Shown in pieces: positions 1-64,000 of a stretch of 64,000 nucleotides of DNA; position 1 is the stretch's first letter, and every line of letters starts with the position of its first letter. The notes under the pieces are model-generated. The model was not told the origin of the DNA. It was given only the letters and a program-made list of their open reading frames with translations, and made no database searches. Source of the stretch: Asticcacaulis endophyticus (GTDB lineage Bacteria > Pseudomonadota > Alphaproteobacteria > Caulobacterales > Caulobacteraceae); NCBI RefSeq assembly GCF_014652575.1, contig NZ_BMZB01000001.1, positions 124,001-188,000 of the forward strand. The letters run 5' to 3'. Position numbers and translations under genes: made by a program.

Positions 1-21
1 TGGAAAAACAATTTTTGATAA

Positions 22-48
22 ATTAAAAATAGGCGAAAAATCCTATTG
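22..48 (-). terminator. Terminator of the PAS_5 gene
   Basis: On the minus strand a 6-bp stem (AATAGG/CCTATT, 28-33 with 42-47) is followed by a T-rich run. It lies 46 bases after the stop of the PAS_5 gene. The stem is short, so this is a modest intrinsic terminator. Confidence 0.5.
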
Positions 49-93
49 CACGACTGCGGATGGCCCGCCCATAAGGCCCATGATCGCCGTGAG

Positions 94-627
94 TCAGGCC
101 GCGCGAATCCCGCTGGTAGGGGCTTCAAGACGCCCGATCATGGCATCATGGCCCAGAATCATATCAACCTTAACCCCATCGCTGGCCAGCGGCAGACGCA
201 GCCAGAACAGGCTCAGGCCCCGTGCCCCGCGCCAGGCCATGGAGTGTAAGCCCACATTAGGCTTACGGGTGGTGGCGACCAGCGACAATTCTTCGGCCCA
301 GTACATGGCCTCATTAATTGTATATATCTCATCGAAGGTCTTGCCGGTGATTTCAGTGCCGTAGGCGCTGAATAATTCCGTTCCGGCCAGTCGCTGACGA
401 AAGGCTTCCGGCGGGAGAATATGACGGTCATCCGCCGGATAGCTGTCAGAAACATCAATCAGGCTGATGGTCGGCAGGAGTTTGCGCAAGGCACACGGAT
501 CTATATCGGCCCGTGCGGGCAGTCGTCCGGGCTTACGAAGGCCCTTCCAGTAACGGAAGATGTCTTCGTGGCCGCGTAAAGCCGATGCCATTTCAGCCGC
601 TATACCCGCCATAACAAAACGCGCCAC
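94..627 (-). CDS. PAS domain protein (PAS_5 family)
   Basis: This 177-residue protein resembles the small alphaproteobacterial PAS_5 (DUF1491-like) proteins. These are single PAS folds, and their ligand and partner are unknown. The recognisable core is the run from about residue 22 (HEDIFRYWKGLR), through the LPARADIDP segment, to the IYTINEAMYWAEELSLVATTR helix region near the middle. There is no signal peptide or membrane segment, so it should be cytosolic. The start shown is GTG at 627; an ATG at 612 (MAGIAAEM) is an equally possible start, and neither has a clear Shine-Dalgarno. It stands alone, with a terminator behind it and a promoter region dense in GANTC sites. The family call is from recognition of the sequence, not a search. 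Confidence 0.7.
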   Translation of the reverse strand: MARFVMAGIAAEMASALRGHEDIFRYWKGLRKPGRLPARADIDPCALRKLLPTISLIDVSDSYPADDRHILPPEAFRQRLAGTELFSAYGTEITGKTFDEIYTINEAMYWAEELSLVATTRKPNVGLHSMAWRGARGLSLFWLRLPLASDGVKVDMILGHDAMIGRLEAPTSGIRAA

Positions 628-672
628 TACCCCTTATGCACGGACGACACCCACCGTCCGTCAACCTGCCCC

Positions 673-749
673 GAATCGCACGAATCACCAGTATTCCGCG
701 CACGATCAAAACGAATCACCTAAATTTACCTTCTCTTAAGGGGTGATTC
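673..749. promoter_or_regulatory. Cluster of four GANTC (CcrM) sites with GAATCACC repeats
   Basis: GAATC occurs at 673-677, 682-686 and 713-717, and GATTC at 745-749. Three of the four are part of the longer word GAATCACC (two direct copies 31 bp apart and one inverted). The cluster lies upstream of the PAS_5 gene on the minus strand. GANTC is the CcrM methylation site in Caulobacterales, and GcrA acts through methylated GANTC promoters. Control of the PAS_5 gene by methylation is inference. Confidence 0.5.
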
Positions 750-800
750 TTTGGCAAGCAAAAAAGGGTTAACGCGACCTCTCTGTTGGTAAAAAGACAC

Positions 801-835
801 AAAAAAGGCGCCTTAATCTCAGTTATGGCGCCTTT
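801..835 (-). terminator. Intrinsic terminator of mucR
   Basis: A perfect 9-bp inverted repeat (AAAGGCGCC at 804-812 and GGCGCCTTT at 827-835) is followed on the minus strand by six T residues. It sits 38 bases after the mucR stop codon. Confidence 0.85.
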
Positions 836-872
836 AGCATTAATTATCGATAGGAAGATATTGAGACGAGCT

Positions 873-1301
873 TTACTTTACGACGCGGGTTTTGCGTGCA
901 ACCTGACGGCCACCCTGGCCCAGGCCCATCTTTTTGGCCAGATCCGAACGGGCCTTGGCATAGTTTGGCGCGACCATCGGATAGTCCTTCGGCAAGCCCC
1001 ACTTGGCGCGATATTCTTCAGGCGACATATTGTACTTGGTGCGCAGGTGACGCTTGAGCGACTTGAACTTGCGACCGTCCTCAAGACAGACAATATGATC
1101 AGAAGAAATCGACTTCTTTACCGATACCGCAGGCTCTTTCGGCGCTTCGATCTTGGTTTCTTCGCCGGTAGTTATGCTGTTGAGGGCGGCATATACATTC
1201 TGGATCAGGGACGGCAACTCACTGGCCGGCACAGAATTATTACCAACATAGGCCGAAACAATGTCCGCCGTCATATCAATGGTGTCTGTCTTGTTGTCCA
1301 T
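873..1301 (-). CDS. mucR: MucR family transcriptional regulator
   Basis: This 142-residue protein belongs to the Ros/MucR family of DNA-binding proteins, which bind AT-rich promoters. In caulobacters MucR works with SciP in the CtrA cell-cycle circuit. The DNA-binding core is the C-terminal half: VCLEDGRKFKSLKRHLRTKY, then MSPEEYRAKWGLP and YPMVAPNYAKARS. The N-terminal half is the acidic oligomerisation region. The usual Cys2His2 zinc site of Ros is degenerate: the second Cys is Asp (CLED) and the second His region reads TKY, so zinc binding may be lost, as reported for some Mesorhizobium Ml proteins. The start is ATG at 1301 with a weak GGGAT upstream. Monocistronic, with its own terminator. 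Confidence 0.9.
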   Translation of the reverse strand: MDNKTDTIDMTADIVSAYVGNNSVPASELPSLIQNVYAALNSITTGEETKIEAPKEPAVSVKKSISSDHIVCLEDGRKFKSLKRHLRTKYNMSPEEYRAKWGLPKDYPMVAPNYAKARSDLAKKMGLGQGGRQVARKTRVVK

Positions 1302-1482
1302 TACACAAATCCCGTGAATTCGCCTGAAATATCAACTTTAGTTCGCGCTTTAACTAAGCCATGACTTTTGATTATTCAAGTCTTCAACAGAAAAAATATT
1401 CACATCGTGGTGAATATGGGAATGCATTACTTACAAAAACCGTAAGTTGACGCAAGGTCATCCTGCGTAAAAATCATCACCG

Positions 1483-2721
1483 TCAGGCTTTCAGATCCTG
1501 AGCAAAGGCCAGCATTGCCGCACGTTCCGGCACGGTTAAGCCGTCCAGATCAACCTCTTCGCCTTTACTCAGGGTACGGATCAGAGTGGCGCTTAAGGCC
1601 GAAGACAAAGACCAGTTCCAGTAACGCAATACGGTCTGCGCCCGGTCAGTCGCCAGCACATCAAACGTAATCAGCACATGCTCAAGCTCCGGATGGACTG
1701 AACCATCCGCCATCTGGGACGGGCGGCGCAAGGCCTGCCACAGACCGCGTAATGACGCCTTGGGCAGACCAGTCGCCTTGCACAGCACCGCCAGAGGCTC
1801 TCCGCCCCGATCGCGCAGCATCTTGGCACCGGTCGAAGGCTTAATCCCCGCAAGGTAAGATATCTCTTCGGCCAGATGACGGGTCATGCCCTTGCGGGCC
1901 GCCTCATCGATAGCCGCATCCAGACTGTCGAACGGACTGCGCGCCAGAGCCGCCCGGTTACGCTGACGCCGCTCAATGAACTGAAGCGCCTTGCGCGATA
2001 ATGCGTCCTGCCAGCCTTCGTCAGCGGCCATGGCAAACACATCGGAGGCCGCATCCTGCATCACTTCGCGGTTGACCGCAAAACGGCTCAGGATCACGCG
2101 GCGCACCTCCGCATCCGCCCACCAGAACATGACATAGGCCGAACTGGGCCGGATTTCCGGACGCTTGATAATCAGCGGGATCAGTTGCGGCTGTGACTGA
2201 CTTAGGACCACCACCGCCTCAACCGCCATCTGTGACAAGCTGGCGCGGGTGTTTTTCAGAATGACTTCGATAACCCGCACGTCCTGCTGTTCGATCAGGA
2301 TTTCGGTTAGGATGGGTGCCAGATTTTTGCGCGCTGCCAGCAACATCCGGTGCTCATGGCCACCATTGCGGGCGCAGTAGCTCAGATCGGAGTCGTTCAG
2401 AGTCTCGCACTCTTCGATCAGGGCGCGGGCGACGCGCACCTCATCAATGATCAGGCGGCGCACCAGCGAGTTCGGCACTTCGGTCAGATGCGACAGACGT
2501 TTGGCGACGCGGGCGCGGTCTTCGACACCCGCCTCACTGAGCATTTCCACCAGCAAATCCGCCGTCACCGCCCGCTCAAAGGCATTGATGCGACTTTCGG
2601 GCAGACACACCACATCTGCCAGCCGCTTAAGCAGGGTCTGGCGCGACAGGCTCACCCGCACGGGCACGCCTGTCGATTGCGCATCCAGATCTTCGATGAA
2701 ACGGGACTGAGACTCAGACAT
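1483..2721 (-). CDS. DUF2336 domain-containing protein
   Basis: This 412-residue cytosolic protein matches the alphaproteobacterial DUF2336 family in length and in its all-helical, HEAT-like layout. It has repeated Leu/Ala/Arg-rich helices, for example RVAKRLSHLTEVPNSLVRRL at about residues 70-90 and the stretches around residues 150-260. No catalytic motif, signal peptide or membrane segment is visible. The function of the family is unknown. The start ATG at 2721 follows a palindromic repeat region, so the promoter must lie within or next to the repeat at 2791-2894. It is not clearly in an operon: cysK is upstream on the same strand but separated by that repeat. Confidence 0.75.
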   Translation of the reverse strand: MSESQSRFIEDLDAQSTGVPVRVSLSRQTLLKRLADVVCLPESRINAFERAVTADLLVEMLSEAGVEDRARVAKRLSHLTEVPNSLVRRLIIDEVRVARALIEECETLNDSDLSYCARNGGHEHRMLLAARKNLAPILTEILIEQQDVRVIEVILKNTRASLSQMAVEAVVVLSQSQPQLIPLIIKRPEIRPSSAYVMFWWADAEVRRVILSRFAVNREVMQDAASDVFAMAADEGWQDALSRKALQFIERRQRNRAALARSPFDSLDAAIDEAARKGMTRHLAEEISYLAGIKPSTGAKMLRDRGGEPLAVLCKATGLPKASLRGLWQALRRPSQMADGSVHPELEHVLITFDVLATDRAQTVLRYWNWSLSSALSATLIRTLSKGEEVDLDGLTVPERAAMLAFAQDLKA

Positions 2722-2790
2722 GCGCCATCATGCCCCGTCAGGCGTTAATCTTTTGTTATGCAGCCCAACTCACTACAGCGCACCAACCCG

Positions 2791-2894
2791 TAAATCGTGA
2801 GATTTGCGGTGAGTAGCAGGAGGTAAGCGCCGCAGGTACACCTAAGTACCTGCCAGCGCAGCCGACGCACTAATCACCCAAAGACCGCGATTTA
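2791..2894. repeat. Dispersed palindromic repeat, copy 1
   Basis: This is an imperfect palindrome of about 104 bp. The outer arms start TAAATCGTGAGATTTGCGG and end in CCGCGATTTA. The core hairpin is GCGCCGCAGGTAC, a short loop, then GTACCTGCCAGCGC. The same core recurs at 11272-11400 and 40016-40136. Its right tip supplies the TAA stop codon of cysK. It lies between cysK and the DUF2336 gene. Confidence 0.8.
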
Positions 2895-3857
2895 CAGGCC
2901 GTCGAAGAGGGCGGTGGATAGATACCTTTCTGCAAAGCTTGGAATAATCGCCACGATCGTCTTACCCGCATATTCATCCTTTGCCGCCAGACGGAAGGCG
3001 ACCTCAAGTGCTGCCCCCGACGAAATACCGACCGGCAGGCCTTCGGTGGCCGCAGCCTTACGTGCCATGGCAAAAGCAGCGTCATTCGAGACGGTTTCCA
3101 CGCCATCGATCACGCTGCGATCCAGAATACCCGGCACAAAACCGGCGCCGATGCCCTGAATCTTGTGCGGCCCAGGCTCACCACCCGACAGGATGGGCGA
3201 GGCTTCGGGTTCAACTGCGATCATCTTAACGGAGGCTTTTTTCTCTTTCAGGGCCTGACCGATGCCGGTGATCGAACCACCAGTGCCGACGCCGGAGATG
3301 ACCACATCGACCGCGCCGTTTGTGTCATTCCAGATTTCCTGAGCCGTGGAAATGCGGTGAATATAGGGATTGGCGTCGTTTTCAAACTGCTGCGGCATGA
3401 CCGAACCCGGCGTGGCCTCAATGATTTCCAGCGCCTTGGCAATCGCACCGCGCATGCCTTTTTCGGCCGGGGTCAGCTCAAGCTGCGCCCCCAGCAGGGC
3501 CAGCATCTTACGGCGCTCCAGCGACATGGATTCCGGCATGCACAGGATCAGTTTGTAACCCTTGGCGGCGGCGACAAACGCCAGCGCAATACCGGTGTTG
3601 CCCGATGTCGGTTCAACGATGGTCGCCCCCGGTGTCAGCTTACCCGAAGCCTCCAGCGCCTCGATCATCGAAATGCCGATACGGTCTTTGACTGACGACA
3701 GCGGGTTAAAGAACTCAAGCTTGGCCAGCACATCGGCCTTAGAGCCATATTCCTTCGACAGCCGCGGCAGGCGCACCAGCGGCGTATCGCCCATGGTATC
3801 AAGAATGGACTCAAAAATCTTACCGCGCCCAGAACGCGACAGTGTGGATTCGGACAT
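2892..3857 (-). CDS. cysK: Cysteine synthase A (O-acetylserine sulfhydrylase)
   Basis: This PLP enzyme makes cysteine from O-acetylserine and sulfide in the cytosol. The 321 residues match the family length. Visible signatures are FFNPLSSVKDRIG with the PLP lysine at about residue 55, EPTSGNTGI (substrate/PLP loop) near residue 82, VISGVGTGGSITG (phosphate loop) near 186, and GISSGAALEVA near 275. The start ATG at 3857 has GGAGG eight bases upstream. It is divergent from chpT, with about 220 bases between them. The final residues and stop codon run into the dispersed repeat. Confidence 0.95.
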   Translation of the reverse strand: MSESTLSRSGRGKIFESILDTMGDTPLVRLPRLSKEYGSKADVLAKLEFFNPLSSVKDRIGISMIEALEASGKLTPGATIVEPTSGNTGIALAFVAAAKGYKLILCMPESMSLERRKMLALLGAQLELTPAEKGMRGAIAKALEIIEATPGSVMPQQFENDANPYIHRISTAQEIWNDTNGAVDVVISGVGTGGSITGIGQALKEKKASVKMIAVEPEASPILSGGEPGPHKIQGIGAGFVPGILDRSVIDGVETVSNDAAFAMARKAAATEGLPVGISSGAALEVAFRLAAKDEYAGKTIVAIIPSFAERYLSTALFDGL

Positions 3858-4080
3858 GGGATGAACCTCCGGTGGTCTTTATTTAGGTTGCGCTGTGTTA
3901 GCGCACAAACCCAAACGGGTAAATGCAAATCGGGGTGAAACAGGCCTGTAACCGGGGGAGCGCGTGCCATAACCGCGACAAGCCAAACTGAATTTTGACC
4001 ACCATATCGCTTAAAATGTTTGCTGATAAGGCAAATCACCTCACATATGGCGTCAAAGAATCTAAACTGAGGATATGGGC

Positions 4081-4779
4081 ATGACCTTCCCTGAAGCCAC
4101 CGTAGCCAACACACTTGACACCGACGGGGCCGAGACCACGCCGCTCAAGGCGCTGCCGAACCCTCACGAACTGGCGACCCAATTGATCGCCAAGCTGTGT
4201 CACGATTTTATATCGCCTACAGGTGCGATTGTGTCCGGCCTTGACCTGCTTGAGGACCCGTCCGCGCAGGACATGAAGGAAGATGCCATTAACCTGATCA
4301 AGGCCTCGTCGAAAAAGCTGGTGTCGATCGTCTATTTCGCGCGCGTGGCCTTTGGGGCCGCGACCACGGCTGAGGATTTTTCTATCAAGCAACTGCGCAA
4401 GATTTTGGATGATATGTTCTCGACCATGCGCGCCACCCTGGATTTGAATATCGACGATGAGATCGTGCTCGAAAAGCCAGTGGCGCGGGCGCTGGTCAAC
4501 CTGGTCTATATTGCCGGAGGGGCCTTGCCCTTGGGTGGGACGGCCACAATCGATATGGCAAAAGACGGCGACGCCATCACCTTTACTGCCCTGTCCACCG
4601 GCAAAAAGGCCCGCCTGAAACCCGAAGCGGTCGAGGGCCTAAGCGGTGATCCGCTCGGTGACGGCCTGTCGGGGCAGTGGATTCAGCCCTTCTGGCTCCA
4701 CAGCGTGGTTACGGAAGCAGGCGGCACCCTCACCTTCACCGCCGAAGAAGACCGGCTTGAGATCATTGTTAAGATGTAA
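4081..4779 (+). CDS. chpT: Histidine phosphotransferase ChpT
   Basis: ChpT is a dimeric histidine phosphotransferase. It carries phosphate from the hybrid kinase CckA to CtrA and CpdR in the alphaproteobacterial cell-cycle relay. The diagnostic segment KLCHDFISPTGAIVSGLDLL holds the phospho-accepting His (residue 41 from the chosen start). It is followed by LEDPSAQDMKEDAINLI and a degenerate kinase-like C-terminal domain ending in a beta-rich LTFTAEEDRLEIIV. I chose ATG 4081 because GAGGA lies seven bases ahead; ATG 4075 is too close to it. A GAATC CcrM site lies at 4058-4062, just before the gene. A terminator follows directly. CckA and CtrA are not in this window. Confidence 0.92.
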   Translation: MTFPEATVANTLDTDGAETTPLKALPNPHELATQLIAKLCHDFISPTGAIVSGLDLLEDPSAQDMKEDAINLIKASSKKLVSIVYFARVAFGAATTAEDFSIKQLRKILDDMFSTMRATLDLNIDDEIVLEKPVARALVNLVYIAGGALPLGGTATIDMAKDGDAITFTALSTGKKARLKPEAVEGLSGDPLGDGLSGQWIQPFWLHSVVTEAGGTLTFTAEEDRLEIIVKM

Positions 4780-4785
4780 AATATT

Positions 4786-4817
4786 CACCGCTTTGGTTAG
4801 TCAGGGCGGTGTTTTTT
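4786..4817 (+). terminator. Intrinsic terminator of chpT
   Basis: The stem CACCGC (4786-4791) pairs with GCGGTG (4806-4811) and is followed by six T residues. It begins seven bases after the chpT stop codon. Confidence 0.85.
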
Positions 4818-4830
4818 ACGCACGGCGGTT

Positions 4831-4906
4831 TGCCCCCCTCCGTCACGGCGCTAATGCGCCGTGCCACCCGCTCCGGCGGCCCGGTCCCCCGGCACGCCGG
4901 GGGAGT
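4831..4906 (-). repeat. REP-like G/C-rich repeat, copy R1
   Basis: Read on the minus strand, a CTCCCCCGGC/GCCGGGGGA hairpin comes first. A GTGGCACGGCGC/GCGCCGTG palindrome follows (4844-4863 on the plus strand), then GACGGAGGGGGGC. This is the same order of blocks as in the repeats at 22893, 23308, 31372 and 31436. It lies between the ends of two convergent genes. Confidence 0.65.
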
Positions 4907-4937
4907 ATGATAGGTATAAGGCAGCGGAGATGATGCC

Positions 4938-5696
4938 TCAATTTACCTCATCCATAACGTAATCCACCCAGATAGCCTCAACACACAACGCCTTAAACTG
5001 ATCTGAATCCACAGCAATTGCTTCGCGAGCGCGATTAAGTTCGAGATTATATGCCACCATAGCACCGGCATCCAAATGCCCGTCAAACGAGTGAATCACA
5101 GACCCCATCAGGTCTTCATGATTTTTAATCGAAAGTTTCACGTCACTCTTTTGATATGAATCTGAAATCTCATTTACGTAGTTATTCGCTACATCGCGCC
5201 TCCACCCCTGAGATATAAGCACTTGTTTAGCTTCCCCGAACTTCAGGCAGTCATTTTTTCTGTCTTCGAAAGAACTAAACACTCTCATTATGGTATCGGT
5301 TTTTTTACCCGACATGGATTTGCTAAAAATAGCGCGCCCAAAGACACGCTTGTCACCGTGCCTGTAATTATAAGTAACGACACCATCTGTGCGTTCAGAA
5401 TCAGTTCTCTTCGCAAGCCCTTGCAAGGCACCCTGGTCAAAATCCTCCGCTGTCATCTTCATGCTTAAATTCTGAGCGAGATAACTGAAAATCTGACGTA
5501 TTGGGATATATGGCGTTTCGTTAGCCCGCTCGGCCTCCAATGCCTTAGCTTTTTCCTTTTCTTCTTCCTTTTGCTTCTCAGCTTTAAAGTCCCAAATTAG
5601 CGACCTGCCGGGATTGAAGTATAATTCACCCTGCGCCCATGCCCCTTGAGTAAACGTACTCAAAGCCATCACAGCCATAACCCTCACTAAAAACAC
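4938..5696 (-). CDS. Secreted protein of unknown function
   Basis: I do not recognise this 252-residue protein. I placed the start at GTG 5696 because AGGAGG lies five bases upstream and because it gives a proper signal peptide (MFLVRVMAVMALSTF, cleavage after QGAWA). A short charged Lys/Glu-rich stretch follows at about residues 38-60 of the mature region. After it comes a mixed alpha/beta body containing NYRHGDKRVFGRAIFSKSM and two cysteines (KNDCLKF, ALCVEA). Base composition is visibly more AT-rich than the flanking genes, which suggests acquired or poorly conserved DNA. It is convergent with chpT and divergent from cheA, and not in an operon. It is probably periplasmic. Confidence 0.6.
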   Translation of the reverse strand: MFLVRVMAVMALSTFTQGAWAQGELYFNPGRSLIWDFKAEKQKEEEKEKAKALEAERANETPYIPIRQIFSYLAQNLSMKMTAEDFDQGALQGLAKRTDSERTDGVVTYNYRHGDKRVFGRAIFSKSMSGKKTDTIMRVFSSFEDRKNDCLKFGEAKQVLISQGWRRDVANNYVNEISDSYQKSDVKLSIKNHEDLMGSVIHSFDGHLDAGAMVAYNLELNRAREAIAVDSDQFKALCVEAIWVDYVMDEVN

Positions 5697-5911
5697 AGGC
5701 GCCTCCTGTTTTTGCTGCTCGACGTTTAAGCTGATGTAGCACACCATCCTACCGCATCATCCGCAACCCTTTAAATCTCTGGATTTATTTCTCATTAATC
5801 TTTTGCCAACGGTCTCTTAACCAAACCACAGCTATAAGTTTTCGCAGGGGCCCTGAGTGTGTCTGAAAATCAGACCGCTAAGGCTTAGTAAGTAACCTGA
5901 CGGGGTATGCT

Positions 5912-8287
5912 GTGGACGATTTGATTGCCGAATTCCTGACCGAGACCGCCGAAAGCCTTGAGGTGGTCGATAGTGAACTGGTCAAGTTCGAAGCCAACCC
6001 TAATGAGCGCAAGACGCTCGATAATATTTTCCGCCTTGTGCACACGGTCAAAGGCACCTGTGGGTTCTTGGGCCTTGGGCGCCTCGAAGCGGTCGCCCAC
6101 GCCGGTGAGACCCTGCTGGGTCGCTTCCGCGATGGCAAGCTGGAGGTCACCTCCGATGCCGTGACCCTGGTGCTGCATTCGATCGATCGCATCAAGTTCA
6201 TCCTGTCGGGTCTGGAATCGACCGGCAATGAACCGGACGGCGACGACCACGACCTGATCGCCCAACTGGAGGCCATGGCCGAAGGTCAGGCCGTTGATAT
6301 TTCCGCCGTGCAGGCCGTCGAAGTGCCGGACCGCCCGATTGGCTCTGAGCCTGATCCAATCCTGGCCCCCGAAGTGGTCCAAAAAGAACCTGAGCGCAAC
6401 TTACGTCCCGGCGAAGTGTCCGAAGCCGAACTCGAAGCCGCCTTTGCGGCTGCCGAAGCCCCCGACTGGATGAACGAAGCCGTCGCCGAGGTTGAGCCTG
6501 AGCTGAGCGTCTCCGAAGTTGCCCCGGCTCCGGTTGCCGCAGCACCTGTGGCCGCCAAGGCCGCCCCCACCGCTTCGGATGCCCCAGCACCTGTAATGGG
6601 CGAAGACAATGCCATCGCCACCACCCAGTCGATCCGCGTGTCGGTCGATGTGCTGGAAGGGCTGATGACGTTGGTGTCGGAAATGGTTCTGACCCGCAAC
6701 CAGTTGCTGCAAATTTCGCGCACCCGTGAAGATTCTGCCTTTGCCACCCCATTACAGCGTCTCTCGACCCTGACCGGTGAGTTGCAGGACAGCGTGATGA
6801 AAACGCGCATGCAGCCGATTGGTGCAGCCTGGAAAAAGCTGCCGCGTCTGGTGCGCGACTTAAGCCACGAACTGGGTAAGAAGATTGATCTGGTCATGGA
6901 CGGTGAAGGTACCGAACTTGACCGTCAGGTTCTGGAACTTATCCGCGACCCGCTGACTCACATGGTCCGCAACTCGGCTGACCACGGTTTGGAACCGACG
7001 GCTGAGCGTATCGAACTGGGCAAGCCCGCCAACGGTACGGTCAAGCTGTCGGCCTTCCACGAAGGCGGCTATATCGTCATCCGTATTGCCGATAACGGTC
7101 GCGGCCTCAACACCGCCCGCATCCGCGAAAAAATCATCGAAAAGGCGCTGGCCCCGCGCAACGAAGTCGAAGCCATGTCGGATCAGCAGATCCACCGCTT
7201 CATCTTCGCGCCCGGCTTCTCGACCGCCGCCAAGGTCACCAACCTGTCGGGCCGCGGCGTCGGCATGGACGTGGTGCGCACCAATATTGAGCAAATCGGC
7301 GGCCAGATCGACCTCGTCTCGATCATGGGCCAAGGCACGACCTTTACCATCAAGATCCCGCTGACCCTGGCCATCGTTTCGGCCCTGATCGTCGGTGCCG
7401 GTGGTCAGAAGTTCGCCGTGCCGCAAACCTCGGTCATGGAACTGGTTCGCACTGGCGCCAATGCCGAGCACAAGATTGAGAAGATCAACGACGCGCTGGT
7501 CCTGCGCCTGCGCGATAAGCTGCTGCCGCTGGTACAATTAGGCCCAACCATGCAACTTGAAGCGGCCCAATCTGAGGACCCAACCTTTGTCATGGTCATT
7601 CAGGTCGGTGAACGCCGCTATGGCCTCGTCGTCAACGATGTTCTGGATACCGAAGAAATCGTGGTCAAGCCGCTGGCCGGTATCCTGCGCTCGGTTCAGG
7701 CCTTTTCGGGCGCCACTATCCTTGGTGACGGTTCCGTCGTGCTGATCCTCGACCCGAACGCCCTGTCGGAATATGCCGGCAACATCATCGACGAGAAATC
7801 AGCCGAAGACGGCGAGATCGTGGTCGCCTCGGCGGAGAATGAAAAAGTGGCCATGCTGCTGTTCAAAGCCGGTTACGGCGCGCCCAAGGCGGTCGAACTG
7901 GCGCACATCACGCGTCTTGAGCACATCGAAGTCGAAAAGATCGAGCGCATGGACGGCCGCGCCGCCCTGCAATATCGCGGCAAACTGATGCCAATCCTGA
8001 ACGTCAGCGAAGGCTCTGGCTTAATGAACGAAGGCATTCAGCCGTTGCTGGTCTTTACCGGCGAAGGCTATGCCATGGCGCTGGCGGTCGATGAGATCGT
8101 TGATGTGGTCGAAGATTCTCTGTCCATCGAACTGTCGCCGGATCGGGCGGGTGTTCGCGGTACTGCCGTCGTCGCCGGTCGCGCCTGTGAAATCCTTGAT
8201 GTCGATTACTACCAATTCCGCGGTCTGGCCGAACATGCCCGCAAAGCCCCACAAACTGACTCCGAAGCCGGAAAGGTCGCCGCATGA
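5912..8287 (+). CDS. cheA: Chemotaxis histidine kinase CheA
   Basis: CheA is the chemotaxis kinase that phosphorylates CheY and CheB. Domain order over 791 residues: Hpt domain with phospho-His 44 (RLVHTVKGTCGFLG); an Ala/Pro/Glu-rich linker at about 115-225 where a P2 domain would be; dimerisation helices from about 230 (IRVSVDVLEGLMTLVSEM); a HATPase with N box NSADHGLE near 350, G1 DNGRGLN near 396 and G2 GRGVGMDVVR near 450; and a CheW-like P5 domain to about 630. A second CheW-like segment follows at about 640-775 (YAMALAVDEIVDVVEDSL), which is less common. The start is GTG 5912; no upstream ATG in frame is better. It overlaps cheW by four bases (ATGA), and opens the operon cheA-W-Y-B-R. 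Confidence 0.95.
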   Translation: MDDLIAEFLTETAESLEVVDSELVKFEANPNERKTLDNIFRLVHTVKGTCGFLGLGRLEAVAHAGETLLGRFRDGKLEVTSDAVTLVLHSIDRIKFILSGLESTGNEPDGDDHDLIAQLEAMAEGQAVDISAVQAVEVPDRPIGSEPDPILAPEVVQKEPERNLRPGEVSEAELEAAFAAAEAPDWMNEAVAEVEPELSVSEVAPAPVAAAPVAAKAAPTASDAPAPVMGEDNAIATTQSIRVSVDVLEGLMTLVSEMVLTRNQLLQISRTREDSAFATPLQRLSTLTGELQDSVMKTRMQPIGAAWKKLPRLVRDLSHELGKKIDLVMDGEGTELDRQVLELIRDPLTHMVRNSADHGLEPTAERIELGKPANGTVKLSAFHEGGYIVIRIADNGRGLNTARIREKIIEKALAPRNEVEAMSDQQIHRFIFAPGFSTAAKVTNLSGRGVGMDVVRTNIEQIGGQIDLVSIMGQGTTFTIKIPLTLAIVSALIVGAGGQKFAVPQTSVMELVRTGANAEHKIEKINDALVLRLRDKLLPLVQLGPTMQLEAAQSEDPTFVMVIQVGERRYGLVVNDVLDTEEIVVKPLAGILRSVQAFSGATILGDGSVVLILDPNALSEYAGNIIDEKSAEDGEIVVASAENEKVAMLLFKAGYGAPKAVELAHITRLEHIEVEKIERMDGRAALQYRGKLMPILNVSEGSGLMNEGIQPLLVFTGEGYAMALAVDEIVDVVEDSLSIELSPDRAGVRGTAVVAGRACEILDVDYYQFRGLAEHARKAPQTDSEAGKVAA

Positions 8288-8727
8288 GCATCCGTGATTA
8301 TGTAACCCTGCGTGTCGGTGGTCAGTTGTTCGGCGTCGACGCCGCCCGTGTCCACGACGTATTCCATCCTCGCGGCTTAACGCCTGTGCCGTTGTCACGC
8401 TCTGAAATCGCCGGGGTTTTGAACCTGCGCGGCCGGATCGTTACCGCCGTGTGTGCGCGCCGTCGTCTGGGTCTTGGCCCACGCGAAGAGGGCGCGCCTG
8501 AGCCTCTAGCCATTGGTCTCGAAGTGCATGGCGATAGTTACGGCCTCGTGATCGATTCCGTTGATGAAGTCCTGAAACTGGATGATGAAAAGTTCCACGC
8601 CGCCCCCGGCAATTTACCGCCGCGCTGGGCAGAAATAATTGTCGGCGTTTATCAATTGGAAAAGGAACTTCTGATAGTGTTAGACCCACACACGCTTTTG
8701 GATGCCGGGCATCTCAAGGCCGCTTAA
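8284..8727 (+). CDS. cheW: Chemotaxis coupling protein CheW
   Basis: CheW links receptors to CheA in the signalling array. The 147 residues show the double beta-barrel pattern: YVTLRVGGQLFGVDAARV, then VPLSRSEIAGVLNLRGRIVTAV, YGLVIDSVDEVLKL and the ELLIVLDPHTLL end. The ATG overlaps the cheA stop as ATGA, indicating translational coupling. CheY follows after 28 bases. Confidence 0.93.
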   Translation: MSIRDYVTLRVGGQLFGVDAARVHDVFHPRGLTPVPLSRSEIAGVLNLRGRIVTAVCARRRLGLGPREEGAPEPLAIGLEVHGDSYGLVIDSVDEVLKLDDEKFHAAPGNLPPRWAEIIVGVYQLEKELLIVLDPHTLLDAGHLKAA

Positions 8728-8755
8728 GCAAGCGTAATTTTAGGGGCTTTTTAGA

Positions 8756-9121
8756 ATGAAAACCTGCCTTGTTGTTGATGACAGCCGCGTCATCCGTAAA
8801 GTCGCCAGACGTATTCTGGAGAACCTTCAGTTTGAAGTGCTTGAGGCCGCCGACGGTCAGGAAGCGCTCGATGCCTGTAAGACCGCCATGCCGAACGCGG
8901 TCCTGCTCGACTGGAACATGCCGGTCATGGACGGGATCACCTTCCTTAAGCACCTGCGTAAGGAACAGGGTGGCAAAGAGCCGATCGTGGTCTTTTGCAC
9001 CACCGAAAACGATCTGTCCCACATTACCGAAGCCCTGACCGAAGGGGCCTCCGAATACATAATGAAGCCGTTTGACGGCGATATTCTCGAAGCCAAATTC
9101 CAGGAAGTCGGTCTGATCTAG
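8756..9121 (+). CDS. cheY: Chemotaxis response regulator CheY
   Basis: This is a stand-alone receiver domain of 121 residues. It carries the acidic pocket VVDDSR, the phospho-Asp in LLDWNMP at about residue 53, the Thr switch in VFCTTEN and the conserved Lys in MKPF. In the pathway it takes phosphate from CheA and acts on the flagellar motor; caulobacters hold several CheY-like proteins that may instead bind c-di-GMP, which this sequence does not settle. A terminator overlaps its stop codon, so cheB and cheR probably depend on read-through or their own promoter. Confidence 0.93.
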   Translation: MKTCLVVDDSRVIRKVARRILENLQFEVLEAADGQEALDACKTAMPNAVLLDWNMPVMDGITFLKHLRKEQGGKEPIVVFCTTENDLSHITEALTEGASEYIMKPFDGDILEAKFQEVGLI

Positions 9122-9146
9122 GCGTTTTTACAACGCCTATTTTTTT
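9120..9146 (+). terminator. Intrinsic terminator after cheY
   Basis: The stem AGGCGT/ACGCCT (9120-9125 with 9133-9138) has a 7-base loop and is followed by A and seven T residues. It overlaps the cheY stop codon and splits the chemotaxis operon before cheB. Confidence 0.75.
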
Positions 9147-9184
9147 CACGGTAGCCGGTAACCATGATATGAAACAAGCCTCAT

Positions 9185-10384
9185 ATGTCAGCTAACCCTA
9201 ATCCTGCGGCCTCGTTGCGGCCCCTGAAAATCATGATCGTCGATGACTCGGCGGTGGTGCGGGGCCTTGTCACGCGCTGGATCGAGCAGGAATCTGACAT
9301 GGTTCTGGCCGGTTCCGCCACGGACGGGGCCAAGGCGGTTGAGCGCGTCAAGGACATCCAGCCCGATGTGCTGATCCTCGATATCGAAATGCCAAATATG
9401 GGCGGCCTTGAAGCCCTGCCCAAGCTGATTGCCGCCAAGCCGGGCCTTAAGGTCCTGATGGCCTCGACGTTGACGACGCGCGGGGCATCCGTCACCATTC
9501 GCGCGCTGGAGCTGGGGGCGGCGGACTATGTCCCTAAGCCCGATTCGTCGCGCATTGGCGGGGCCGACGGTTTCCGCACCGAACTGCTGACCAAGATACG
9601 CGCCCTGTGTGGTCGCACGCGTTTGTGGCCAGTACCGCCATCAGCGACGCCTGATACCAAGCCTGAGCCCGCACGACCGTCTTCACCCGCGCCGTCACCA
9701 TCACTGGCACCTGCGCCAGCCCCGCGCGCGACCAATATCACACCGCTGAAAACCGGACATGTGGCCGCCCCCTTGCTGCGCCCGCGTACCGGCCCCAAGC
9801 GCATCGATCTGCTGGTGGTTGGCTCATCGACCGGCGGCCCGCCCGCCCTGCGTAACTTCCTGTTGGGCCTTGGGCCGGACTGGAAGATCCCGGTTTTGAT
9901 CGTGCAGCACATGCCCGCGACCTTCACCACGATTCTGGCTGAGCATCTGGATAAGGCGCTGCCGATGACGGTGCGCGAAGCCAAGGACGGGATGCTGATT
10001 GAATCGCGTAACGTCTATATCGCCCCCGGCGACTGGCACATGACGATTAAGAACGATCCGATCGTCAAGCAGATCAAACTCGACCAGAGCCCGCAGGTCA
10101 ACTGGTGCCGTCCGGCGGTCGATCCCTTGTTTCGCTCCGCCGCCGAAGTCTATAGCCACCATGCCCTCGGCGTTGTGCTGACCGGCATGGGCCATGACGG
10201 CCGCGACGGCGCGCAGGCTCTGGTCAATGTCGGGGCCACCGTGATGGCGCAAGACGAAGCCTCCAGCGTCGTCTGGGGTATGCCGGGTGCGGTCGCAGAG
10301 GCTGGCCTTGCCGAACTTATTAAACCTATTGAAGGGCTGGCGCAGGCCTGTAAGACTTTTGCGCGCGGGGAAAGACCACAATGA
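9185..10384 (+). CDS. cheB: Protein-glutamate methylesterase/deamidase CheB
   Basis: CheB removes methyl groups from chemoreceptors and deamidates glutamines. The N-terminal receiver has IVDDSAVVRG with the phospho-Asp in LILDIEMPN near residue 64. A Pro/Ala-rich linker spans roughly 150-195. The C-terminal esterase carries the triad Ser in VGSSTGGPPALR, His in VQHMPATF and Asp in TGMGHDGRDGA. The length of 399 fits the family with a longer linker. It overlaps cheR by four bases (ATGA). No receptor gene is adjacent. Confidence 0.95.
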   Translation: MSANPNPAASLRPLKIMIVDDSAVVRGLVTRWIEQESDMVLAGSATDGAKAVERVKDIQPDVLILDIEMPNMGGLEALPKLIAAKPGLKVLMASTLTTRGASVTIRALELGAADYVPKPDSSRIGGADGFRTELLTKIRALCGRTRLWPVPPSATPDTKPEPARPSSPAPSPSLAPAPAPRATNITPLKTGHVAAPLLRPRTGPKRIDLLVVGSSTGGPPALRNFLLGLGPDWKIPVLIVQHMPATFTTILAEHLDKALPMTVREAKDGMLIESRNVYIAPGDWHMTIKNDPIVKQIKLDQSPQVNWCRPAVDPLFRSAAEVYSHHALGVVLTGMGHDGRDGAQALVNVGATVMAQDEASSVVWGMPGAVAEAGLAELIKPIEGLAQACKTFARGERPQ

Positions 10385-11259
10385 CACCTGAAGACATCGA
10401 ACATCTGGCCGCCCTGCTCAAAGCCCGCTCCGGTCTCATCCTGGGGGCAGATAAGACCTATCTGATCGAAAGCCGTCTGGCACCGATCGCGCGCAAAGAA
10501 GGCTTTGCCAATGTCGCCGGCCTGCTGACGGCGCTTCGCACCCGTCGCGACGAAAAGGTCATTCTCGCCGTGGTCGACGCCATGACCACCAATGAGACCT
10601 TTTTCTTCCGCGACAAAACTCCGTTCGACCAGTTCAAGTCCGACGTCCTGCCTGCCTTTGCCAAGTCGCGCATTTCAGGCGATATCAAAGTATGGTGCGC
10701 CGCCTGTTCGACCGGTCAGGAACCCTATTCGCTGGCCATGATGATGGATGAGGCCCGCGCGCAGTTTCCGCGCATCAATCTCGATATTCTGGCGACCGAC
10801 ATTTCCGACCGCTGCCTGGAAAAGGCACAGGCCGGGCTCTATACCCAGTTTGAGGTTCAGCGCGGCCTGCCCATCACCATGATGGTCAAGAACTTTGAAA
10901 AAGTCGATGAGATGTGGCGCATCTCGCCCAAGATGCGTCAGGGCGTGCGCTTTCGGAAATACAATTTGCTGGACGATCTGCGCGGGCTGGGGCGGATGGA
11001 TGTCATCTATTGCCGCAACGTGCTGATCTATTTCGACATTGCCACCAAAAAGCGGGTGCTGGAGCAAATGGCCACCATGCTGGCTGACGACGGTTATCTA
11101 TTCCTGGGTGCGGCCGAAACGGTTCTGGGCATTACGGACGCTTTCAAGCCGTTGCAGGGCACGCGTGGCCTTTATGTCAAGAACATGAGTGCTTCGGCCT
11201 CCCTGCGCCCATCCGCGACTTCCAGCCTGCCACCGCTGCGCGCCGCCGGTGCGGCTTAA
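10381..11259 (+). CDS. cheR: Chemoreceptor methyltransferase CheR
   Basis: CheR methylates receptor glutamates with S-adenosylmethionine. The 292 residues show the N-terminal helical domain (about 1-75, ESRLAPIARKEG) and the Rossmann methyltransferase domain. The SAM motif is KVWCAACSTGQEPYSLAMM near residue 105, with LDILATDISDRCLEKA and DVIYCRNVLIYFD further on. The last 25 residues are low-complexity Ser/Ala. It ends the chemotaxis operon, and a dispersed repeat separates it from the convergent recR. Confidence 0.94.
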   Translation: MTPEDIEHLAALLKARSGLILGADKTYLIESRLAPIARKEGFANVAGLLTALRTRRDEKVILAVVDAMTTNETFFFRDKTPFDQFKSDVLPAFAKSRISGDIKVWCAACSTGQEPYSLAMMMDEARAQFPRINLDILATDISDRCLEKAQAGLYTQFEVQRGLPITMMVKNFEKVDEMWRISPKMRQGVRFRKYNLLDDLRGLGRMDVIYCRNVLIYFDIATKKRVLEQMATMLADDGYLFLGAAETVLGITDAFKPLQGTRGLYVKNMSASASLRPSATSSLPPLRAAGAA

Positions 11260-11271
11260 AGCCACAAATTA

Positions 11272-11400
11272 TAAATCGTGAGATTACCGCTCTGATGAAA
11301 GCCGTCAGTTTGGATGAGATGCCAGGCGTCTAGCGCCGCAGGTACATTTAAGTACCTGCCAGCGACGACAACGCCGCAGATCGCCAAACTCACGGCTTTA
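11272..11400. repeat. Dispersed palindromic repeat, copy 2
   Basis: This shares the core TAGCGCCGCAGGTAC, loop, AAGTACCTGCCAGCGACG and the left tip TAAATCGTGAGATT with copies 1 and 3. The outer arms are longer and partly different: AAAGCCGTCAGTTTGG near 11300 pairs with CCAAACTCACGGCTTT at 11384-11399. It lies between the convergent cheR and recR genes and supplies the recR stop codon. Confidence 0.75.
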
Positions 11401-12000
11401 TCGGCGTTGCTTGAAGGCATGGGATATAGTCCCATCATCCAGCCAGTCAAGCTCCCCACCCACGGGCACGCCGCGCGCCAGATAGGTGATCTGAACCCCA
11501 TTTCCTAGCGGCCTTAAGCGATCGGCAACATAATGAGCCGTCGTCTGCCCCTCGACGGTGGCGGGCAGGGCCATGATGACTTCGGTGATGTGACCGGCAC
11601 GCACACGCTCAACCAATCCGTCGATGCGCAGGTCTTCGGGCCGCACGCCGTCCAGCGCCGACAACAACCCACCCAGCACATGATAGCGACCGCTAAACGC
11701 GCCCACCCGTTCCATCGCCCACAGGGCTGAGTCTTCTTCGACCACGCAGATCATGGTTTTATCGCGGGCCGGATCGGCGCAGGTCGCACAGGGATTTTGA
11801 GTCGATAAGGCCCCGCATATCCGACAGGATTCCACCTTATCGGCGGCGTCCTGCATGGCGTTGGTGAGTGGGATCAAAAGCTGTTCGCGCCGCTTAAGCA
11901 GCGCTAACGCGGCCCGTCTCGCTGAGCGCGGCCCAAGCCCCGGCAGCTTGGACAGCAGCGCCATTAGGCGCTCAATTTCGGGGCCTGCACCAATCGCCAT
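11398..12000 (-). CDS. recR: Recombination protein RecR
   Basis: RecR works with RecF/RecO to load RecA at gaps. The 200 residues carry the helix-hairpin-helix start ([18 protein letters not shown]), a four-Cys zinc finger (CRICG then CATC), and the Toprim domain ([16 protein letters not shown] and [18 protein letters not shown]). It is the last gene of the dnaX-ybaB-recR operon, four bases after ybaB. Length and order are standard. Confidence 0.96.
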
Positions 12001-12004
12001 TTAA

Positions 12005-12331
12005 TTAAAAGATTTTCGGCATGCCGGGGAAATTAGGCATCCCCCCAAACGGGCCTGCGGCTTCTTTCATCAGGTTGGCATTGACCTCATCCAATTTGCG
12101 GCGCGCATCGGCGTGGGCCGCCACGATCAGATCGCTCAGGATTTCCGGATCATCGGCCAGCAGACTGGGGTCGATTTTAAGCGACAGTAATTCGCCCGCC
12201 CCTTTGAGATCAAGATTAACCAGCCCCGCCCCCGACGTGCCGGTCACAACCGTAGCACTCATCTTATTCTGGGCTTCGGAGAATTTCTGCTGCACGGCCT
12301 GCGCCTGCTTCATCAAGCTGTTGATATCCAT
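12005..12331 (-). CDS. YbaB/EbfC nucleoid-associated protein
   Basis: This is a small DNA-binding dimer of 108 residues, with the typical MDINSLMKQAQAVQQKF start, the central VNLDLKGAGELLSLKIDPSLL strand region and a Gly/Pro/Phe-rich tail. It overlaps the dnaX stop by one base (TGATG), so it is translationally coupled. It sits between dnaX and recR as in most bacteria. Confidence 0.95.
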   Translation of the reverse strand: MDINSLMKQAQAVQQKFSEAQNKMSATVVTGTSGAGLVNLDLKGAGELLSLKIDPSLLADDPEILSDLIVAAHADARRKLDEVNANLMKEAAGPFGGMPNFPGMPKIF

Positions 12332-14166
12332 CAGTCGTCATCCTTATCGGGAGTTTCATCGGCAGATGTAGGAATTTCAGGCGTAGTGTCAACCGGCTTG
12401 GGCTTCTTGCGGAAACCGGTCATTTTAGCGCCGGGGAAGGTGGCCATAAGCTGAGTCATAAACGGATCGGCCAGCACCGCGGCGCGAGCTTCATCTGATT
12501 CACGCTTATCGCGCTCATAGATGGACTCAGCCCCGCCCTGCCCGTCGGTGGCGATCAGCCAGCGCTGGCCCGTCCATTCCTTGAGGCGTAAGGAAAGCTT
12601 GCGCACCAGATCTGCCGGCATGTTGGGCGCCGGCTCAAAGGTGATTGCCCCCGGCATGAACGACACCAGCCGCACATAGCGCTCGACATCAACGCGCAAA
12701 CCAATTTCGCGCTTTTGTTCGATCAGGGCCATGACATCGGCAAAACTTTTAAGCTCAATATGCGGGGCGGCTTGAACTTGCGGGCGCATCATCACGGCGG
12801 CATTGCTGTTGGCGCTGCGGTATTGCGAGGTCACCCCGCCCCCGCCGCCCGTTGGCCCCTGCGGAGCCCCACCGGCCAACAGGTCTTCGCCGTTTTGGAG
12901 GCGTTTCAGCAGGGCTTCCGGCCCCGGCAGATCAGATACATAGCAGAACCGCACCAGCGCCATTTCAGTGGCAGCCGCAGGGTCCGGCGCCCGGCGCACT
13001 TCCTCAAACGCCTTAAGCATTAGGGTCCACAGGCGCGATAAAGTCCCCGCCGACAAAGCCGCCCCCAACAGGGTGACCCGCTCGGCCGACTCCTTGGGCA
13101 GGCGGGTCGCTTCGGCCCCCAAAACCTTAGCGACCGAGCAGGCATGGCAGTATTCCAGCATATCGCCCATGATCTGCGACGGATCAGCGCCGTAGCCATA
13201 AAGCGTGCGGAACCCCAGCAAAGCGTCCTGAATCTGACCGGCGATGATATTTTCAAACAGGTTCAGCGTGGCCGAACGGTCGGCCAGGCCCAGCATATCA
13301 CGTACCAACTCGCCGGATACAGGCTGGCCCTCATCGCCCTGCACCAGCGCCTGATCGAGCAAAGATAAGCTATCGCGCACCGAGCCTTCGGCAGCGCGGG
13401 CAATCAGGGCAATGGCGTCGGGCTCGATCTGCGCCCCTTCGAGGCGGCAGATCTTTTCCAGATGCGGCGTCAGGGTCTCCGGCTCAACCCGGCGCAGGTC
13501 AAAGCGCTGACAGCGTGACAGGATGGTGACCGGCACCTTTCGGATTTCGGTCGTCGCAAAGATGAACTTGGCGTGGGGCGGCGGTTCTTCGAGCGTTTTC
13601 AGCAGGGCGTTGAACGCGCCTGTCGACAGCATGTGCACTTCGTCGATCACATAGACCTTATAGCGCGCTTCAACCGGCGCATAACGCACACTCTCCAGAA
13701 GCTCGCGCATGGCATCGACGCCGGTGCGCGATGCGGCATCGAGTTCCAGCACGTCAATGTGGCGGCCTTCGATGATCGCCTGACAGTGAATACCAAAGGT
13801 GGTCAGATCGACGCTTGGGCCGTGTACTGTCTCGGATTCATAGTTGAGTGCGCGCGCCAGCAGACGTGCCGTCGTAGTCTTACCTACCCCACGCACCCCG
13901 GTCAGCATAAAGGCGTGGGCGATCCGGCCCGTAGCAAAGGCGTGGGACAGGGTGCGCACCATCGCTTCCTGACCGATCAGATCCTCAAAGGTGCGCGGGC
14001 GGTATTTTCGCGCCAGCACCGTATAGGCTTCGGACGTCAGCGGAGCGGGAGCCGCCACGGCCTTCACAGTCGCAGCCTCACCGAAAATATCCGCCGTCAG
14101 GTCATCGCGCTCGAATTCGTCTTCGGGCGCGGCACCAAACGGATCGGTTTCAGGAAAATCGGACAT
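12331..14166 (-). CDS. dnaX: DNA polymerase III subunit gamma/tau
   Basis: DnaX is the ATPase of the clamp loader that ties polymerase III cores to the replisome. The 611 residues show YRPRTFEDLIGQEAMVRTL, Walker A GVRGVGKTTTARLLARAL, Walker B YVIDEVHMLS, the sensor-1 IFATTEIRKVP and SRCQRFDLRR. Domains III and IV/V follow with a Gly-rich linker (PTGGGGGV) near residue 470. The four zinc-module cysteines of E. coli DnaX are largely missing; only one (GIHC) remains before QAIIEGRHIDVLELDAASR. I chose ATG 14166 (MSDFPETDP); a GTG 39 bases upstream is possible. The SRP RNA gene lies just upstream. Confidence 0.94.
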   Translation of the reverse strand: MSDFPETDPFGAAPEDEFERDDLTADIFGEAATVKAVAAPAPLTSEAYTVLARKYRPRTFEDLIGQEAMVRTLSHAFATGRIAHAFMLTGVRGVGKTTTARLLARALNYESETVHGPSVDLTTFGIHCQAIIEGRHIDVLELDAASRTGVDAMRELLESVRYAPVEARYKVYVIDEVHMLSTGAFNALLKTLEEPPPHAKFIFATTEIRKVPVTILSRCQRFDLRRVEPETLTPHLEKICRLEGAQIEPDAIALIARAAEGSVRDSLSLLDQALVQGDEGQPVSGELVRDMLGLADRSATLNLFENIIAGQIQDALLGFRTLYGYGADPSQIMGDMLEYCHACSVAKVLGAEATRLPKESAERVTLLGAALSAGTLSRLWTLMLKAFEEVRRAPDPAAATEMALVRFCYVSDLPGPEALLKRLQNGEDLLAGGAPQGPTGGGGGVTSQYRSANSNAAVMMRPQVQAAPHIELKSFADVMALIEQKREIGLRVDVERYVRLVSFMPGAITFEPAPNMPADLVRKLSLRLKEWTGQRWLIATDGQGGAESIYERDKRESDEARAAVLADPFMTQLMATFPGAKMTGFRKKPKPVDTTPEIPTSADETPDKDDD

Positions 14167-14262
14167 AGCTAGGGTTATATATCCAAACTCAGGCTTTTCC
14201 AGCACAAAGCATACGCAGCGATAAGCCGTGTGGGGTGGTCTGTGGAAAATTTCGGGGAATAA

Positions 14263-14355
14263 GGTGAGACCGCGCGACCCGAAGGTGAATTCGTTGTGGC
14301 TGCTGCCTTCCGGCCCTGACCAGATTGGCGAGGCCTTCGCCCGCGCGATCTCAAG
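14263..14355 (-). ncRNA. ffs: Bacterial 4.5S SRP RNA
   Basis: Read on the minus strand, the conserved apical domain is GGTCAGGGCCGGAAGGCAGC. It is flanked by complementary arms: TGAGATCGCGCG at the 5' side pairs with CGCGCGGTCTCA at the 3' side, and GGCGAAGG with CCTTCGGG. Together they give a hairpin of about 93 nt. This is the RNA partner of Ffh in membrane protein targeting. Its place directly upstream of dnaX is a common arrangement. The ends are estimated from the outer stem. Confidence 0.9.
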
Positions 14356-14494
14356 GGCTATATGCGTATTTTGGGGTGTGGATGCAAGAGGGAATCTTAG
14401 AGAGCGCTTTACAGCCCGCTTACACCGATCACGAACATGCGTCTTAAAGCCTTACGCCGATGGGCGTATCATGGGCAAAATAAGGAGGACGACC

Positions 14495-14695
14495 ATGACC
14501 GAACATGCCCACCCCAATAATCAGGACAATATCTTCGTCGAAAACTACGATGTTGAGCCTGAGCATTTCAATGAGGATAAGCTGTCGCTGAAACGATCCT
14601 ATTTGGAATGGATCGGCCTTGGGCTGGCGGTTACGGCGACCGCATTTCAAACCGTATTTACGGTCATTTTTCTGAGCCATTTCCTGACGGTCTAA
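14495..14695 (+). CDS. Small single-span membrane protein
   Basis: This 66-residue protein is of unknown function. The start ATG 14495 has AAGGAGG eight bases upstream, which is strong support for translation. The first 45 residues are polar and acidic (HAHPNNQDNIFVENYDVEPE). A single hydrophobic helix runs from about residue 40 to 62 (WIGLGLAVTATAFQTVF). It overlaps the 3' end of the convergent amidotransferase gene by four bases. A longer frame running upstream through the SRP RNA region is not credible. Confidence 0.7.
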   Translation: MTEHAHPNNQDNIFVENYDVEPEHFNEDKLSLKRSYLEWIGLGLAVTATAFQTVFTVIFLSHFLTV

Positions 14696-15453
14696 ATAAC
14701 CTCACCACCGCGTAAAATCAGCGTGCTGTCGGGCGTAACCACCGTCCACGCTTCGTCGTGAGTTAAGGGCTGAGTGGCAATTACGATGACCTTATCGTCG
14801 GGCGTGGTCTCAGCCGCGAAATCAACCCGCACATCCTCATCGATCAGGGTCGCCGTGCCAAACGGCGCTTGACGTTTGATATAGCACAGCTTTTTTGAAC
14901 AGGACGCATACAGTGAGCGCCCATCGGTCAGCAGAGCATTGAAGACGCCAAGGCCGCGTAATTGCGCGAACAGGTCTGAGATTTCCCGATCCAGAACCTT
15001 GGGCGGCGGGCAGTCAGGGAAGGTCTTAACCAGATAATCCATGACAAAACAAAAGGCATGTTCGGAATCGGTTGTGCCTATGGGCCGGAAAAAACTTAAA
15101 GGCAAATCCTTCACGCCTTTAAGCTGGCCATTGTGGGCAAAGGTCCAGGCCCGCCCCCACAGTTCGCGCGTAAAAGGATGGGTGTTTTCCAGCGCCACCC
15201 GCCCGCGGTTGGCCTTACGAACATGGGCAATGACCATGCGGCTTTTGATCGGATAGTTCTTAACCAGCGCCGCCAGTTCCGATTGGGCTGACGGCTTCGG
15301 GTCATGAAAGCTGCGGCAGCCTTTGTTCTCATAAAAGCTGATGCCCCAGCCGTCCTTGTGCGGGCCGGTCTCACCGCCGCGCTTCGCCAGGGCCGCAAAG
15401 CTAAAGCGGATATCGGTCGGCACATTGGCATTCATGCCCAGAAGTTCGCACAT
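14692..15453 (-). CDS. Class II glutamine amidotransferase (YafJ-like)
   Basis: This is an Ntn-type glutaminase domain protein of 253 residues. I placed the start at ATG 15453 so that the mature protein begins with the catalytic Cys (MCELLGMNANVPTDIRFSF). Other landmarks are HKDGWGISFYE, VIAHVRKANRG (about residue 80), NTHPFTRELWGRAWTFAHNGQL and GTTDSEHAFCFVMDYL. The family is widespread, and its physiological acceptor is unknown. The start codon lies three bases inside the edge of a 263-bp inverted-repeat element, which must therefore contain or displace its promoter. Confidence 0.88.
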   Translation of the reverse strand: MCELLGMNANVPTDIRFSFAALAKRGGETGPHKDGWGISFYENKGCRSFHDPKPSAQSELAALVKNYPIKSRMVIAHVRKANRGRVALENTHPFTRELWGRAWTFAHNGQLKGVKDLPLSFFRPIGTTDSEHAFCFVMDYLVKTFPDCPPPKVLDREISDLFAQLRGLGVFNALLTDGRSLYASCSKKLCYIKRQAPFGTATLIDEDVRVDFAAETTPDDKVIVIATQPLTHDEAWTVVTPDSTLILRGGEVI

Positions 15454-15455
15454 CA

Positions 15456-15718
15456 GGCCGTAAATCCACAAATTTCATGATATTGGCGGCTGAAATGGCT
15501 AAATAATGCTAGGAAATAGACGCAGATCAGGGCTACCCCCTGTTCAAGTCTATTTCCGACGCAGTATGACGCCATTTCGCCGTCCGAAGGATGTGGTCCG
15601 TCTGCACGGACTACGGCGTCGTAAAATTTTGAAAATGTAGACATTTCCAGCAATTTCCCTCCTGGTATCCGCACAAACGGCCTCACACCAATATTATGAA
15701 ATTTATGGATTTACGGCC
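15456..15718. mobile_element. 263-bp element with 31-bp terminal inverted repeats
   Basis: The left arm 15456-15486 (starts GGCCGTAAATCC) and the right arm 15688-15718 (ends GGATTTACGGCC) are inverted copies matching at 29 of 31 positions. Inside are further complementary pieces, such as GGAAATAGAC with GTCTATTTCC, and TGCTAGGAAA with TTTCCAGCA. The whole unit could fold as one long branched hairpin. It fills the gap between pheA and the amidotransferase gene. No transposase is encoded. It resembles a MITE or a long intergenic repeat. No target-site duplication was recognised. Confidence 0.75.
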
Positions 15719-15720
15719 AG

Positions 15721-16566
15721 TTACTTCCTGCGGAACTCATCCTGCGGATAGACGCCCAAAATCTCGACATCGGTCGCAAAGAATTTCAGTTCTTCCATAG
15801 CCAGTTGCAGGGCGCGATCAGAGGGGCGCGCCTCAACATCGGCATAGAAAAAGGTCACCGAGAACGATCCGTTTTCCGAATAGCTTTCCAGCTTGGTCAT
15901 GTTGACGCTGTTGGTGGCAAACCCTCCCAGAGCCTTATAGAGGGCTGCCGGAATAGAGCGCACCCGGAATACAAAGGTGGTGACGCAAGGCACTTCGGGA
16001 GCCGGATCGACCACGCTCTGCTCGCCCGTCAGCACCAGAAAGCGCGTGGTGTTGTGGCGCGCGTCCTCAAGGTTGGGGCGGATGATCTCAAGGCCGTAAA
16101 GCTCTGCGGCCACTTCGGGGGCGATGGCGGCGCGATCCATAGCGCCACTGTCTTTTAGCGCGCGGGCCGACCCTGCCGTATCGTGAAACACTTCCGGCAG
16201 GATGTTCAGTGCGCGCAACGAATTACGGCACTGCATCAGGGCCATAGGGTGAGAAAACGCGACCTTAATATCGGAAAGCTTGGCGCCCTTATTGACCATC
16301 AGGTTCATCTCGATCGGCAAAAAGCGCTCACCGATGATCTTCAGGCCCGAATGGGGCAGCAGGTGATGGACATCTGCCACCCGTCCGGCCAGAGAATTTT
16401 CGACCGGAATCATGCCAAGGTCACACTCACCGCTGCGTACCGCAGCAAACGCTTCCTCAAAAGTCGGGTGGGCGACCGCTTCGGCACCGGGAAACCAGCG
16501 CTTTATGGCCTGATGGCTGAAGGCGCCGGGTTCACCCTGAAAGGCGATGCGTTTGGGGTTTGACAT
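15721..16566 (-). CDS. pheA: Prephenate dehydratase
   Basis: This enzyme converts prephenate to phenylpyruvate for phenylalanine synthesis. The 281-residue protein has the catalytic domain (IAFQGEPGAFSHQA, VENSLAGRVADVHHLL, and NTTRFLVL with the catalytic Thr). It is followed by an ACT regulatory domain from about residue 195 (VTTFVFRVRSIPAALYKALGGFA, then KLESYSENGSFSVTFFYADVE). There is no chorismate mutase domain. I chose ATG 16566 (MSNPKRIAF), immediately after the kdsB stop, which suggests coupling to kdsB. The inverted-repeat element starts two bases after its stop. Confidence 0.93.
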   Translation of the reverse strand: MSNPKRIAFQGEPGAFSHQAIKRWFPGAEAVAHPTFEEAFAAVRSGECDLGMIPVENSLAGRVADVHHLLPHSGLKIIGERFLPIEMNLMVNKGAKLSDIKVAFSHPMALMQCRNSLRALNILPEVFHDTAGSARALKDSGAMDRAAIAPEVAAELYGLEIIRPNLEDARHNTTRFLVLTGEQSVVDPAPEVPCVTTFVFRVRSIPAALYKALGGFATNSVNMTKLESYSENGSFSVTFFYADVEARPSDRALQLAMEELKFFATDVEILGVYPQDEFRRK

Positions 16567-16567
16567 G

Positions 16568-17293
16568 TCAGAGTCCGTGGGTATTTGCATAAGTAATGGC
16601 GGCATCGAGGTCTGCCGGATTATCGACCGACAGGGGCGCGTCCTCTACCACCAGCGCATAGATATTCATATCCATTTCGAGGGCGCGCAGTTGCTCAAGC
16701 TTTTCAAGCGTCTCCAGCGGTGACGGCGGGGCGGCGGTAAAAGCTTCTAAGGCCGCGCGCCGGTAGCCATAGATGCCGATATGCCGCCAGATGGGCGCGT
16801 CACCAAACAGGGTCGAGCGGGTAAAATAAAGCGCTTTGCCGGAGGTCGTCAGAACCGCCTTGACCACATCCTTATTGGTGCGGTCGGCAGGGGAATGTTC
16901 GGCGGCAACCAAGGTGGCAATATCGGCCTTGGGTTGATCGTTTAACAGCGCCACAGTGCGGCTGATGACCTCCGGGTCAACAAACGGCATATCGCCCTGA
17001 AGGTTGATCACAATGTCATGGACACCCTGCGGATCGACGGCTCTGAGGGCGGCCATGATTCGGTCAGACCCCGAAGGGAGGGCCGGATCGGTCAGCACAG
17101 CCTCCCCACCATGCGCCCTTATCGCATCGACGATCGGCTGATCCCCGGCGGCCACGACCACGCGCACATTGCTGGCTTTCTGCGCCTGCTTCATCACCCG
17201 CACGATCATGGGCAGGCCCGCAATATCGGCCAGAGGCTTATCCGGCAGGCGCGTAGCGGCCATTCGGGCGGGGATAATAACCAGTGATGTCAC
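16568..17293 (-). CDS. kdsB: 3-deoxy-manno-octulosonate cytidylyltransferase
   Basis: KdsB makes CMP-Kdo for lipopolysaccharide inner core synthesis. The 241 residues show VIIPARMAATRLPDKPL, VVVAAGDQPIVDAI, SGSDRIMAAL, VINLQGDMPFVDPEVI and IWRHIGIYGYRRAAL, all family signatures. I chose GTG 17293 because GGAGG lies about ten bases upstream and because the family starts at this strand; the frame further upstream has no support. It is followed at once by pheA. Confidence 0.93.
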   Translation of the reverse strand: MTSLVIIPARMAATRLPDKPLADIAGLPMIVRVMKQAQKASNVRVVVAAGDQPIVDAIRAHGGEAVLTDPALPSGSDRIMAALRAVDPQGVHDIVINLQGDMPFVDPEVISRTVALLNDQPKADIATLVAAEHSPADRTNKDVVKAVLTTSGKALYFTRSTLFGDAPIWRHIGIYGYRRAALEAFTAAPPSPLETLEKLEQLRALEMDMNIYALVVEDAPLSVDNPADLDAAITYANTHGL

Positions 17294-17514
17294 CTTGCAA
17301 AAACCTCCGGAGTGCGACGATTTGACACAGCTTGGGGCCTTTTTCGGCAAAAAGCCACAAACGCGCCTTGCGTCTTTTGCGGTAGCGTGTCAGACAGCCA
17401 GAGGCAAGCCAAATGCAATAATATGCGCCAATGGCGGAGGAACATAGTTTTAAGGAATCATCCGATAAAGCTATGGTTGCCACAATGATAAACATATGAG
17501 GACGTTTGGGCCCC

Positions 17515-18204
17515 ATGAGCGGTGATCTTAAACTGAATATGATAATGGGTGCGGGCCTTGCGGCGGCACTGGCCATTATGGGTGTACGTATTGGCGCAGA
17601 CGCGCTTTACCACACCGAAGCCCCCGAAAAGCCCGGTTATCTGATCGAAGTCGCCGAGGTTGCCGAAGGTGGCGAAGCGGCGGGCCCTGAAATCCTGCCC
17701 GACTGGGGCACGGTTCTGGCGACCGCCGATCTGGCCGCCGGTGAAGCCCAGTTCAAGAAATGCATGTCCTGCCATCAGGTAACGGATGCCAATGGCACCG
17801 GCCCTGGCCTTAATGCCATTGTCGGTCGCCCGACCGCGGCCCACGCCGGGTTTGCCTATTCCGACGCCATGAAGGCCCATGCCGGTCCTGCGCCAAACTG
17901 GACCTATGATGAGCTTTATCACTTCCTCGGCGCGCCGGGTAAGTGGGTCAAGGGCACCAAGATGGCCTTCGCGGGCATCAAAAAACCCGAAGATCGCGTC
18001 AACCTGATTGCCTGGCTTAAGACTCATGGCTCGGCCGGTTATGCAGTGCCTGCGCCCGATCCGGCCCGTCAACCGGGTGCGGCGACCACCGCCGCCGCTC
18101 CGGCTGAAGGTGCACCAGCGGCTGATGCCGCTGCCCCTGAAGCTGCCGCGGCACAAACGCCTGCGGCTACGGCTACGGCCCCGACCGCAACACCCGCAGC
18201 TTAA
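17515..18204 (+). CDS. Membrane-anchored class I cytochrome c
   Basis: This resembles the CycM type of membrane-bound c-type cytochrome, which carries electrons between the bc1 complex and a terminal oxidase. Of 230 residues, about 10-30 form an uncleaved membrane anchor (MIMGAGLAAALAIMGV). The haem site is KKCMSCHQV near residue 85, and the axial Met is in GTKMAFAGIKKPEDR. The last 45 residues are an Ala/Pro/Thr-rich tail. ATG 17515 is preferred over an in-frame TTG nine bases earlier. A strong terminator follows. Confidence 0.9.
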   Translation: MSGDLKLNMIMGAGLAAALAIMGVRIGADALYHTEAPEKPGYLIEVAEVAEGGEAAGPEILPDWGTVLATADLAAGEAQFKKCMSCHQVTDANGTGPGLNAIVGRPTAAHAGFAYSDAMKAHAGPAPNWTYDELYHFLGAPGKWVKGTKMAFAGIKKPEDRVNLIAWLKTHGSAGYAVPAPDPARQPGAATTAAAPAEGAPAADAAAPEAAAAQTPAATATAPTATPAA

Positions 18205-18218
18205 AAAATTGAACCATT

Positions 18219-18256
18219 AAAAAAAGCCCTGCGAATTTAATCGCAGGGCTTTTTTG
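18219..18256 (+). terminator. Intrinsic terminator of the cytochrome c gene
   Basis: The perfect 10-bp stem AGCCCTGCGA/TCGCAGGGCT (18225-18234 with 18241-18250) is followed by T residues. A-tracts on the other side mean it can also serve the convergent NlpC/P60 gene. Confidence 0.92.
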
Positions 18257-18275
18257 TGTCTGTTGTTTATGCCGC

Positions 18276-19142
18276 TTACAAGCGGCGAAAAACCGTTGGC
18301 AGGCCGTTGCCACCGGCCTCAATTCTCACCACAGCGTCTTTTAGCGGTTCAATCGCCGTTTTCATGTGAAAGGCATTGGCGTGGATGAGGGTTTCCGCAT
18401 CCATCATGATCGCGACATGGCCCTTCCAGAACACCAGATCACCGCGTTCAAGCCCGCCAAAATCAGGGCCAATCTCGATCACGTCCCCAAGTTCGGCCGC
18501 CTGCATGTAGGTATCGCGCGGGCATGACCGACCGGTGGCGTACAGCGCCTGCTGGACCAGTCCCGAACAATCAACCCCGATGCTTTCGCGCCCGCCCCAC
18601 TGATAGGGCGCATGCAAAAAGGTTTCGGCCACATCGACATAATCGTCCGCAAAGCGATCAAAGCCGCTCAGGTGCGCCGAATAGACCCAGCCAAGATCGT
18701 TAATGAACGAAAACTTGCCTTCTTCGCGCGTCACGCTGACCAGCGAATTGAGGCTTAAGATCTTCTTGATCTGTGATTTTATCGACGTATCGGCAAATAC
18801 AAAGGTGCGTAAGGTCGATACGAAATGGGTCGGCAAATGCCAGTCCGACGTGAAGGCACCGGCATGGACATAGCCGACATAGCCGTCGCGCATCGATTGT
18901 CCCCACACATAGTCATGCTTGCGCTCAATGACCTTGAAACGCTCACCAAACAGGATCTGGTTCGATTGTTCGGCATGGGCCCCCGGCTCATCCGACATGG
19001 CGGCTGAGGTGACATTACAGGTCAGAAGCTCACCGACCACATAGCGCGCCGCCGTGATGACGCCTTGCAGGGCAATCTCGGCCACACCGTCCTTATAGGG
19101 GGTGAGACGCGGGTCAAATCGGGGGTCACGTTCATGCGCCAT
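18276..19142 (-). CDS. NlpC/P60 (C40) peptidase with SH3 domain
   Basis: This is likely a gamma-D-glutamyl-diamino acid endopeptidase acting on peptidoglycan peptides. The bacterial SH3-like part lies at about residues 50-120 (LFGERFKVIERKHDYVWGQ). The catalytic domain carries Cys in SIGVDCSGLVQQAL, His in FWKGHVAIM and the third site in LIHANAFH. No signal peptide is visible, so it may act on recycled muropeptides inside the cell, or be exported in another way. I chose ATG 19142 (MAHERDPRFDPRLTPY), which matches the usual N-terminus; ATG 19190 would add 16 residues. It shares its strand with the M17 peptidase upstream. Confidence 0.87.
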   Translation of the reverse strand: MAHERDPRFDPRLTPYKDGVAEIALQGVITAARYVVGELLTCNVTSAAMSDEPGAHAEQSNQILFGERFKVIERKHDYVWGQSMRDGYVGYVHAGAFTSDWHLPTHFVSTLRTFVFADTSIKSQIKKILSLNSLVSVTREEGKFSFINDLGWVYSAHLSGFDRFADDYVDVAETFLHAPYQWGGRESIGVDCSGLVQQALYATGRSCPRDTYMQAAELGDVIEIGPDFGGLERGDLVFWKGHVAIMMDAETLIHANAFHMKTAIEPLKDAVVRIEAGGNGLPTVFRRL

Positions 19143-19254
19143 AAAGCGTCCAAACCTTCTGCTTAAGCTGTACTCTTCAGCCTCCACCATAGCCCAAGGA
19201 TACGAAAACCCCGTTAACAGCCAGCCTTAATTTTAGATGACCGGCCTATCCGGA

Positions 19255-20679
19255 TCATAACCCTTTGATAAGACGGTAAACCGCCCGCAGGGTATGGGCT
19301 GCCGCGCCCGTCGGATAGCCCGGCACGCCGCGCGGGTTCCAGCCATAGATATCAAAATGCGCCCACACACCCGTTGTCGGCGCAAAGCGTTGCAGAAACA
19401 GGGCCGCGGTTACTGATCCGGCCTGCGCCCACCCTTGCGGGTCGTTGCGAATATCAGCAATCTCGGATTCGAGCGCGTCTTTGTATCCCGCCCACAATGG
19501 CATCCGCCACAGCGGGTCATGCTCGGACAGGCTGGCGATTTCCAGACGGCGGACAATCTCTTCGTCATCGCAATAGAACGGCACCACTTCCGGCCCCAAA
19601 GCAATCCGCGCGGCACCGGTCAGGGTCGCAAAATCAAGCGTCAGGTCAGGGTTGATCTCAGAGGCCCGCGCCAGACCATCGGCCAGAACCAACCGCCCTT
19701 CGGCATCGGTATTGCCAACCTCGATCGTCAGACCCGCCCGTGAGGACAGCACATCACCCGGCCGGAAAGCCTCCCCGCCGATCGAATTTTCCGCCACACA
19801 TAACAATATAGACAGCTTCACCGGTAGGTTGGTCGCCATGATCCAGCGCCCCAGCGCCAGAACGTGCGCCGCCCCGCCCATATCCTTTTTCATCAGGGCC
19901 ATACCGGCCCCGCCCTTCATGTTCAGCCCGCCGGTATCAAAGGTAATTCCCTTGCCCACCAGAGCCACAGTCGGAAGGGGCAAGCCGTCACTGCCAATGG
20001 GCGACCAGGTGATTTCAATAAAGCGCGGCGCGCGCGATGAAGGGGCTGCCCGACCGACCGCATGAATGGCCGGATAGTTTTGCGCCAGTAATTCATCGCC
20101 GGTGATGACGGTAATCGCCGCGCCAAACTCATCGGCCACCGCACGCGCCGCGGCCTCAAGCTCAGCCGGGCCCATATCCTGTGCCGGGGTATTGATCAGG
20201 TCGCGCGCCAGATTGTGGGCCGCGACCTCATGGCCCACCGCCTCAATCTGCGCGGGCGTCAGATCGGCGGTATCAAGCTTGACCTCGCCCCTCTGGTTTT
20301 TACCGCCCTCGCCTTTATAGCGGTCAAAACCGTAAACCCCCATGCCCCAGGCCGCATGGATGGCGCAGCGATCAAGGCCAGCATCCGCCTTCAGCACCCA
20401 GTTACCCTTGGGTAGTTGTGGCGGCAGAGCGCGAAATAGCATTGGATTATAGGCTTTGCGCGCGCCTAAGCCGTACCAGGCCGTGACACCCTTGCCCTCC
20501 GGCAGCAGAATGAGCGTGCCCGCCCGGGCCGTAAAGGCGCGGGCGCTGGCATAGGCGCGGGTCGCCGGGGACGCTTCGGACAGCCGGGCCGCCAGTTCAT
20601 CCTCAAACACCGCGATGATCTGGTGATCGGGGGCGGACTTGCCAGAGGCATTTGACGTGGATTTCAGCGGCTTGGCCAT
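19255..20679 (-). CDS. M17 family leucyl aminopeptidase
   Basis: This dizinc cytosolic aminopeptidase has 474 residues. The catalytic C-terminal domain shows VALVGKGITFDTGGLNMKG (metal and Lys site), MKKDMGGAAHVLALG, ENSIGGEAFRPGDVL and the family signature NTDAEGRLVLADGLARA. The N-terminal third is the divergent substrate-gating domain. It is upstream of the NlpC/P60 peptidase on the same strand, with 112 bases between, so the two may be co-transcribed in peptide recycling. PepA and PepB-like members are not separable by eye. Confidence 0.93.
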   Translation of the reverse strand: MAKPLKSTSNASGKSAPDHQIIAVFEDELAARLSEASPATRAYASARAFTARAGTLILLPEGKGVTAWYGLGARKAYNPMLFRALPPQLPKGNWVLKADAGLDRCAIHAAWGMGVYGFDRYKGEGGKNQRGEVKLDTADLTPAQIEAVGHEVAAHNLARDLINTPAQDMGPAELEAAARAVADEFGAAITVITGDELLAQNYPAIHAVGRAAPSSRAPRFIEITWSPIGSDGLPLPTVALVGKGITFDTGGLNMKGGAGMALMKKDMGGAAHVLALGRWIMATNLPVKLSILLCVAENSIGGEAFRPGDVLSSRAGLTIEVGNTDAEGRLVLADGLARASEINPDLTLDFATLTGAARIALGPEVVPFYCDDEEIVRRLEIASLSEHDPLWRMPLWAGYKDALESEIADIRNDPQGWAQAGSVTAALFLQRFAPTTGVWAHFDIYGWNPRGVPGYPTGAAAHTLRAVYRLIKGL

Positions 20680-20787
20680 TTTCGGGTCTCAGGTTTGCGC
20701 AGTTTTAACGGTTTTAACCCTATCTTCATCGCTGTCACTGAAATCTTAACGCCGCTGCTCTTTTTGAGTCGTTTCAGGATCTTGCGC

Positions 20788-21600
20788 ATGGCCGTTTTCA
20801 AATCCGTTGTCATCGGGGCTGCTGCCGGATGGATGGTGATGGCCTCCACCGTCATGGCCTTTCCGTTTGGTCAGAAAAAAGCCGAAGTGCCCGCCGCTGC
20901 CCCTTCCAACAAGGCCATGCTGCCGGTGGATCGCAATGAGGCCCTGCGTGCCGATCCGCTCAGCCGTTCCGCCTATTTTGCCCGCGCCTTTGAGCGCAAT
21001 CCGACCGACGCTCAGGCCGGTATTGACCTGAGCCATGCCTTGCGCGCCCTTGGCCGGTTTGACGAAGCCGCCGATGTCGCCCACCGCGTCTTGTTGTTTG
21101 CGCCTAATAATGTCGAGGCCCTGACCGCTGCCGCCCGCGCCCATATCGCCAGCGGCAACGGCTTTTACGCCATTGAACCGCTGGATCAGGCGCTAAAGCT
21201 CAAACCCAATGACTGGCAAAACTGGTCGCTGATCGGGGTGGCCTACGATCAGTCCAAGCGGGGTGCTGAGGCGCAAGTTGCATGGGATAAGGCGCTGAGT
21301 TTGTCACCAGAGAACCCCACCGTCCTGACCAACAAGGCCATATCGGCGGCTTCAGGCGGCAAACTGGCCGATGCTGAAGCCCTGCTACGCCGCGCGGTGG
21401 CACAGCCCACGTCGACGCTGGCCATGCGGCAAAATCTGGCGCTGATCCTAGGGCTTGAGGGCAAGATGGTTGAGGCCGAAGCCCTGCTGCGCCGTGATCT
21501 GCCGCCGGAGATTGCCGATGCCAATCTGGCCTGGTTGCAACATAGCTTAAGCGGCCCCGCCAATACCCGCACATGGGAAGCCCTCAAAGCCGGCAGCTAA
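20788..21600 (+). CDS. Exported tetratricopeptide repeat protein (TadD-like)
   Basis: This 270-residue protein has a signal peptide (MAVFKSVVIGAAAGWMVMAS, cleavage near VMA). At least four TPR units follow, for example AQAGIDLSHALRALGRFDEA, NVEALTAAARAHIASGN, WQNWSLIGVAYDQSKRG and NPTVLTNKAISAASGGKLAD. It resembles TadD, the pilotin-like TPR protein of Flp pilus systems, but lacks an obvious lipobox. The main pilus locus is 7 kb away. I chose ATG 20788 because it opens the signal peptide. Divergent from the M17 peptidase gene. Confidence 0.72.
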   Translation: MAVFKSVVIGAAAGWMVMASTVMAFPFGQKKAEVPAAAPSNKAMLPVDRNEALRADPLSRSAYFARAFERNPTDAQAGIDLSHALRALGRFDEAADVAHRVLLFAPNNVEALTAAARAHIASGNGFYAIEPLDQALKLKPNDWQNWSLIGVAYDQSKRGAEAQVAWDKALSLSPENPTVLTNKAISAASGGKLADAEALLRRAVAQPTSTLAMRQNLALILGLEGKMVEAEALLRRDLPPEIADANLAWLQHSLSGPANTRTWEALKAGS

Positions 21601-21692
21601 CCCGCAATAATTATGGTCGCCGCCCCAAAAATCCGGATGCGCACCGCGATCAGCCGTGTTAACGAATAGCCCAATTGATCCTTGGTCTCTAT

Positions 21693-21829
21693 GAGTCCAT
21701 GTGATCACGGCGGATAAAAATTATCCCCAAACCAGACCGACAAACACACACAATATGTAGATATTAACCTAGCCTTAACCACAAACTGTGGTGATATAGG
21801 CGACAGTTTAATCGCGTCGCTTACGATTC
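21693..21829 (+). promoter_or_regulatory. nrdB control region: NrdR-like boxes, CtrA box, GANTC sites
   Basis: A perfect CtrA box TTAACCTAGCCTTAAC (TTAA-N7-TTAAC) lies at 21764-21779. It is bracketed by two sequences resembling the NrdR half of the consensus CWATATATWGTG: CAATATGTAGAT at 21751-21762 and CAAACTGTGGTG at 21782-21793. These are 31 bp apart start to start, the spacing expected for paired NrdR boxes. GANTC sites lie at 21693-21697 and 21825-21829. Binding by any of the three regulators is inference; the NrdR boxes are degenerate. Confidence 0.6.
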
Positions 21830-21841
21830 GGGATATAGTTC

Positions 21842-22888
21842 ATGAGCCTCATCACGTCTGCCGCTTCCTTGCCTGGCCTGCTTACCCCTTCGGCGGCCTA
21901 TAAGCCGTTCCGCTATCCGTGGGCCTTTGATTATTGGCAAAAGCAGCAGCAGGTCCATTGGCTGCCCGAAGAAGTGCCGCTGGGCGAAGACTGTAAGGAT
22001 TGGGCGTCCAAGCTCAATGACAATGAGCGCAACCTCCTGACCCAGATTTTCCGATTCTTCACCCAATCCGACATTGAGGTGCAGGACAACTACATGGAAA
22101 AATACGGTCGCGTGTTCAAGCCGACCGAAATCAAGATGATGCTGGCGGCGTTTGGCAATATGGAAACCGTCCATATAGCCGCCTATGCGCTTTTGCTTGA
22201 GACCATCGGCATGCCGGAATCGGAATTTGGCGCGTTCATGCAGTATCAGGCCATGCGCGACAAACACGATTTCATGCAGAAATTCGGTGTCGAAACCAAT
22301 GCCGATATCGCCCGCACCCTAGCTATGTTCGGCGGCTTTACCGAAGGTCTGCAATTGTTTGCGTCGTTCGCCATGCTGATGAACTTCCCGCGCTTCAACA
22401 AGATGAAGGGCATGGGCCAGATCGTATCGTGGTCCGTGCGCGATGAAAGCCTGCACTGCGAAGGCATCATCAAGCTTTATCACGCCTTTAACAAGGAAAC
22501 CGGCGCAGTCACCAAGGCCGTGGCCGATGACATCGTCGATTGCTGCAAGAATGTGGTGATGATGGAGGACAACTTCATCGACCTGGCGTTTGAGATGGGG
22601 CCGGTCGAGGGCATGACCCCGCACGATATCAAGCAATATATCCGCTACATCGCTGACTGGCGCCTGCGTCAGTTGGAACTGCCGGAAGTCTACGGCGTCA
22701 AGGAAAACCCGCTGCCGTGGTTGCAGGTGCTGCTGTCGGGCGTTGAACACGCCAACTTCTTTGAGGCCCGCGCGACGGAGTATTCCAAGGCCGCCACCAA
22801 GGGTCAATGGACCGGCGGCGAAGGCGTCTGGGGCGCGTTTGATCAACTGATGAAAAAACGCTCCGACGCCACGCTGGGCACGAACTAA
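21842..22888 (+). CDS. nrdB: Class Ia ribonucleotide reductase beta subunit
   Basis: NrdB holds the diiron-tyrosyl radical used by NrdA to reduce ribonucleotides. The metal ligands are visible: Asp/Glu in SDIEVQDNY near residue 78, Glu and His in METVHIAAY with the radical Tyr four residues after the His, Glu in GGFTEGLQLFASF, and Glu and His in VRDESLHCEGI. The 348 residues include no ATP-cone. The alpha subunit gene is not adjacent but 17 kb downstream on the other strand. The control region carries a CtrA box and NrdR-like boxes, fitting S-phase expression. Confidence 0.95.
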   Translation: MSLITSAASLPGLLTPSAAYKPFRYPWAFDYWQKQQQVHWLPEEVPLGEDCKDWASKLNDNERNLLTQIFRFFTQSDIEVQDNYMEKYGRVFKPTEIKMMLAAFGNMETVHIAAYALLLETIGMPESEFGAFMQYQAMRDKHDFMQKFGVETNADIARTLAMFGGFTEGLQLFASFAMLMNFPRFNKMKGMGQIVSWSVRDESLHCEGIIKLYHAFNKETGAVTKAVADDIVDCCKNVVMMEDNFIDLAFEMGPVEGMTPHDIKQYIRYIADWRLRQLELPEVYGVKENPLPWLQVLLSGVEHANFFEARATEYSKAATKGQWTGGEGVWGAFDQLMKKRSDATLGTN

Positions 22889-22892
22889 ATAC

Positions 22893-22947
22893 CTTTCCTC
22901 CCCTGCAATGCGGGGGAGGTGGACGCGAAGCGGACGGAAGGGGCATC
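22893..22947 (+). repeat. REP-like repeat, copy R2 (left flank of DUF559 gene)
   Basis: The hairpin CCTCCCCTGCA/TGCGGGGGAGG is followed by TGGACGCGAAGCGGACGGAAGGGGC. The GGAAGGGG end doubles as the ribosome binding site of the DUF559 gene. An inverted copy (R3) flanks the other side of that gene. Confidence 0.75.
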
Positions 22948-23307
22948 ATGCGCCCACAGATTAAACTCCCCCTCGCCCGTAAACTTCGCCGTGAAATGAC
23001 GCCACCGGAAGTCATGATCTGGTCACGACTAAAAGGCGCGCCCAACAGCGAACTCCGCTTTCGCAGGCAACATCCTGTTGGGCCTTATGTGCTGGATTTT
23101 TATTGCGCCAAAGCCCGATTGGCTATCGAGATTGATGGTCAGATTCACGGATTGGCTGTCGTGGCGCATAAGGATGAGCAACGCGACACATGGTTGCGGT
23201 CGCAAGGCATCGACGTGATCCGCATAAACGCTGCGGATGTAATGGCGGATGCGGATGCCGTCGCCGGGATCATTTGGGATAGCGCCAGCGCCAGATTACA
23301 GCGCTAA
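22948..23307 (+). CDS. DUF559 (PD-(D/E)XK-like) nuclease-fold protein
   Basis: This 119-residue protein belongs to the DUF559 group, related to very-short-patch-repair endonucleases. The fold signatures are ARKLRREMTPPEVMIWSRL, FRRQHPVGPYVLDFYC with the putative catalytic Asp, LAIEIDGQIHG with the Glu-x-Asp pair, and DTWLRSQGIDVIRINAADVM. Activity and target are not established for the family. The gene is bounded on both sides by inverted copies of a REP-like repeat, the left one providing its Shine-Dalgarno. This gives the look of a 480-bp mobile cassette. Not in an operon with nrdB, apart from read-through. Confidence 0.9.
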   Translation: MRPQIKLPLARKLRREMTPPEVMIWSRLKGAPNSELRFRRQHPVGPYVLDFYCAKARLAIEIDGQIHGLAVVAHKDEQRDTWLRSQGIDVIRINAADVMADADAVAGIIWDSASARLQR

Positions 23308-23374
23308 TGCCCCCTCCACCACGTTCGCCCTGATGGGCGCGTGGTCCCCCTCCCCCGCTGCGCAAGGGAGGAAA
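23308..23374 (-). repeat. REP-like repeat, copy R3 (right flank of DUF559 gene)
   Basis: Read on the minus strand it runs CCTCCCTTGCGCAGCGGGGGAG, then GGGACCACGCG, then GTGGTGGAGGGGGCATTA. The order of blocks is the same as in R2, in opposite orientation. It begins at the stop codon of the DUF559 gene and ends next to the following small gene. Confidence 0.75.
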
Positions 23375-23377
23375 AAA

Positions 23378-23638
23378 CTAACCCTGCGATAATAGCATCA
23401 ACCCGAACAGAACCGCCGCGCCGATTACATAGCCGACCTTGACGGAGGCAAAGCGCGGTGTAAGCAAAGCGCGCGCCACATGAAGGGCAATCACTAGCCC
23501 CAAAAGCTGAAACGACAGGCCGGCATTGAACCCGAACGACGTAAAGGCCACAAACACATAGATCAGGCTCAGCAACCAGAACAGCGTCACCGACACCACC
23601 GTCAGCGAATGCCACAATGCCTGACCGAGTTCTTTCAT
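23378..23638 (-). CDS. Small two/three-span membrane protein
   Basis: This 86-residue hydrophobic protein of unknown function has three likely membrane helices, at about residues 13-33, 40-58 and 67-84. The start ATG 23638 has GGAGGA about six bases upstream. It is flanked by the REP-like repeat R3 downstream and a divergent lipoprotein esterase gene upstream. No family is recognised. Confidence 0.7.
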   Translation of the reverse strand: MKELGQALWHSLTVVSVTLFWLLSLIYVFVAFTSFGFNAGLSFQLLGLVIALHVARALLTPRFASVKVGYVIGAAVLFGLMLLSQG

Positions 23639-23795
23639 GACCGTCCTCCGTGACTGTGCAGCATATAGACCATCCCGCTAACAGGCACAGCCCCTGTCGC
23701 GCGCAGGTTCTCATCGCTTTCTTACGACCGCCGACTTAGCGTGGACGTATATCACGGCCATAATCCAAATCCGCCCCCGACACGTAAGCCTTTAT

Positions 23796-24650
23796 ATGAA
23801 TAAACGTCGCTTTTTATCGCTTATCGGCCTGACGGGATTAGCCACGGCGCTTGCGGGTTGCAACACCTTAAGCGCGTTCAATACCCTGACGCCCAAGGAC
23901 GCAGACAGCGAACGTCTGTCGCGTGATATTGCCTATGGCGACGGCCCGCGCCGCAGCTATGATGTGTACGGCCCGCGCAAAGGGGCCCGCAACCTGCCGG
24001 TTATTGTGTTCTTTTATGGTGGCGGCTGGAACTCAGGCGCCAAGGACGACTACGCCTGGATGGGCCGCTCACTGGCAGCACTAGGTTATATTGTCGTCGT
24101 GCCCGATTACCGGCTGGTGCCGCAGGCGCGCTATCCCGACTTTCTGACCGATAGTGCGGCGGCGGTTCGCCATGTCCACACCCATATCCGCGACTATGGC
24201 GGCGATCCTGAACAACTGATCCTGATGGGTCATTCGGCGGGGGCCTATAACGCCATGATGCTGACGCTTGATCCACAATATATCCCTGATATCGCCATCA
24301 AGGCCATGATCGGGCTGGCCGGGCCTTATGATTTTTATCCCTATGATGTCGACTCGACCATAAACGCCTTTGGGCAATGGCCGCGCCCGCAGGAAACCCA
24401 ACCCATCAACCATGTGCGAAAGCTCGACACGCACTTTTTGCTGATTCACAGCCGCGCCGACACCATTGCCCGCGTGCGCAATTCCGAAGTCATGGCACAA
24501 AAACTGAGCGCGTCTGGCAATGCCGTGACGCTGAAACTCTATGATGACATCAGCCATCAGGACACGGCCGCCGCCTTTTCGGTACCGTTCCGAAATAAGG
24601 CTCCGGTACGCAAAGACGTGGCCGATTTTCTGACGACTACGCTTGGATAA
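23796..24650 (+). CDS. Lipoprotein alpha/beta hydrolase (carboxylesterase)
   Basis: This hormone-sensitive-lipase-type esterase has 284 residues. A lipoprotein signal ends in the lipobox TALAGC (Cys 22). The oxyanion motif is VIVFFYGGGWNSG. The nucleophile Ser is in LMGHSAGAYNAM near residue 148, the acid Asp is in HSRADTIARV and the His is in YDDISHQDT. It is probably attached to the periplasmic face of a membrane. The substrate is unknown. Stand-alone gene. Confidence 0.88.
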   Translation: MNKRRFLSLIGLTGLATALAGCNTLSAFNTLTPKDADSERLSRDIAYGDGPRRSYDVYGPRKGARNLPVIVFFYGGGWNSGAKDDYAWMGRSLAALGYIVVVPDYRLVPQARYPDFLTDSAAAVRHVHTHIRDYGGDPEQLILMGHSAGAYNAMMLTLDPQYIPDIAIKAMIGLAGPYDFYPYDVDSTINAFGQWPRPQETQPINHVRKLDTHFLLIHSRADTIARVRNSEVMAQKLSASGNAVTLKLYDDISHQDTAAAFSVPFRNKAPVRKDVADFLTTTLG

Positions 24651-24706
24651 AGCGTCACGAATTTGAGCTATCACCACTTTGCCAGATGCGCAAAGCTGTG
24701 ATAGGT

Positions 24707-26215
24707 ATGGCCATGACACTGCAAAATATAACAACACACGCAACGGCCCATGACGCCGTAACTCACCTTAAAACCCTGTATCAGACGTCGGTGACGCAGC
24801 TACAGGCCGACCTACAGGCCTATCTGGCTGATAAGACCAAACCGAATAAGGTTTTGCGTGCCGAAGGCCGCTATTGTTACCCTAAGCTGATCGTGACCTG
24901 GAACGGCGTCGATGAAGACGACGACGAAGACACGCCGGTGCTGGGCCACCGCCATCCGTTCGTCAATCGCGCCTTTGCCCGCTTTTCGCGCCCTGGCGTC
25001 TATGCCGGTTCGATCACCCGCCCAGACCTTTATGGCGACTTCATCGAAGAACAGATCGAACTGATGCAAAAGGATTACGACATCACGATCGAAGTCGGAT
25101 TATCGGATCAGGAAATTCCCTACCCCTATGTGCTGGACGGCGCTGATCTTGATCTCAACAGCGTCTCGGCTGTTGATCTGGCGCGGTTTTTCCCGGCGAC
25201 CGAACTGGCCCTGATTGGCAACGAAGTCGCCGACGGCCACGAAGTCCGCAATGCCGATGGCTCGCATCCTTTGTCACTGTTTGACGGCCTGCGATCAGAT
25301 TTTTCGCTAGCGCGCCTTAAGCACTATACCGGCACCCCGGCGGAACACACTCAGGGCTATATTCTGATGACCAACTATCATCGCTATGTCGATGTGTTCG
25401 TCAAATATGCGCTGGAGCAGCTTCAAGACCCCGATAGTCCGTACACAGCCTTGTCGTGCTGCGGCAATCTGCTGATCACGCGCGACACTGAAAATCCGCT
25501 GGAACTGATCGCCAATTCGCCGTGGCGTAAGCACCAGATGCCAGCCTATCATCTGCTGGCACCGAACCGCCAGGGCATTACGCTGGTAAATATTGGGGTC
25601 GGGCCGTCGAATGCCAAGACCATTACCGACCATCTGGCCGTGACCCGCCCGCAGGCGTGGCTGATGATCGGCCACTGCGGCGGCTTGCGTCCGTCTCAGA
25701 GTATTGGCGACTATGTGCTGGCCCATGCGTACTTGCGTGATGATCATGTACTTGATGATGTGCTGCCGGTCGAAATCCCGATCCCCGCCATTGCCGAAGT
25801 TCAGGTCGCCCTGCAACAGGCCTGTGTCGAAGTGACCGGCGAAAACCCCGATCAGCTTAAGCGCCGCCTGCGCACCGGCACGGTCGTCACCACCGATGAC
25901 CGCAACTGGGAACTGAGATATTCCTTAAGCGCTATTCGCTTTTCGCAATCGCGCGCGGTGGCTATCGACATGGAAAGCGCCACGCTGGCAGCCCAAGGCT
26001 ATCGGTTCCGGGTGCCTTACGGGACGCTGCTGTGCGTGTCGGATAAGCCTTTGCACGGCGAATTGAAACTGCCGGGTCAAGCTAACCATTTCTATGAGCG
26101 GGCGATTTCGGAGCATATCGACATCGGCATCAAGACAATGGATATTCTGCGCGATGCCGGTTCGCGGCTGCATTCACGCAAGCTGCGGGCCTTCGACGAG
26201 CCGCCGTTTCGCTAG
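24707..26215 (+). CDS. amn: AMP nucleosidase
   Basis: Amn splits AMP into adenine and ribose 5-phosphate. The protein of about 502 residues has the N-terminal regulatory domain (LKTLYQTSVTQLQADLQAYL and GRYCYPKLIVTW). The C-terminal nucleoside phosphorylase-like domain carries VNIGVGPSNAKTITDHLAV, WLMIGHCGGLRPSQ, VAIDMESATLAAQGYRF and TLLCVSDKPLHGELK. The start is uncertain: ATG 24707, ATG 24713 and ATG 24686 are in frame, and family alignment favours one of the first two. Stand-alone gene. Confidence 0.93.
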   Translation: MAMTLQNITTHATAHDAVTHLKTLYQTSVTQLQADLQAYLADKTKPNKVLRAEGRYCYPKLIVTWNGVDEDDDEDTPVLGHRHPFVNRAFARFSRPGVYAGSITRPDLYGDFIEEQIELMQKDYDITIEVGLSDQEIPYPYVLDGADLDLNSVSAVDLARFFPATELALIGNEVADGHEVRNADGSHPLSLFDGLRSDFSLARLKHYTGTPAEHTQGYILMTNYHRYVDVFVKYALEQLQDPDSPYTALSCCGNLLITRDTENPLELIANSPWRKHQMPAYHLLAPNRQGITLVNIGVGPSNAKTITDHLAVTRPQAWLMIGHCGGLRPSQSIGDYVLAHAYLRDDHVLDDVLPVEIPIPAIAEVQVALQQACVEVTGENPDQLKRRLRTGTVVTTDDRNWELRYSLSAIRFSQSRAVAIDMESATLAAQGYRFRVPYGTLLCVSDKPLHGELKLPGQANHFYERAISEHIDIGIKTMDILRDAGSRLHSRKLRAFDEPPFR

Positions 26216-26278
26216 GCCTCGCAAAAAAAGTTTTGCCGCTTTGCGTCAAATACTGTTTTTGCGGGAAATTAAGACTTT

Positions 26279-26620
26279 CTAATCGTCTCCACCTACATGG
26301 CGAAGAACCTCTGTGTGGGGGTCATGCCAATACCCGCCTATCCGGCGACGCGAGGCAAAGCGTTCAAATAAAGCCAGTGCTACTTCGTAAGACACCGGGC
26401 CATCTGCGACTACATGTGCGTCGAAATCGTCTCTGGTCAAAAAGGCCGCATAGGCAATGACGGAATATTTATCCGGCAGTTTCAGGGCTTTGAAAGCGGT
26501 TTCAATCTGACCAAGCGTATAGTATTTCGCACGGCCCCAGCCCTTTGCCAGTTCACGCGGTAATTGTCGGGCACACTTTTTGGCCGCCCTATGCCACTTG
26601 AAACGCTCAAACCAACCCAT
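26279..26620 (-). CDS. Small cytosolic protein, possibly DUF6559
   Basis: This 113-residue basic protein has an opening FERFKWHRAAKKCARQLPRELAKGWGRAKYYTLGQIETA. It resembles small proteins I know as DUF6559, but the call is tentative. It has no membrane segment or signal. The frame is clean from ATG 26620 to the stop, and codon use is like the neighbours. It is convergent with amn and divergent from pabB. Function unknown. Confidence 0.6.
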   Translation of the reverse strand: MGWFERFKWHRAAKKCARQLPRELAKGWGRAKYYTLGQIETAFKALKLPDKYSVIAYAAFLTRDDFDAHVVADGPVSYEVALALFERFASRRRIGGYWHDPHTEVLRHVGGDD

Positions 26621-26719
26621 CTCACCCCCTAGATCAAATTTGATTTTACGGCTTCCAGTTCAAAGTATTTTCGACAAATTTATTTGGCGAATAACTTTGA
26701 ACTGATTTTCACAAAAATA

Positions 26720-26876
26720 TGCGCCCGAAATCTGCTATGATTTGGGCGCACACAAGGATCAATGGACCTCCATCCATAGGCTTAAGGCTCCATACGACAA
26801 TACCAAGAGAGGGCAGTTGCAGACAGGGGCTTTAACCTAGTATTAGTGTGATCCTTCAAATGCTTATAATCGAATC
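26720..26876 (+). promoter_or_regulatory. pabB upstream region with hairpin and -10 box
   Basis: The 268 bases before pabB hold a stem of 12-13 bp (TGCGCCCGAAATC at 26720-26732 with GATTTGGGCGCA at 26739-26750). This is either a terminator-like hairpin or a leader element. A consensus -10 TATAAT lies at 26865-26870, overlapping a GAATC CcrM site at 26872-26876, close to the ATG at 26889. The hairpin lies upstream of that -10, so it is not necessarily transcribed with pabB. Confidence 0.4.
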
Positions 26877-26888
26877 AAGTTGTTGTGA

Positions 26889-28316
26889 ATGTCGGCTTTT
26901 GCCACGCCCCTGACCCACCTGCATGTGATCCGGCTGCCGTTCGTGGCGCCGGAGACTTTGTTTGAGGCGTGGTTTGAAACCGACCATAGTGTGGGCCTGA
27001 TTTCCGATGGTGGCCCTCAGGGGCGGTGGTCGTATCTAAGCTGCTATCCTGACGGCGTGACCACGCTGGAATTTGATGACGACACCGACCCAAAAGTGCT
27101 TCTGAAACAGTCGATTGCGCCGTTTAAAACGGCAGCCCACCCCGCCCATATCGGCGGCGATGCCACAACCGACCTGCCACCCTTTACCGGCGGCGTGATC
27201 GCGCTGGCGTCATTCGAAATGGGCATGCGGTTCGAACATTTAAAAAAACGTCCGTTCCGTGTCGAAGGGCGTAAGGCCTGGCCCGAACTGCATATCCTGC
27301 GCTACCCCGCTGTGCTGGCGTTTGATCACAGGACGCGCACGCTTTTGTCATTGGGCCGCGGTCGCGACGACTATGCCGCCCGCAATGCCGCCGATACGAT
27401 GCGTAAAGCCTTCAATGCCGCGCTTAAGCATCCGGCGACCGGCCTGATCCGCAACGGTCCGCTGGTTTGTGCGCCGCTTACGCTTGAAACCAGCGATCAG
27501 GTTCACGAGGACAAGGTGTCTAACCTGATCCAGCAAATTCACGCCGGCGACCTGTTTCAGGCCAATCTGGCGCGCGGCTGGCAGGGCACGCTGAAAGATG
27601 ATGTCACCCTGGGCCGGGTATTACGCGACCTCAACCGGGCGGGGCCCGCGCCCTTCGGAGCAGCGCTGCGCCTAAAAGGGCGCGCCATTATTTCCAACAG
27701 CCCGGAACGGTTCATAAGTTTAAGCCCCGACGGTCATCTGGAAACCCGCCCCATTAAGGGCACCCGCCCGCGCGGCACTACCCCCGCCACCGATAAGACC
27801 TTAAGTGACGCCTTGCTGAAAAGCCCCAAGGATCGCGCCGAAAATCTGATGATTGTTGACCTGATGCGCCATGATCTATCGAAGGTAAGCGAAGTCGGTT
27901 CGGTCAGGGTCACCGCGCTTAATGCCCTTGAAACCTACCCCAGCGTTCATCATCTGGTCTCGACCGTGACGGGGCAGCTCTCGCCCGGTCTTGATGCCGC
28001 CGATGTCATTTGCGCGACCTTCCCGCCGGGCTCGATTTCCGGCGCGCCCAAGGTGCAGGCCCTTAAGGTCATTCAGGAATTAGAGGCTCCGCGCGGCCCC
28101 TACTGCGGGTCGTTGATGGTGATCGATGCCGAGGGCGGCATGGACTCCAGCGTGCTGATCCGCACCATAGCGCTTGAAAAAGACGACCACAGCGTCTGGC
28201 ATTTGCGGGTGTGTGCGGGGGGCGGGATTGTCGCCGACAGCGTGCCGCATGAGGAGCGGATTGAGACGGAAACCAAACTTAAACTGATCCGGTCAGTGCT
28301 TGAAGGCACGAGCTAA
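26889..28316 (+). CDS. pabB: Aminodeoxychorismate synthase component I
   Basis: PabB aminates chorismate to 4-amino-4-deoxychorismate for folate synthesis, with ammonia from PabA. The 475-residue protein has the chorismate-binding domain in its C-terminal half. The PIKGTRPRG motif is present; Lys at this place marks PabB, where anthranilate synthase has Ala. Other motifs are LMIVDLMRHDLSKV, FPPGSISGAPKVQAL and LRVCAGGGIVADSVPHEE. There is no fused aminotransferase or lyase domain. It is convergent with the TadE-like genes, and PabA is not in the window. Confidence 0.92.
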   Translation: MSAFATPLTHLHVIRLPFVAPETLFEAWFETDHSVGLISDGGPQGRWSYLSCYPDGVTTLEFDDDTDPKVLLKQSIAPFKTAAHPAHIGGDATTDLPPFTGGVIALASFEMGMRFEHLKKRPFRVEGRKAWPELHILRYPAVLAFDHRTRTLLSLGRGRDDYAARNAADTMRKAFNAALKHPATGLIRNGPLVCAPLTLETSDQVHEDKVSNLIQQIHAGDLFQANLARGWQGTLKDDVTLGRVLRDLNRAGPAPFGAALRLKGRAIISNSPERFISLSPDGHLETRPIKGTRPRGTTPATDKTLSDALLKSPKDRAENLMIVDLMRHDLSKVSEVGSVRVTALNALETYPSVHHLVSTVTGQLSPGLDAADVICATFPPGSISGAPKVQALKVIQELEAPRGPYCGSLMVIDAEGGMDSSVLIRTIALEKDDHSVWHLRVCAGGGIVADSVPHEERIETETKLKLIRSVLEGTS

Positions 28317-28323
28317 CCGCGCT

Positions 28324-28896
28324 TTAAGACGTTTTTCTCACCACCACACTGCCGTTACGGGGGTGGTGATAGAATGTATCCTTAAACTGGCTTTGCGCCG
28401 GCAAAAAGCTGTGCAGCGGCGAGTCGTAATCATACTCGACCTCGGTCACGATCAGGCTCTGCCCCACCGGAAGCTGAGCCGTGGTGATCGCCGACACGAC
28501 CGGCGAGTCGTTGGTGTTCTTCTGCGTCCAGATATGCGGATCGCTCCAGATGACCTTGGCCTTATTGTCGGTCTTGTCCATAGTCACGCAGGTCACGCGC
28601 ACCTTTAGCGCAGCACCGCCATCAAACGGGGCGATGATGCTGTCGCCGATTTCAAACAGATCGGTCATATTGGCATTGGTCAGGCTTTCCGACTGGGCCG
28701 CCAGATCACCGATCGAAGCCGCCAGGTGCGACGCCTTACGAGACGCCATCATGGCCAGCGTCAATTCCGCCAGCCCCAGATAAAGCGTAATCAGAATGGG
28801 CGCGATCAGCGCAAACTCCACCGCCGACACGCCCCGGCGGTCTTTGGCGAACCGGCGCAGCGTATTAAACGGATTGAGTGCACGCAAAATACCCAT
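28324..28896 (-). CDS. TadE-like pseudopilin-type pilus protein (second of pair)
   Basis: This 190-residue protein has the TadE/TadF layout: a basic N-terminus and DRRGVSAVEFALIAPILITLY, where the prepilin-like Gly precedes the hydrophobic helix at about residues 25-48. A periplasmic domain with mixed strands follows. TadE/F are minor pseudopilins of Flp pili processed by the prepilin peptidase. It overlaps the next upstream gene by one base, so the pair is coupled. Convergent with pabB. Confidence 0.82.
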   Translation of the reverse strand: MGILRALNPFNTLRRFAKDRRGVSAVEFALIAPILITLYLGLAELTLAMMASRKASHLAASIGDLAAQSESLTNANMTDLFEIGDSIIAPFDGGAALKVRVTCVTMDKTDNKAKVIWSDPHIWTQKNTNDSPVVSAITTAQLPVGQSLIVTEVEYDYDSPLHSFLPAQSQFKDTFYHHPRNGSVVVRKTS

Positions 28897-29456
28897 CAGA
28901 ACGGCTCGTTTCTAAAGATGACCTGGGTGGTCAGAACCGCATCCCCATTGGAAAGAGTCGCCATGCCCGAACTGAGGATCGGCGTGATCAGGCTGTAGGA
29001 ATAATAGGCGCTGACCAGTTGGATACTGCTCGATCCGCCCAGATCGTAGCTGAAATTGGCCTCTTCGAACTCTCCCTCCACGATCGGCGGCGTCAGGTCG
29101 ACCCCGGTGAAGTTATCAAAGGTTTCGACATCAATCTGCAGGTCATTCATGCAGGTGGCGGCGACCCAGCCCATATTGTCGCAGATTTGCTGACGAAAGC
29201 TGGTGGCGTCGGAATTTTCACCGGTCAAGATACCCATACGGATTTCGCGCGCCGCCGCCTGGGTGGCATTATCCAGCAAGACGCTGACGATAATAAACAG
29301 CGCCAGTTCCAGACAGCCGAAAATCAGCAGGATCAGCGGCCCGGCGATCAAAGCAAATTCGACCGCGGCACTGCCTTTGCGGTCGCGCAGTCCCGCGCTC
29401 GCCCGTCGCCGCGCCGCTGTCAGCCATGTTCTGTAACGCCGCACCGCATTGAACAT
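28896..29456 (-). CDS. TadE-like pilus protein (first of pair)
   Basis: This 186-residue TadE family member has the processing region RDRKGSAAVEFALIAGPLILLIFG at about residues 25-48, typical of pseudopilins with Gly/Ser before the Glu-containing helix. The C-terminal domain holds two cysteines in the periplasmic part (QICDNMG, ATCMND). It lies three bases from the secretin-N-domain gene upstream and overlaps the second TadE-like gene downstream. These three genes form one unit divergent from pilA. Confidence 0.82.
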   Translation of the reverse strand: MFNAVRRYRTWLTAARRRASAGLRDRKGSAAVEFALIAGPLILLIFGCLELALFIIVSVLLDNATQAAAREIRMGILTGENSDATSFRQQICDNMGWVAATCMNDLQIDVETFDNFTGVDLTPPIVEGEFEEANFSYDLGGSSSIQLVSAYYSYSLITPILSSGMATLSNGDAVLTTQVIFRNEPF

Positions 29457-29459
29457 GAT

Positions 29460-29885
29460 TTAGGGAACCGAGGCCACTTCGGTAGAGGTCACAACGCCCG
29501 ACGCATCTTCCTGCGTCTGGCAGGTGGCGGCACAGACGACCGATGACGATTTCAGACCTTTATAGACGGTGACGACGCCCTTGGCGTTCGAGGCCTGAGC
29601 CACAACGACATCGCCGTCAAAGATCACCCGGCCATACTTATCGGTAATAGTGACCCCGGACCGGCCAAAGCTGCGGCCGACAATAAAGATAGTGCGCGTA
29701 TCGACCACCGTGACATCGGCGATATCGGGATTACCGACAATGACGTTGCCCGCGGGCGCCGATAAGGCGATGCGGGTGGCATGGTTCTTTTCGATCTGAA
29801 GCTTTTGCGCCGCCTGCACCGGAGCCGCCGCCATAAGCGCGCAGACACCAAACACAGATAGGGCCGCTTTAAGTTTACGGGTCAT
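29460..29885 (-). CDS. Secretin N-terminal-domain protein (CpaC-N-like)
   Basis: This exported protein of about 141 residues starts with a signal peptide (MTRKLKAALSVFGVCALMAA, cleavage after VQA). It then has only the pilus-assembly N-terminal domain found at the front of CpaC/RcpA secretins (HATRIALSAPAGNVIVGNPDIADVTVVDTRTIFIVG). There is no secretin channel domain. The full CpaC in the same locus carries its own version of this domain. I chose ATG 29885; ATG 29897 is also possible. It probably acts in the periplasm with the pilus. Confidence 0.8.
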   Translation of the reverse strand: MTRKLKAALSVFGVCALMAAAPVQAAQKLQIEKNHATRIALSAPAGNVIVGNPDIADVTVVDTRTIFIVGRSFGRSGVTITDKYGRVIFDGDVVVAQASNAKGVVTVYKGLKSSSVVCAATCQTQEDASGVVTSTEVASVP

Positions 29886-29942
29886 ATAAGAATCCATTCT
29901 GGTCTCAAAAAGGCCCCCCTTAAGGCGGGCGCGTGACATCAC

Positions 29943-30260
29943 TATAGTCCGAACCCCTAAGCGTCCGGTTTAGAAAAAGGGTAAACAAAAAATATTTAAA
30001 AATACTAAATGCAATATTAACGCGGAAAATATGATTTAATTCATGCGTAAACATGTTTAATCAAAATTAAACTTAATACATATTCATAGTAAATGCCTGT
30101 TAACTATAGAAAATTTTGCAAAAATCTTATTTATTTACTCGTAATTAATCACGCTGCGTTAAATTCAATCTCGTGTTCGGGAGACATTGACCCATTTACA
30201 GGGGCCCGAAACAAGTAAATGGATCAACAACCCCAAATCTAACCTTTAAGGAACTTCCTC
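29943..30260 (+). promoter_or_regulatory. AT-rich pilA control region
   Basis: This 318-bp AT-rich stretch separates the divergent pilus units. TTAA words (CtrA half-sites) occur at 30017, 30036, 30057, 30067, 30073, 30100, 30145 and 30159, but none pair with the canonical N7 spacing; 30057 and 30067 are spaced N6. A hairpin CCATTTAC/GTAAATGG (30192-30199 with 30215-30222) lies in the likely pilA 5' untranslated region. I see no convincing sigma-54 promoter. Confidence 0.5.
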
Positions 30261-30455
30261 ATGATCAAGTTTGTAAAGTCTTTCGCCAAGAACGAATCCG
30301 GCGCAACTGCCATTGAATATGGTCTGATCGCCGCCCTGATCGCCGTCGCTCTGATCACCGTGTTGGGCACGCTGGGCACCAAGCTGACCAGCACCTTCCA
30401 GTCGGTTGAAGACGGCCTGCCGACCGCTGCCGCTCCGGCTGGTGGCGAAGGTTAA
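30261..30455 (+). CDS. pilA: Flp/Fap major pilin PilA
   Basis: This is the 64-residue Flp pilin precursor. The leader ends at NESG, with the processing site before ATAIEYGLIAALIAVALIT; the Glu-Tyr pair is diagnostic of Flp pilins. The tail is Pro/Ala/Gly-rich. AAGGAA lies eight bases before the ATG. It is followed by a terminator and a second pilin gene. In caulobacters PilA forms polar pili at the swarmer pole. Confidence 0.95.
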   Translation: MIKFVKSFAKNESGATAIEYGLIAALIAVALITVLGTLGTKLTSTFQSVEDGLPTAAAPAGGEG

Positions 30456-30491
30456 TCTTAACCTTCTCGGACACTAAGTCTGAAATTAATG

Positions 30492-30528
30492 GAGGCCGCA
30501 GATACGCAGTTGTCTGCGGCCTTTACTT
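30492..30528 (+). terminator. Intrinsic terminator of pilA
   Basis: The 9-bp stem GGCCGCAGA/TCTGCGGCC (30494-30502 with 30513-30521) is followed by TTTACTTTA. It sits 40 bases after pilA and separates its high-level transcript from the cpa genes. Confidence 0.85.
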
Positions 30529-30574
30529 TATCGGCGTATGCGGCGCGCGACCTTGCTTTCAACGAGAATCCCTC

Positions 30575-30760
30575 ATGATCAAGACATTCATCCGCGATGA
30601 ACGCGGCGCCACGGCCATAGAATACGGGTTGATCTGCGCCCTGATATTCCTCGGCATCGTTACCGCCATAGGCAGTTACTCCGAGAAAACGGATGGCATG
30701 TATAATTATATTGGCGACACAATCGATGAAGCCATCGGCGGCGAAACCGACGCGTCCTAA
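30575..30760 (+). CDS. Second Flp family pilin
   Basis: This 61-residue paralogue of PilA has the same processing site (DERG then ATAIEYGLICALIFLGIVT) but an acidic, Ser/Thr-poor tail (YNYIGDTIDEAIGGETDAS) and a Cys within the helix. It could be a minor pilin. It lies between the pilA terminator and cpaA, with a poorer ribosome site than pilA. Confidence 0.9.
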   Translation: MIKTFIRDERGATAIEYGLICALIFLGIVTAIGSYSEKTDGMYNYIGDTIDEAIGGETDAS

Positions 30761-30855
30761 GCTTAAGCAATTGTTCAATACCCTGTCTTAGATTTGGGGC
30801 CTTAGAATTGCTCTTAGATTTGAGCTGACATAAATTGCCCCAGGTAGATATATCC

Positions 30856-31365
30856 ATGAACATCGCCGGTATCGTCTTTATGCTTGTGTTTCCGGCCTGC
30901 CTGATCTGGGCGGCGATCAGCGATCTGCGCACCATGACCATTTCCAACCGCCTGTGCCTTATTCTGGCTGGCGGTTTTTATCCGGCCGCCCTGTTGCTGG
31001 GCCTGAACCCCATACTGATCGGTCTTCATAGCTTGTTGGCCTTTGCCGTGCTTTTGGCCGGTATGGCCATGTTCGCCGCCGGATGGATGGGCGGCGGCGA
31101 TGCCAAGCTGATGACGGCGGCCAGTCTATGGCTCGGCCTGAGTGCCGCCCTGCCGTTCGTGTTTTATGTCGCCCTGATGGGCGGGGCCCTGACCGTGATC
31201 TTCCTGATCCTGCGCAAGCTGTTTAAGCGCCATACCGACACCATGTCCGGCTGGCAGCAGCGCCTGATGACCGATAAGGGCGGCATCCCTTATGGGGTTG
31301 CCATTTTCGCGGGCGCCCTGCTCGCTGCCCCCAGCGGTGCGCTGTTTAAGCTGGCGGGATTATAA
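30856..31365 (+). CDS. cpaA: Prepilin peptidase CpaA (A24 family)
   Basis: This inner-membrane aspartic protease of 169 residues cleaves Flp prepilins and pseudopilins. The two catalytic aspartates are in AAISDLRTMTISN near residue 25 and GGGDAKLMTAA near residue 80. There are about five membrane helices. ATG 30856 is chosen over an in-frame TTG 21 bases earlier. A block of REP-like repeats separates it from cpaB. Confidence 0.93.
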   Translation: MNIAGIVFMLVFPACLIWAAISDLRTMTISNRLCLILAGGFYPAALLLGLNPILIGLHSLLAFAVLLAGMAMFAAGWMGGGDAKLMTAASLWLGLSAALPFVFYVALMGGALTVIFLILRKLFKRHTDTMSGWQQRLMTDKGGIPYGVAIFAGALLAAPSGALFKLAGL

Positions 31366-31371
31366 TCTTTT

Positions 31372-31511
31372 CTCCTCCCCATATCATGGGGAGGTGGCAG
31401 CCTGTTAAGGCTGACAGAGGGGTACATGGCCGTCCGTACCCCTCCGTCTCGTAAACTCGACACCTCCCCACACGTGGGGAGGAGAGGCTCTCCTGCAACA
31501 GGGGAGGTTCT
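31372..31511. repeat. REP-like repeats R4-R6 (inverted pair plus partial)
   Basis: R4 (31372-31425) runs CTCCTCCCC, loop, GGGGAGGTGGCAGC, a small hairpin, then GACAGAGGGGTAC. R5 (31436-31484) is its inverted partner, ending CTCGACACCTCCCC, loop, GGGGAGGAG. A partial copy CTCCTGCAACAGGGGAGG follows to 31511. The head-to-head pair resembles a BIME. It lies between cpaA and cpaB. Confidence 0.75.
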
Positions 31512-31573
31512 AATGCCTAAAAACACCATCAAATTAAGAAATTAACGTATCGCCGTCTTTCTTTAGGCAGACG

Positions 31574-31609
31574 TTAACCACCCTTAAGACATGGTCAACC
31601 TGGATTGAT
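31574..31609 (+). promoter_or_regulatory. cpaB upstream CtrA-like site
   Basis: TTAACCACCCTTAAG at 31574-31588 is two TTAA half-sites spaced N6, one base short of the CtrA consensus. A GATTC CcrM site lies near 31606. It precedes cpaB by about 90 bases. CtrA control of cpa genes is known in Caulobacter; binding here is inference. Confidence 0.35.
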
Positions 31610-31675
31610 TCACATGTGCGCCATAGCTCGGCCCACAGCCCAAGGGGAACTAAGGGCAAACTAGGGATAGACTTC

Positions 31676-32593
31676 ATGAAGGCATCACGCATCGTCGTGT
31701 TCGGAGTGGCTGCGATCGCAGCCCTGCTGCTAGCCTTTGTCGTGCGCGGACTGGTCGCCGGTAAGGGCTCGAAAGCCGCTTCCGCTCAGGTCGCCGTCGC
31801 CGCTGTGCAGGTACCAACCGTCAAGGTTCTGGTTGCCGCCCGCGATCTCAAGCCCGGTGAACGTCTGGCCGAAGCCGACCTGACCTGGATGGAATGGCCC
31901 GAAGCCTCACTTGTCCCCGCCTATGTCACCGACGGCGAAGTCACCACCCCTCTGCCGCCCGAAGAAGAAACCAAGGTCGAGGCCAAGGTCAAAACCGCGG
32001 CTAAAAAAGCCGGTGATGCCGCTGAAAAGGCCCTAGCCCCCACGGCGGGTATGGAAGCCTATCTGAACGGCGTGGTCCGCGAAGAGATCACCAAGAACGA
32101 GCCGATCACCGACCGCAAAATCGTGCGCGCCGATGAAGGGGGCTTCATGGCCGTCATGCTGGAGCCCGGCAAGCGCGCCATGGCCGTGCCAATTTCGGCT
32201 GAGAATGCCGCCGCAGGCTTCGTCCTGCCCGGCGACCGGGTCGACATCATGGTCAGCCGTGAAATCCCGCGCGCCAATGGCAACGGCAACATGCAGGTGG
32301 TTGAGCCGGTCTTACGCAACATCAAGGTTCTGGCCATCGACCAGAACCTTCAGGCCGCCGCCGATCAGCAAACCGTTATTGGCGCGACCGCCACACTGGA
32401 GCTTAGCCCCGAAGATGGTCAGGCTCTGGCACTGGCCCGCTCGCAGGGGTCTTTGTCGCTGATGCTACGCTCATACGCTGATGCCGGTGGCGCCAGTGGC
32501 CGCGTCACCCCCGAAGATACCAGTCAAATGACGTCCAATACAGTGCGTGTCTTCCGCAACGGACAGGCCTCGGAGGTCACAGTTTCGCGATGA
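31676..32593 (+). CDS. cpaB: Flp pilus assembly protein CpaB (RcpC)
   Basis: CpaB is a periplasmic SAF-domain protein anchored by an N-terminal helix (IVVFGVAAIAALLLAFVVRGL). Of 305 residues, the SAF part is VLVAARDLKPGERLAEADLTWMEWP at about 45-75. An Ala/Lys/Glu-rich insertion follows near 95-120. The RcpC-type body contains MLEPGKRAMAVPISAENAAAGFVLPGDRVDIMVS. ATG 31676 is chosen from the membrane-helix position. It overlaps cpaC by four bases (ATGA). Confidence 0.92.
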   Translation: MKASRIVVFGVAAIAALLLAFVVRGLVAGKGSKAASAQVAVAAVQVPTVKVLVAARDLKPGERLAEADLTWMEWPEASLVPAYVTDGEVTTPLPPEEETKVEAKVKTAAKKAGDAAEKALAPTAGMEAYLNGVVREEITKNEPITDRKIVRADEGGFMAVMLEPGKRAMAVPISAENAAAGFVLPGDRVDIMVSREIPRANGNGNMQVVEPVLRNIKVLAIDQNLQAAADQQTVIGATATLELSPEDGQALALARSQGSLSLMLRSYADAGGASGRVTPEDTSQMTSNTVRVFRNGQASEVTVSR

Positions 32594-34026
32594 TCAGACT
32601 GAAACCTTTCATACTTCCTGCCCTTATGGCCGCCGCAGCCCTCGCCTGCGCCGGCCATCAAGCGTCTGCGCAATCCGCTCAGGGTATGGGCGTCACCACC
32701 CAAAGTGGCAATGTCAAAACTCAGGTGCTCAACCTGCCCAAGGGCCGCTCCGCCATTGTCGATCTGCCGGTCGAAGCGCGCGACGTGTTCGTTTCCAACC
32801 CCGCCGTGGCTGATGCCGTGCTGAAAACGCCTAAGCGCATTTTCGTGCTGGGTGTGGCTCCGGGTCAGTCTGACGCCATCTTTTTCGACGGTCTGGGCCG
32901 TCAGATCCTCAACCTCAATATCCGTGTCGATGCGCCGACCGATCAGTTGAGCGACACCATTTCACGCCTGTTCCCCGGCGCTCAGGTCGAAGCCCAGAGC
33001 CTGAACGGCAAGATCCTGCTGTCGGGTCTGGTGTCCAACAATGGCGAGGCCGAGCAGATCCAGCGTCTGGCCGCCTCCTTCGTGACCAAACCCGAAGACG
33101 TGATCAACATGCTGTCCATCCGCGGGCAGGATCAGGTGATGCTTAAGGTCCGTGTGGCCGAGGTACAGCGCTCGACCATCAAGCAGTTAGGCTTTGACAC
33201 CAACGCCATTATCGGACGGCTGGGCGGCGATACATTTACCTTCGCCAACAGCCCCGGCTACAGCATCAACGGCACCCTATCGGGCGGCGCATCGGGCAAC
33301 TATGTCCAGAGCGACCCGACCAGCAGTGGCTTGCGCAACGTCGACGCCACCATCGAAGCCTTTGAGCGCGTCGGCCTGCTGCGTACCCTGGCTGAGCCCA
33401 ACCTGACCGCCGTATCGGGCGAAGCCGCCAAGTTTCTGGCCGGTGGTGAATTCCCTGTGCCTACGGGTCAGGACAATCAGGGCCGCGTGTCGGTTGAGTT
33501 CAAACCCTTCGGTGTGGGCTTAGGCTTTACGCCGGTCGTGCTGTCCAGCGGCCGCATTTCGCTTAAACTCTCGACCGAAGTATCGGAACTGTCCGCCAAC
33601 GGATCGATCTCGATTACCGATACCTTAAGCGTGCCGGCCATATCGGTGCGCCGGGTTGAAACCAGCGTGGAAATGGCCTCCGGCTCGTCGCTGATGATCG
33701 CCGGCCTGTTGCAATCAGAGTATCGTCAGGCGGTCGATGCCCTGCCCGGCATGACCACCCTGCCGGTTATCGGCACCCTGTTCCGGTCGCGCGACTTCCT
33801 GAACCGTGAAACGGAACTGGTGGTCATCGTAACCCCCTATCTGGTGTCGCCGACCCGCCCTGATGCTCTGCAAACCCCGGCGGATAATCTGCAAATCGCC
33901 CACGACCTGTCGAGCACCTTCATCGGCAATATGAACAAGGTCATCAAGGATCGCGGTGGCTATCCGCAATCGTCATCCCCCTCCGGCGCCCCTTATCAGG
34001 CGCCGGTCGGTTATGTGATTGAATAG
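32590..34026 (+). CDS. cpaC: Flp pilus secretin CpaC (RcpA)
   Basis: This is the outer-membrane secretin channel for the Flp pilus, 478 residues. A signal peptide (LPALMAAAALACAGHQASAQ) comes first, then the pilus N domain (VFVSNPAVADAVLKTPKRIFVLGVAPGQSDAI), a BON-like segment (LNGKILLSGLVSNNGEAEQIQRLA), and the secretin core from about residue 255. Core landmarks are LRTLAEPNLTAVSGEAAKFLAGGEFPVP and VETSVEMASGSSLMIAGLL. It is coupled to cpaB and followed by cpaD nine bases later. Confidence 0.94.
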   Translation: MIRLKPFILPALMAAAALACAGHQASAQSAQGMGVTTQSGNVKTQVLNLPKGRSAIVDLPVEARDVFVSNPAVADAVLKTPKRIFVLGVAPGQSDAIFFDGLGRQILNLNIRVDAPTDQLSDTISRLFPGAQVEAQSLNGKILLSGLVSNNGEAEQIQRLAASFVTKPEDVINMLSIRGQDQVMLKVRVAEVQRSTIKQLGFDTNAIIGRLGGDTFTFANSPGYSINGTLSGGASGNYVQSDPTSSGLRNVDATIEAFERVGLLRTLAEPNLTAVSGEAAKFLAGGEFPVPTGQDNQGRVSVEFKPFGVGLGFTPVVLSSGRISLKLSTEVSELSANGSISITDTLSVPAISVRRVETSVEMASGSSLMIAGLLQSEYRQAVDALPGMTTLPVIGTLFRSRDFLNRETELVVIVTPYLVSPTRPDALQTPADNLQIAHDLSSTFIGNMNKVIKDRGGYPQSSSPSGAPYQAPVGYVIE

Positions 34027-34035
34027 GAGATCAGG

Positions 34036-34689
34036 ATGAAAACCCTATCTGTCCCAGCGATTATCCTTGGTGCATTTACGCTGACGGCCTGCGCCAGCGA
34101 TGGCCAGCCGAACGCCGTGGCACCGCTTTTGCCAACCTCCCAATACAGCTTAGAGGCGCAAGCCCGCGAAGACGCGCCGGTACATTTGCGCTTTTCTGCG
34201 GATCGCCTGTCGACCAATCAGATGACTGCGCTCGATAAACTCAGTGCACGGTCGGACAGCACCGACATCATCATCACCACCGGCCCGCGCCCCACTTCGG
34301 AAAGCTATGGCCGTCTGGTGTCTGACTATCTTGTGTCCCAAGGGGTCGACCCGCGCTCGGTTAGCTATCGCACCGTAGTGGAACACCCTGCCGATATCGT
34401 CTCGCTTACACTGGTCAGCTACCGCGCCCGCAATCTTGACTGCAACCGTTCGTGGGAGAACCTGTCGCGCACCGCCAGTAACACCCCGCACAGCAATTTC
34501 GGCTGCGCGGTTACGGCCAACATGGCCGCCCAGATTGCCGATCCGCGTGACATTGCCGCCCCGACCGCCACGACACCTGCCGATGCCGGCCGTAAGACCA
34601 CGGTCATCGATAAGTACCGTAAGGGCGAAGTCACTTCCTCTGCCGATAATGCCGCCGCGACCTCCGCCATTTCCGACGCGGTCAAGTAA
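34036..34689 (+). CDS. cpaD: Pilus assembly lipoprotein CpaD
   Basis: CpaD is a lipoprotein that helps place the secretin. The signal ends in the lipobox LTAC (Cys 19). The 217 residues include VHLRFSADRLSTNQMTALDKL, an OmpA-like peptidoglycan-facing pattern, and LDCNRSWENLSRTASNTPHSNFGCAVTANMAAQIADPRD near the middle, the family signature with two conserved cysteines. AGGAG lies seven bases before the ATG. Confidence 0.92.
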   Translation: MKTLSVPAIILGAFTLTACASDGQPNAVAPLLPTSQYSLEAQAREDAPVHLRFSADRLSTNQMTALDKLSARSDSTDIIITTGPRPTSESYGRLVSDYLVSQGVDPRSVSYRTVVEHPADIVSLTLVSYRARNLDCNRSWENLSRTASNTPHSNFGCAVTANMAAQIADPRDIAAPTATTPADAGRKTTVIDKYRKGEVTSSADNAAATSAISDAVK

Positions 34690-34701
34690 GGTAAGTCAAA
34701 C

Positions 34702-36252
34702 ATGTCTGCGAAACTTAACCCCGATAGCCGCATAAAAGACCCCTTCAGTGACGATGCCTTTGACGGTGTCGGTGGCGTGCCCGATCCATTTGACAGTTTC
34801 GACGAAACCCCTGGCGGACACGGTGGAACCGCGACGCATTATGATTTCGACGAATCCTATGACGGCGATCTTGACCTGATTACACCTGACCGGCCGGTTG
34901 AACTGGCACCACAGGCCTTATCCCGTGTTGAAGCCACCGCCCGCGACGGCATCATTGATCCGTTCGCAGACGAATCCCTGATGCCGCTCAAATCTCAGGC
35001 CCCTTCGCCCGCCTACAGCGCCCCATCGCTAAATCCGTTCATGGATGATGAGGATTACGACACGGTATCGATCCCGCGCATCGGCATTCACTTCTTCCTC
35101 GAATCCGACGACAGCGCTCAGGTCTGCGAGACCGTGGCCGCCGATCGCCGCATGACCCGCGCTCAGTGCATGGTGCGCCAAGGTGGGGTTGCCGAAGCCA
35201 TCCACGCCTATGGCGATCAGCCTACCCCGTCGCTGATCATCGTCGAAAGCCATTCGCGCGGCCGCGATTTGATGAACGAACTGACCGATCTGGCTCAGGT
35301 TTGCGACGCCGGCACCAAGGTCGTCGTCATCGGAGCCCACAACGACATCCAGCTTTACCGCGAACTGATGCGTCAGGGTGTCAGCGAATATATGGTGGCA
35401 CCTGTTCAGCCGCTGCAAGTCATTAAGTCGATCGCCTCCCTGTTCACCGACCCCGACACCCCGTTTATCGGGCGCGCGATTGCCTTTGTTGGCGCGCGCG
35501 GCGGGGCCGGTTCGTCGTCGCTGGCCCACAATTTTGCCTACAACCTGTCGGAAAGCCTGCAGGCCAATACGGTCATTGTCGATTACGACCTGCCGTTTGG
35601 TACCGCCGGTCTCGATTTCAATCAGGACCCGTTGCAGGGTATGGCCGATGCGCTCAATGAGCCTGACCGCCTTGATCCGGTGCTGCTTGACCGGATGCTG
35701 ACCAAGTGCGGGGAGCGCCTGTCGCTGTTTTCGGCCCCCGCCTCGCTCGATCAGGACTATACCGCCGGTGAAGACGCCTATGAGGACGTGACCCGTAAAA
35801 TCCGCTCCTCCGCGCCCTATATCGTCATGGACCTGCCCCATGTCTGGACGCCGTGGCTTAAGAAAAACCTGATCACCGCCGATGATGTGGTCATTGTCGC
35901 AACGCCGGATCTGGCGTCACTGCGCAATGCCAAAAACATTGTTGACCTGTTGAAAACCTACCGCCCCAATGACGCAGCCCCTAAGCTGGTGCTTAATCAG
36001 ACCGACATGCCGGGCCGTCCTGAAATTCCGGTCAAGGACTTTACCGCCGCTATTGGCTTGACGCCTTCCGCCGTGATTCCCTTTGATGCCAAGCTGTTCG
36101 GTCAGGCGTCTAACAACGGTCAGATGATTGCCGAATGTGCCCCGACCTCAAAGGTACACGAGGCCATGACCCAGTTGACGGCGACCCTTACCGGCCGTCA
36201 GGTCGAGGTGAAAGCTCCCAAGTCCCTTTTCGCCAAGCTGTTCAAGAAGTGA
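34702..36252 (+). CDS. cpaE: Pilus localization protein CpaE (TadZ)
   Basis: CpaE is a ParA/MinD-like protein that sets the polar site of the pilus machine. The N-terminal 110 residues are acidic and low-complexity. A receiver-like domain spans about 125-250. The ATPase-like domain begins at AIAFVGARGGAGSSSLAHNFAYNL near residue 260. The P-loop lacks the canonical Lys (GGAGSSS instead of GGxGKS/T), as in atypical TadZ proteins. IVDYDLPFGTAGLDFNQDP and VMDLPHVWTPW complete the fold. It ends eight bases before cpaF. Confidence 0.92.
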   Translation: MSAKLNPDSRIKDPFSDDAFDGVGGVPDPFDSFDETPGGHGGTATHYDFDESYDGDLDLITPDRPVELAPQALSRVEATARDGIIDPFADESLMPLKSQAPSPAYSAPSLNPFMDDEDYDTVSIPRIGIHFFLESDDSAQVCETVAADRRMTRAQCMVRQGGVAEAIHAYGDQPTPSLIIVESHSRGRDLMNELTDLAQVCDAGTKVVVIGAHNDIQLYRELMRQGVSEYMVAPVQPLQVIKSIASLFTDPDTPFIGRAIAFVGARGGAGSSSLAHNFAYNLSESLQANTVIVDYDLPFGTAGLDFNQDPLQGMADALNEPDRLDPVLLDRMLTKCGERLSLFSAPASLDQDYTAGEDAYEDVTRKIRSSAPYIVMDLPHVWTPWLKKNLITADDVVIVATPDLASLRNAKNIVDLLKTYRPNDAAPKLVLNQTDMPGRPEIPVKDFTAAIGLTPSAVIPFDAKLFGQASNNGQMIAECAPTSKVHEAMTQLTATLTGRQVEVKAPKSLFAKLFKK

Positions 36253-36260
36253 GGCCATAG

Positions 36261-37838
36261 GTGTTCGGAAAGCGACCCGGCGATCAGGTAAAGACCAGCT
36301 TCGGCAGCAAGCCCGCGACCTCGGCGGCGGCAGGCGCCCCCGTGGCTGTGGCCGAGCCCAAGCCTGCGCCGGAACCTGCGGCCACACGCACCCAAGCTTT
36401 GGGCGGAAAACCCTCTGCGGAAAAAGCCACAGCGCCCGAAAAGCCTGTTCGCAAGCCGGACGCGGCACCTGAAAAACGTGAAACCGTCCCCGCGACCGCT
36501 AAACTCGCGCAAGGCCTTGATCAACTGCATAAGGCGCAGGCGGTCACTGAGATTGTGCGTGAGCAGTCCGATTACTATCACGCCACCAAAACGGCTATTT
36601 TCAACGCTCTGCTGAACACCATCGACCTGAGCCAACTGGCCCAGTTGGATCATAAGGCCGCCGCCGAAGAAATTCGTGATATCGTCGCTGAGCTTGTGGC
36701 GATCAAAAACGTCTCCATGTCGGTGTCTGAGCAGGACAACCTGATCCAGGACATTATCAACGATGTTCTGGGTTATGGCCCGCTGGAGCCGCTGCTCGCG
36801 CGCGATGACATCGCCGATATTATGGTCAACGGCGCCCAGCGCGTGTTCATCGAAGTCGGCGGCAAGGTCCAACTGACCAATGTCCGCTTCCGCGACAACC
36901 AGCAACTGATGAACATCTGCCAGCGGATCGTCTCTCAGGTCGGTCGCCGCGTCGATGAATCCTCGCCCATCTGTGACGCCCGTTTGCCGGACGGGTCGCG
37001 GGTCAACGTCATCGCCCCGCCGCTGGCCCTCGATGGCCCGACGCTTACCATTCGTAAGTTCAAAAAAGACAAGCTGACCATGCGCAATCTGGTGGAGTTC
37101 AAATCCATCAGTCCCGAAGGCGCGCGGGTTTTAGGCGTCATCGGCGCGTCGCGCTGTAATATCCTCATTTCCGGCGGTACGGGTTCGGGCAAGACAACTT
37201 TGCTCAATACCCTGACGGCGTTCATTGACCCGACCGAGCGGGTCGTGACCTGCGAAGACGCCGCCGAATTGCAACTCCAGCAGCCGCACGTCGTGCGCCT
37301 TGAAACCCGGCCACCCAATCTCGAAGGCCAGGGCATGATTACCATGCGCGATCTGGTCAAGAACTGCCTGCGGATGCGGCCAGAACGCATCATCGTCGGC
37401 GAAGTCCGCGGCCCCGAAGCGTTCGATTTGCTTCAGGCCATGAACACTGGCCACGATGGGTCTATGGGGACGCTGCACGCCAACTCACCGCGCGAAGCCA
37501 TCTCGCGTCTGGAATCTATGATCACCATGGGCGGCTACGGCCTGCCTTCGCGCACCATTCGCGAAATGATCGTCGGCTCAATTGATATCATTGTGCAGGC
37601 CGCCCGCCTGCGTGACGGTTCGCGCCGCATCACCCACGTTACCGAAGTCTTAGGCCTTGAAGGCGATGTCATCATCACTCAGGATCTGTTTGTCTATGAA
37701 ATCGAAGGCGAGGACAAGGACGGCAAGATCATAGGCCGCCACCGCTCCACCGGCATTGGCCGTCCGCGCTTCTGGGACCGCGCCCGCTATTATGGCCTTG
37801 AGCGCGAACTGGCGGAGGCACTTGATGCTGCCGAGTAA
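36261..37838 (+). CDS. cpaF: Pilus assembly ATPase CpaF (TadA)
   Basis: This type II/IV secretion-type hexameric ATPase powers Flp pilus extension and retraction. The first 95 residues are an Ala/Pro/Lys-rich tail. The conserved body has [27 protein letters not shown], Walker [18 protein letters not shown] near residue 300, the Asp and His boxes, Walker [32 protein letters not shown], and [16 protein letters not shown]. The start is GTG 36261. About 110 bases of spacer precede tadB. Confidence 0.95.
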
Positions 37839-37948
37839 AGCCCTCAAACAGCGAAGCGATAGGGCAAAAAAAATACCCGCGCTCAAGAAGCGAACGGGGC
37901 CGTCCCACGGCGTTAGCGCACTTAAAAAAGACGCGGCGGAATAAACCC

Positions 37949-38926
37949 ATGCTCACCACAATCCTCATCGCGGTCTTAAGCTTCATCGTTCTGGCCAGCC
38001 TGGGCTATGTGTTGACGTCCGACGGCAATGGCTCTCAGGTTGCCGTGAAGCGCGCTCAGGCCATTGCCTCTGCCGATCCCAGTCGTGCCAAACGCCAGAA
38101 AAGCCAGAACCGCACGCCCGAAGAACGCCGCAAACAAATTATGCTGCAGCTCAAGGAGTCTGAGCGGCAGGAACGCAAAGCCCGCCTGACCCTGACCGCT
38201 CGCATGACTCACGCTGGCATTACCCCGAACCTGACTCGCTTCTGGATCATCAGTGGGATTTTGGGCGTCGTCTTCGCCATAGGTGTATTTCTGCTGAAAC
38301 CCAACGCTTTGGTGGCTTTGGGCGCAGGCTTTGCTGCCGGCTATGGTTTGCCGCGCTGGGTATTGGGGTTCATGGCGGGGGGGCGCCAGAAAAAGTTTAC
38401 GCGGGACTTCCCGGACGCCCTCGATATTCTGACGCGCGGCATAAAATCGGGCCTGCCCATTCACGATTCGATCAAGGTCATCGCCCGCGAAGGGGCAGCC
38501 CCCCTGGGCCCTGAGTTTCAGCGTCTGGTCGATAATATCGGTGGTGGCCGCACCATTATCGAAGCGCTCGACATCATGTACGATCGTATTCCGACGGCTG
38601 AGCTAAAATTCTTCACCATTGTTCTGGCGATCCAGCAAAAGACCGGCGGCAATCTGGCCGAAGCGCTCAACAACCTGTCGACGGTATTGCGCGCCCGTAA
38701 GATGATGCGCGAAAAGGTCAAGGCCCTGTCATCCGAAGCCATTGCCTCGGCCTCGATCATCGGCTCCCTGCCGCCGGGGGTGGCGATCATGATCTTCCTG
38801 TCGCGGCCTGACTATATCCGCGTCATGTTCACTGATCCGCGCGGTCAGATGATGCTGGCGGCCGGTCTGGTTTGGATGCTGCTCGGCATATTGTCGATGC
38901 GCAAAATGATTAACTTCAAGATGTAG
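37949..38926 (+). CDS. cpaG: Flp pilus platform protein TadB (CpaG)
   Basis: This inner-membrane platform protein of the GspF/T2SSF type has 325 residues. The first helix is at 5-24. A basic cytoplasmic loop lies near 40-80, and further helices near 95-130. The T2SSF domain (FPDALDILTRGIKSGLPIHDSIKVIAREG and GNLAEALNNLSTVLRARKMM) is followed by the C-terminal helices. It lies three bases before tadC, so the two are co-translated and likely form a heterodimer. Confidence 0.92.
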   Translation: MLTTILIAVLSFIVLASLGYVLTSDGNGSQVAVKRAQAIASADPSRAKRQKSQNRTPEERRKQIMLQLKESERQERKARLTLTARMTHAGITPNLTRFWIISGILGVVFAIGVFLLKPNALVALGAGFAAGYGLPRWVLGFMAGGRQKKFTRDFPDALDILTRGIKSGLPIHDSIKVIAREGAAPLGPEFQRLVDNIGGGRTIIEALDIMYDRIPTAELKFFTIVLAIQQKTGGNLAEALNNLSTVLRARKMMREKVKALSSEAIASASIIGSLPPGVAIMIFLSRPDYIRVMFTDPRGQMMLAAGLVWMLLGILSMRKMINFKM

Positions 38927-38929
38927 CTC

Positions 38930-39898
38930 ATGACCGAATTTGCCGCGCTCATCATGGAACCGGGTAACCTGATCGCGATCGGGGTGGCGGTGCTTGTCTT
39001 CTTTACGTGCATGACCATTGGCAAGAGCCTCATTACGGGCCAGGAACTGGATAAGCGGATGAAGGCCGTCGCCCATCGCCGCGACGAACTGCGCCGTCAA
39101 TCGCGCCTGAGCATAAATAAGGATTCTGGCCTCAGACAGCGCGACGAAGGCCTTTATAAACAGATCGTTGAGCGTCTGAACCTCAAAACCCTGCTGGAAG
39201 ACCCAAAGGTGGTCGACAGTCTGGCTATGGCCGGGTTTCGCGGCCCGCGCCCGGTTTCGACTTTTTACTTCTTCCGCTTTGTCATGCCGTTTGTGCTGGC
39301 AGCCGCAGCAGCGCTTTATGTGCTGGTGATCAATCCGGGCGCACTTCAACCGAACATCAAGCTTTTGGTCGTCGTGGGCGCTCTGGTGGCCGGTTATTAT
39401 GCGCCGAACATCTACATCCAGAATCTGGCGTCAAAGCGCCGGGATTCAATCGTCGCTGCCTTTCCCGATGCGCTGGATTTGCTGCTGATTAGTGTCGAGG
39501 CCGGTATGTCGGTCGAAAGCGCCCTTCAGAAAGTGTCTCAGGAAATTGGTTCCAGTTCGATCGAACTGGCCGAAGAACTGTCTTTGCTGGTGGCGGAACT
39601 GTCCTACCTGCCGGAACGGCGTATGGCCTATGAGGGCCTGTCGCGGCGCACCAACCACCCCGGCATTAAATCGGTGTGCACGGCCATGATCCAGGCGGAA
39701 AAATTCGGCACGCCGCTGGGGTCGGCTTTGCGGGTCATGGCCAAAGAAAACCGCGAAATGCGTATGTCAGCGGCTGAGAAAAAGGCTGCCGCCCTGCCCG
39801 CGCAGTTGACCGTGCCGATGATCGTGTTTTTCCTGCCCGTGCTGTTTCTGGTCATTCTGGGGCCGGTCGCGCTCAAGATCATGGATATGAAGAAATGA
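38930..39898 (+). CDS. cpaH: Flp pilus platform protein TadC (CpaH)
   Basis: This is the second T2SSF-type platform protein, 322 residues, with an N-terminal helix at about 15-33, helices near 115-155, the domain FPDALDLLLISVEAGMSVESALQKVSQEIG, and the C-terminal pair of helices ending LFLVILGPVALKIMDM. It closes the cpa operon. Two hairpins follow its stop codon. Confidence 0.92.
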   Translation: MTEFAALIMEPGNLIAIGVAVLVFFTCMTIGKSLITGQELDKRMKAVAHRRDELRRQSRLSINKDSGLRQRDEGLYKQIVERLNLKTLLEDPKVVDSLAMAGFRGPRPVSTFYFFRFVMPFVLAAAAALYVLVINPGALQPNIKLLVVVGALVAGYYAPNIYIQNLASKRRDSIVAAFPDALDLLLISVEAGMSVESALQKVSQEIGSSSIELAEELSLLVAELSYLPERRMAYEGLSRRTNHPGIKSVCTAMIQAEKFGTPLGSALRVMAKENREMRMSAAEKKAAALPAQLTVPMIVFFLPVLFLVILGPVALKIMDMKK

Positions 39899-39901
39899 TT
39901 T

Positions 39902-39992
39902 CATCTCAAAGTTTGTGGCCCTTCGGGCCAAAATACTTTGAGATGGGTCAATAACGAAAAAATCCCCTAGGGGCGGCCCTTCGGGGATTTTT
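39902..39992 (+). terminator. Double hairpin ending the cpa operon
   Basis: The first hairpin pairs CATCTCAAAGT (39902-39912) with ACTTTGAGATG (39935-39945) around an inner GGCCC-TTC-GGGCC. The second pairs AAAATCCCC with GGGGATTTTT (39957-39992) and ends in T residues, a standard intrinsic terminator. Confidence 0.85.
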
Positions 39993-40015
39993 GCTTTAAT
40001 ATTATTGCGCTGATT

Positions 40016-40136
40016 AAAAATCGTGAGATTTGCGGGGAGTATTAGGCGCCTAGCGCCGCAGGTACAGATAGTACCTGCAAGCGACGGTAACGACATAATC
40101 GTCGACACGGGCCGCCCCGCAAAGACCGCGATTTTT
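40016..40136. repeat. Dispersed palindromic repeat, copy 3
   Basis: The left arm AAAAATCGTGAGATTTGCGG and the right arm CCGCAAAGACCGCGATTTTT are complementary at about 18 of 22 positions. The core is TAGCGCCGCAGGTAC, loop, GTACCTGCAAGCGACG as in copies 1 and 2. It lies between the convergent cpaH and nrdA genes, and its tip overlaps the nrdA stop codon. Confidence 0.82.
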
Positions 40137-42009
40137 ACTGGCAGGCGAGGCATTCTTCATAGTCAGTCTTCGCGGCATCAATCATCGAAACGCTGGCTGC
40201 CTTAGCCTCGCCGCCGGCGAACGCCGCGCGTTGCACAGACTTGGAGCGCAGATAATAGAGCGATTTGACGCCCTGTTCCCACGCGGTCCAGTGCAGCATG
40301 TGCAGGTCCCATTTATCGACATCGCCGGCCAAAAAGATGTTGAGCGACTGCGACTGGCAAATTTCCGGCGCGCGGTCAGCCGCCAGTTCAACCACCCAGC
40401 GCTGATCGATCTCAAACGCGGTTTTGAAGATATCCTTTTCGTCGGCACTTAAGGCATCCAGATGCTGGATAGAGCCTTCGTGCTCAACGATCGAATCCCA
40501 GATTTCGAGCGTATCGAGACCCTTTTCCGCCAGCAGAGCCTTAAGGTACGGGTTCTTGACCGCAAATGAGCCCGACAGGGTCTTATGGGTATAGATATTG
40601 GCCGGGATCGGCTCAATGCCCGCCGAAGTGCCGCCGCAGATGATCGAGATCGAGGCGGTCGGCGCGATGGCCAGCTTGTGCGAGAAGCGCTCCATGACGC
40701 CGCGCTCGGCGGCATCAAGGCAAGCGCCGCGCTCTTCGGCCAGTTTCACGCTGGCCTTATCGGCTTCACGGCGCAAGTGCTTGAACAGGCGCAGGTTCCA
40801 CGACTTGGCCATCGCCGATTCAAACGCGACGCCTTGCGCCTGAAGGAAAGAGTGGAAGCCCATTAGGCCTAAGCCCACCGAGCGTTCGCGCTGGGCGGAA
40901 TAGATGGCGGCTTCCATCGAATTGGGCGCGCTCTGGATAAAGTCCTCAAGCACGTTGTCGAGGAAGCGCATGATGTCTTCGACAAAACGCGGGTGATCGC
41001 GCCATTCAAGGAAGGTCTCGGCATTGACCGACGACAGGCAGCAGACGGCAGTGCGGTCACGGCCCAGATGATCAGCGCCGGTATGCAGCATGATTTCCGC
41101 GCACAGGTTGGACTGACGCACTTTCAGACCCAGTTCACGCTGATGCTGCGGCATGGCGCGGTTAACGGTGTCAGCAAAGATCAAATAGGGCTCGCCCGTC
41201 TGCATGCGGATTTCGAGAATCTTTTGCCACAGGGCGCGGGCATCGACGAACTTGATGACTTCATTGTTCTTGGGTGAACGCAGGCCGAATGGATTCCCGT
41301 CGCGCACGGCTTCCATAAACTCGTCGGTGATCGAAATACCGTGGTGCAGGTTGAGCGCCTTACGGTTAAAGTCGCCCGATGGCTTACGGATTTCGAGGAA
41401 TTCTTCGATTTCAGGGTGGTGGATGTCGATATAGACCGCCGCCGAACCGCGGCGCAGAGACCCTTGTGAAATCGCGAGCGTCAGCGAATCCATCACGCGG
41501 ATGAAGGGGATGATGCCGGATGTCTGACCGGCACCCTTAACCTTTTCACCGATGGAGCGCACGCCGCCCCAATAGGTGCCGATGCCGCCGCCATTCGATG
41601 CCAGAGCGACGTTTTCGTTCCAGGTGCCGACAATGCCTTCGAGGCTGTCTGGCACCGAATTCAAAAAGCACGAGATCGGCAAACCGCGCGACGCACCACC
41701 GTTCGACAGCACCGGCGTGGCCGGCATGAACCACAATTGCGAAATATAGTCATAGATACGCTGGGCGTGTTCGGCGTCGTCGGCATAGGTGGTGGCCACG
41801 CGCGCAAACATATCCTGATAGGATTCCCCCGGCATCAGGTAGCGGTCATCGAGGGTCTTCTTGCCGAAGTCAGTCAGCACCGCATCCCGCGACGGATCGG
41901 TAACCACCTGTTTTACAAGCTTGAATTCGGCGCGCACCTTGGGGCGCACCTCCATAAAGGACTTCATCATCGGCACAGCTTCACGTTTGACGGCATCATT
42001 TACGGACAT
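40135..42009 (-). CDS. nrdA: Class I ribonucleotide reductase alpha subunit
   Basis: NrdA carries the active site for ribonucleotide reduction with the radical from NrdB. The 624-residue protein shows PATPVLSNGGASRGLPISCFLN, the catalytic Asn-Cys-Glu region QSNLCAEIMLHT, the radical relay Tyr-Tyr in GVKSLYYLRSKSVQ, and the C-terminal redox Cys pair ECLACQ. It starts almost directly with the catalytic domain and lacks the N-terminal ATP-cone that gives dATP inhibition in many class Ia enzymes. I chose ATG 42009 (MSVNDAVKREAV). It is 17 kb from nrdB, on the opposite strand. A pair of NrdR-like boxes lies upstream. Confidence 0.94.
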   Translation of the reverse strand: MSVNDAVKREAVPMMKSFMEVRPKVRAEFKLVKQVVTDPSRDAVLTDFGKKTLDDRYLMPGESYQDMFARVATTYADDAEHAQRIYDYISQLWFMPATPVLSNGGASRGLPISCFLNSVPDSLEGIVGTWNENVALASNGGGIGTYWGGVRSIGEKVKGAGQTSGIIPFIRVMDSLTLAISQGSLRRGSAAVYIDIHHPEIEEFLEIRKPSGDFNRKALNLHHGISITDEFMEAVRDGNPFGLRSPKNNEVIKFVDARALWQKILEIRMQTGEPYLIFADTVNRAMPQHQRELGLKVRQSNLCAEIMLHTGADHLGRDRTAVCCLSSVNAETFLEWRDHPRFVEDIMRFLDNVLEDFIQSAPNSMEAAIYSAQRERSVGLGLMGFHSFLQAQGVAFESAMAKSWNLRLFKHLRREADKASVKLAEERGACLDAAERGVMERFSHKLAIAPTASISIICGGTSAGIEPIPANIYTHKTLSGSFAVKNPYLKALLAEKGLDTLEIWDSIVEHEGSIQHLDALSADEKDIFKTAFEIDQRWVVELAADRAPEICQSQSLNIFLAGDVDKWDLHMLHWTAWEQGVKSLYYLRSKSVQRAAFAGGEAKAASVSMIDAAKTDYEECLACQ

Positions 42010-42071
42010 ATAACTCACCCAGATAACTTTTACGGCCCAGCCCCGGACCCGGTTTGGAAGATCGCCAGCAA

Positions 42072-42114
42072 CTACATCTAGTGGGAAGCGACACCCTCTT
42101 GCCCACATATAGCG
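42072..42114 (-). promoter_or_regulatory. Pair of NrdR-like boxes upstream of nrdA
   Basis: CTACATCTAGTG (42072-42083; 10 of 12 to CWATATATWGTG) and CCACATATAGCG (42103-42114; 9 of 12) are 31 bp apart start to start. This is the spacing expected for paired NrdR boxes, and the same as in the nrdB control region. They lie 63-105 bases before the nrdA start. Confidence 0.6.
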
Positions 42115-42244
42115 CCACAACCGGACTCTGCCGTCAAACGGTTTTTGGTTAAAAAAGTCCTAACATCGTGCATAACCCTGTGAGTGAATATCCAGGGCCT
42201 TACAGGGCTTGGGATCGGCAATTTCCCCTGCGACGTGTACGGAT

Positions 42245-42610
42245 TTAAAGAATCGTCGAGGGAGTTTCCGACAGGTACCGGTCAAGCTTGTTTTCGCGGT
42301 CAACCAGCACGACTCTGGGGACAACTGGATCAGAGGTCAATTCGAAACCCATAATGATAATCTGCTCGGATTCAGCGATCAGGTGCGCCGCCGCACCATT
42401 CATGGCGATCTTGCCCGATCCGCGCTCACCGGTGATGACATAGGTTTCAAGCCGCGCGCCAGAGGTATTGGACACCACCAGCACCTTTTCGCCTTCCCAC
42501 AGGCCCACCGCATCCATCAGGTCTTCGTCGATGGTGATCGAGCCGATATAGGCCAGATTGGCTTCGGTCACATAGGCATTGTGGATTTTGGAACGGAGCA
42601 GGAAACGCAT
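42245..42610 (-). CDS. panD: Aspartate 1-decarboxylase
   Basis: PanD makes beta-alanine for pantothenate. It is a pyruvoyl enzyme made by self-cleavage between Gly and Ser, visible in [14 protein letters not shown] near residue 25. The body includes [19 protein letters not shown] and [14 protein letters not shown]. At 121 residues the length fits the family. ATG 42610 is chosen; a GTG nine bases upstream is in frame. Downstream of the DUF924 gene on the same strand. Confidence 0.94.
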
Positions 42611-42680
42611 GAGAGCCACAGGGTCTGATTAGGAAAGGGGCCGGAAATACCAGCTATGCCCCGTTGAGGCCAGACGTTTC

Positions 42681-43228
42681 TCAGCCCGCAAAACCGCCGT
42701 CAGCCAGAAACGCCGCTTCTTCCGGCGTCGTTTCGCGCCCCAGCACCGCGTTGCGATGGGGAAAGCGCCCAAACCGGACAATAATATCCCGGTGTTCTAT
42801 GGCGTAGGCCAGACTGTCCCCGCCCAGAGGCTCATTCAGCCGCACACTGCATTCCTGATCAGCAAGGTCTTCTGAATGCATAAACGGCAAATAGATAAAG
42901 CCGCGCAGCAGGGGCTCAATCTCCATATCCTGACCGGCGGCAATGGCTGTGTCCGCTACCGTGCGCGCCAACGGGTCCGTGGCGAACATATGGGCCGTGC
43001 CGCGAAAGGCATTACGCGGAAGCTGATCCAGCAGGATCAGCAGCTCCAGCGCCCCCTCCGCCGTCTGCGTCCAGTCATCCAGCGTGCGCGCAGCCGCCTT
43101 CATATGCAGATCGTGGCAAAGGCCGTAAAGCGGGCATCGAAGTCATCATTTTTGGCAAACCATGCCTGCGGCCCGGCATCGCGCCAAAACTCGATGACCT
43201 GTGAAAGCTTAGTCAACCCAAAGATCAT
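42681..43228 (-). pseudogene. DUF924 family gene with a single-base frameshift
   Basis: Two frames together give one DUF924 protein. The N-terminal part is in one frame (LSQVIEFWRDAGPQAWFAKNDDFDARFTAFAT). The rest is in another from about 43103 (MKAAARTLDDWTQTAEGALELL, then LLDQLPRNAFRGTAHMFA and LYLPFMHSEDLADQECSV). One extra base near 43110 would restore reading (FATDLHMKAA). The family is alpha-helical, TPR-like and of unknown function. The N-terminal frame starts around ATG 43228, inside the end of tetR. Either a true frameshift mutation or a sequencing error. Confidence 0.85.
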
Positions 43229-43877
43229 GCACATCGCCCTTACGGTTGAGCATATGCAGGGCGCGCTTGATGACATTGATAAGGTTTTCAACCCGTTCGG
43301 GCTGATCATAGGTCAGGGCCGCGCGGTGGAGGCCGTCCAAGGCAAAGCGCGCCAGATCGCGGCTGGCCTGAAAACGGGCATCGATCCCCGCCGTGATAAA
43401 GCCCGGTGTGGCATTACCCATGGCTCCCTGATCAAAGGCTTCCTGAGCCGGACGAATGGCCTTGGCCACATCAGCATCCTGACGGGCCGCGCGCTCCAGC
43501 GCCAGAAAGGCCGAAAACGGCACGGACGACAGCAGGCGCCAATAGGCATCTACGGCCCCGTCAAGCGCGTCTTGCCCCGGTTTAAGCTTGGCCGCCTCGG
43601 CCTCAAACATAGCTTCGCGGGCGGCGTGAATATGCCAGGCCGCCGCCTCAACCAGAGCTTCACGGGTCGGAAAATGATACAGCATCGCCCCGCGCGTCAG
43701 GCCGCAGGCCTCGGCGATGGCGGCATTGCCGGCGCGGTCATAGCCCAGTTCGGCAAACAGCCGCATTGAGGTGTCGAGAATCTGCAACCGCGTACGACGC
43801 GACTTCGGCGTGTCCCGCGGGGTCACATCCTTCGAAGCCGGGTCCTTAACGGGCATGTCTTTACGGCGATCGCTCAT
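43209..43877 (-). CDS. TetR/AcrR family transcriptional regulator
   Basis: This 222-residue repressor-type protein has an N-terminal helix-turn-helix: RRTRLQILDTSMRLFAELGYDRAGNAAIAEACGLTRGAMLYHFPTREALVEAA, at about residues 27-80. A basic arm precedes it. The C-terminal ligand domain is not assignable. I chose ATG 43877 (MSDRRKDMP). The end overlaps the start of the frameshifted DUF924 gene. It is divergent from the GT4 gene, with about 300 bases between them. Confidence 0.9.
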   Translation of the reverse strand: MSDRRKDMPVKDPASKDVTPRDTPKSRRTRLQILDTSMRLFAELGYDRAGNAAIAEACGLTRGAMLYHFPTREALVEAAAWHIHAAREAMFEAEAAKLKPGQDALDGAVDAYWRLLSSVPFSAFLALERAARQDADVAKAIRPAQEAFDQGAMGNATPGFITAGIDARFQASRDLARFALDGLHRAALTYDQPERVENLINVIKRALHMLNRKGDVHDLWVD

Positions 43878-43895
43878 GGCAGGTCTTTGAAACAA

Positions 43896-44179
43896 CTTTC
43901 TTTAGGGCTTGTACCACATTATACCGATGTCGCGGCTAAATTTACATATTGTGCAGTGCAAACCTTGGCTTATCCTTTCTAATTAAGGCATTTGCGCGGT
44001 GTGGCAAGCTTGCATTTCAACAAATTCACACGCAACTGACGCTTTGTGCGCATTTTCAGTCTACCCTATGTCGTAAATATGAGAAATAACTCTGACATAG
44101 CGGATCATCTTAAGCTATACGACGGGGGACATCGTGATGTTACAAACTGTATCTATCTTCGTCGTCGTGTTCATTTCGG
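43896..44179. other. Intergenic region between tetR and the GT4 gene
   Basis: These 284 bases hold the divergent promoters. I see AT-rich stretches and a partly symmetric word TTGTGCAGTGCAA near 43950 that could be an operator, but no clear TetR palindrome, terminator or small gene. Confidence 0.3.
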
Positions 44180-45274
44180 GTGAGAGGGAAGCTTAAAGCC
44201 TTGCGTATCTTGCTGGCCACCGATGCATGGGAACCCCAGGTCAACGGGGTCGTGACCACATTGAAGCGCACGCTCGACGAATGCCGCGCTCTGGGTCATG
44301 ACTTTGAAATCATTCAATATAATGAATTCAAAACCGTTTCCTGGCCTGATTACAAAGAAGTCAAGCTGGCGCTCGGCTGCTACGAAGAGGTGCGCGAACG
44401 CATCCTGATGTATGCGCCTGATGCCGTTCACATCGCCACCGAAGGCCCGGTAGGGCTGGCCGCGCGCCGGGTGTGCGTGGAGTGGGGCCTGCCGTTTACC
44501 ACCAGCTATCACACCAAATTCCCGGAATACGTCTCGGCGCGTCTGCCGCTGCCGCTAAGCGTCGGCTATGCCTATATGCGCTGGTTCCATAAGCCGTCAG
44601 GCCGGGTCATGGTGGCGACCCCGACCCTGCAAAAGGATCTTGAGGCCCACGGCATCAAAAACGTCTCTCCGTGGACACGCGGTGTCGATACCGTCATGTT
44701 CCGCCCCGATCTTGAGCCGATCTATGGTGACCTGCCCCGCCCGATCATGGCCTATGTCGGGCGTGTGGCGGTCGAAAAGAATATCGAAGCCTTTTTGTCG
44801 CTCGATGTCCCCGGCACCAAGGTGATCGTCGGCGGCGGTCCGCAGCTCGAAGAACTTAAGGTCAAATATCCCAAGACCATCTTTACCGGCCCGCGCTTTG
44901 GCGACGAACTGGCGCGGTCCTATGCCGATGCCGATGTGTTTGTGTTCCCGTCCCTGACCGACACCTTTGGACTGGTGATCCTTGAAGCCATGGCGACCGG
45001 CACACCGGTGGCGGCTTTCCCGGCCCATGGACCGATCGACATCATTCCGGGCTCAAACGCCGGCGTCATTAACGACGACCTGAAAATCGCCACCGAAGAG
45101 GCGCTGAAACTCGATCCGAAAAATGTACGCGCCTATGCTGAGAAGTTTTCCTGGCGGGCCTGTGCCGAAGAGTTCGTGCGCAATCTCCAGCCCCTGCCTC
45201 AGCCGGAAAAGGCCCGTATCTGGACTCGGCTTAAGGCGCTCAATCCGATCCGCAAACGGCGTAAAACCGCTTAG
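44180..45274 (+). CDS. GT4 family glycosyltransferase (mannosyltransferase-like)
   Basis: This GT-B fold enzyme of 364 residues resembles GDP-mannose-dependent alpha-mannosyltransferases that act on lipid acceptors. Landmarks: RILLATDAWEPQVNGVVTTLKR at the N-terminus; GPVGLAARRVCVEWGLPFTTSYHTKFPEY near 95; YVGRVAVEKNIEAFL near 195; and the donor-binding region SLTDTFGLVILEAMATGTPVAAFP near 260 with the EX7E glutamate. The start is uncertain: GTG 44180 has no good ribosome site, while TTG 44201 has AGAGGGA upstream. The acceptor cannot be read from context. Confidence 0.88.
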   Translation: MRGKLKALRILLATDAWEPQVNGVVTTLKRTLDECRALGHDFEIIQYNEFKTVSWPDYKEVKLALGCYEEVRERILMYAPDAVHIATEGPVGLAARRVCVEWGLPFTTSYHTKFPEYVSARLPLPLSVGYAYMRWFHKPSGRVMVATPTLQKDLEAHGIKNVSPWTRGVDTVMFRPDLEPIYGDLPRPIMAYVGRVAVEKNIEAFLSLDVPGTKVIVGGGPQLEELKVKYPKTIFTGPRFGDELARSYADADVFVFPSLTDTFGLVILEAMATGTPVAAFPAHGPIDIIPGSNAGVINDDLKIATEEALKLDPKNVRAYAEKFSWRACAEEFVRNLQPLPQPEKARIWTRLKALNPIRKRRKTA

Positions 45275-45276
45275 AT

Positions 45277-46329
45277 TTAATGACTGTCAGGTGCGGCCAT
45301 CACCACCTGCGTACGGGCAGCCTGCTTGACCTTATCATGCAGGCTGTCATCCAGCGCGATCAAGCCGCGCCCTTTGAGATAACCGCCCTTCCCCGCCGCG
45401 GCGTCGGACACAAACTCATTCATATAGCCTTCAAGACCCGGCACGAACTTTAAGTGCGCCTTCTTGACGTATATGAACAAAGACCGCGCCAGCGGGTAAC
45501 GGCCGGAGGCAATATCCGTGGGCGTAGGCATTACACCGTCTATTTTGGCGACCTTCACCTTGTCCTTGTTTTCCTCATAGAAGGAATAACCGAACACCCC
45601 GAGCGAATCCGGCGTCTTGGTCAGAACACTCAAGGTGGCATTGTCATTTTCACCGGCATTGACGTAACGGCCATCTTCGCGGATCGAGCCGGTTAGCTGC
45701 TTAAAGCGCTTTTCATTGCGGGTCTTGATATCCCTCAGCAGCGGATAGGCCGCCCCGCCGCTTTCCATACCCAGTTCAACAAAGGCATCGCGCGTACCCG
45801 ACGTCGACGGCGGGCCGTACACCAGTATTTTGCGGTCCGGCAATCCTGCCGAAATCTGGTTCCAGCGCACATAGGGGTTGGGATCAAACGCGCCGTAGCG
45901 CAGCACGTCCTTCGACAGGGCCAGATAGAGCATATCCAGCCGGAAATCGTAGTCCGGGTTTTGCTTGTTCATGGCGATGACGACGCCGTCATAGCCAATC
46001 TGAAGCTCGATAATTTCCCCCACGCCGTTCTTTTGGCACATCTCGTACTCGGACGGCTTCATGGGCCGAGACGCATTGGCAACGTCAGGGGTGCTGCCGC
46101 CCAACCCTGAGCAGAACAGCTTGATGCCGCCGCCGGTGCCGAGCGATTCGATCTTGGGGGCCTTGGTGCCATACTTGCGCATGTAATATTCAGCTACGCG
46201 CGTGGCGAACGGAAACACCGTCGATGATCCTGCCGCCCACACATAGTCGCGTTGCATCTGCGCCGAGGCCGAAACCGGCGACATAGAGATCAACATGGCG
46301 ACAGAGAGAGACAAGAGCGGCTTATACAT
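45277..46329 (-). CDS. pstS: Phosphate-binding PstS-like protein (second copy)
   Basis: This is a periplasmic phosphate-binding protein of 350 residues. The signal peptide is MYKPLLSLSVAMLISMSPVSASA. Phosphate-binding loops are DYVWAAGSSTVFPFATRVAEYY, SLGTGGGIKLFC, NASRPMKPSEYE and PPSTSGTRDAFVELG. It lies downstream of a closely similar pstS paralogue on the same strand. A consensus Pho box lies 34 bases before its start, so it has its own phosphate-starvation promoter. PstCAB are not nearby. Confidence 0.9.
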   Translation of the reverse strand: MYKPLLSLSVAMLISMSPVSASAQMQRDYVWAAGSSTVFPFATRVAEYYMRKYGTKAPKIESLGTGGGIKLFCSGLGGSTPDVANASRPMKPSEYEMCQKNGVGEIIELQIGYDGVVIAMNKQNPDYDFRLDMLYLALSKDVLRYGAFDPNPYVRWNQISAGLPDRKILVYGPPSTSGTRDAFVELGMESGGAAYPLLRDIKTRNEKRFKQLTGSIREDGRYVNAGENDNATLSVLTKTPDSLGVFGYSFYEENKDKVKVAKIDGVMPTPTDIASGRYPLARSLFIYVKKAHLKFVPGLEGYMNEFVSDAAAGKGGYLKGRGLIALDDSLHDKVKQAARTQVVMAAPDSH

Positions 46330-46362
46330 AGGACAGCGGTTCCATGAGTGAGGCCGCTTCAT

Positions 46363-46380
46363 ATGACAGTTTCGTGACAA
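46363..46380 (-). promoter_or_regulatory. Pho box upstream of the second pstS
   Basis: Read on the minus strand, TTGTCAC-GAAA-CTGTCAT matches the PhoB consensus CTGTCAT-N4-CTGTCAT with two differences. It lies 34 bases upstream of the start codon. Confidence 0.82.
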
Positions 46381-46393
46381 AAACCAGCCACAG

Positions 46394-46430
46394 AAAAAAG
46401 CCGCCCCCACCACAAGGCAGGGACGGCTTT
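46394..46430 (-). terminator. Intrinsic terminator of the first pstS
   Basis: On the minus strand the stem AAAGCCGTCCC/GGGGGCGGCTTT is followed by six T residues. It sits 22 bases after the stop of the upstream pstS and isolates the two copies transcriptionally. Confidence 0.82.
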
Positions 46431-46451
46431 CATTGTCAGCTTACGCAGCCC

Positions 46452-47498
46452 TTAAGACTTCGGGCGCGCCATTGGCTTCAAGGTCTTGATGCCGCCCTTG
46501 ATGGCCGCATGTTCGGCGGCCGGCAACGGTATCAGACCGCGCTGCTGGAGGTAGCCGCCCTTGCCCGTCGCCGCATCCGAAACATATTCGTTGATGAAGG
46601 CGTCAAGACCCGGCGTGACGCCGATATGGGCCTTTTTGACGTAGATATAAAGCGAACGCGACACCGGATATTTGCCGGTGGCGATAGTTTCCGGGGTCGG
46701 GGCCACACCGTTGATGGTGGCCACCTTCACCTTATCCATGTTCTCCTCAAAGAAGGAGTAACCGAACACGCCCAGAGCGCCCGGTGTCTTGGTCAGGGTG
46801 CCGATGATGGCGTTATCGTTTTCACCGGAATCGACCCATACGCCGTCTTCGCGAATGGCCGAGCCCATTTCCTTGAACTTCTTCTCGTCCGAAGCCTTGA
46901 GCGCCTTGAGCGCTGGGAACTTAGCCGCACCGGCTTCGAGCGCCAGTTCGTTCCAGGAATCGCGAGTACCGGACGTGGTGGGCGGCCCGTACATCAGGAT
47001 CTTGCTCTTGGGCAGGTTTGGATTGATCTGATGCCAGCCCTTATAAGGGTTCTTCACATACTGACCGTAGCGCAGCACGTCCTTGGACAGGGCCAGGTAA
47101 AAATCGACATCGCGGAAGGCATAGTCTTTGCCTGTTTTGGCGGTGGCGATGACGATGCCGTCGTAACCGATCTTGATTTCCAGAATGTCGTTGACGCCCT
47201 TGGCCTTACAGGCGTCGAATTCCGATTTTTTCATCGGACGTGAGGCGTTGGCGACGTCCGGCGTGCCCGCGCCAATACCGGCGCAAAAGGCTTTGAAACC
47301 GCCACCGGTGCCGAGGCTTTCAACCTTGGGCGCCTTGGCGCCGCTCTTGCGGCCATAGTTTTCCGCGACGCGGGTGGTGAACGGGAACACGGTCGATGAA
47401 CCGGCGGCCCAGACGTAGTCGCGTGAGGCCTGCGCAGAGGCGGAACCGGCGACGGCAAAAGCGGCCACAGCGGCTACAGCCAAAATGATCTTTTTCAT
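46452..47498 (-). CDS. pstS: Phosphate-binding PstS-like protein (first copy)
   Basis: This 348-residue paralogue of the downstream PstS has signal peptide MKKIILAVAAVAAFAVAGSASA. Its loops are nearly the same: DYVWAAGSSTVFPFTTRVAENY, SLGTGGGFKAFC, NASRPMKKSEFD and PPTTSGTRDSWNELA. AGGAG lies eight bases before the ATG. A Pho-box-like site lies about 40 bases upstream, and an intrinsic terminator follows. Two tandem copies suggest a gene duplication with separate dosage or affinity roles. Confidence 0.92.
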   Translation of the reverse strand: MKKIILAVAAVAAFAVAGSASAQASRDYVWAAGSSTVFPFTTRVAENYGRKSGAKAPKVESLGTGGGFKAFCAGIGAGTPDVANASRPMKKSEFDACKAKGVNDILEIKIGYDGIVIATAKTGKDYAFRDVDFYLALSKDVLRYGQYVKNPYKGWHQINPNLPKSKILMYGPPTTSGTRDSWNELALEAGAAKFPALKALKASDEKKFKEMGSAIREDGVWVDSGENDNAIIGTLTKTPGALGVFGYSFFEENMDKVKVATINGVAPTPETIATGKYPVSRSLYIYVKKAHIGVTPGLDAFINEYVSDAATGKGGYLQQRGLIPLPAAEHAAIKGGIKTLKPMARPKS

Positions 47499-47537
47499 GG
47501 AAATTCTCCTGATGCCCGGTGCTTTTACGCCCGCTAT

Positions 47538-47555
47538 GTGACAGTTCAATGAAGC
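47538..47555 (-). promoter_or_regulatory. Pho-box-like site upstream of the first pstS
   Basis: On the minus strand, GCTTCAT-TGAA-CTGTCAC has one good and one half-matching PhoB heptamer. On the plus strand, ATGTGACA near 47536 and TGTCACAT near 47560 form an inverted pair. This is weaker than the site at 46363. Confidence 0.55.
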
Positions 47556-47598
47556 TATTGTCACATTTCTCAGAGTTTTGTCCGCGTTCGGAGAATTT

Positions 47599-48411
47599 TC
47601 ACAGGAGGTGTTTACGGATCGCCTGCGAGAGAAAATCGATTCCGGTTACGGCAATTATAATGATGATAGCAATGGCCGAAGTATTTGCATAATCAAAGCT
47701 TTGGAGGTTGTCGAACAAAACGGCACCTATACCGCCCGCCCCAATCAGACCCAGAACCGTGGCCGAACGCGCACTTGATTCAAACCGGTAAAGCGCAAAC
47801 GAGGTCCACAGGGGTGCTACCTGCGGGAACACCCCCCAGACGATTTCATGCAAACGGTTGCCGCCGGTGGCGCGCACGCCCTCGACCGGGGCCTTATCAA
47901 TCGCTTCCACAGCCTCGGAAAACAACTTGGCCAAAACCCCAGCATTGTGCAACGATAACGCCAAAACACCCGCCAAAGCGCCTGGCCCAACAGCTACTAG
48001 AAATAATGTAGCCAAAACCAGTTCATTGACCGACCGTAAGATATCCATCAGGCGGCGAGCGATCTGCACGATCCACTGCGGGGCTATGTTTGAGGCACAT
48101 AGCAGACTAAACGGTACAGCCATAATGACGGAAGCCACCGTCCCCCAGATGGCGATCTGGATCGTCAACCACATCTTATCGACATAGTTGCGCCAGTCAG
48201 AGAAGTCGGGATGCATGTACTCTTTTAAAAGGGTCTGGGTGTTGGCAGAATTGGTAAACAGCTTAGGGAGATTGTCCATCTCCACAGCCTTAAAACTGAT
48301 TGCCAGCACAAATATCAGCACCGCCCAGCCGCCATAGGTAATCAGGCGCGACATGAACGAGGTCGTGGGCGGGGCCAGATGGCTGATATCAGACGCGGCG
48401 GTTTTGGACAT
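47599..48411 (-). CDS. phnE: Phosphonate ABC transporter permease PhnE
   Basis: This inner-membrane permease of 270 residues has six likely helices. The EAA-type loop for contact with the ATPase is in the region VEGVRATGGNRLHEIVWGVFPQVAPLW near residue 185. SVNELVLATLFLVAVGPGALAGVLAL and GLIGAGGIGAVLFDNLQSFDY are typical of PhnE. It is the last gene of phnC-phnD-phnE, nine bases after phnD. No phosphonate- or phosphite-degrading enzyme is in the window, so the real substrate could be phosphonate, phosphite or phosphate ester. Confidence 0.9.
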   Translation of the reverse strand: MSKTAASDISHLAPPTTSFMSRLITYGGWAVLIFVLAISFKAVEMDNLPKLFTNSANTQTLLKEYMHPDFSDWRNYVDKMWLTIQIAIWGTVASVIMAVPFSLLCASNIAPQWIVQIARRLMDILRSVNELVLATLFLVAVGPGALAGVLALSLHNAGVLAKLFSEAVEAIDKAPVEGVRATGGNRLHEIVWGVFPQVAPLWTSFALYRFESSARSATVLGLIGAGGIGAVLFDNLQSFDYANTSAIAIIIIIAVTGIDFLSQAIRKHLL

Positions 48412-48420
48412 GAGGCTCTC

Positions 48421-49470
48421 TTATTGGGCCGACGCGGACGCATCCGCCTTAGCCTGAACCGGCGGCGCTTTTTTGATATAGGCAGCCTCTTCGACCTTGA
48501 GGGCGTCATAGGCGGCCTGAGCCTTGTCTATCGCTGCCACATCCCCGGCATTTTTGGCCTGCTGCAAGGCCTGAGTGGCCTCCATCAAACGCACCGGAAT
48601 AAAGTGGTTGTTGTCGTCCGGCTTGAAATTGCCGAAATACAGAGCCCGCAGCACGGCCCGCTGACGGTCGGCCTCAGCCCCCTCGCCCGTCCCATAGGTC
48701 AGGAAAAATGAGCGCAGCTTTTCCTTAGCCGCCGGATCGAGATCCTTACGGTAGATCAGCACATCATTGGGCAGAACCGGCGAATTCCAGATCACCTTGA
48801 TCCTGGCGAACTTTTCCGGATTGGTCTCTTCCAGTTCCCATAGCGCCGTCGAATTATTGGTCGCTGCATCGATCACACCGGCGGCCACAGCTTCGATATT
48901 GGCCTGATGGGAGGCCGAGCGGACATTCTTAAAGCAGGTGTTAGGCTCTTTGCCCTGCGGCAGGAAGAAATAGGTCAGCGGCGCCAGCGTACCGGACGTT
49001 GATTTAACATCACCCATGCCAAAATTCAGCGTCTTATCGCATGTCAGCAACTGCTCCGCTGTAAGCGTTGATTTAGCGGGGACAATGATAACCGAAGTAT
49101 AGCCTTCGACCCCATCAGGATAGGTCGAATGGGCAAAGACTTCGCCTTCGGCACGGCGGATGGCCTCAAGCCCGGCGGCATTGGAGAACCAGCCCGCCTG
49201 CACCTGATTGAAACGCATCCCCTCAATCAGGGTGGTGTAGTTCGACGAATAGAACGGGCGAATGTTCAGACCCGTTTCCTTGCGCATATCCTCAAACAGC
49301 GGCGTCCACAGCTTCTCAAGATCCTGCGCCTTTTCGACCGACAGAACCGAGAACGCGATTTCCGGATTGGTTGCGGCCTCATCGGGCTTTGAGCATGACG
49401 ACAGGCCAAGCAGGCCTGCCCCCGCCACAGCGGCCATCGCGCTTAAGATAAAATGTTTGCGCTTCAGCAT
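48421..49470 (-). CDS. phnD: Phosphonate-type ABC substrate-binding lipoprotein PhnD
   Basis: This is the solute-binding protein for the phn transporter, 349 residues. The lipoprotein signal ends in LLGLSSC (lipobox Cys 26). The domain of the PhnD/PtxB type includes FSVLSVEKAQDLEKLWTPLFEDM, IRPFYSSNYTTLIEGMRFNQVQAGWFSN, and FGMGDVKSTSGTLAPLTYF. The C-terminus has a long Ala/Lys-rich helix (ATQALQQAKNAGDVAAIDKAQAAYDAL). The start overlaps the phnC stop. Confidence 0.9.
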   Translation of the reverse strand: MLKRKHFILSAMAAVAGAGLLGLSSCSKPDEAATNPEIAFSVLSVEKAQDLEKLWTPLFEDMRKETGLNIRPFYSSNYTTLIEGMRFNQVQAGWFSNAAGLEAIRRAEGEVFAHSTYPDGVEGYTSVIIVPAKSTLTAEQLLTCDKTLNFGMGDVKSTSGTLAPLTYFFLPQGKEPNTCFKNVRSASHQANIEAVAAGVIDAATNNSTALWELEETNPEKFARIKVIWNSPVLPNDVLIYRKDLDPAAKEKLRSFFLTYGTGEGAEADRQRAVLRALYFGNFKPDDNNHFIPVRLMEATQALQQAKNAGDVAAIDKAQAAYDALKVEEAAYIKKAPPVQAKADASASAQ

Positions 49471-50291
49471 CAGGATACCGCTCCTTCCCAGTAAGCGTCT
49501 TCGATCTCTTCGCCGTAGATGTCTTTGAGTTTATCTCCGCTCAGCCCCCCGGCCGGGCCATCATAGACGATAACCCCGTCCTTGAGCGCCAGTATGCGGT
49601 CACAATAGCGTTTGGCATAGTCAACCTGGTGCAGGGTAACGATCACCCCGACCTTATCCTCAGTATTGACCTTGACCAACAGCTCCATGACCTTGCGCGC
49701 CGTCACCGGATCAAGCGACGCCACCGGCTCATCGGCCAGAATGACCTTGGCGTCCTGCACGATGGCACGCGCAATCGCGCCGCGCTGCTGCTGCCCGCCG
49801 GATAAGGTATTGGCGCGTTGATTGGCTTTTGAGGCCACGCCGACATGATCAAGGGCGCGCATCACCGCCATTTTCTCATCCTTCGACCACAGGCCGAAAA
49901 AGCCGCGCAGGCCATTGACCTTACCAAGATGCCCAAGAGCGGCATTGGTGAACAACGACAACCGGCCTACCAGATTAAACTGCTGGGCGATCATGCCCAG
50001 ATTCATGCGCGCCTGACGGACATTGCCGGCCAGACGGCCTTTGGACTGAATGGCCTGCCCCATGACCTTGATGTCACCGCTTGAGGCATCATCGATCAGC
50101 AGCCCGCCGATCGAGCGTAGCAGGGTTGATTTGCCTGAGCCCGACGGCCCGATCAGGGCAATGCGCTCAGGCTTATCCATGGTGAAGGAGACATTGTTGA
50201 GGGCCTTAAGCGTTCCGCGCGGTTTGGCACCGTCGGCCTTGATCGTATAGGTTTTGGAGACAGCGCTCACCTCGACCAGCGGCTGCGGCAT
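49470..50291 (-). CDS. phnC: Phosphonate ABC transporter ATPase PhnC
   Basis: This ABC ATPase of 273 residues has Walker A IALIGPSGSGKSTLLRSI, the Q-loop at MIAQQFNLVGRL, the signature TLSGGQQQRGAIARAI, Walker B VILADEPVASLDP and the H-loop TLHQVDYAKRYCDRI. I chose ATG 50291 (MPQPLVEVSAVSK). It opens phnCDE and is divergent from the decarboxylase gene, with a 400-base region full of inverted repeats between them. Confidence 0.92.
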   Translation of the reverse strand: MPQPLVEVSAVSKTYTIKADGAKPRGTLKALNNVSFTMDKPERIALIGPSGSGKSTLLRSIGGLLIDDASSGDIKVMGQAIQSKGRLAGNVRQARMNLGMIAQQFNLVGRLSLFTNAALGHLGKVNGLRGFFGLWSKDEKMAVMRALDHVGVASKANQRANTLSGGQQQRGAIARAIVQDAKVILADEPVASLDPVTARKVMELLVKVNTEDKVGVIVTLHQVDYAKRYCDRILALKDGVIVYDGPAGGLSGDKLKDIYGEEIEDAYWEGAVS

Positions 50292-50371
50292 ATTTATACC
50301 CCCAAATTCCACGCGAAACCACGCTGCGGCTTAAACGACAGCGTCACCAAATGATTAACGTCCCTACCCTT

Positions 50372-50453
50372 GCCCAAGTTTTGTAGTTTTGGCAACCACT
50401 TCGGTAACTCAGGGCCGCCAAAAGCGTCACCGCGCCACATCGAAAACTTGGGC
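50372..50453. repeat. Nested inverted repeats upstream of phnC
   Basis: GCCCAAGTTTT (50372-50382) pairs with AAAACTTGGGC (50443-50453), and inside it TTTTGGC (50387-50393) pairs with GCCAAAA (50417-50423). Both are perfect. The structure lies 80-160 bases upstream of phnC on its strand. It could be an operator, a leader RNA or a cruciform; no family is recognised. Confidence 0.6.
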
Positions 50454-50572
50454 CAAAACCCGCAAACTTTCAAAAGCGGATCATAGGGTTAATTGAATAA
50501 CATCGTTATATGAAACTTCACATTTCTGGCCTTTACACCGGGGCCTATATCTATATATTCCGCGCTTCCGGC

Positions 50573-50634
50573 GGACCCCGAAACATGCGGTCTCATGTGG
50601 GTCCAGATACGTTGATAAGGTATCTGGCATGAGA
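50573..50634 (+). ncRNA. Structured leader of the decarboxylase gene (possible speF motif)
   Basis: A strong two-part hairpin pairs TCTCATG (50591-50597) with CATGAGA (50628-50634) and CCAGATAC (50603-50610) with GTATCTGG (50620-50627). An alternative stem GGACCC/GGGTCC (50573-50578 with 50599-50604) overlaps it, so the two folds compete. It lies 60 bases before the decarboxylase start. A leader RNA class named speF is known upstream of alphaproteobacterial ornithine decarboxylase genes; that this is one is inference. Confidence 0.55.
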
Positions 50635-50693
50635 CTAGAGAAACACTCTGCTAACGTCGGTCTGGGTTTAAACTTTATCTTGGGTGTCTGTGG

Positions 50694-51962
50694 ATGGAAA
50701 TCTTCCCTACGGCCCTGGACCTGGTCCGCAAGCAGTCTCCGGAACGTCCCGTCGCTATGGTGCGACGTGCTGCTGTTTCCGTCGCGGCCCAATGGTTTCA
50801 GGCTAATTTCAAAGGCGATGTCTTTTATGCCGTCAAGGCAAATCCGTCGACGTGGGTGATTGAAACCCTGCGCGATGCGGGGATTTCGTCGTTCGATGTG
50901 GCATCGTTAGGCGAAGTCGAACTGGTGCGTTCCTTAGCCCCCGAAGCGCGTCTAGCATTCATGCATCCGGTCAAGAGCCGCTCAGCCATTACCCGCGCCT
51001 ATTTTGATTACGGCGTGCGTACCTTCAGCCTCGATACCCATGACGAACTGCGCAAGATTCTGGATGCCACCGGCAATGCCAAGGACCTGAACCTGATCGT
51101 GCGTCTGGCGACCTCCGGCGAAGGCTCGAACCTACCGCTGACCAATAAGTTTGGCGCTCAGGCGCACGAAGCGCCCGCCCTACTGCTGGCCACCCGTCAG
51201 GCCACCCAAGACCTGATGGGCATTTCGTTCCATGTCGGTTCGCAATGTATGCGCCCAACCGCCTATGCGGCGGCTATGTCCGCCGCCTCGCGCTCACTGG
51301 TGCGGGCCGGTGTGTTTGCCGATATCGTCGATGTCGGCGGCGGCTTCCCATCGGTCTACCCCGGCATGGTGCCACCGGCTCTGGCCGAATATATGGATGT
51401 CATCGACCGCGCCTTCGAGGATATGAAGGTACACGAAACCACTGAGCTGTGGGCCGAACCCGGCCGATCATTAGTGGCGGAGTCGACCTCGGTCTTGACG
51501 CGCGTTGAACTGCGCAAGGGCGATGCCCTGTACCTCAATGACGGTTCCTACGGCACCTTGTTTGACGCCACCCACGCCAAATGGCCGTTCCCGGTTAAAC
51601 TGGTGCGGGCTGATGGTACTGACGCTGAGGGCGAACTGCGCCCGTTCCGTTTCTATGGCCCGACCTGTGACTCCATCGACCACATGCCGGGGCCGTTCTG
51701 GCTGCCTGCCGATGTGCGCGAAGGCGACTATATCGAAATCGGCATGCTGGGCGCTTACGGCGTGGCTATGGCGACCGGCTTCAACGGCTATGGTCAGACC
51801 GACACAGTGTTTATGGACGATGCGCCCATGGCCTCCCTGTTTGGGCTTGGCCCGCGCCATATCTCGACACCGCGCAGCGCCTACGACACCTATGAAGACA
51901 ATAAGGTCGTGCGCCTGAACCGCCCCAAAGGTGGCAAACGCGGCAAAAAGCGGAGCAAGTAA
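50694..51962 (+). CDS. Ornithine/lysine decarboxylase, alanine-racemase fold
   Basis: This type III PLP decarboxylase makes putrescine (or cadaverine) from ornithine (or lysine) in the cytosol. Of 422 residues, the PLP Lys is in DVFYAVKANPSTWV near residue 49. HVGSQ, DIVDVGGGFPSVYPG, WAEPGRSLVA and the catalytic Cys in FYGPTCDSIDHMPGP all fit the fold IV family. The tail is Lys/Arg-rich (GGKRGKKRSK). The start ATG 50694 has no clear Shine-Dalgarno; a structured leader precedes it. Downstream lies the deoxyhypusine-synthase-like gene. Confidence 0.9.
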   Translation: MEIFPTALDLVRKQSPERPVAMVRRAAVSVAAQWFQANFKGDVFYAVKANPSTWVIETLRDAGISSFDVASLGEVELVRSLAPEARLAFMHPVKSRSAITRAYFDYGVRTFSLDTHDELRKILDATGNAKDLNLIVRLATSGEGSNLPLTNKFGAQAHEAPALLLATRQATQDLMGISFHVGSQCMRPTAYAAAMSAASRSLVRAGVFADIVDVGGGFPSVYPGMVPPALAEYMDVIDRAFEDMKVHETTELWAEPGRSLVAESTSVLTRVELRKGDALYLNDGSYGTLFDATHAKWPFPVKLVRADGTDAEGELRPFRFYGPTCDSIDHMPGPFWLPADVREGDYIEIGMLGAYGVAMATGFNGYGQTDTVFMDDAPMASLFGLGPRHISTPRSAYDTYEDNKVVRLNRPKGGKRGKKRSK

Positions 51963-51965
51963 GGA

Positions 51966-52031
51966 TACCCCCTCTGACACTTTAAGCTTTGCTTAAAATG
52001 TCAGCTCCCCCTGCCACAGGGGGAGTTCTTA
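51966..52031 (-). repeat. REP-like repeat, copy R7
   Basis: On the minus strand a CTCCCCCTGTGGCAGGGGGAG hairpin variant is followed by CTGACATTTTAAGC/GCTTAAAGTGTCAG and then AGGGGGTAT. The order of blocks is as in the other copies, with a different middle stem. It starts next to the decarboxylase stop codon. Confidence 0.65.
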
Positions 52032-52149
52032 TAGGCGTCACAAAACACTCATCAAAACCTTATTTGCCAAAGCCTTTCGCTTGGTTTATAGGAGCCGCAG
52101 TTTTTATCTTAGTTGCGCTAACACACCGCTCTTAGAGCACAGATTTGCC

Positions 52150-52234
52150 TCCCCATCGCGCCGTCTGGGGGATTACGGGCACTCCCTCTCCGCAAGGGGA
52201 AGGGGGCGCATGGGGGAAACTGGTTTCCCCCATG
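52150..52234 (+). repeat. REP-like sequence R8 with an 11-bp hairpin
   Basis: Degenerate G/C-rich repeat blocks (CTCCCTCTCCGCAAGGGGAAGGGGGCGC) are followed by a perfect hairpin. CATGGGGGAAA (52209-52219) pairs with TTTCCCCCATG (52224-52234) across a CTGG loop. It lies 48 bases before the next start codon and would be in the 5' untranslated region if transcription begins upstream. Confidence 0.6.
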
Positions 52235-52281
52235 ATGTAATGACGGGCGTCCACCTTAATCTCCTCTCAAAGGACCAAGAG

Positions 52282-53334
52282 ATGAACGCTGATACCCCCC
52301 AATCAAACACCAAAGCCGCCCTGCTGTCTGAGACGGTAGAGCACGTCGATATGACCTCGTTCGACGCGCGCCCGATCATTGACGCCATGCGCAAGATGTC
52401 GTTTTCGTCGCGAGATACCGCCCGCGCCGCTGACATCTTCAACATGGCCCTCGAAGACAAGGCCTGCTCGCCCTGGCTGATCCTGGCCGGTTCGACCTCG
52501 GCCGGCGGCTGCATGCACGTCTACCGTGACATGGTGAAGTTCGGCATGATCGACGCGGTTGTGGCCACGGGTGCCTCGATCGTCGACATGGATTTCTTTG
52601 AGGCCCTCGGCTTCAAGCACTATCAGGCCGCCGGTCAGGTGGACGACAATGTCCTGCGTGACAACTATATCGACCGCATCTACGACACCTATATCGACGA
52701 AGAAGAGCTTCAGGCCTGCGATCACACGATTCTGGAAATCTGCAACCGCCTTGAGCCGCGCGGCTATTCCTCGCGTGAGTTCATCTGGGAAATGGGCAAG
52801 TGGCTGTCGGAAGGCAATGCCAAAAAGCCCGGTTCGTTGATCCAGACCGCCTATGAGAACAATGTGCCGATCTTCTGTCCGGCCTTTGTCGACTCATCCG
52901 CCGGTTTCGGCCTTGTCAAGCACCAGAAAGAGCGCATTGCCGCCAAGCAGCCTTACCTGATGATCGACGCGGTGGCTGACTTCCGCGAACTGACCGACAT
53001 CAAGATTGCCGCGGGCACCACCGGCCTGTTCATGGTCGGCGGCGGCGTGCCGAAGAACTTCGCTCAGGACACGGTCGTCTGCGCTGAAATCCTCGGCGTC
53101 GAAGCCGATATGCACAAATATGCCGTCCAGATCACGGTCGCCGACGTGCGTGACGGCGCCTGCTCGTCCTCGACGCTTAAGGAAGCCGCTTCGTGGGGTA
53201 AGGTCGACACCACCTTTGAACAAATGGTCTTCGCAGAAGCGACAACGGTCGTGCCACTGATCGCCTCGGACGCCTATCACCGCGGCGCCTGGAAGAACCG
53301 CGAAGCCCGCGGCTGGGCCAAGCTTTTCTTATAA
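52282..53334 (+). CDS. Deoxyhypusine-synthase-like protein (likely homospermidine/polyamine synthase)
   Basis: This NAD-dependent aminobutyl-transferase fold protein has 350 residues. Bacteria have no eIF5A, so members of this family are thought to work on free polyamines such as homospermidine; that role is inferred here. Motifs: ACSPWLILAGSTSAGGCMHVYRDM, VATGASIVDMDFFEALGFKHY, GLFMVGGGVPKNFAQDTVV with the Lys that forms the imine in deoxyhypusine synthase, and LKEAASWGKV. I chose ATG 52282 because AAAGGA lies eight bases upstream; a longer frame through the repeat is not credible. It follows the decarboxylase, and aguBA are 2-4 kb away. Confidence 0.88.
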   Translation: MNADTPQSNTKAALLSETVEHVDMTSFDARPIIDAMRKMSFSSRDTARAADIFNMALEDKACSPWLILAGSTSAGGCMHVYRDMVKFGMIDAVVATGASIVDMDFFEALGFKHYQAAGQVDDNVLRDNYIDRIYDTYIDEEELQACDHTILEICNRLEPRGYSSREFIWEMGKWLSEGNAKKPGSLIQTAYENNVPIFCPAFVDSSAGFGLVKHQKERIAAKQPYLMIDAVADFRELTDIKIAAGTTGLFMVGGGVPKNFAQDTVVCAEILGVEADMHKYAVQITVADVRDGACSSSTLKEAASWGKVDTTFEQMVFAEATTVVPLIASDAYHRGAWKNREARGWAKLFL

Positions 53335-53424
53335 AAATGTCATAAAAAATGAGGTTTTTCTCATTTTATCTCTTTCCTTTTTGGAATTAGGACTTATGTA
53401 ACATCCATCGGCTATGATGTATCG

Positions 53425-53531
53425 CAACAGCGAAATTATAGCCCACAAGTCAGTCGCCGGAATCATCCCCCCCCTCGAAACCGGCGACATGCGCGGCCGT
53501 CCTTGCCCCCCAAGGACGGCCGTTTCTATTT
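53425..53531 (+). ncRNA. Candidate sRNA with C-rich loops
   Basis: Two strong hairpins lie in a region with no gene. GTCGCCGG (53453-53460) pairs with CCGGCGAC (53481-53488), exposing a 20-base loop with eight C residues. CGGCCGTCCTTG (53494-53505) pairs with CAAGGACGGCCG (53511-53522) around five C residues and ends in TTTCTATTT, like an intrinsic terminator. A possible -10 TATGAT lies at 53413-53418. C-rich loops are typical of sRNAs that bind ribosome sites. Alternatively it is just the terminator of the upstream gene. Confidence 0.5.
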
Positions 53532-53580
53532 GCGGCGAGGCGCCGCGGCCGATACTTGGAGTGGGCGGAAAGGTCAGCGC

Positions 53581-55029
53581 TTAACGGCCAGCCTTTAAGA
53601 TCACCAAACCATTACGATGATGATGAATAACCAACGGCACCTGTTGCCGGTTGGTCAGGTTAAGCCGCTCCAGCAACAGAGCCTCATCCGTCGTTTCGCT
53701 GATAAAGCCGTTATGTTCGACCCAAGCCACGAGCCGGCAATTGATATCGGAAACGTCAGCCACCTGATCTGAACCTGTAACCTTAAGCCCCGTGCTGCGC
53801 AGCAGGTACTCATAGGTAAACGGAAAAATGGGCTGCACCCGCGCGTCGGGATAGGTCAAGCCACGCACCACACCGGACGGGCACGCCTGCGCATTGACCC
53901 GCACCACCTCAGCCCCCCGCCACACGGGCTTCATGGTCAGTTCCGCCCACGACACCGGCAGGCTCATCACCACCGGGATCAGCACAAATATAGCTGCCGC
54001 CCCTTTGCGCAACCGCGACGGCTCATTGCGCCAGACCTCATTCACCGCAAACGCCAGCAGCAGAACTAATGCCGGAAAACCGACCGCAAAATAACGATAG
54101 TGCAGGATCGGCACCTTGGCTGAAATTACGAACGGCCCAATCAGAAAGATCACCGCCACCACCGCGACCATCAACCCGGACCGACGAAACACGGGCGATC
54201 TTAACGCCGTAACCAACGCCATCGCCCAAATGATTAACACCCAGACCGGTCCGATAAATACCCGCAAAATACCGTCGATCGTGCTTTTGATATGCTCAGG
54301 CGCAAAGCTGATCCAGCCGATATTGCGCAGGGTTCCACCTTCCTGATGATGCACGCCCATGAACCAGATCAGGAACGGCACACTGCACGCCACCCCAATA
54401 ATTAGCCCCGCCCGCCAGACCTCCGTGCGCCGGGAAACCAGACCTTCGACCACTAGTGCCGCCGCCAAGCCCCCCGCAAACAGTGCGCCGTAAACATGAC
54501 TTAAGGCCGTCACCGCGCCGAGTACCGCCAACACCGCAACCCACCCGCGCCCCTCTCGGACGAAACTCATGACCAGCACGGCAAGCACGGCGCTTAAACC
54601 TATGGCCAGCACATAGGCGCGCACCTCCTGCACATAGATCAGCGTCGCACTATTCAGCGAAAACAGGATCGCCAGCCCATATCCCAAAAGCGCCCTACCA
54701 TCACGGCGCATAGTCATGACAATCGCCGCTACCGTGGCCGCGACCACCGTAAAATTCAGGATCAAACCCGCCAATCGCGCATCCGGCACGATTTGCCTTA
54801 AGCCGTACAGCAGCCAGAAATGCAGCGGCGGGTTGGTCTCATAGCGCAGGCGGTCAAACTGAAGCTGCCACGGGCTAATCGTTGGATCAGTCGCCCAGAC
54901 CGTGAACAACTCATCGGTCCACAGTCCGCCACGACGGGCATTGATCACGAACAGAACGCAAAAAACGGTTCCGGCCAGAACACACAGCCCCAGCCAAAAC
55001 CGTTCATTATTTATGTCTTTGCGATCCAT
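53581..55029 (-). CDS. GT39-type membrane glycosyltransferase
   Basis: This polytopic protein of 482 residues has about ten membrane helices and the ArnT/PMT-like start. The first loop after helix 1 carries GGLWTDELFTVWATDP, with the acidic motif used for catalysis with polyprenyl-phosphate sugar. YETNPPLHFWLLYGL follows. The C-terminal 100 residues are a soluble periplasmic domain. The sugar and acceptor are unknown. It sits between the polyamine genes but has no sign of a role in them. Confidence 0.82.
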   Translation of the reverse strand: MDRKDINNERFWLGLCVLAGTVFCVLFVINARRGGLWTDELFTVWATDPTISPWQLQFDRLRYETNPPLHFWLLYGLRQIVPDARLAGLILNFTVVAATVAAIVMTMRRDGRALLGYGLAILFSLNSATLIYVQEVRAYVLAIGLSAVLAVLVMSFVREGRGWVAVLAVLGAVTALSHVYGALFAGGLAAALVVEGLVSRRTEVWRAGLIIGVACSVPFLIWFMGVHHQEGGTLRNIGWISFAPEHIKSTIDGILRVFIGPVWVLIIWAMALVTALRSPVFRRSGLMVAVVAVIFLIGPFVISAKVPILHYRYFAVGFPALVLLLAFAVNEVWRNEPSRLRKGAAAIFVLIPVVMSLPVSWAELTMKPVWRGAEVVRVNAQACPSGVVRGLTYPDARVQPIFPFTYEYLLRSTGLKVTGSDQVADVSDINCRLVAWVEHNGFISETTDEALLLERLNLTNRQQVPLVIHHHRNGLVILKAGR

Positions 55030-55070
55030 GCCCTGAGCATTTCTCAGGGCTGACTGGAAAGCAATATAAT

Positions 55071-55940
55071 TTAGGCCGGACGACCCGACGCCAGCGCACC
55101 ATAAAGATCGGTGCGGCGGTCGCGGAAGAAGCCCCAGGCCGCACGGTGCGTGTTTAAGTAATCCAGATCGAACGTGTGCACCAGCACACCTTCGTCCGTG
55201 GCGCCAAACTGCTCAACCAGATCGCCACGATGATTGGCGATAAAGCTGTGACCATAGAAGGTCTGGCCGGCCTCAGTGACCTGCTCATGACCGATGCGGT
55301 TAGATGCGACCACCGGCACGACATTCGATACAGCATGGCCCTGCATGGCACGCTGCCACGGGGCGGCGGTATCGAGCGAGGTATCGTGCGGTTCGGAGCC
55401 GATGGCGGTCGGATACATCAAAATCTCCGCTCCCATCAGCATCATCGAACGCGCCGTTTCCGGGTACCACTGATCCCAGCAGATGCCGACACCGATCTTG
55501 GCAAACTTGGTGTCCCAGACCTTGAAACCGGTATCGCCCGGCCGGAAATAGTATTTTTCCTGATAGCCCGGTCCGTCAGGGATATGGCTCTTGCGATAGA
55601 CGCCCAAGGCCTCACCGCCCGCATCGATCATGACCAGACTGTTGAAATAGTGCGGCCCTTCGCGCTCATAGATCGAGACCGGGATGGCGACGTTCAGTTC
55701 CCGCGCCAGTTCGGCCATAGCGATCACCGCCGGATGGCTGCGCCATTCATAGGCCGTGGCAAACCATTTTTCTTCCTGAGAGACGCAGAAGTACGGCCCC
55801 TGAAATAGCTCCGACGGCAGGATGACCTGAGCGCCTTTGGCGGCGGCTTCGCGCACAAAGGCTTCGGTTTTTTTGATATTGGCAGCCATGTCATCGCCGT
55901 AAGACGTCTGGATGGCGGCTACGGTAAGGGTGCGGGTCAT
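55071..55940 (-). CDS. aguB: N-carbamoylputrescine amidase
   Basis: AguB hydrolyses N-carbamoylputrescine to putrescine, CO2 and ammonia. This nitrilase-superfamily protein has 289 residues with the triad Glu (VILPSELFQGPYFC), Lys (YRKSHIPDGPGYQEKYYF) and Cys (IGVGICWDQWYPETAR). DTAAPWQRAMQGHAVSN is typical of AguB rather than other nitrilases. ATG 55940 is chosen. It follows aguA by 24 bases on the same strand, making a two-gene agmatine operon. Confidence 0.94.
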   Translation of the reverse strand: MTRTLTVAAIQTSYGDDMAANIKKTEAFVREAAAKGAQVILPSELFQGPYFCVSQEEKWFATAYEWRSHPAVIAMAELARELNVAIPVSIYEREGPHYFNSLVMIDAGGEALGVYRKSHIPDGPGYQEKYYFRPGDTGFKVWDTKFAKIGVGICWDQWYPETARSMMLMGAEILMYPTAIGSEPHDTSLDTAAPWQRAMQGHAVSNVVPVVASNRIGHEQVTEAGQTFYGHSFIANHRGDLVEQFGATDEGVLVHTFDLDYLNTHRAAWGFFRDRRTDLYGALASGRPA

Positions 55941-55964
55941 AAGCAAACTCAGATAAGGCGCAGG

Positions 55965-57032
55965 TTATGCGCGGATTAACGGCACTTGCTGGCTGATGCA
56001 GTGGAATGATCCGCCGCCGGTCAGAATGGCTTCGGACGACAGCCCAAGCACCGTCCGCTCCGGGAACAGGCTTTGCAGCGCTTCCACCGCCATTTCGCCG
56101 GGACGGTCATTATAGATCGGCACGACCACACAGTCATTGGCGATCAGAAAGTTCATATGGGAAGCCGGAATGATTTCGCCATCTTCATCCAGCGTTTTTC
56201 CAGGCGACGGTATGCGCACGACCTGAAGCGGCATACCGCGGGCATCGGTTTGCTGGCTAAGGAACTTGGCCGTGGCGTCATATATTTCGGCATTGGGATC
56301 ATCCACGCCAAACGCGACCGGGCACGCCACCACGCCGGGGGCCACAAAGCGCGCCAGATTGTCGATATGGCCGTCAGTGTGGTCATTGAGCAAACCATCC
56401 CCCAGCCAGATGATCTTCTTGGCCCCAAGCGCCTCGGCCAAGGCCTGCTCCGCCGTCGATTGCGTCCAGTCCGGGTTGCGGTTCGGGTTGAGCAGGCACT
56501 GACGCGTGGTCAGCACGGTGCCAAAGCCATCGTGATCGAGCGATCCACCTTCGAGAATAAATTCATGTAATTCAGAGGCATGGCCATCGGCCGTGGTGAT
56601 CTGGGCGGCGACCTGATCGTCATATTTCAGATGATACTTGCCCCCCCAGCCGTTATTCAGAAAGCTGATTGGGCGGGCGGCGTGATGATCCTTACCGTCC
56701 TTGTCGATCGAGACATAGATCGGGCCGGTGTCGCGAAACCAGATATCGCCGAACTTGCCGTCGATAATCTCAACTTTTTTCAGGTCACCGAGCATATCTT
56801 CGGCAGCCTTGCGCGCCGCGTCGCCCATGACCATCAGCTTGACCTGTTCATCACCGGCTTCGGCCAGCACGCGCGCCAGAGCGGCCACTTCGGCCTGAGC
56901 CGGGATCAGGTCTTCCTGCCACAGGTTTTCATGACTGGGAAAGCCCAGCCACATAGCCTGATGCGGTTCCCACTCCGCCGGCACAACGCGGTCGTCGGAA
57001 AAGCCGTTGGCGGCGGGCACATTCTTGGTCAT
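55965..57032 (-). CDS. aguA: Agmatine deiminase
   Basis: AguA converts agmatine to N-carbamoylputrescine. The 355-residue protein has VPAEWEPHQAMWLGFPSHENLW, IWFRDTGPIYV, LEGGSLDHDGFGTVLTT, NDHTDGHIDNLARFV with catalytic Asp/His, and the Cys in LTGGGSFHCISQQVP. It is upstream of aguB in the same operon. An arginine decarboxylase is not in the window, so agmatine must be made elsewhere or imported. Confidence 0.95.
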   Translation of the reverse strand: MTKNVPAANGFSDDRVVPAEWEPHQAMWLGFPSHENLWQEDLIPAQAEVAALARVLAEAGDEQVKLMVMGDAARKAAEDMLGDLKKVEIIDGKFGDIWFRDTGPIYVSIDKDGKDHHAARPISFLNNGWGGKYHLKYDDQVAAQITTADGHASELHEFILEGGSLDHDGFGTVLTTRQCLLNPNRNPDWTQSTAEQALAEALGAKKIIWLGDGLLNDHTDGHIDNLARFVAPGVVACPVAFGVDDPNAEIYDATAKFLSQQTDARGMPLQVVRIPSPGKTLDEDGEIIPASHMNFLIANDCVVVPIYNDRPGEMAVEALQSLFPERTVLGLSSEAILTGGGSFHCISQQVPLIRA

Positions 57033-57202
57033 TCAAAACGTCCGGTCTATGCAGGTAAATTGTGCGGTCATTTATACGTCTGACCTTATGATATCCTCTT
57101 TAAGCGCCTCATACACATAAGAAAAGGTCTTGCCTATAACCAGACGCGCTCGCGCACAAAAAAACACAAGTGCGTGTCCCCGTTGCACAAACCGGGCTGC
57201 AC

Positions 57203-57237
57203 AAAAAAGCGGCCCCTGCACAAAACAGGAGCCGCTG
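57203..57237 (-). terminator. Intrinsic terminator of the TonB receptor gene
   Basis: On the minus strand AGCGGCTCCTG pairs with CAGGGGCCGCT and is followed by six T residues. It sits about 25 bases after the stop codon. Confidence 0.85.
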
Positions 57238-57262
57238 ATTTTAGGTCAAAGAGAGACTGCTC

Positions 57263-59689
57263 TTAGAACTGGGTACGCAGGGTCGCAGAGATCGTGCGCG
57301 GTGCACCCAGTTGGTACAAGACAGCACTGGCGCCGGCAACATTAGCACCGATGTTGTTAACATATGGCTTCTGGTTATCTACGTAACCCGTGCCATGCAG
57401 GTACTTTTCGTCGAAGAGGTTCTGTACATTCAACTGCACGTAGGTGCCCTTACGGAACTGCTGCAGATCATAACGCATACTGGCGTTCCAAACCGTGTAT
57501 TTTGGAGCCACTTCGTCATTGACGTAGCTGTAGAAGCGATCGCCAACATACTTGGCATTCAGGTTAAGGTTCAGGTTCGATGTAATATCGAAGTCCATAC
57601 CAACGGTCCACATCCACTCAGGCATACCGGTCAGAGACTTACCCTTGGTCGGAATTACTGCGGTGGTACCGTTCGGTATATCACCTTGCATTTCGGTGTC
57701 TGTCCAGGTCAGGCCCGCGTTCAGCACCAGGTTTTCAACCGGAGAATAGTTGGTATAGGCTTCGAAACCCTTACGCTTAACTTCACCGACGTTGGTGTCG
57801 GTGTAGGTGTCGGTTTCAGCGTCATAGGCCTGAACGATACGGTCCTTGTCCGTAGCCGAGTAGATAGTTGCCGTAGCGTTGAAGTTTGACTGGGCATAAC
57901 GATAACCCAGTTCAAATGTGTCGGAAATTTCCGGGTTCGGGTTTTTAACCCGCATAGCGTTATCGATCAGAACGACGTTATAATAAACGTCGGTACGAGG
58001 GGCAGACATGGACTGCGCGAAGGTACCGAAAATCTGGCCACCGTGATCAAAGTTCCAGGTCACACCAACGTTAGGCATGGTCTTGGAAAAGCTGACGGTA
58101 CGCTGATAAGGCGTGAAGTAGCGGGTAGAACCCGACCCCTGCAGGGTGACAACATTAACGTCGCTGTCAGCGGTTGGGGTCGTTGTAGCGATGTTCTGCG
58201 TGGTACAGTACGGGTTGTTCGAACCACCACCGGCAACCGGCGAATAACAGTTCTGGTTAAGCTCGCGCTCAAGCTTCTGGTGACGGATACCAGCCGACAC
58301 AAACAGCTTTTCCTCGAAGAAGCGACCACGGTATTCACCTGAGATCACATCAACGTCTGCATAAGAAAGACGATCACGACGGCGCAGGATGCTGCCGTCA
58401 GCGGTTGCAATCCGAAGATCGTGATCGACTTTACCGGCAAACACGTTCGGGGCTGAACCGTCAGCGTTACGTAGAACCTGCTCACCCGATTGACGGTGAC
58501 GAGCACGGTCGAACGAAGCACTCAGCAGGAAGGTGCTAAGATCATTGAAGCGATAGATGGCCGCAGATTGCAGCGAATAGCGCATCGTATTGGTGATGTT
58601 CGGACGATAAAGCTGAACAACATTAGAAACACCATTTCCGTCAACGTCCACATAAGGAACGGTAGAGAACAGTGAACCACGAAGTTGTGCGCTATTTTCG
58701 TTGATAGTACCGGTCGAACCGCCCAAGGCCATGGTATATTGGAAGCTGGGGTCAACGGTCAGGGTCAGTTTGTCGTTGATAACCCACTTCGACTTGATGC
58801 GGACGTTGCCGGTATCGGACGGGTTAATCGTGGCGCGGTTCTGGAAGGTGTCATTACCGTAACCCATGGTCGAGATCTGAGCCTTGCTCTGACGCGGCAT
58901 GAAGTTGTTACGGTTTTCATTCCAGTGAACAGCAGCGCTGATGAACGAACCCTTGTCGCCTATGTTCTGATAGACCATAGCGTTGTACTGGTTCTTTTGC
59001 AGCTTACCTTCGTCATTCATATTGACTTCGTTAGCCCAGGTATCGGTATGCGTACCGGTGTAGGCAATATAGGCGCGAGTGCCGAACGGGCCAAAAGCAC
59101 CGGAGTCAACCTTAACAAAACCGTACTTATGTTCTTCTTCGCCGTAAGCCAGCTTCAGCGTGGTGCCGAAATCTTCGTTTGGGATACAGGTTGCCACGTT
59201 GACAGTACCGCCCGTGGCCGAAGATGACATCGAGTCGATGTCTGTAGCGCCTGTCGATACGCTTGCCGAACACAGAAGCTCGGAGTCGATCATCTGGTTG
59301 GTATAAACGGCATAGTTGCCGCTATCATTAAGCTGGAGACCATCAACCGCGATGGAAACGCGGGCGCTGTCTAGGCCACGCATCATGATTTCACCACCCG
59401 ATGACCCATAGGCATCGTTGCTGGTGAAATTGTAACCCGGAATGGTGTTCAGGGCATCGGCAAACGTGTTGCCCGATGCGTCCTTCAGCAACGAATCCTG
59501 ACCGATAGTGGTCTTGGCCTTGGGGCCGCGCTCGCGCTTGTTAGCGCCGACATTACGGTTTCCGGCGACGACCACTTCGGTGATGCGATCGATTTCCTGA
59601 GACGCCGTCGATTGGGCGGTCGCCGTGTTGGCGACAAACAGACCCGCCAGAGCCGAGCTGGCCAGGATCAGTGCTTTATTAAATTTCAT
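57263..59689 (-). CDS. TonB-dependent receptor
   Basis: This outer-membrane transporter has 808 residues. The signal peptide ends at ATAQ near residue 26. The plug domain (about 50-175) has a TonB-box-like EVVVAG, then DALNTIPGYNFTSND and GEIMMRGLDSARVSIAVDGLQLND. The beta-barrel follows to a terminal Phe (SATLRTQF). Two Cys residues in the plug (LLCSAS, VATCIPN) may form a disulfide. The substrate cannot be read from the sequence; no siderophore or sugar genes are near. Upstream lies a cluster of GTGAC words. Confidence 0.93.
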   Translation of the reverse strand: MKFNKALILASSALAGLFVANTATAQSTASQEIDRITEVVVAGNRNVGANKRERGPKAKTTIGQDSLLKDASGNTFADALNTIPGYNFTSNDAYGSSGGEIMMRGLDSARVSIAVDGLQLNDSGNYAVYTNQMIDSELLCSASVSTGATDIDSMSSSATGGTVNVATCIPNEDFGTTLKLAYGEEEHKYGFVKVDSGAFGPFGTRAYIAYTGTHTDTWANEVNMNDEGKLQKNQYNAMVYQNIGDKGSFISAAVHWNENRNNFMPRQSKAQISTMGYGNDTFQNRATINPSDTGNVRIKSKWVINDKLTLTVDPSFQYTMALGGSTGTINENSAQLRGSLFSTVPYVDVDGNGVSNVVQLYRPNITNTMRYSLQSAAIYRFNDLSTFLLSASFDRARHRQSGEQVLRNADGSAPNVFAGKVDHDLRIATADGSILRRRDRLSYADVDVISGEYRGRFFEEKLFVSAGIRHQKLERELNQNCYSPVAGGGSNNPYCTTQNIATTTPTADSDVNVVTLQGSGSTRYFTPYQRTVSFSKTMPNVGVTWNFDHGGQIFGTFAQSMSAPRTDVYYNVVLIDNAMRVKNPNPEISDTFELGYRYAQSNFNATATIYSATDKDRIVQAYDAETDTYTDTNVGEVKRKGFEAYTNYSPVENLVLNAGLTWTDTEMQGDIPNGTTAVIPTKGKSLTGMPEWMWTVGMDFDITSNLNLNLNAKYVGDRFYSYVNDEVAPKYTVWNASMRYDLQQFRKGTYVQLNVQNLFDEKYLHGTGYVDNQKPYVNNIGANVAGASAVLYQLGAPRTISATLRTQF

Positions 59690-59849
59690 GGTAGGAGTAT
59701 CCCCTCTCCAAGGTTTAAATGACTAAAAACTACACCGCACCCGCGTGGAGATGGCGACCGGGAAGGATCACGCCACCTCGCAGGTGCAAAACGTGTTAAT
59801 CCTTTAGTAGCTTTTCAGCCGCTTTTTGAGCGAAATCTGCAAAGGTTTT

Positions 59850-59906
59850 GTGACATTTGTGACGTTGGAAACCAGATGCGCCTTTATTGTCACATATTCG
59901 CGTCAC
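59850..59906 (-). promoter_or_regulatory. GTGAC/GTCAC cluster upstream of the TonB receptor
   Basis: GTGAC occurs at 59850-59854 and 59859-59863, and GTCAC at 59889-59893 and 59902-59906. This gives two direct pairs in opposite orientation in 57 bp. The word is shared with Pho boxes, but the spacings (9 and 13) are not the PhoB spacing of 11. It may be an operator for another regulator. The 316-base region otherwise shows no gene. Confidence 0.4.
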
Positions 59907-60005
59907 AAGATTGCCTTAAGCTATCCGTTGAAAGGGCCCGCGGTTTAGGATACGCCTCACGCACGCCTTTATAGTGCGATGTGCCCCAATTTCTTGTGAT
60001 GTGCC

Positions 60006-61646
60006 ATGACCTCAGATACCGCCGCCCCCCGTCTGTCTTTGACGCACATAAGCCTGTTGGCCATCGCCGCACTCACCGTCGTGCGCGTGGCCTTGTTGTT
60101 CACGACCTATCTTGATCTCTATCCGGATGAAGCCCAGTACTGGCTGTGGTCGCGGGAGCTGGATTTCGGCTACTATTCCAAACCGCCAATGATCGCCTGG
60201 GTCATCCATCTGGCGACCGCTATAGGCGGCAATGGTGAGGGGTTTGTGCGACTGTTTGCGCCGCTATTACATGCCGGATCGGCCACGGCCTTACTCTTTG
60301 CGGGCACGCGGCTTTATAACGAAAAGACCGGGGCACTGGCGGCCCTGATCTATAGCCTGATGCCGGGCGTTGTACTATCTTCGGGTGTCATTTCCACCGA
60401 TGCCTGCCTGCTGTTTTTCCTGTCGCTCAGCCTGCTCGTCTATGTCGAGTTTTTGCATGGCCGTGGCAAGCGCCCGCTGTTTTTGGCGTTCCTGCTGGGC
60501 CTGACATTTGGTGGCGCTTTCCTTAGCAAATATGCCTGTCTCTATTTTCTGCTGGGGGCGGTCATTCACGCCGCCTTTGATCCCCGCGCCCGGTCGCGTT
60601 GGTCATGGCAGGCCCTGTTGATCTGGGCGTTGACCTTTGCCTGTGTGATTGCGCCCAACATCATCTGGAACGCCACCCACGGCTTTCAGACGGTGGCCCA
60701 CACCGCCGACAATGCCAACTGGCAAGCGGATTCGCTGTTCCATCCGCTGTCGATGCTTAAATTTTTAAGCCATCAGTTCGGTGTGTTCGGCCCGGTGCCG
60801 TTTGGGATGCTGGTCATCGGCCTGATCGCCTTTTCCCTTAACCGCGCGTCGGTGTCACCGGATACCGAACTAGGCGGCGGATCTCGTAACCGCGACCTGA
60901 TGCTGATCTGTTTTGCCCTGCCGCCGCTGGTGTTCGTCACTATTCAAGCCCTGCTATCGCGCGCCCATGCCAACTGGGCGGCCTCAAGCTATGTGCCGGG
61001 CAGCCTGTTGGCGGCGACCTGGCTTTACGGGGTGATCACCTCCCTGCCCTACCGCCGCAAGGGCGTGCTGAAAACGGCAATCGCTGTGGCCCTGTGGGCC
61101 GGTCTGGCCTTTCAGGTCGCCGTCGCGGGCGTGTTCATGTACGGGATCACTTCGCCCGAAGCCACTCAGGCTATGGGCATGGCGTCGGGAATGAAGCGCG
61201 CCCGCGGCTGGGAGGCGGCGACCCAAACCGTATTGGCCGAGGCCGAAGTCGCCCTGGCGCGCGGTGAACCTTTGAGCGCCATCGCCGTCGACGACCGGTT
61301 CTTATATAATTCCATGGCCTATTACGGCCGCGACTGGTTTAAGGCCCATCCGGATATCCCGCTCAAAAACTGGGTGCGCGAAATCAACCCCCACTCCCAC
61401 AGCGAAACCCACATGCCCCTGACGGCAGAAACGGGGCGGCATGTGCTGCTGGCCAATCTGACCGAGCGCTTCGTGATCGATATGCGTCAGGATTTTAAGC
61501 GCACCTCTGAGCCGCGCCTTGTTCAGGTGCCGATCGACCATAAGCGCCTGCGCGATGTCCGGCTATTCTACGGTTATGATTTTGCCCGCGCCCCGCGTGA
61601 TCCGGCGACCGGCCACCCAATTGTCGATGGCAAGGTGCACGAATAG
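60006..61646 (+). CDS. GT39-family glycosyltransferase (ArnT/PMT-like)
   Basis: This polytopic membrane enzyme has 546 residues and about ten helices. The catalytic acidic motif is YLDLYPDEAQYWLWSRELDFGYYSKPPMIAWVIHLAT in the first periplasmic loop, a classic dolichyl-phosphate-mannosyltransferase-like signature. HANWAASSYVPGSLLAATW lies further on, then a soluble C-terminal domain from about 410. It would move a sugar from an undecaprenyl-phosphate donor to lipid A, LPS or protein. Convergent with the DUF2794 gene, whose stop is adjacent. Confidence 0.88.
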   Translation: MTSDTAAPRLSLTHISLLAIAALTVVRVALLFTTYLDLYPDEAQYWLWSRELDFGYYSKPPMIAWVIHLATAIGGNGEGFVRLFAPLLHAGSATALLFAGTRLYNEKTGALAALIYSLMPGVVLSSGVISTDACLLFFLSLSLLVYVEFLHGRGKRPLFLAFLLGLTFGGAFLSKYACLYFLLGAVIHAAFDPRARSRWSWQALLIWALTFACVIAPNIIWNATHGFQTVAHTADNANWQADSLFHPLSMLKFLSHQFGVFGPVPFGMLVIGLIAFSLNRASVSPDTELGGGSRNRDLMLICFALPPLVFVTIQALLSRAHANWAASSYVPGSLLAATWLYGVITSLPYRRKGVLKTAIAVALWAGLAFQVAVAGVFMYGITSPEATQAMGMASGMKRARGWEAATQTVLAEAEVALARGEPLSAIAVDDRFLYNSMAYYGRDWFKAHPDIPLKNWVREINPHSHSETHMPLTAETGRHVLLANLTERFVIDMRQDFKRTSEPRLVQVPIDHKRLRDVRLFYGYDFARAPRDPATGHPIVDGKVHE

Positions 61647-61985
61647 TCAGAGCACGTTCAATTTCGTCTTATCCAGCACCGCTAACACCGGCGCCAGTTC
61701 GCGCCCGCGTTTCAGGATTAGCCCCGCCTGATTAAACACAGCAAACGCCCCCTGTTTGCGACTTAAGGCCGGGCGTTTTTCGATGCGATAAAGTGGCGCT
61801 TCGCTGGTGCGGCGAAAGACATTAAACGACACGGCATCGGTAAAGGTATCGATACCGTAATCGCGCCAGTCGCCCGCCGCCACCTTTTGCCCGTACAGGC
61901 GCAGGATCAGCTCAAGTTCCTTGCGCTCAAAAAACACCGGGCCGCGCGGGGCGGGATGGGCGGCACCCAAATCCTGAATACTCAT
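61647..61985 (-). CDS. DUF2794 domain-containing protein
   Basis: This 112-residue cytosolic protein matches the alphaproteobacterial DUF2794 family, which is small, conserved and of unknown function. Recognisable segments are FFERKELELILRLYGQKVAAGDWRDYGID and SFNVFRRTSEAPLYRIEKRPALSRKQGAF. The frame ends one base after the convergent GT39 stop. Confidence 0.85.
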   Translation of the reverse strand: MSIQDLGAAHPAPRGPVFFERKELELILRLYGQKVAAGDWRDYGIDTFTDAVSFNVFRRTSEAPLYRIEKRPALSRKQGAFAVFNQAGLILKRGRELAPVLAVLDKTKLNVL

Positions 61986-62150
61986 GCCAGACCTGTCAGG
62001 GTATAGAGACCATTGTAGTACGCCCTAAGTCGCTCAGATTGGCAAGACTCCGCGCACAATTTGAAGCCCTAAAACCACGTTTCCAAACAAAATGAAGCTA
62101 ACAATAAATGACCTTAATTTGGCCGTTCATTTGCCTGGATGGGGCGTAAA

Positions 62151-62156
62151 TATATT
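62151..62156 (+). promoter_or_regulatory. Possible -10 box of the 62161 sRNA
   Basis: TATATT at 62151-62156 lies five bases before the first base of the long stem at 62161. TTTGCC about 15 bases upstream could serve as a weak -35. This is suggestive only. Confidence 0.35.
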
Positions 62157-62160
62157 TGTG

Positions 62161-62323
62161 TCGGTTGGGCCGCCAAGAGCGGGTTCCCCCCTGAACAGCC
62201 CCCCCACAGCCCGAACCGGTTCGGGGCGGCTCAACCGATAAAATTTAGAGCCCCTCTCTAAAAACACTAAACTAAACGCATCAAAAGCGCTTGTGCTTCA
62301 TCCCCTTGGCACAGGCGTTTTTT
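62161..62323 (+). ncRNA. Candidate sRNA with its own terminator and C-rich loops
   Basis: The outer stem TCGGTTGGGCCGCC (62161-62174) pairs with GGCGGCTCAACCGA (62225-62238) with one wobble. An inner CGGGTTC/GAACCGG stem exposes CCCCCC and CCCCCCC runs. A second hairpin TTTAGAG/CTCTAAA (62244-62262) has loop CCCCT. A third, CGCTTGTGC/GCACAGGCG (62288-62296 with 62309-62317), is followed by six T residues, an intrinsic terminator on the plus strand where no plus-strand gene lies upstream within 500 bases. About 160 nt in all. The family is unknown; 6S-like RNA was considered. Confidence 0.6.
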
Positions 62324-62340
62324 GCGTTTTCAGCTCAAAG

Positions 62341-62371
62341 AAAAAGCCCCACCGTTTCCGATGGGGCTTGA
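62341..62371 (-). terminator. Intrinsic terminator of acnB
   Basis: AAGCCCCA (62344-62351) pairs with TGGGGCTT (62362-62369). On the minus strand it is followed by a T-rich run, 36 bases after the acnB stop. A small palindrome CAGGGACT/AGTCCCTG overlaps the stop codon itself. Confidence 0.85.
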
Positions 62372-62404
62372 GTTTAAGTTTCGGGTGCAGGGACTAAGTC
62401 CCTG

Positions 62405-64000
62405 CTAAACGTAGGCCTTGGCCGCTTCGGCATATTCTTCGATCTGATCAAAGTTCATATAGCGGTAGACGCTTGTGCCCGCCGCATTCACCACACCCAT
62501 ATCGGCATGATATTCCTCTAAGGTCGGCAGGCGGCCAAGCTTTGAGGCAATGGCTGATAGTTCCGCCGAGGCGAGGAAGACGTTGGCGTTCTTACCCAAG
62601 CGGTTCGGGAAGTTGCGGGTCGAGGTTGAGACCACCGTCGCACCTTCGCGCACCTGAGCCTGATTGCCCATGCACAGCGAACAGCCCGGCATTTCCATAC
62701 GCGCACCGGCAGTCCCCAGCACGTTGTAGTGGCCTTCCTTGGTCAGTTCGGCGGCATCCATCTTGGTCGGGGGGGCTACCCACAGACGGGTCGGAATGTC
62801 CTTCTTATCCTTAAGCAGCAGAGACGCCGCCCGGAAGTGACCGATATTGGTCATACACGAACCGATAAACACTTCGTCGATGTGTGTACCCGCCACTTCG
62901 GACAGCAGGCGCGCATCGTCCGGATCGTTCGGGGCACACAGGATCGGCTCAACGATCTCATTCAGGTCGATGTCGATGATGTAGGCATATTCGGCATCGG
63001 CATCAGGCTCCATCAGCACCGGATCAGCGATCCAGTCTTCCATCGCCTTGATGCGGCGGCTGAGCGTGCGGGCATCGGCATAACCGTCCGCAATCATGTT
63101 CTTCATCAGCACGATGTTCGAAGTCATATATTCGATAATCGGTTCTTTGTTGAGCTTGACGGTGCAACCCGCCGCAGAACGCTCCGCCGACGCATCGGAC
63201 AGCTCAAACGCCTGTTCGACCTTCAGGTTCGGCAGTCCTTCGATTTCCAGAATCCGCCCGGAGAATTCATTGACCTTACCCGCCTTGGCGACCGTCAGCA
63301 GACCCTGCTTGATGGCGTAGTACGGGATGGCGTGGACCAGATCACGCAGGGTGATGCCCGGTTGCAACGCGCCTTTGAAACGCACCAGAACGGACTCCGG
63401 CATATCGAGCGGCATAACACCGGTCGCCGCACCAAAGGCCACAAGGCCCGAACCGGCCGGGAAAGAAATCCCGATCGGGAAGCGGGTGTGCGAGTCACCG
63501 CCAGTGCCAACCGTATCGGGCAGCAGCAGACGGTTCAGCCAGGAGTGGATAACCCCATCGCCGGGACGCAGGGCAACCCCGCCACGGTTGGAGATAAAGG
63601 CGGGCAGTTCGCGGTGAGTTTTGACATCGACCGGCTTCGGATAGGCCGCCGTGTGACAGAAGGACTGCATAACGAGATCTGCCGAGAAACCCAGGCAGGC
63701 GAGGTCTTTCAACTCATCGCGGGTCATTGGGCCGGTCGTGTCCTGAGAGCCGACCGTCGTCATCTTCGGCTCGCAATAGGTGCCGGGACGGATGCCTTGG
63801 CCTTCACCCAGACCACAGGCCTTACCGACCATTTTTTGCGCCAGGGTAAAGCCTTTATCCGAGCCTGCGGGCGGCACCGGCAGACGGAACTCGGTCGAGG
63901 CGGGCAGGCCCAGAAACTCACGCGCCTTGGCGGTCAGCGAGCGGCCTATGATCAAATTAATACGGCCACCAGCCTGAACCTCATCCAGAATAACATGAGA
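62405..64000 (-). CDS. acnB: Aconitate hydratase B (3' part; 5' end beyond the window)
   Basis: AcnB interconverts citrate and isocitrate in the TCA cycle, and can act as an iron-sensing RNA-binding protein. Only about 531 of the usual roughly 860 residues are in the window; the frame is open to base 64000. The catalytic domain shows [21 protein letters not shown], [4Fe-4S] cysteines in [15 protein letters not shown] and [14 protein letters not shown], and [23 protein letters not shown], all diagnostic of the B-type enzyme. A terminator and a candidate sRNA lie downstream. Confidence 0.96.

Follow-up and report, generated by a model that had tools for sequence, protein, structure and literature searches.

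A DUF559 nuclease gene between inverted hairpin repeats in Asticcacaulis endophyticus is probably one copy of a minimal mobile-element family

The window analysed here is a 64,000-nt stretch of the Asticcacaulis endophyticus genome (assembly GCF_014652575.1, contig NZ_BMZB01000001.1, positions 124,001 to 188,000), in which a compact unit of 475 bp between its outer edges (22897-23371) consists of a hairpin repeat (22897-22943), a gene for a 119-aa nuclease on the plus strand (22948-23307) and a second hairpin repeat in inverted orientation (23310-23371). Three parts make up each repeat. The outer hairpin, CTCCCC-loop-GGGGAG, has pyrimidines in its 5' arm and is imperfect in the right-hand repeat; next come an inner hairpin and a third arm that is rich in G. 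The left repeat (plus strand) opens the element with its outer hairpin, hp1 (22897-22919; CCTCCCC-TGCAATGCG-GGGGAGG), followed by the inner hairpin, hp2 (22923-22933; CGC-GAA-GCG), which shows covariation across elements, and by the third arm GGAAGGGG (22936-22943). This arm lies four bases 5' of the ATG at 22948, and may plausibly double as the Shine-Dalgarno sequence of the nuclease gene, as an earlier note on this DNA had proposed. In the right repeat (minus strand) the third arm comes first (23310-23317; CCCCCTCC on the plus strand, GGTGGAGGGG on the opposite strand), then hp2 (23318-23345; ACCACG/CGTGGT, with an inner CGCCC/GGGCG stem), and finally hp1' (23350-23371; CTCCCCCGCTGCGCAAGGGAGG, with mismatches), at which the element ends. 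The same note had described both repeats as sharing one set of blocks, which did not hold: the left end (GGTGG...ACGGAAGGGG) and the right end (GGGGGACC...GGTGGAGGGG) belong to different variants, with an inverted-flank score of 18.5, and the right one is without the GTGG and GACGG blocks. The upstream neighbour (21842-22888, plus strand), presumably a ribonucleotide reductase small-subunit-like gene, served as marker for the orthologous site in 25 genomes, and an 86-aa ORF (23378-23638, minus strand) forms the right border of the site. An Rfam scan of 22700-23500 returned no known structured RNA near threshold, and we read the best match (E 0.77) as chance.

The assignment of the 360-bp gene to DUF559 (PF04480), and its position between inverted hairpin repeats, were borne out by a Pfam match to residues 9-110 (94.7 bits against a cut-off of 20.6, E 4e-27) and by repeats found on both sides. 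The AlphaFold model of the protein, a confident one (pLDDT 88.7, pTM 0.81), most resembles PDB entry 3hrl and the catalytic domain of I-Bth0305I (TM 0.64-0.65; Foldseek E of about 1e-4 for I-Bth0305I), and profile searches agree (E 4e-25 for 3hrl, 4e-5 for I-Bth0305I, entry 3r3p), together suggesting a PD-(D/E)XK fold of the Vsr/I-Bth0305I type. The fold match to E. coli Vsr itself (1cw0) is far weaker (Foldseek E 0.19). Six residues, D50, E61, D63, H67, D76, and R79, are invariant in 16 DUF559 sequences. PADLOC returned weak, partial matches only (DpdF, 1e-7 over 52 residues; mREase_II, 0.014), and the gene stands alone between its repeats. We take YcjD to be the DUF559 protein of E. coli. 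A YcjD profile has been reported to detect Vsr (PMC1189080).

Repeats of the same kind occur elsewhere in the window without a gene. Those previously noted at 4831, 31372, 31436, and 51966 are indeed related to the ends of DUF559 elements, whereas the degenerate copy proposed at 52150 scores 10.0 and fits none. The repeat at 4831-4906 (minus strand, score 19.0) is nearest to the ends of one DUF559 element elsewhere in the same genome (L007), and that at 51966-52032 (minus strand, score 26.5) to the ends of another (L003). The copies at 31372 and 31436 form an inverted pair with a short spacer, resembling a REPIN (31368-31486, no strand assigned), and are nearest, if weakly, to the ends of a third element (L008; scores 16.5 and 14.0, the latter weak). 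The solo copies in the window are therefore closer to other elements of their own genome than to the window element. Two further features of the window are set down here in their own right: another dispersed repeat, AAATCGTGAGATTTGCGG...CGCCGCAGGTACA, which is unlike the hairpin repeats in sequence and occurs at least three times (2787-2868, 11268-11374, 40013-40066), and, at 15456-15718, two inverted arms of 31 nt that are 94% complementary and stand 201 nt apart.

Across the 3.95-Mb genome the outer-hairpin pattern CTCCCC-N(4-14)-GGGGAGGTG has 48 exact matches, against none for the reversed pattern, and each of the eight DUF559 places has repeats on both sides by eye (six at a score of at least 18). 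A sample of about 864 kb, partly picked where repeats had already been seen, contained 89 outer hairpins, only seven of which were without the third arm; in 464 kb picked without regard to repeats there were 40 outer hairpins, versus six in the reversed sequence. Inverted repeats bracketed an interval of 2 kb or less 26 times in the sample, and 15 of these brackets, with 70-146 bp between the hairpins, are REPIN-like doublets with no room for a gene. Nearly half of the gene-free repeats in the sample (32/74) scored at least 25 against some end of the genome's eight elements, and their mean similarity was highest to ends from G020, G007, and G000, which make up its own clade.

Inverted ends surround DUF559 genes far more often than they surround shifted positions or other ORFs, the outcome of an enrichment test that the earlier note had proposed. 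We scored inverted flanks by aligning the 250 bp upstream of a gene with the reverse complement of the 250 bp downstream, with a threshold of 18, in three sets of loci, which are the top-scoring ones of each search and no random sample. The genus set covers 25 Asticcacaulis genomes, of which 23 contain a total of 113 DUF559 matches, and 96 loci were examined; the second set comprises 30 loci at class level and 28 more at phylum level; the third is the best 80 of 461 confirmed loci from named genomes, where four matches at contig ends were skipped, and at least nine loci are places that also belong to the genus set. With each domain counted once, 73 of the 95 DUF559 domains in the genus were flanked. 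Before deduplication the count was 80/103, versus 8/590 shifted controls; corresponding values were 33/58 versus 2/339 for the class and phylum loci, and 67/78 domain matches versus 6/436 among those best 80 named loci. The remainder fell below the threshold (22/95, 25/58, and 11/78, respectively, the last again among the best 80 of 461). A stricter test, which required a pyrimidine-armed hairpin with 7 perfect base pairs no more than 250 bp away, found such hairpins on both sides in 41/95 genus, 30/57 class and phylum, and 47/77 named loci (controls 0/368, 1/224, and 0/288), and on at least one side in 72/95, 54/57, and 66/77 (controls 14/368, 9/224, and 12/288). None of 29 GIY-YIG loci was flanked; most of these are long frames of UvrC size and hence a poor size-matched control, and shifted positions and an ORF scan were our main controls. 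The scan covered 774 ORFs of 110-200 aa in the 864-kb sample, three of which reached the threshold: two are DUF559 genes, the window gene included, and the third, in which the start of a gene is duplicated in inverted form, is unrelated and was rejected as a repeat-flanked non-DUF559 gene.

The association extends well beyond the genus. DUF559 was matched in 108 of 299 genomes in the phylum sample, and matched inverted ends were found around DUF559 genes in Caulobacterales, Sphingomonadales, Hyphomicrobiales, two Deinococcus species, and Pseudanabaena. Among plasmid records, 5/12 loci scored 18 or more (the two Deinococcus species, Pseudanabaena, Sphingomonas, and Azospirillum), and seven were without matched ends (Neisseria gonorrhoeae, E. 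coli, Photobacterium, Methylobacterium, Sinorhizobium, Picosynechococcus, and Synechocystis). A locus in a Phycisphaerales metagenome-assembled genome (L292) scored 31. In some distant elements, for example those of Deinococcus, the third arm lies outside the hairpin instead of inside. On a Sphingomonas parapaucimobilis plasmid (L386, 1120-1610) the element separates the NAD(P) transhydrogenase genes pntAA and pntAB. It begins directly after the stop codon of one of them, and GGGGAGG, the last of its arms, is just 5' of the next start codon, placed as a putative ribosome-binding site of that gene would be; in Deinococcus psychrotolerans an element stands between paaD and paaZ. If the G-rich arms are able to serve as ribosome-binding sites, then such an element could sit within operons with little harm. 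Four loci on cyanobacterial plasmids (L381, L382, L391, and L392) show other surroundings: DUF559 adjoins a DUF1156 gene on the Picosynechococcus and Synechocystis plasmids, is upstream of a gene annotated as BREX pglX on the Synechocystis plasmid, and is contained in one long annotated ORF on the Pseudanabaena plasmid. In the E. coli H240 record (L384, about 1110-1200) a long palindrome, CACCTCATTCTGAC...GTCAGAATGAGGTG, lies directly 5' of DUF559 and is unlike the G/C-rich ends found elsewhere.

The ends and the protein evolve together. In 70 of 92 elements the best partner of the left end, within its genome, was the right end of the same element (21 expected), and protein identity correlated with cross-end similarity (Mantel 0.31 over 4135 pairs from different sites; maximum of 500 permutations 0.13), in statistics that leave out pairs in which one site holds the element reversed (L087/L083 and L056/L088). 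Strongly similar ends were absent from all 396 pairs below 35% protein identity, and present in 71% of the 14 pairs above 75%. Out of 358 ends from the genus and named sets pooled, some of them shared, 70 fit one pattern (a) and 107 another (b), and inner hairpins were long enough for comparison in 58 and 75, respectively (47 and 62 distinct). A full six-pair inner stem was formed by 33% (a) and 51% (b), versus 2% and 4% with shuffled partners; the pairing of hp2 is kept while its sequence changes. The gene itself gave dN/dS values of 0.09-0.18 in seven of the nine pairs tried (one of the others met a stop codon, and one yielded no dS), low values which indicate purifying selection and hence that the DUF559 protein is kept functional.

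These observations bear on whether DUF559 might be a mere passenger, such that some other enzyme or recombination spreads the repeats, and the nuclease is cargo, or a domesticated protein, caught between repeat pairs. Consistent with that account, two genomes without DUF559 (G005 and G024) contain 22 and 44 matches to the repeat pattern (reversed controls 0 and 1), so that the earlier note's refuting observation, repeats abundant where DUF559 is missing, was made in part, in two of 25 genomes. Conversely, one genome with four DUF559 matches (G010) has only eight repeat matches, and the numbers of repeats and of DUF559 genes per genome correlate weakly (rho 0.32, p 0.12). Gene-free repeat pairs are common, and five of the 26 brackets described above are long (738-1408 bp), with other ORFs in the three that were inspected. 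No recurrent cargo family was established in these three of the five long intervals; two of the three contain small, mutually related proteins to which no function is assigned (L349, 7599-8162; L351, 8249-9028). Against a passenger role, matched hairpin ends occurred on none of the non-DUF559 ORFs among the 774 scanned, the association recurs in the distant lineages listed above, the type of end follows protein identity at unrelated sites, and the Y1_Tnp profile (PF01797) found no match in 21 of the 25 genus genomes, A. endophyticus included (matches in 4/25). On balance we consider a passenger role unlikely.

Comparison of orthologous sites indicates gain or loss, and reversal, of whole units. 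Related elements share homology as far as the outer hairpin, in some cases for a few more bases. At the window site, one relative (G020) has a near copy of the unit, whose protein is 91% identical, with a further insert intervening; behind the same upstream gene two others, G022 and G023, carry less closely related DUF559 genes (47% and 63%); a fourth (G007, upstream gene 93% identical) holds one hairpin instead, CCTCCCC-TATCTTCAAA-GGGGAGG; and the other relatives inspected have different sequence directly 3' of the upstream gene. In a further genome (G013, locus L128) an insert, which we take to resemble a MazF/PemK-type gene, occupies the same intergenic place behind the upstream gene; given this insert and the DUF559 genes in G022 (L142) and G023 (L143), the place looks like an insertion hot spot. 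A second site is also polymorphic: G000 and G020 hold only AGAACTCCCCCTGTTGCAGGGGGCGTTCT, G007 and G017 hold an element (with an apparently frameshifted gene in G017), and in G013 the element is reversed, beside further inserts. At another site the orientation is reversed between G011 and G003, such that two sites present the element in both orientations. The pairs L087/L083 and L056/L088 were rejected as transposed copies, since each is one site with the element reversed. In all, 93 elements, drawn from part of the 113 places, fall at 40 sites, 23 of them with a single element. Inspection of the polymorphic sites, by eye only, revealed no target-site duplication; the duplicated target could also be the hairpin as a whole. 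A single hairpin may be either the target before insertion or the scar of a deletion between two hairpins, and opposite orientations could arise by ordinary recombination between inverted repeats.

Sites with one hairpin raise the prospect of homing-type spread, in which a free-standing homing endonuclease would have colonized REP-like repeats: the nuclease would break a hairpin (hp1), or an empty repeat pair, and repair from a copy of the element would yield the repeat-gene-repeat arrangement. This account concerns the mechanism and not whether the element is mobile. It draws on the nearest characterized fold, which is that of the homing endonuclease I-Bth0305I; on the empty state at one site, a single family-specific hairpin with AGAACTCCCCCTGTTGCAGGGGG common to the element ends; and on the presence of both orientations at that same site, as expected with a palindromic target. 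Yet filled sites keep hairpins at both ends, which would leave them unprotected from cutting, and a deletion could by itself have left the single hairpin behind. Free targets for homing would also be scarce, because lone hairpins are rare (the seven of 89 without a third arm). Transposition of the RAYT type explains the single-hairpin sites no better than a homing-like or whole-element mechanism does, and we regard the homing-like route as a serious alternative for the mechanism, and one that would be equally new, albeit possible rather than probable in our estimation.

A further explanation would be that DUF559 is a host gene for a Vsr-like mismatch-repair nuclease, and that the repeats are terminators or regulatory hairpins insulating a dangerous gene. 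The authors of a study of a Caulobacter DUF559 protein read it as a mismatch-repair nuclease, and one DUF559 member is reported there to set off a DNA-damage response in a Caulobacter mutant (PMC12907096); further, runs of A or T 3' of some hairpins, as viewed in the sequence, are possible terminators. A housekeeping role does not fit, however, with up to 10 copies per genome in the genus sample, patchy sites, insertion between the genes of operons, and ends matched to their own partners. The inverted ends match one another within an element rather than a common terminator, and the distribution of elements over 40 sites, more than half of them occupied in a single instance, likewise argues against a resident host gene. 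We judge this explanation to be improbable.

Our preferred interpretation is that the window unit is one copy of a family of minimal mobile elements of about 475-600 bp, whose nuclease probably spreads both itself and the gene-free repeats. From the sequences, the ends usually match and co-evolve with the protein, and close relatives differ in whether a given site holds a unit and in which orientation. Mechanistically, the DUF559 protein may recognize the DNA hairpins at its own ends, perhaps in cruciform or single-stranded form during replication, and nick or cut there or at a related hairpin. Host repair or replication would then copy the element, or a gene-free repeat pair, into a new site, or else remove the element and leave one hairpin behind. 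On this view the gene-free repeats would derive from the element, lack autonomy, and depend on maintenance in trans. Mobilization of the repeats by the nuclease, in the manner of RAYT transposases, had been suggested in the earlier note, and gains strong circumstantial support from the enrichment of flanking repeats, the covariation of ends and protein, the polymorphic sites, and the genomes devoid of Y1 transposases; the repeats in two DUF559-less genomes, the weak correlation of counts, and the loci without matched ends, among them 7 of 12 on plasmids, speak on the other side. More broadly, DUF559 proteins could be the missing mobilizers of G/C-rich hairpin repeats that form one widespread superfamily, and thereby define a new class of autonomous element (about 475-600 bp, one protein of about 120 residues) in which a PD-(D/E)XK nuclease of the homing/Vsr type takes the place of a transposase, which is present in parts of several phyla, and whose gene-free derivatives make up a large share of such repeats, a proposition that we hold to be evenly balanced. 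DUF559 is a common family with a role so far unassigned. If it does supply the enzyme of a minimal mobile element, a large stock of orphan intergenic repeats can be assigned an owner, there is a second answer to the REP/RAYT lifestyle that is based on unrelated chemistry, and a single-protein system becomes available in which to test what moves REP-like repeats where bacteria lack RAYTs. We found no paper that joins DUF559 to flanking repeats, in a literature search which had many subscription journals and all bioRxiv preprints outside its reach.

Among known systems, the closest parallel is with the REP/REPIN-RAYT system (REPtrons). Both have short, extragenic, palindromic repeats, often as gene-free inverted pairs; one small gene for a nuclease that stands between two copies in inverted orientation, while other copies in the genome have no gene; and several types of repeat, each with its own protein. 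Unlike in REPtrons, the enzyme is of the PD-(D/E)XK class (Vsr- or homing-like) rather than a Y1 HUH transposase, and the ends, by inspection, are a double hairpin with a third G-rich arm, without a GTAG-type tag beside a single palindrome. Given this different class of enzyme, and the lack of Y1 matches in 21/25 genomes including its own, the DUF559 unit is not a member of the REP/RAYT group. A RAYT acting in trans was rejected for the A. endophyticus genome, where Y1_Tnp is without a match. Of particular relevance are the CGTC-tagged REPs, which are described as mainly alphaproteobacterial, mostly inverted dimers, and reportedly with no dedicated transposase (Di Nocera et al., 2013, PMC3733652). 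One variant of the DUF559 repeats contains CCGTC-hairpin-CCA, reminiscent of these. A search within 250 bp, on either strand, for a CGTC tag followed by an 8-9 bp stem starting with AT, as in CGTCATTCC, was positive at 1/95 genus, 0/58 class and phylum, and 1/77 named loci; as CGTCATTCC is so rare near DUF559, identity with the classical CGTC-tagged REPs was rejected, and the two are not the same repeats.

The Vsr-like homing endonuclease I-Bth0305I is the best characterized functional relative of DUF559 by both profile and fold. It is an intron-encoded phage enzyme, and its PDB molecule name is 'mobile intron protein'; at the DUF559 locus, by contrast, we saw no intron, and hairpin repeats surround the gene. 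As in MITEs and the IS200/IS605 family, a minimal one-gene element is accompanied by short gene-free derivatives with the same kind of ends, and terminal inverted repeats are shared with insertion sequences at large. MITEs depend on a known IS transposase. The DUF559 units differ from MITEs and IS200/IS605 in their class of enzyme, and in that target duplication was not recognized by eye. A precedent for selfish spread within the PD-(D/E)XK fold is COG4636 of cyanobacteria, whose genes, according to a proposal by Feder and Bujnicki (2005, PMC551604), multiply as selfish elements; it is a different family from DUF559, and the abstract of that paper makes no mention of flanking repeats. Taken together, the best reading of these comparisons is that the DUF559 unit works like REP/RAYT or homing elements, while being a member of neither.
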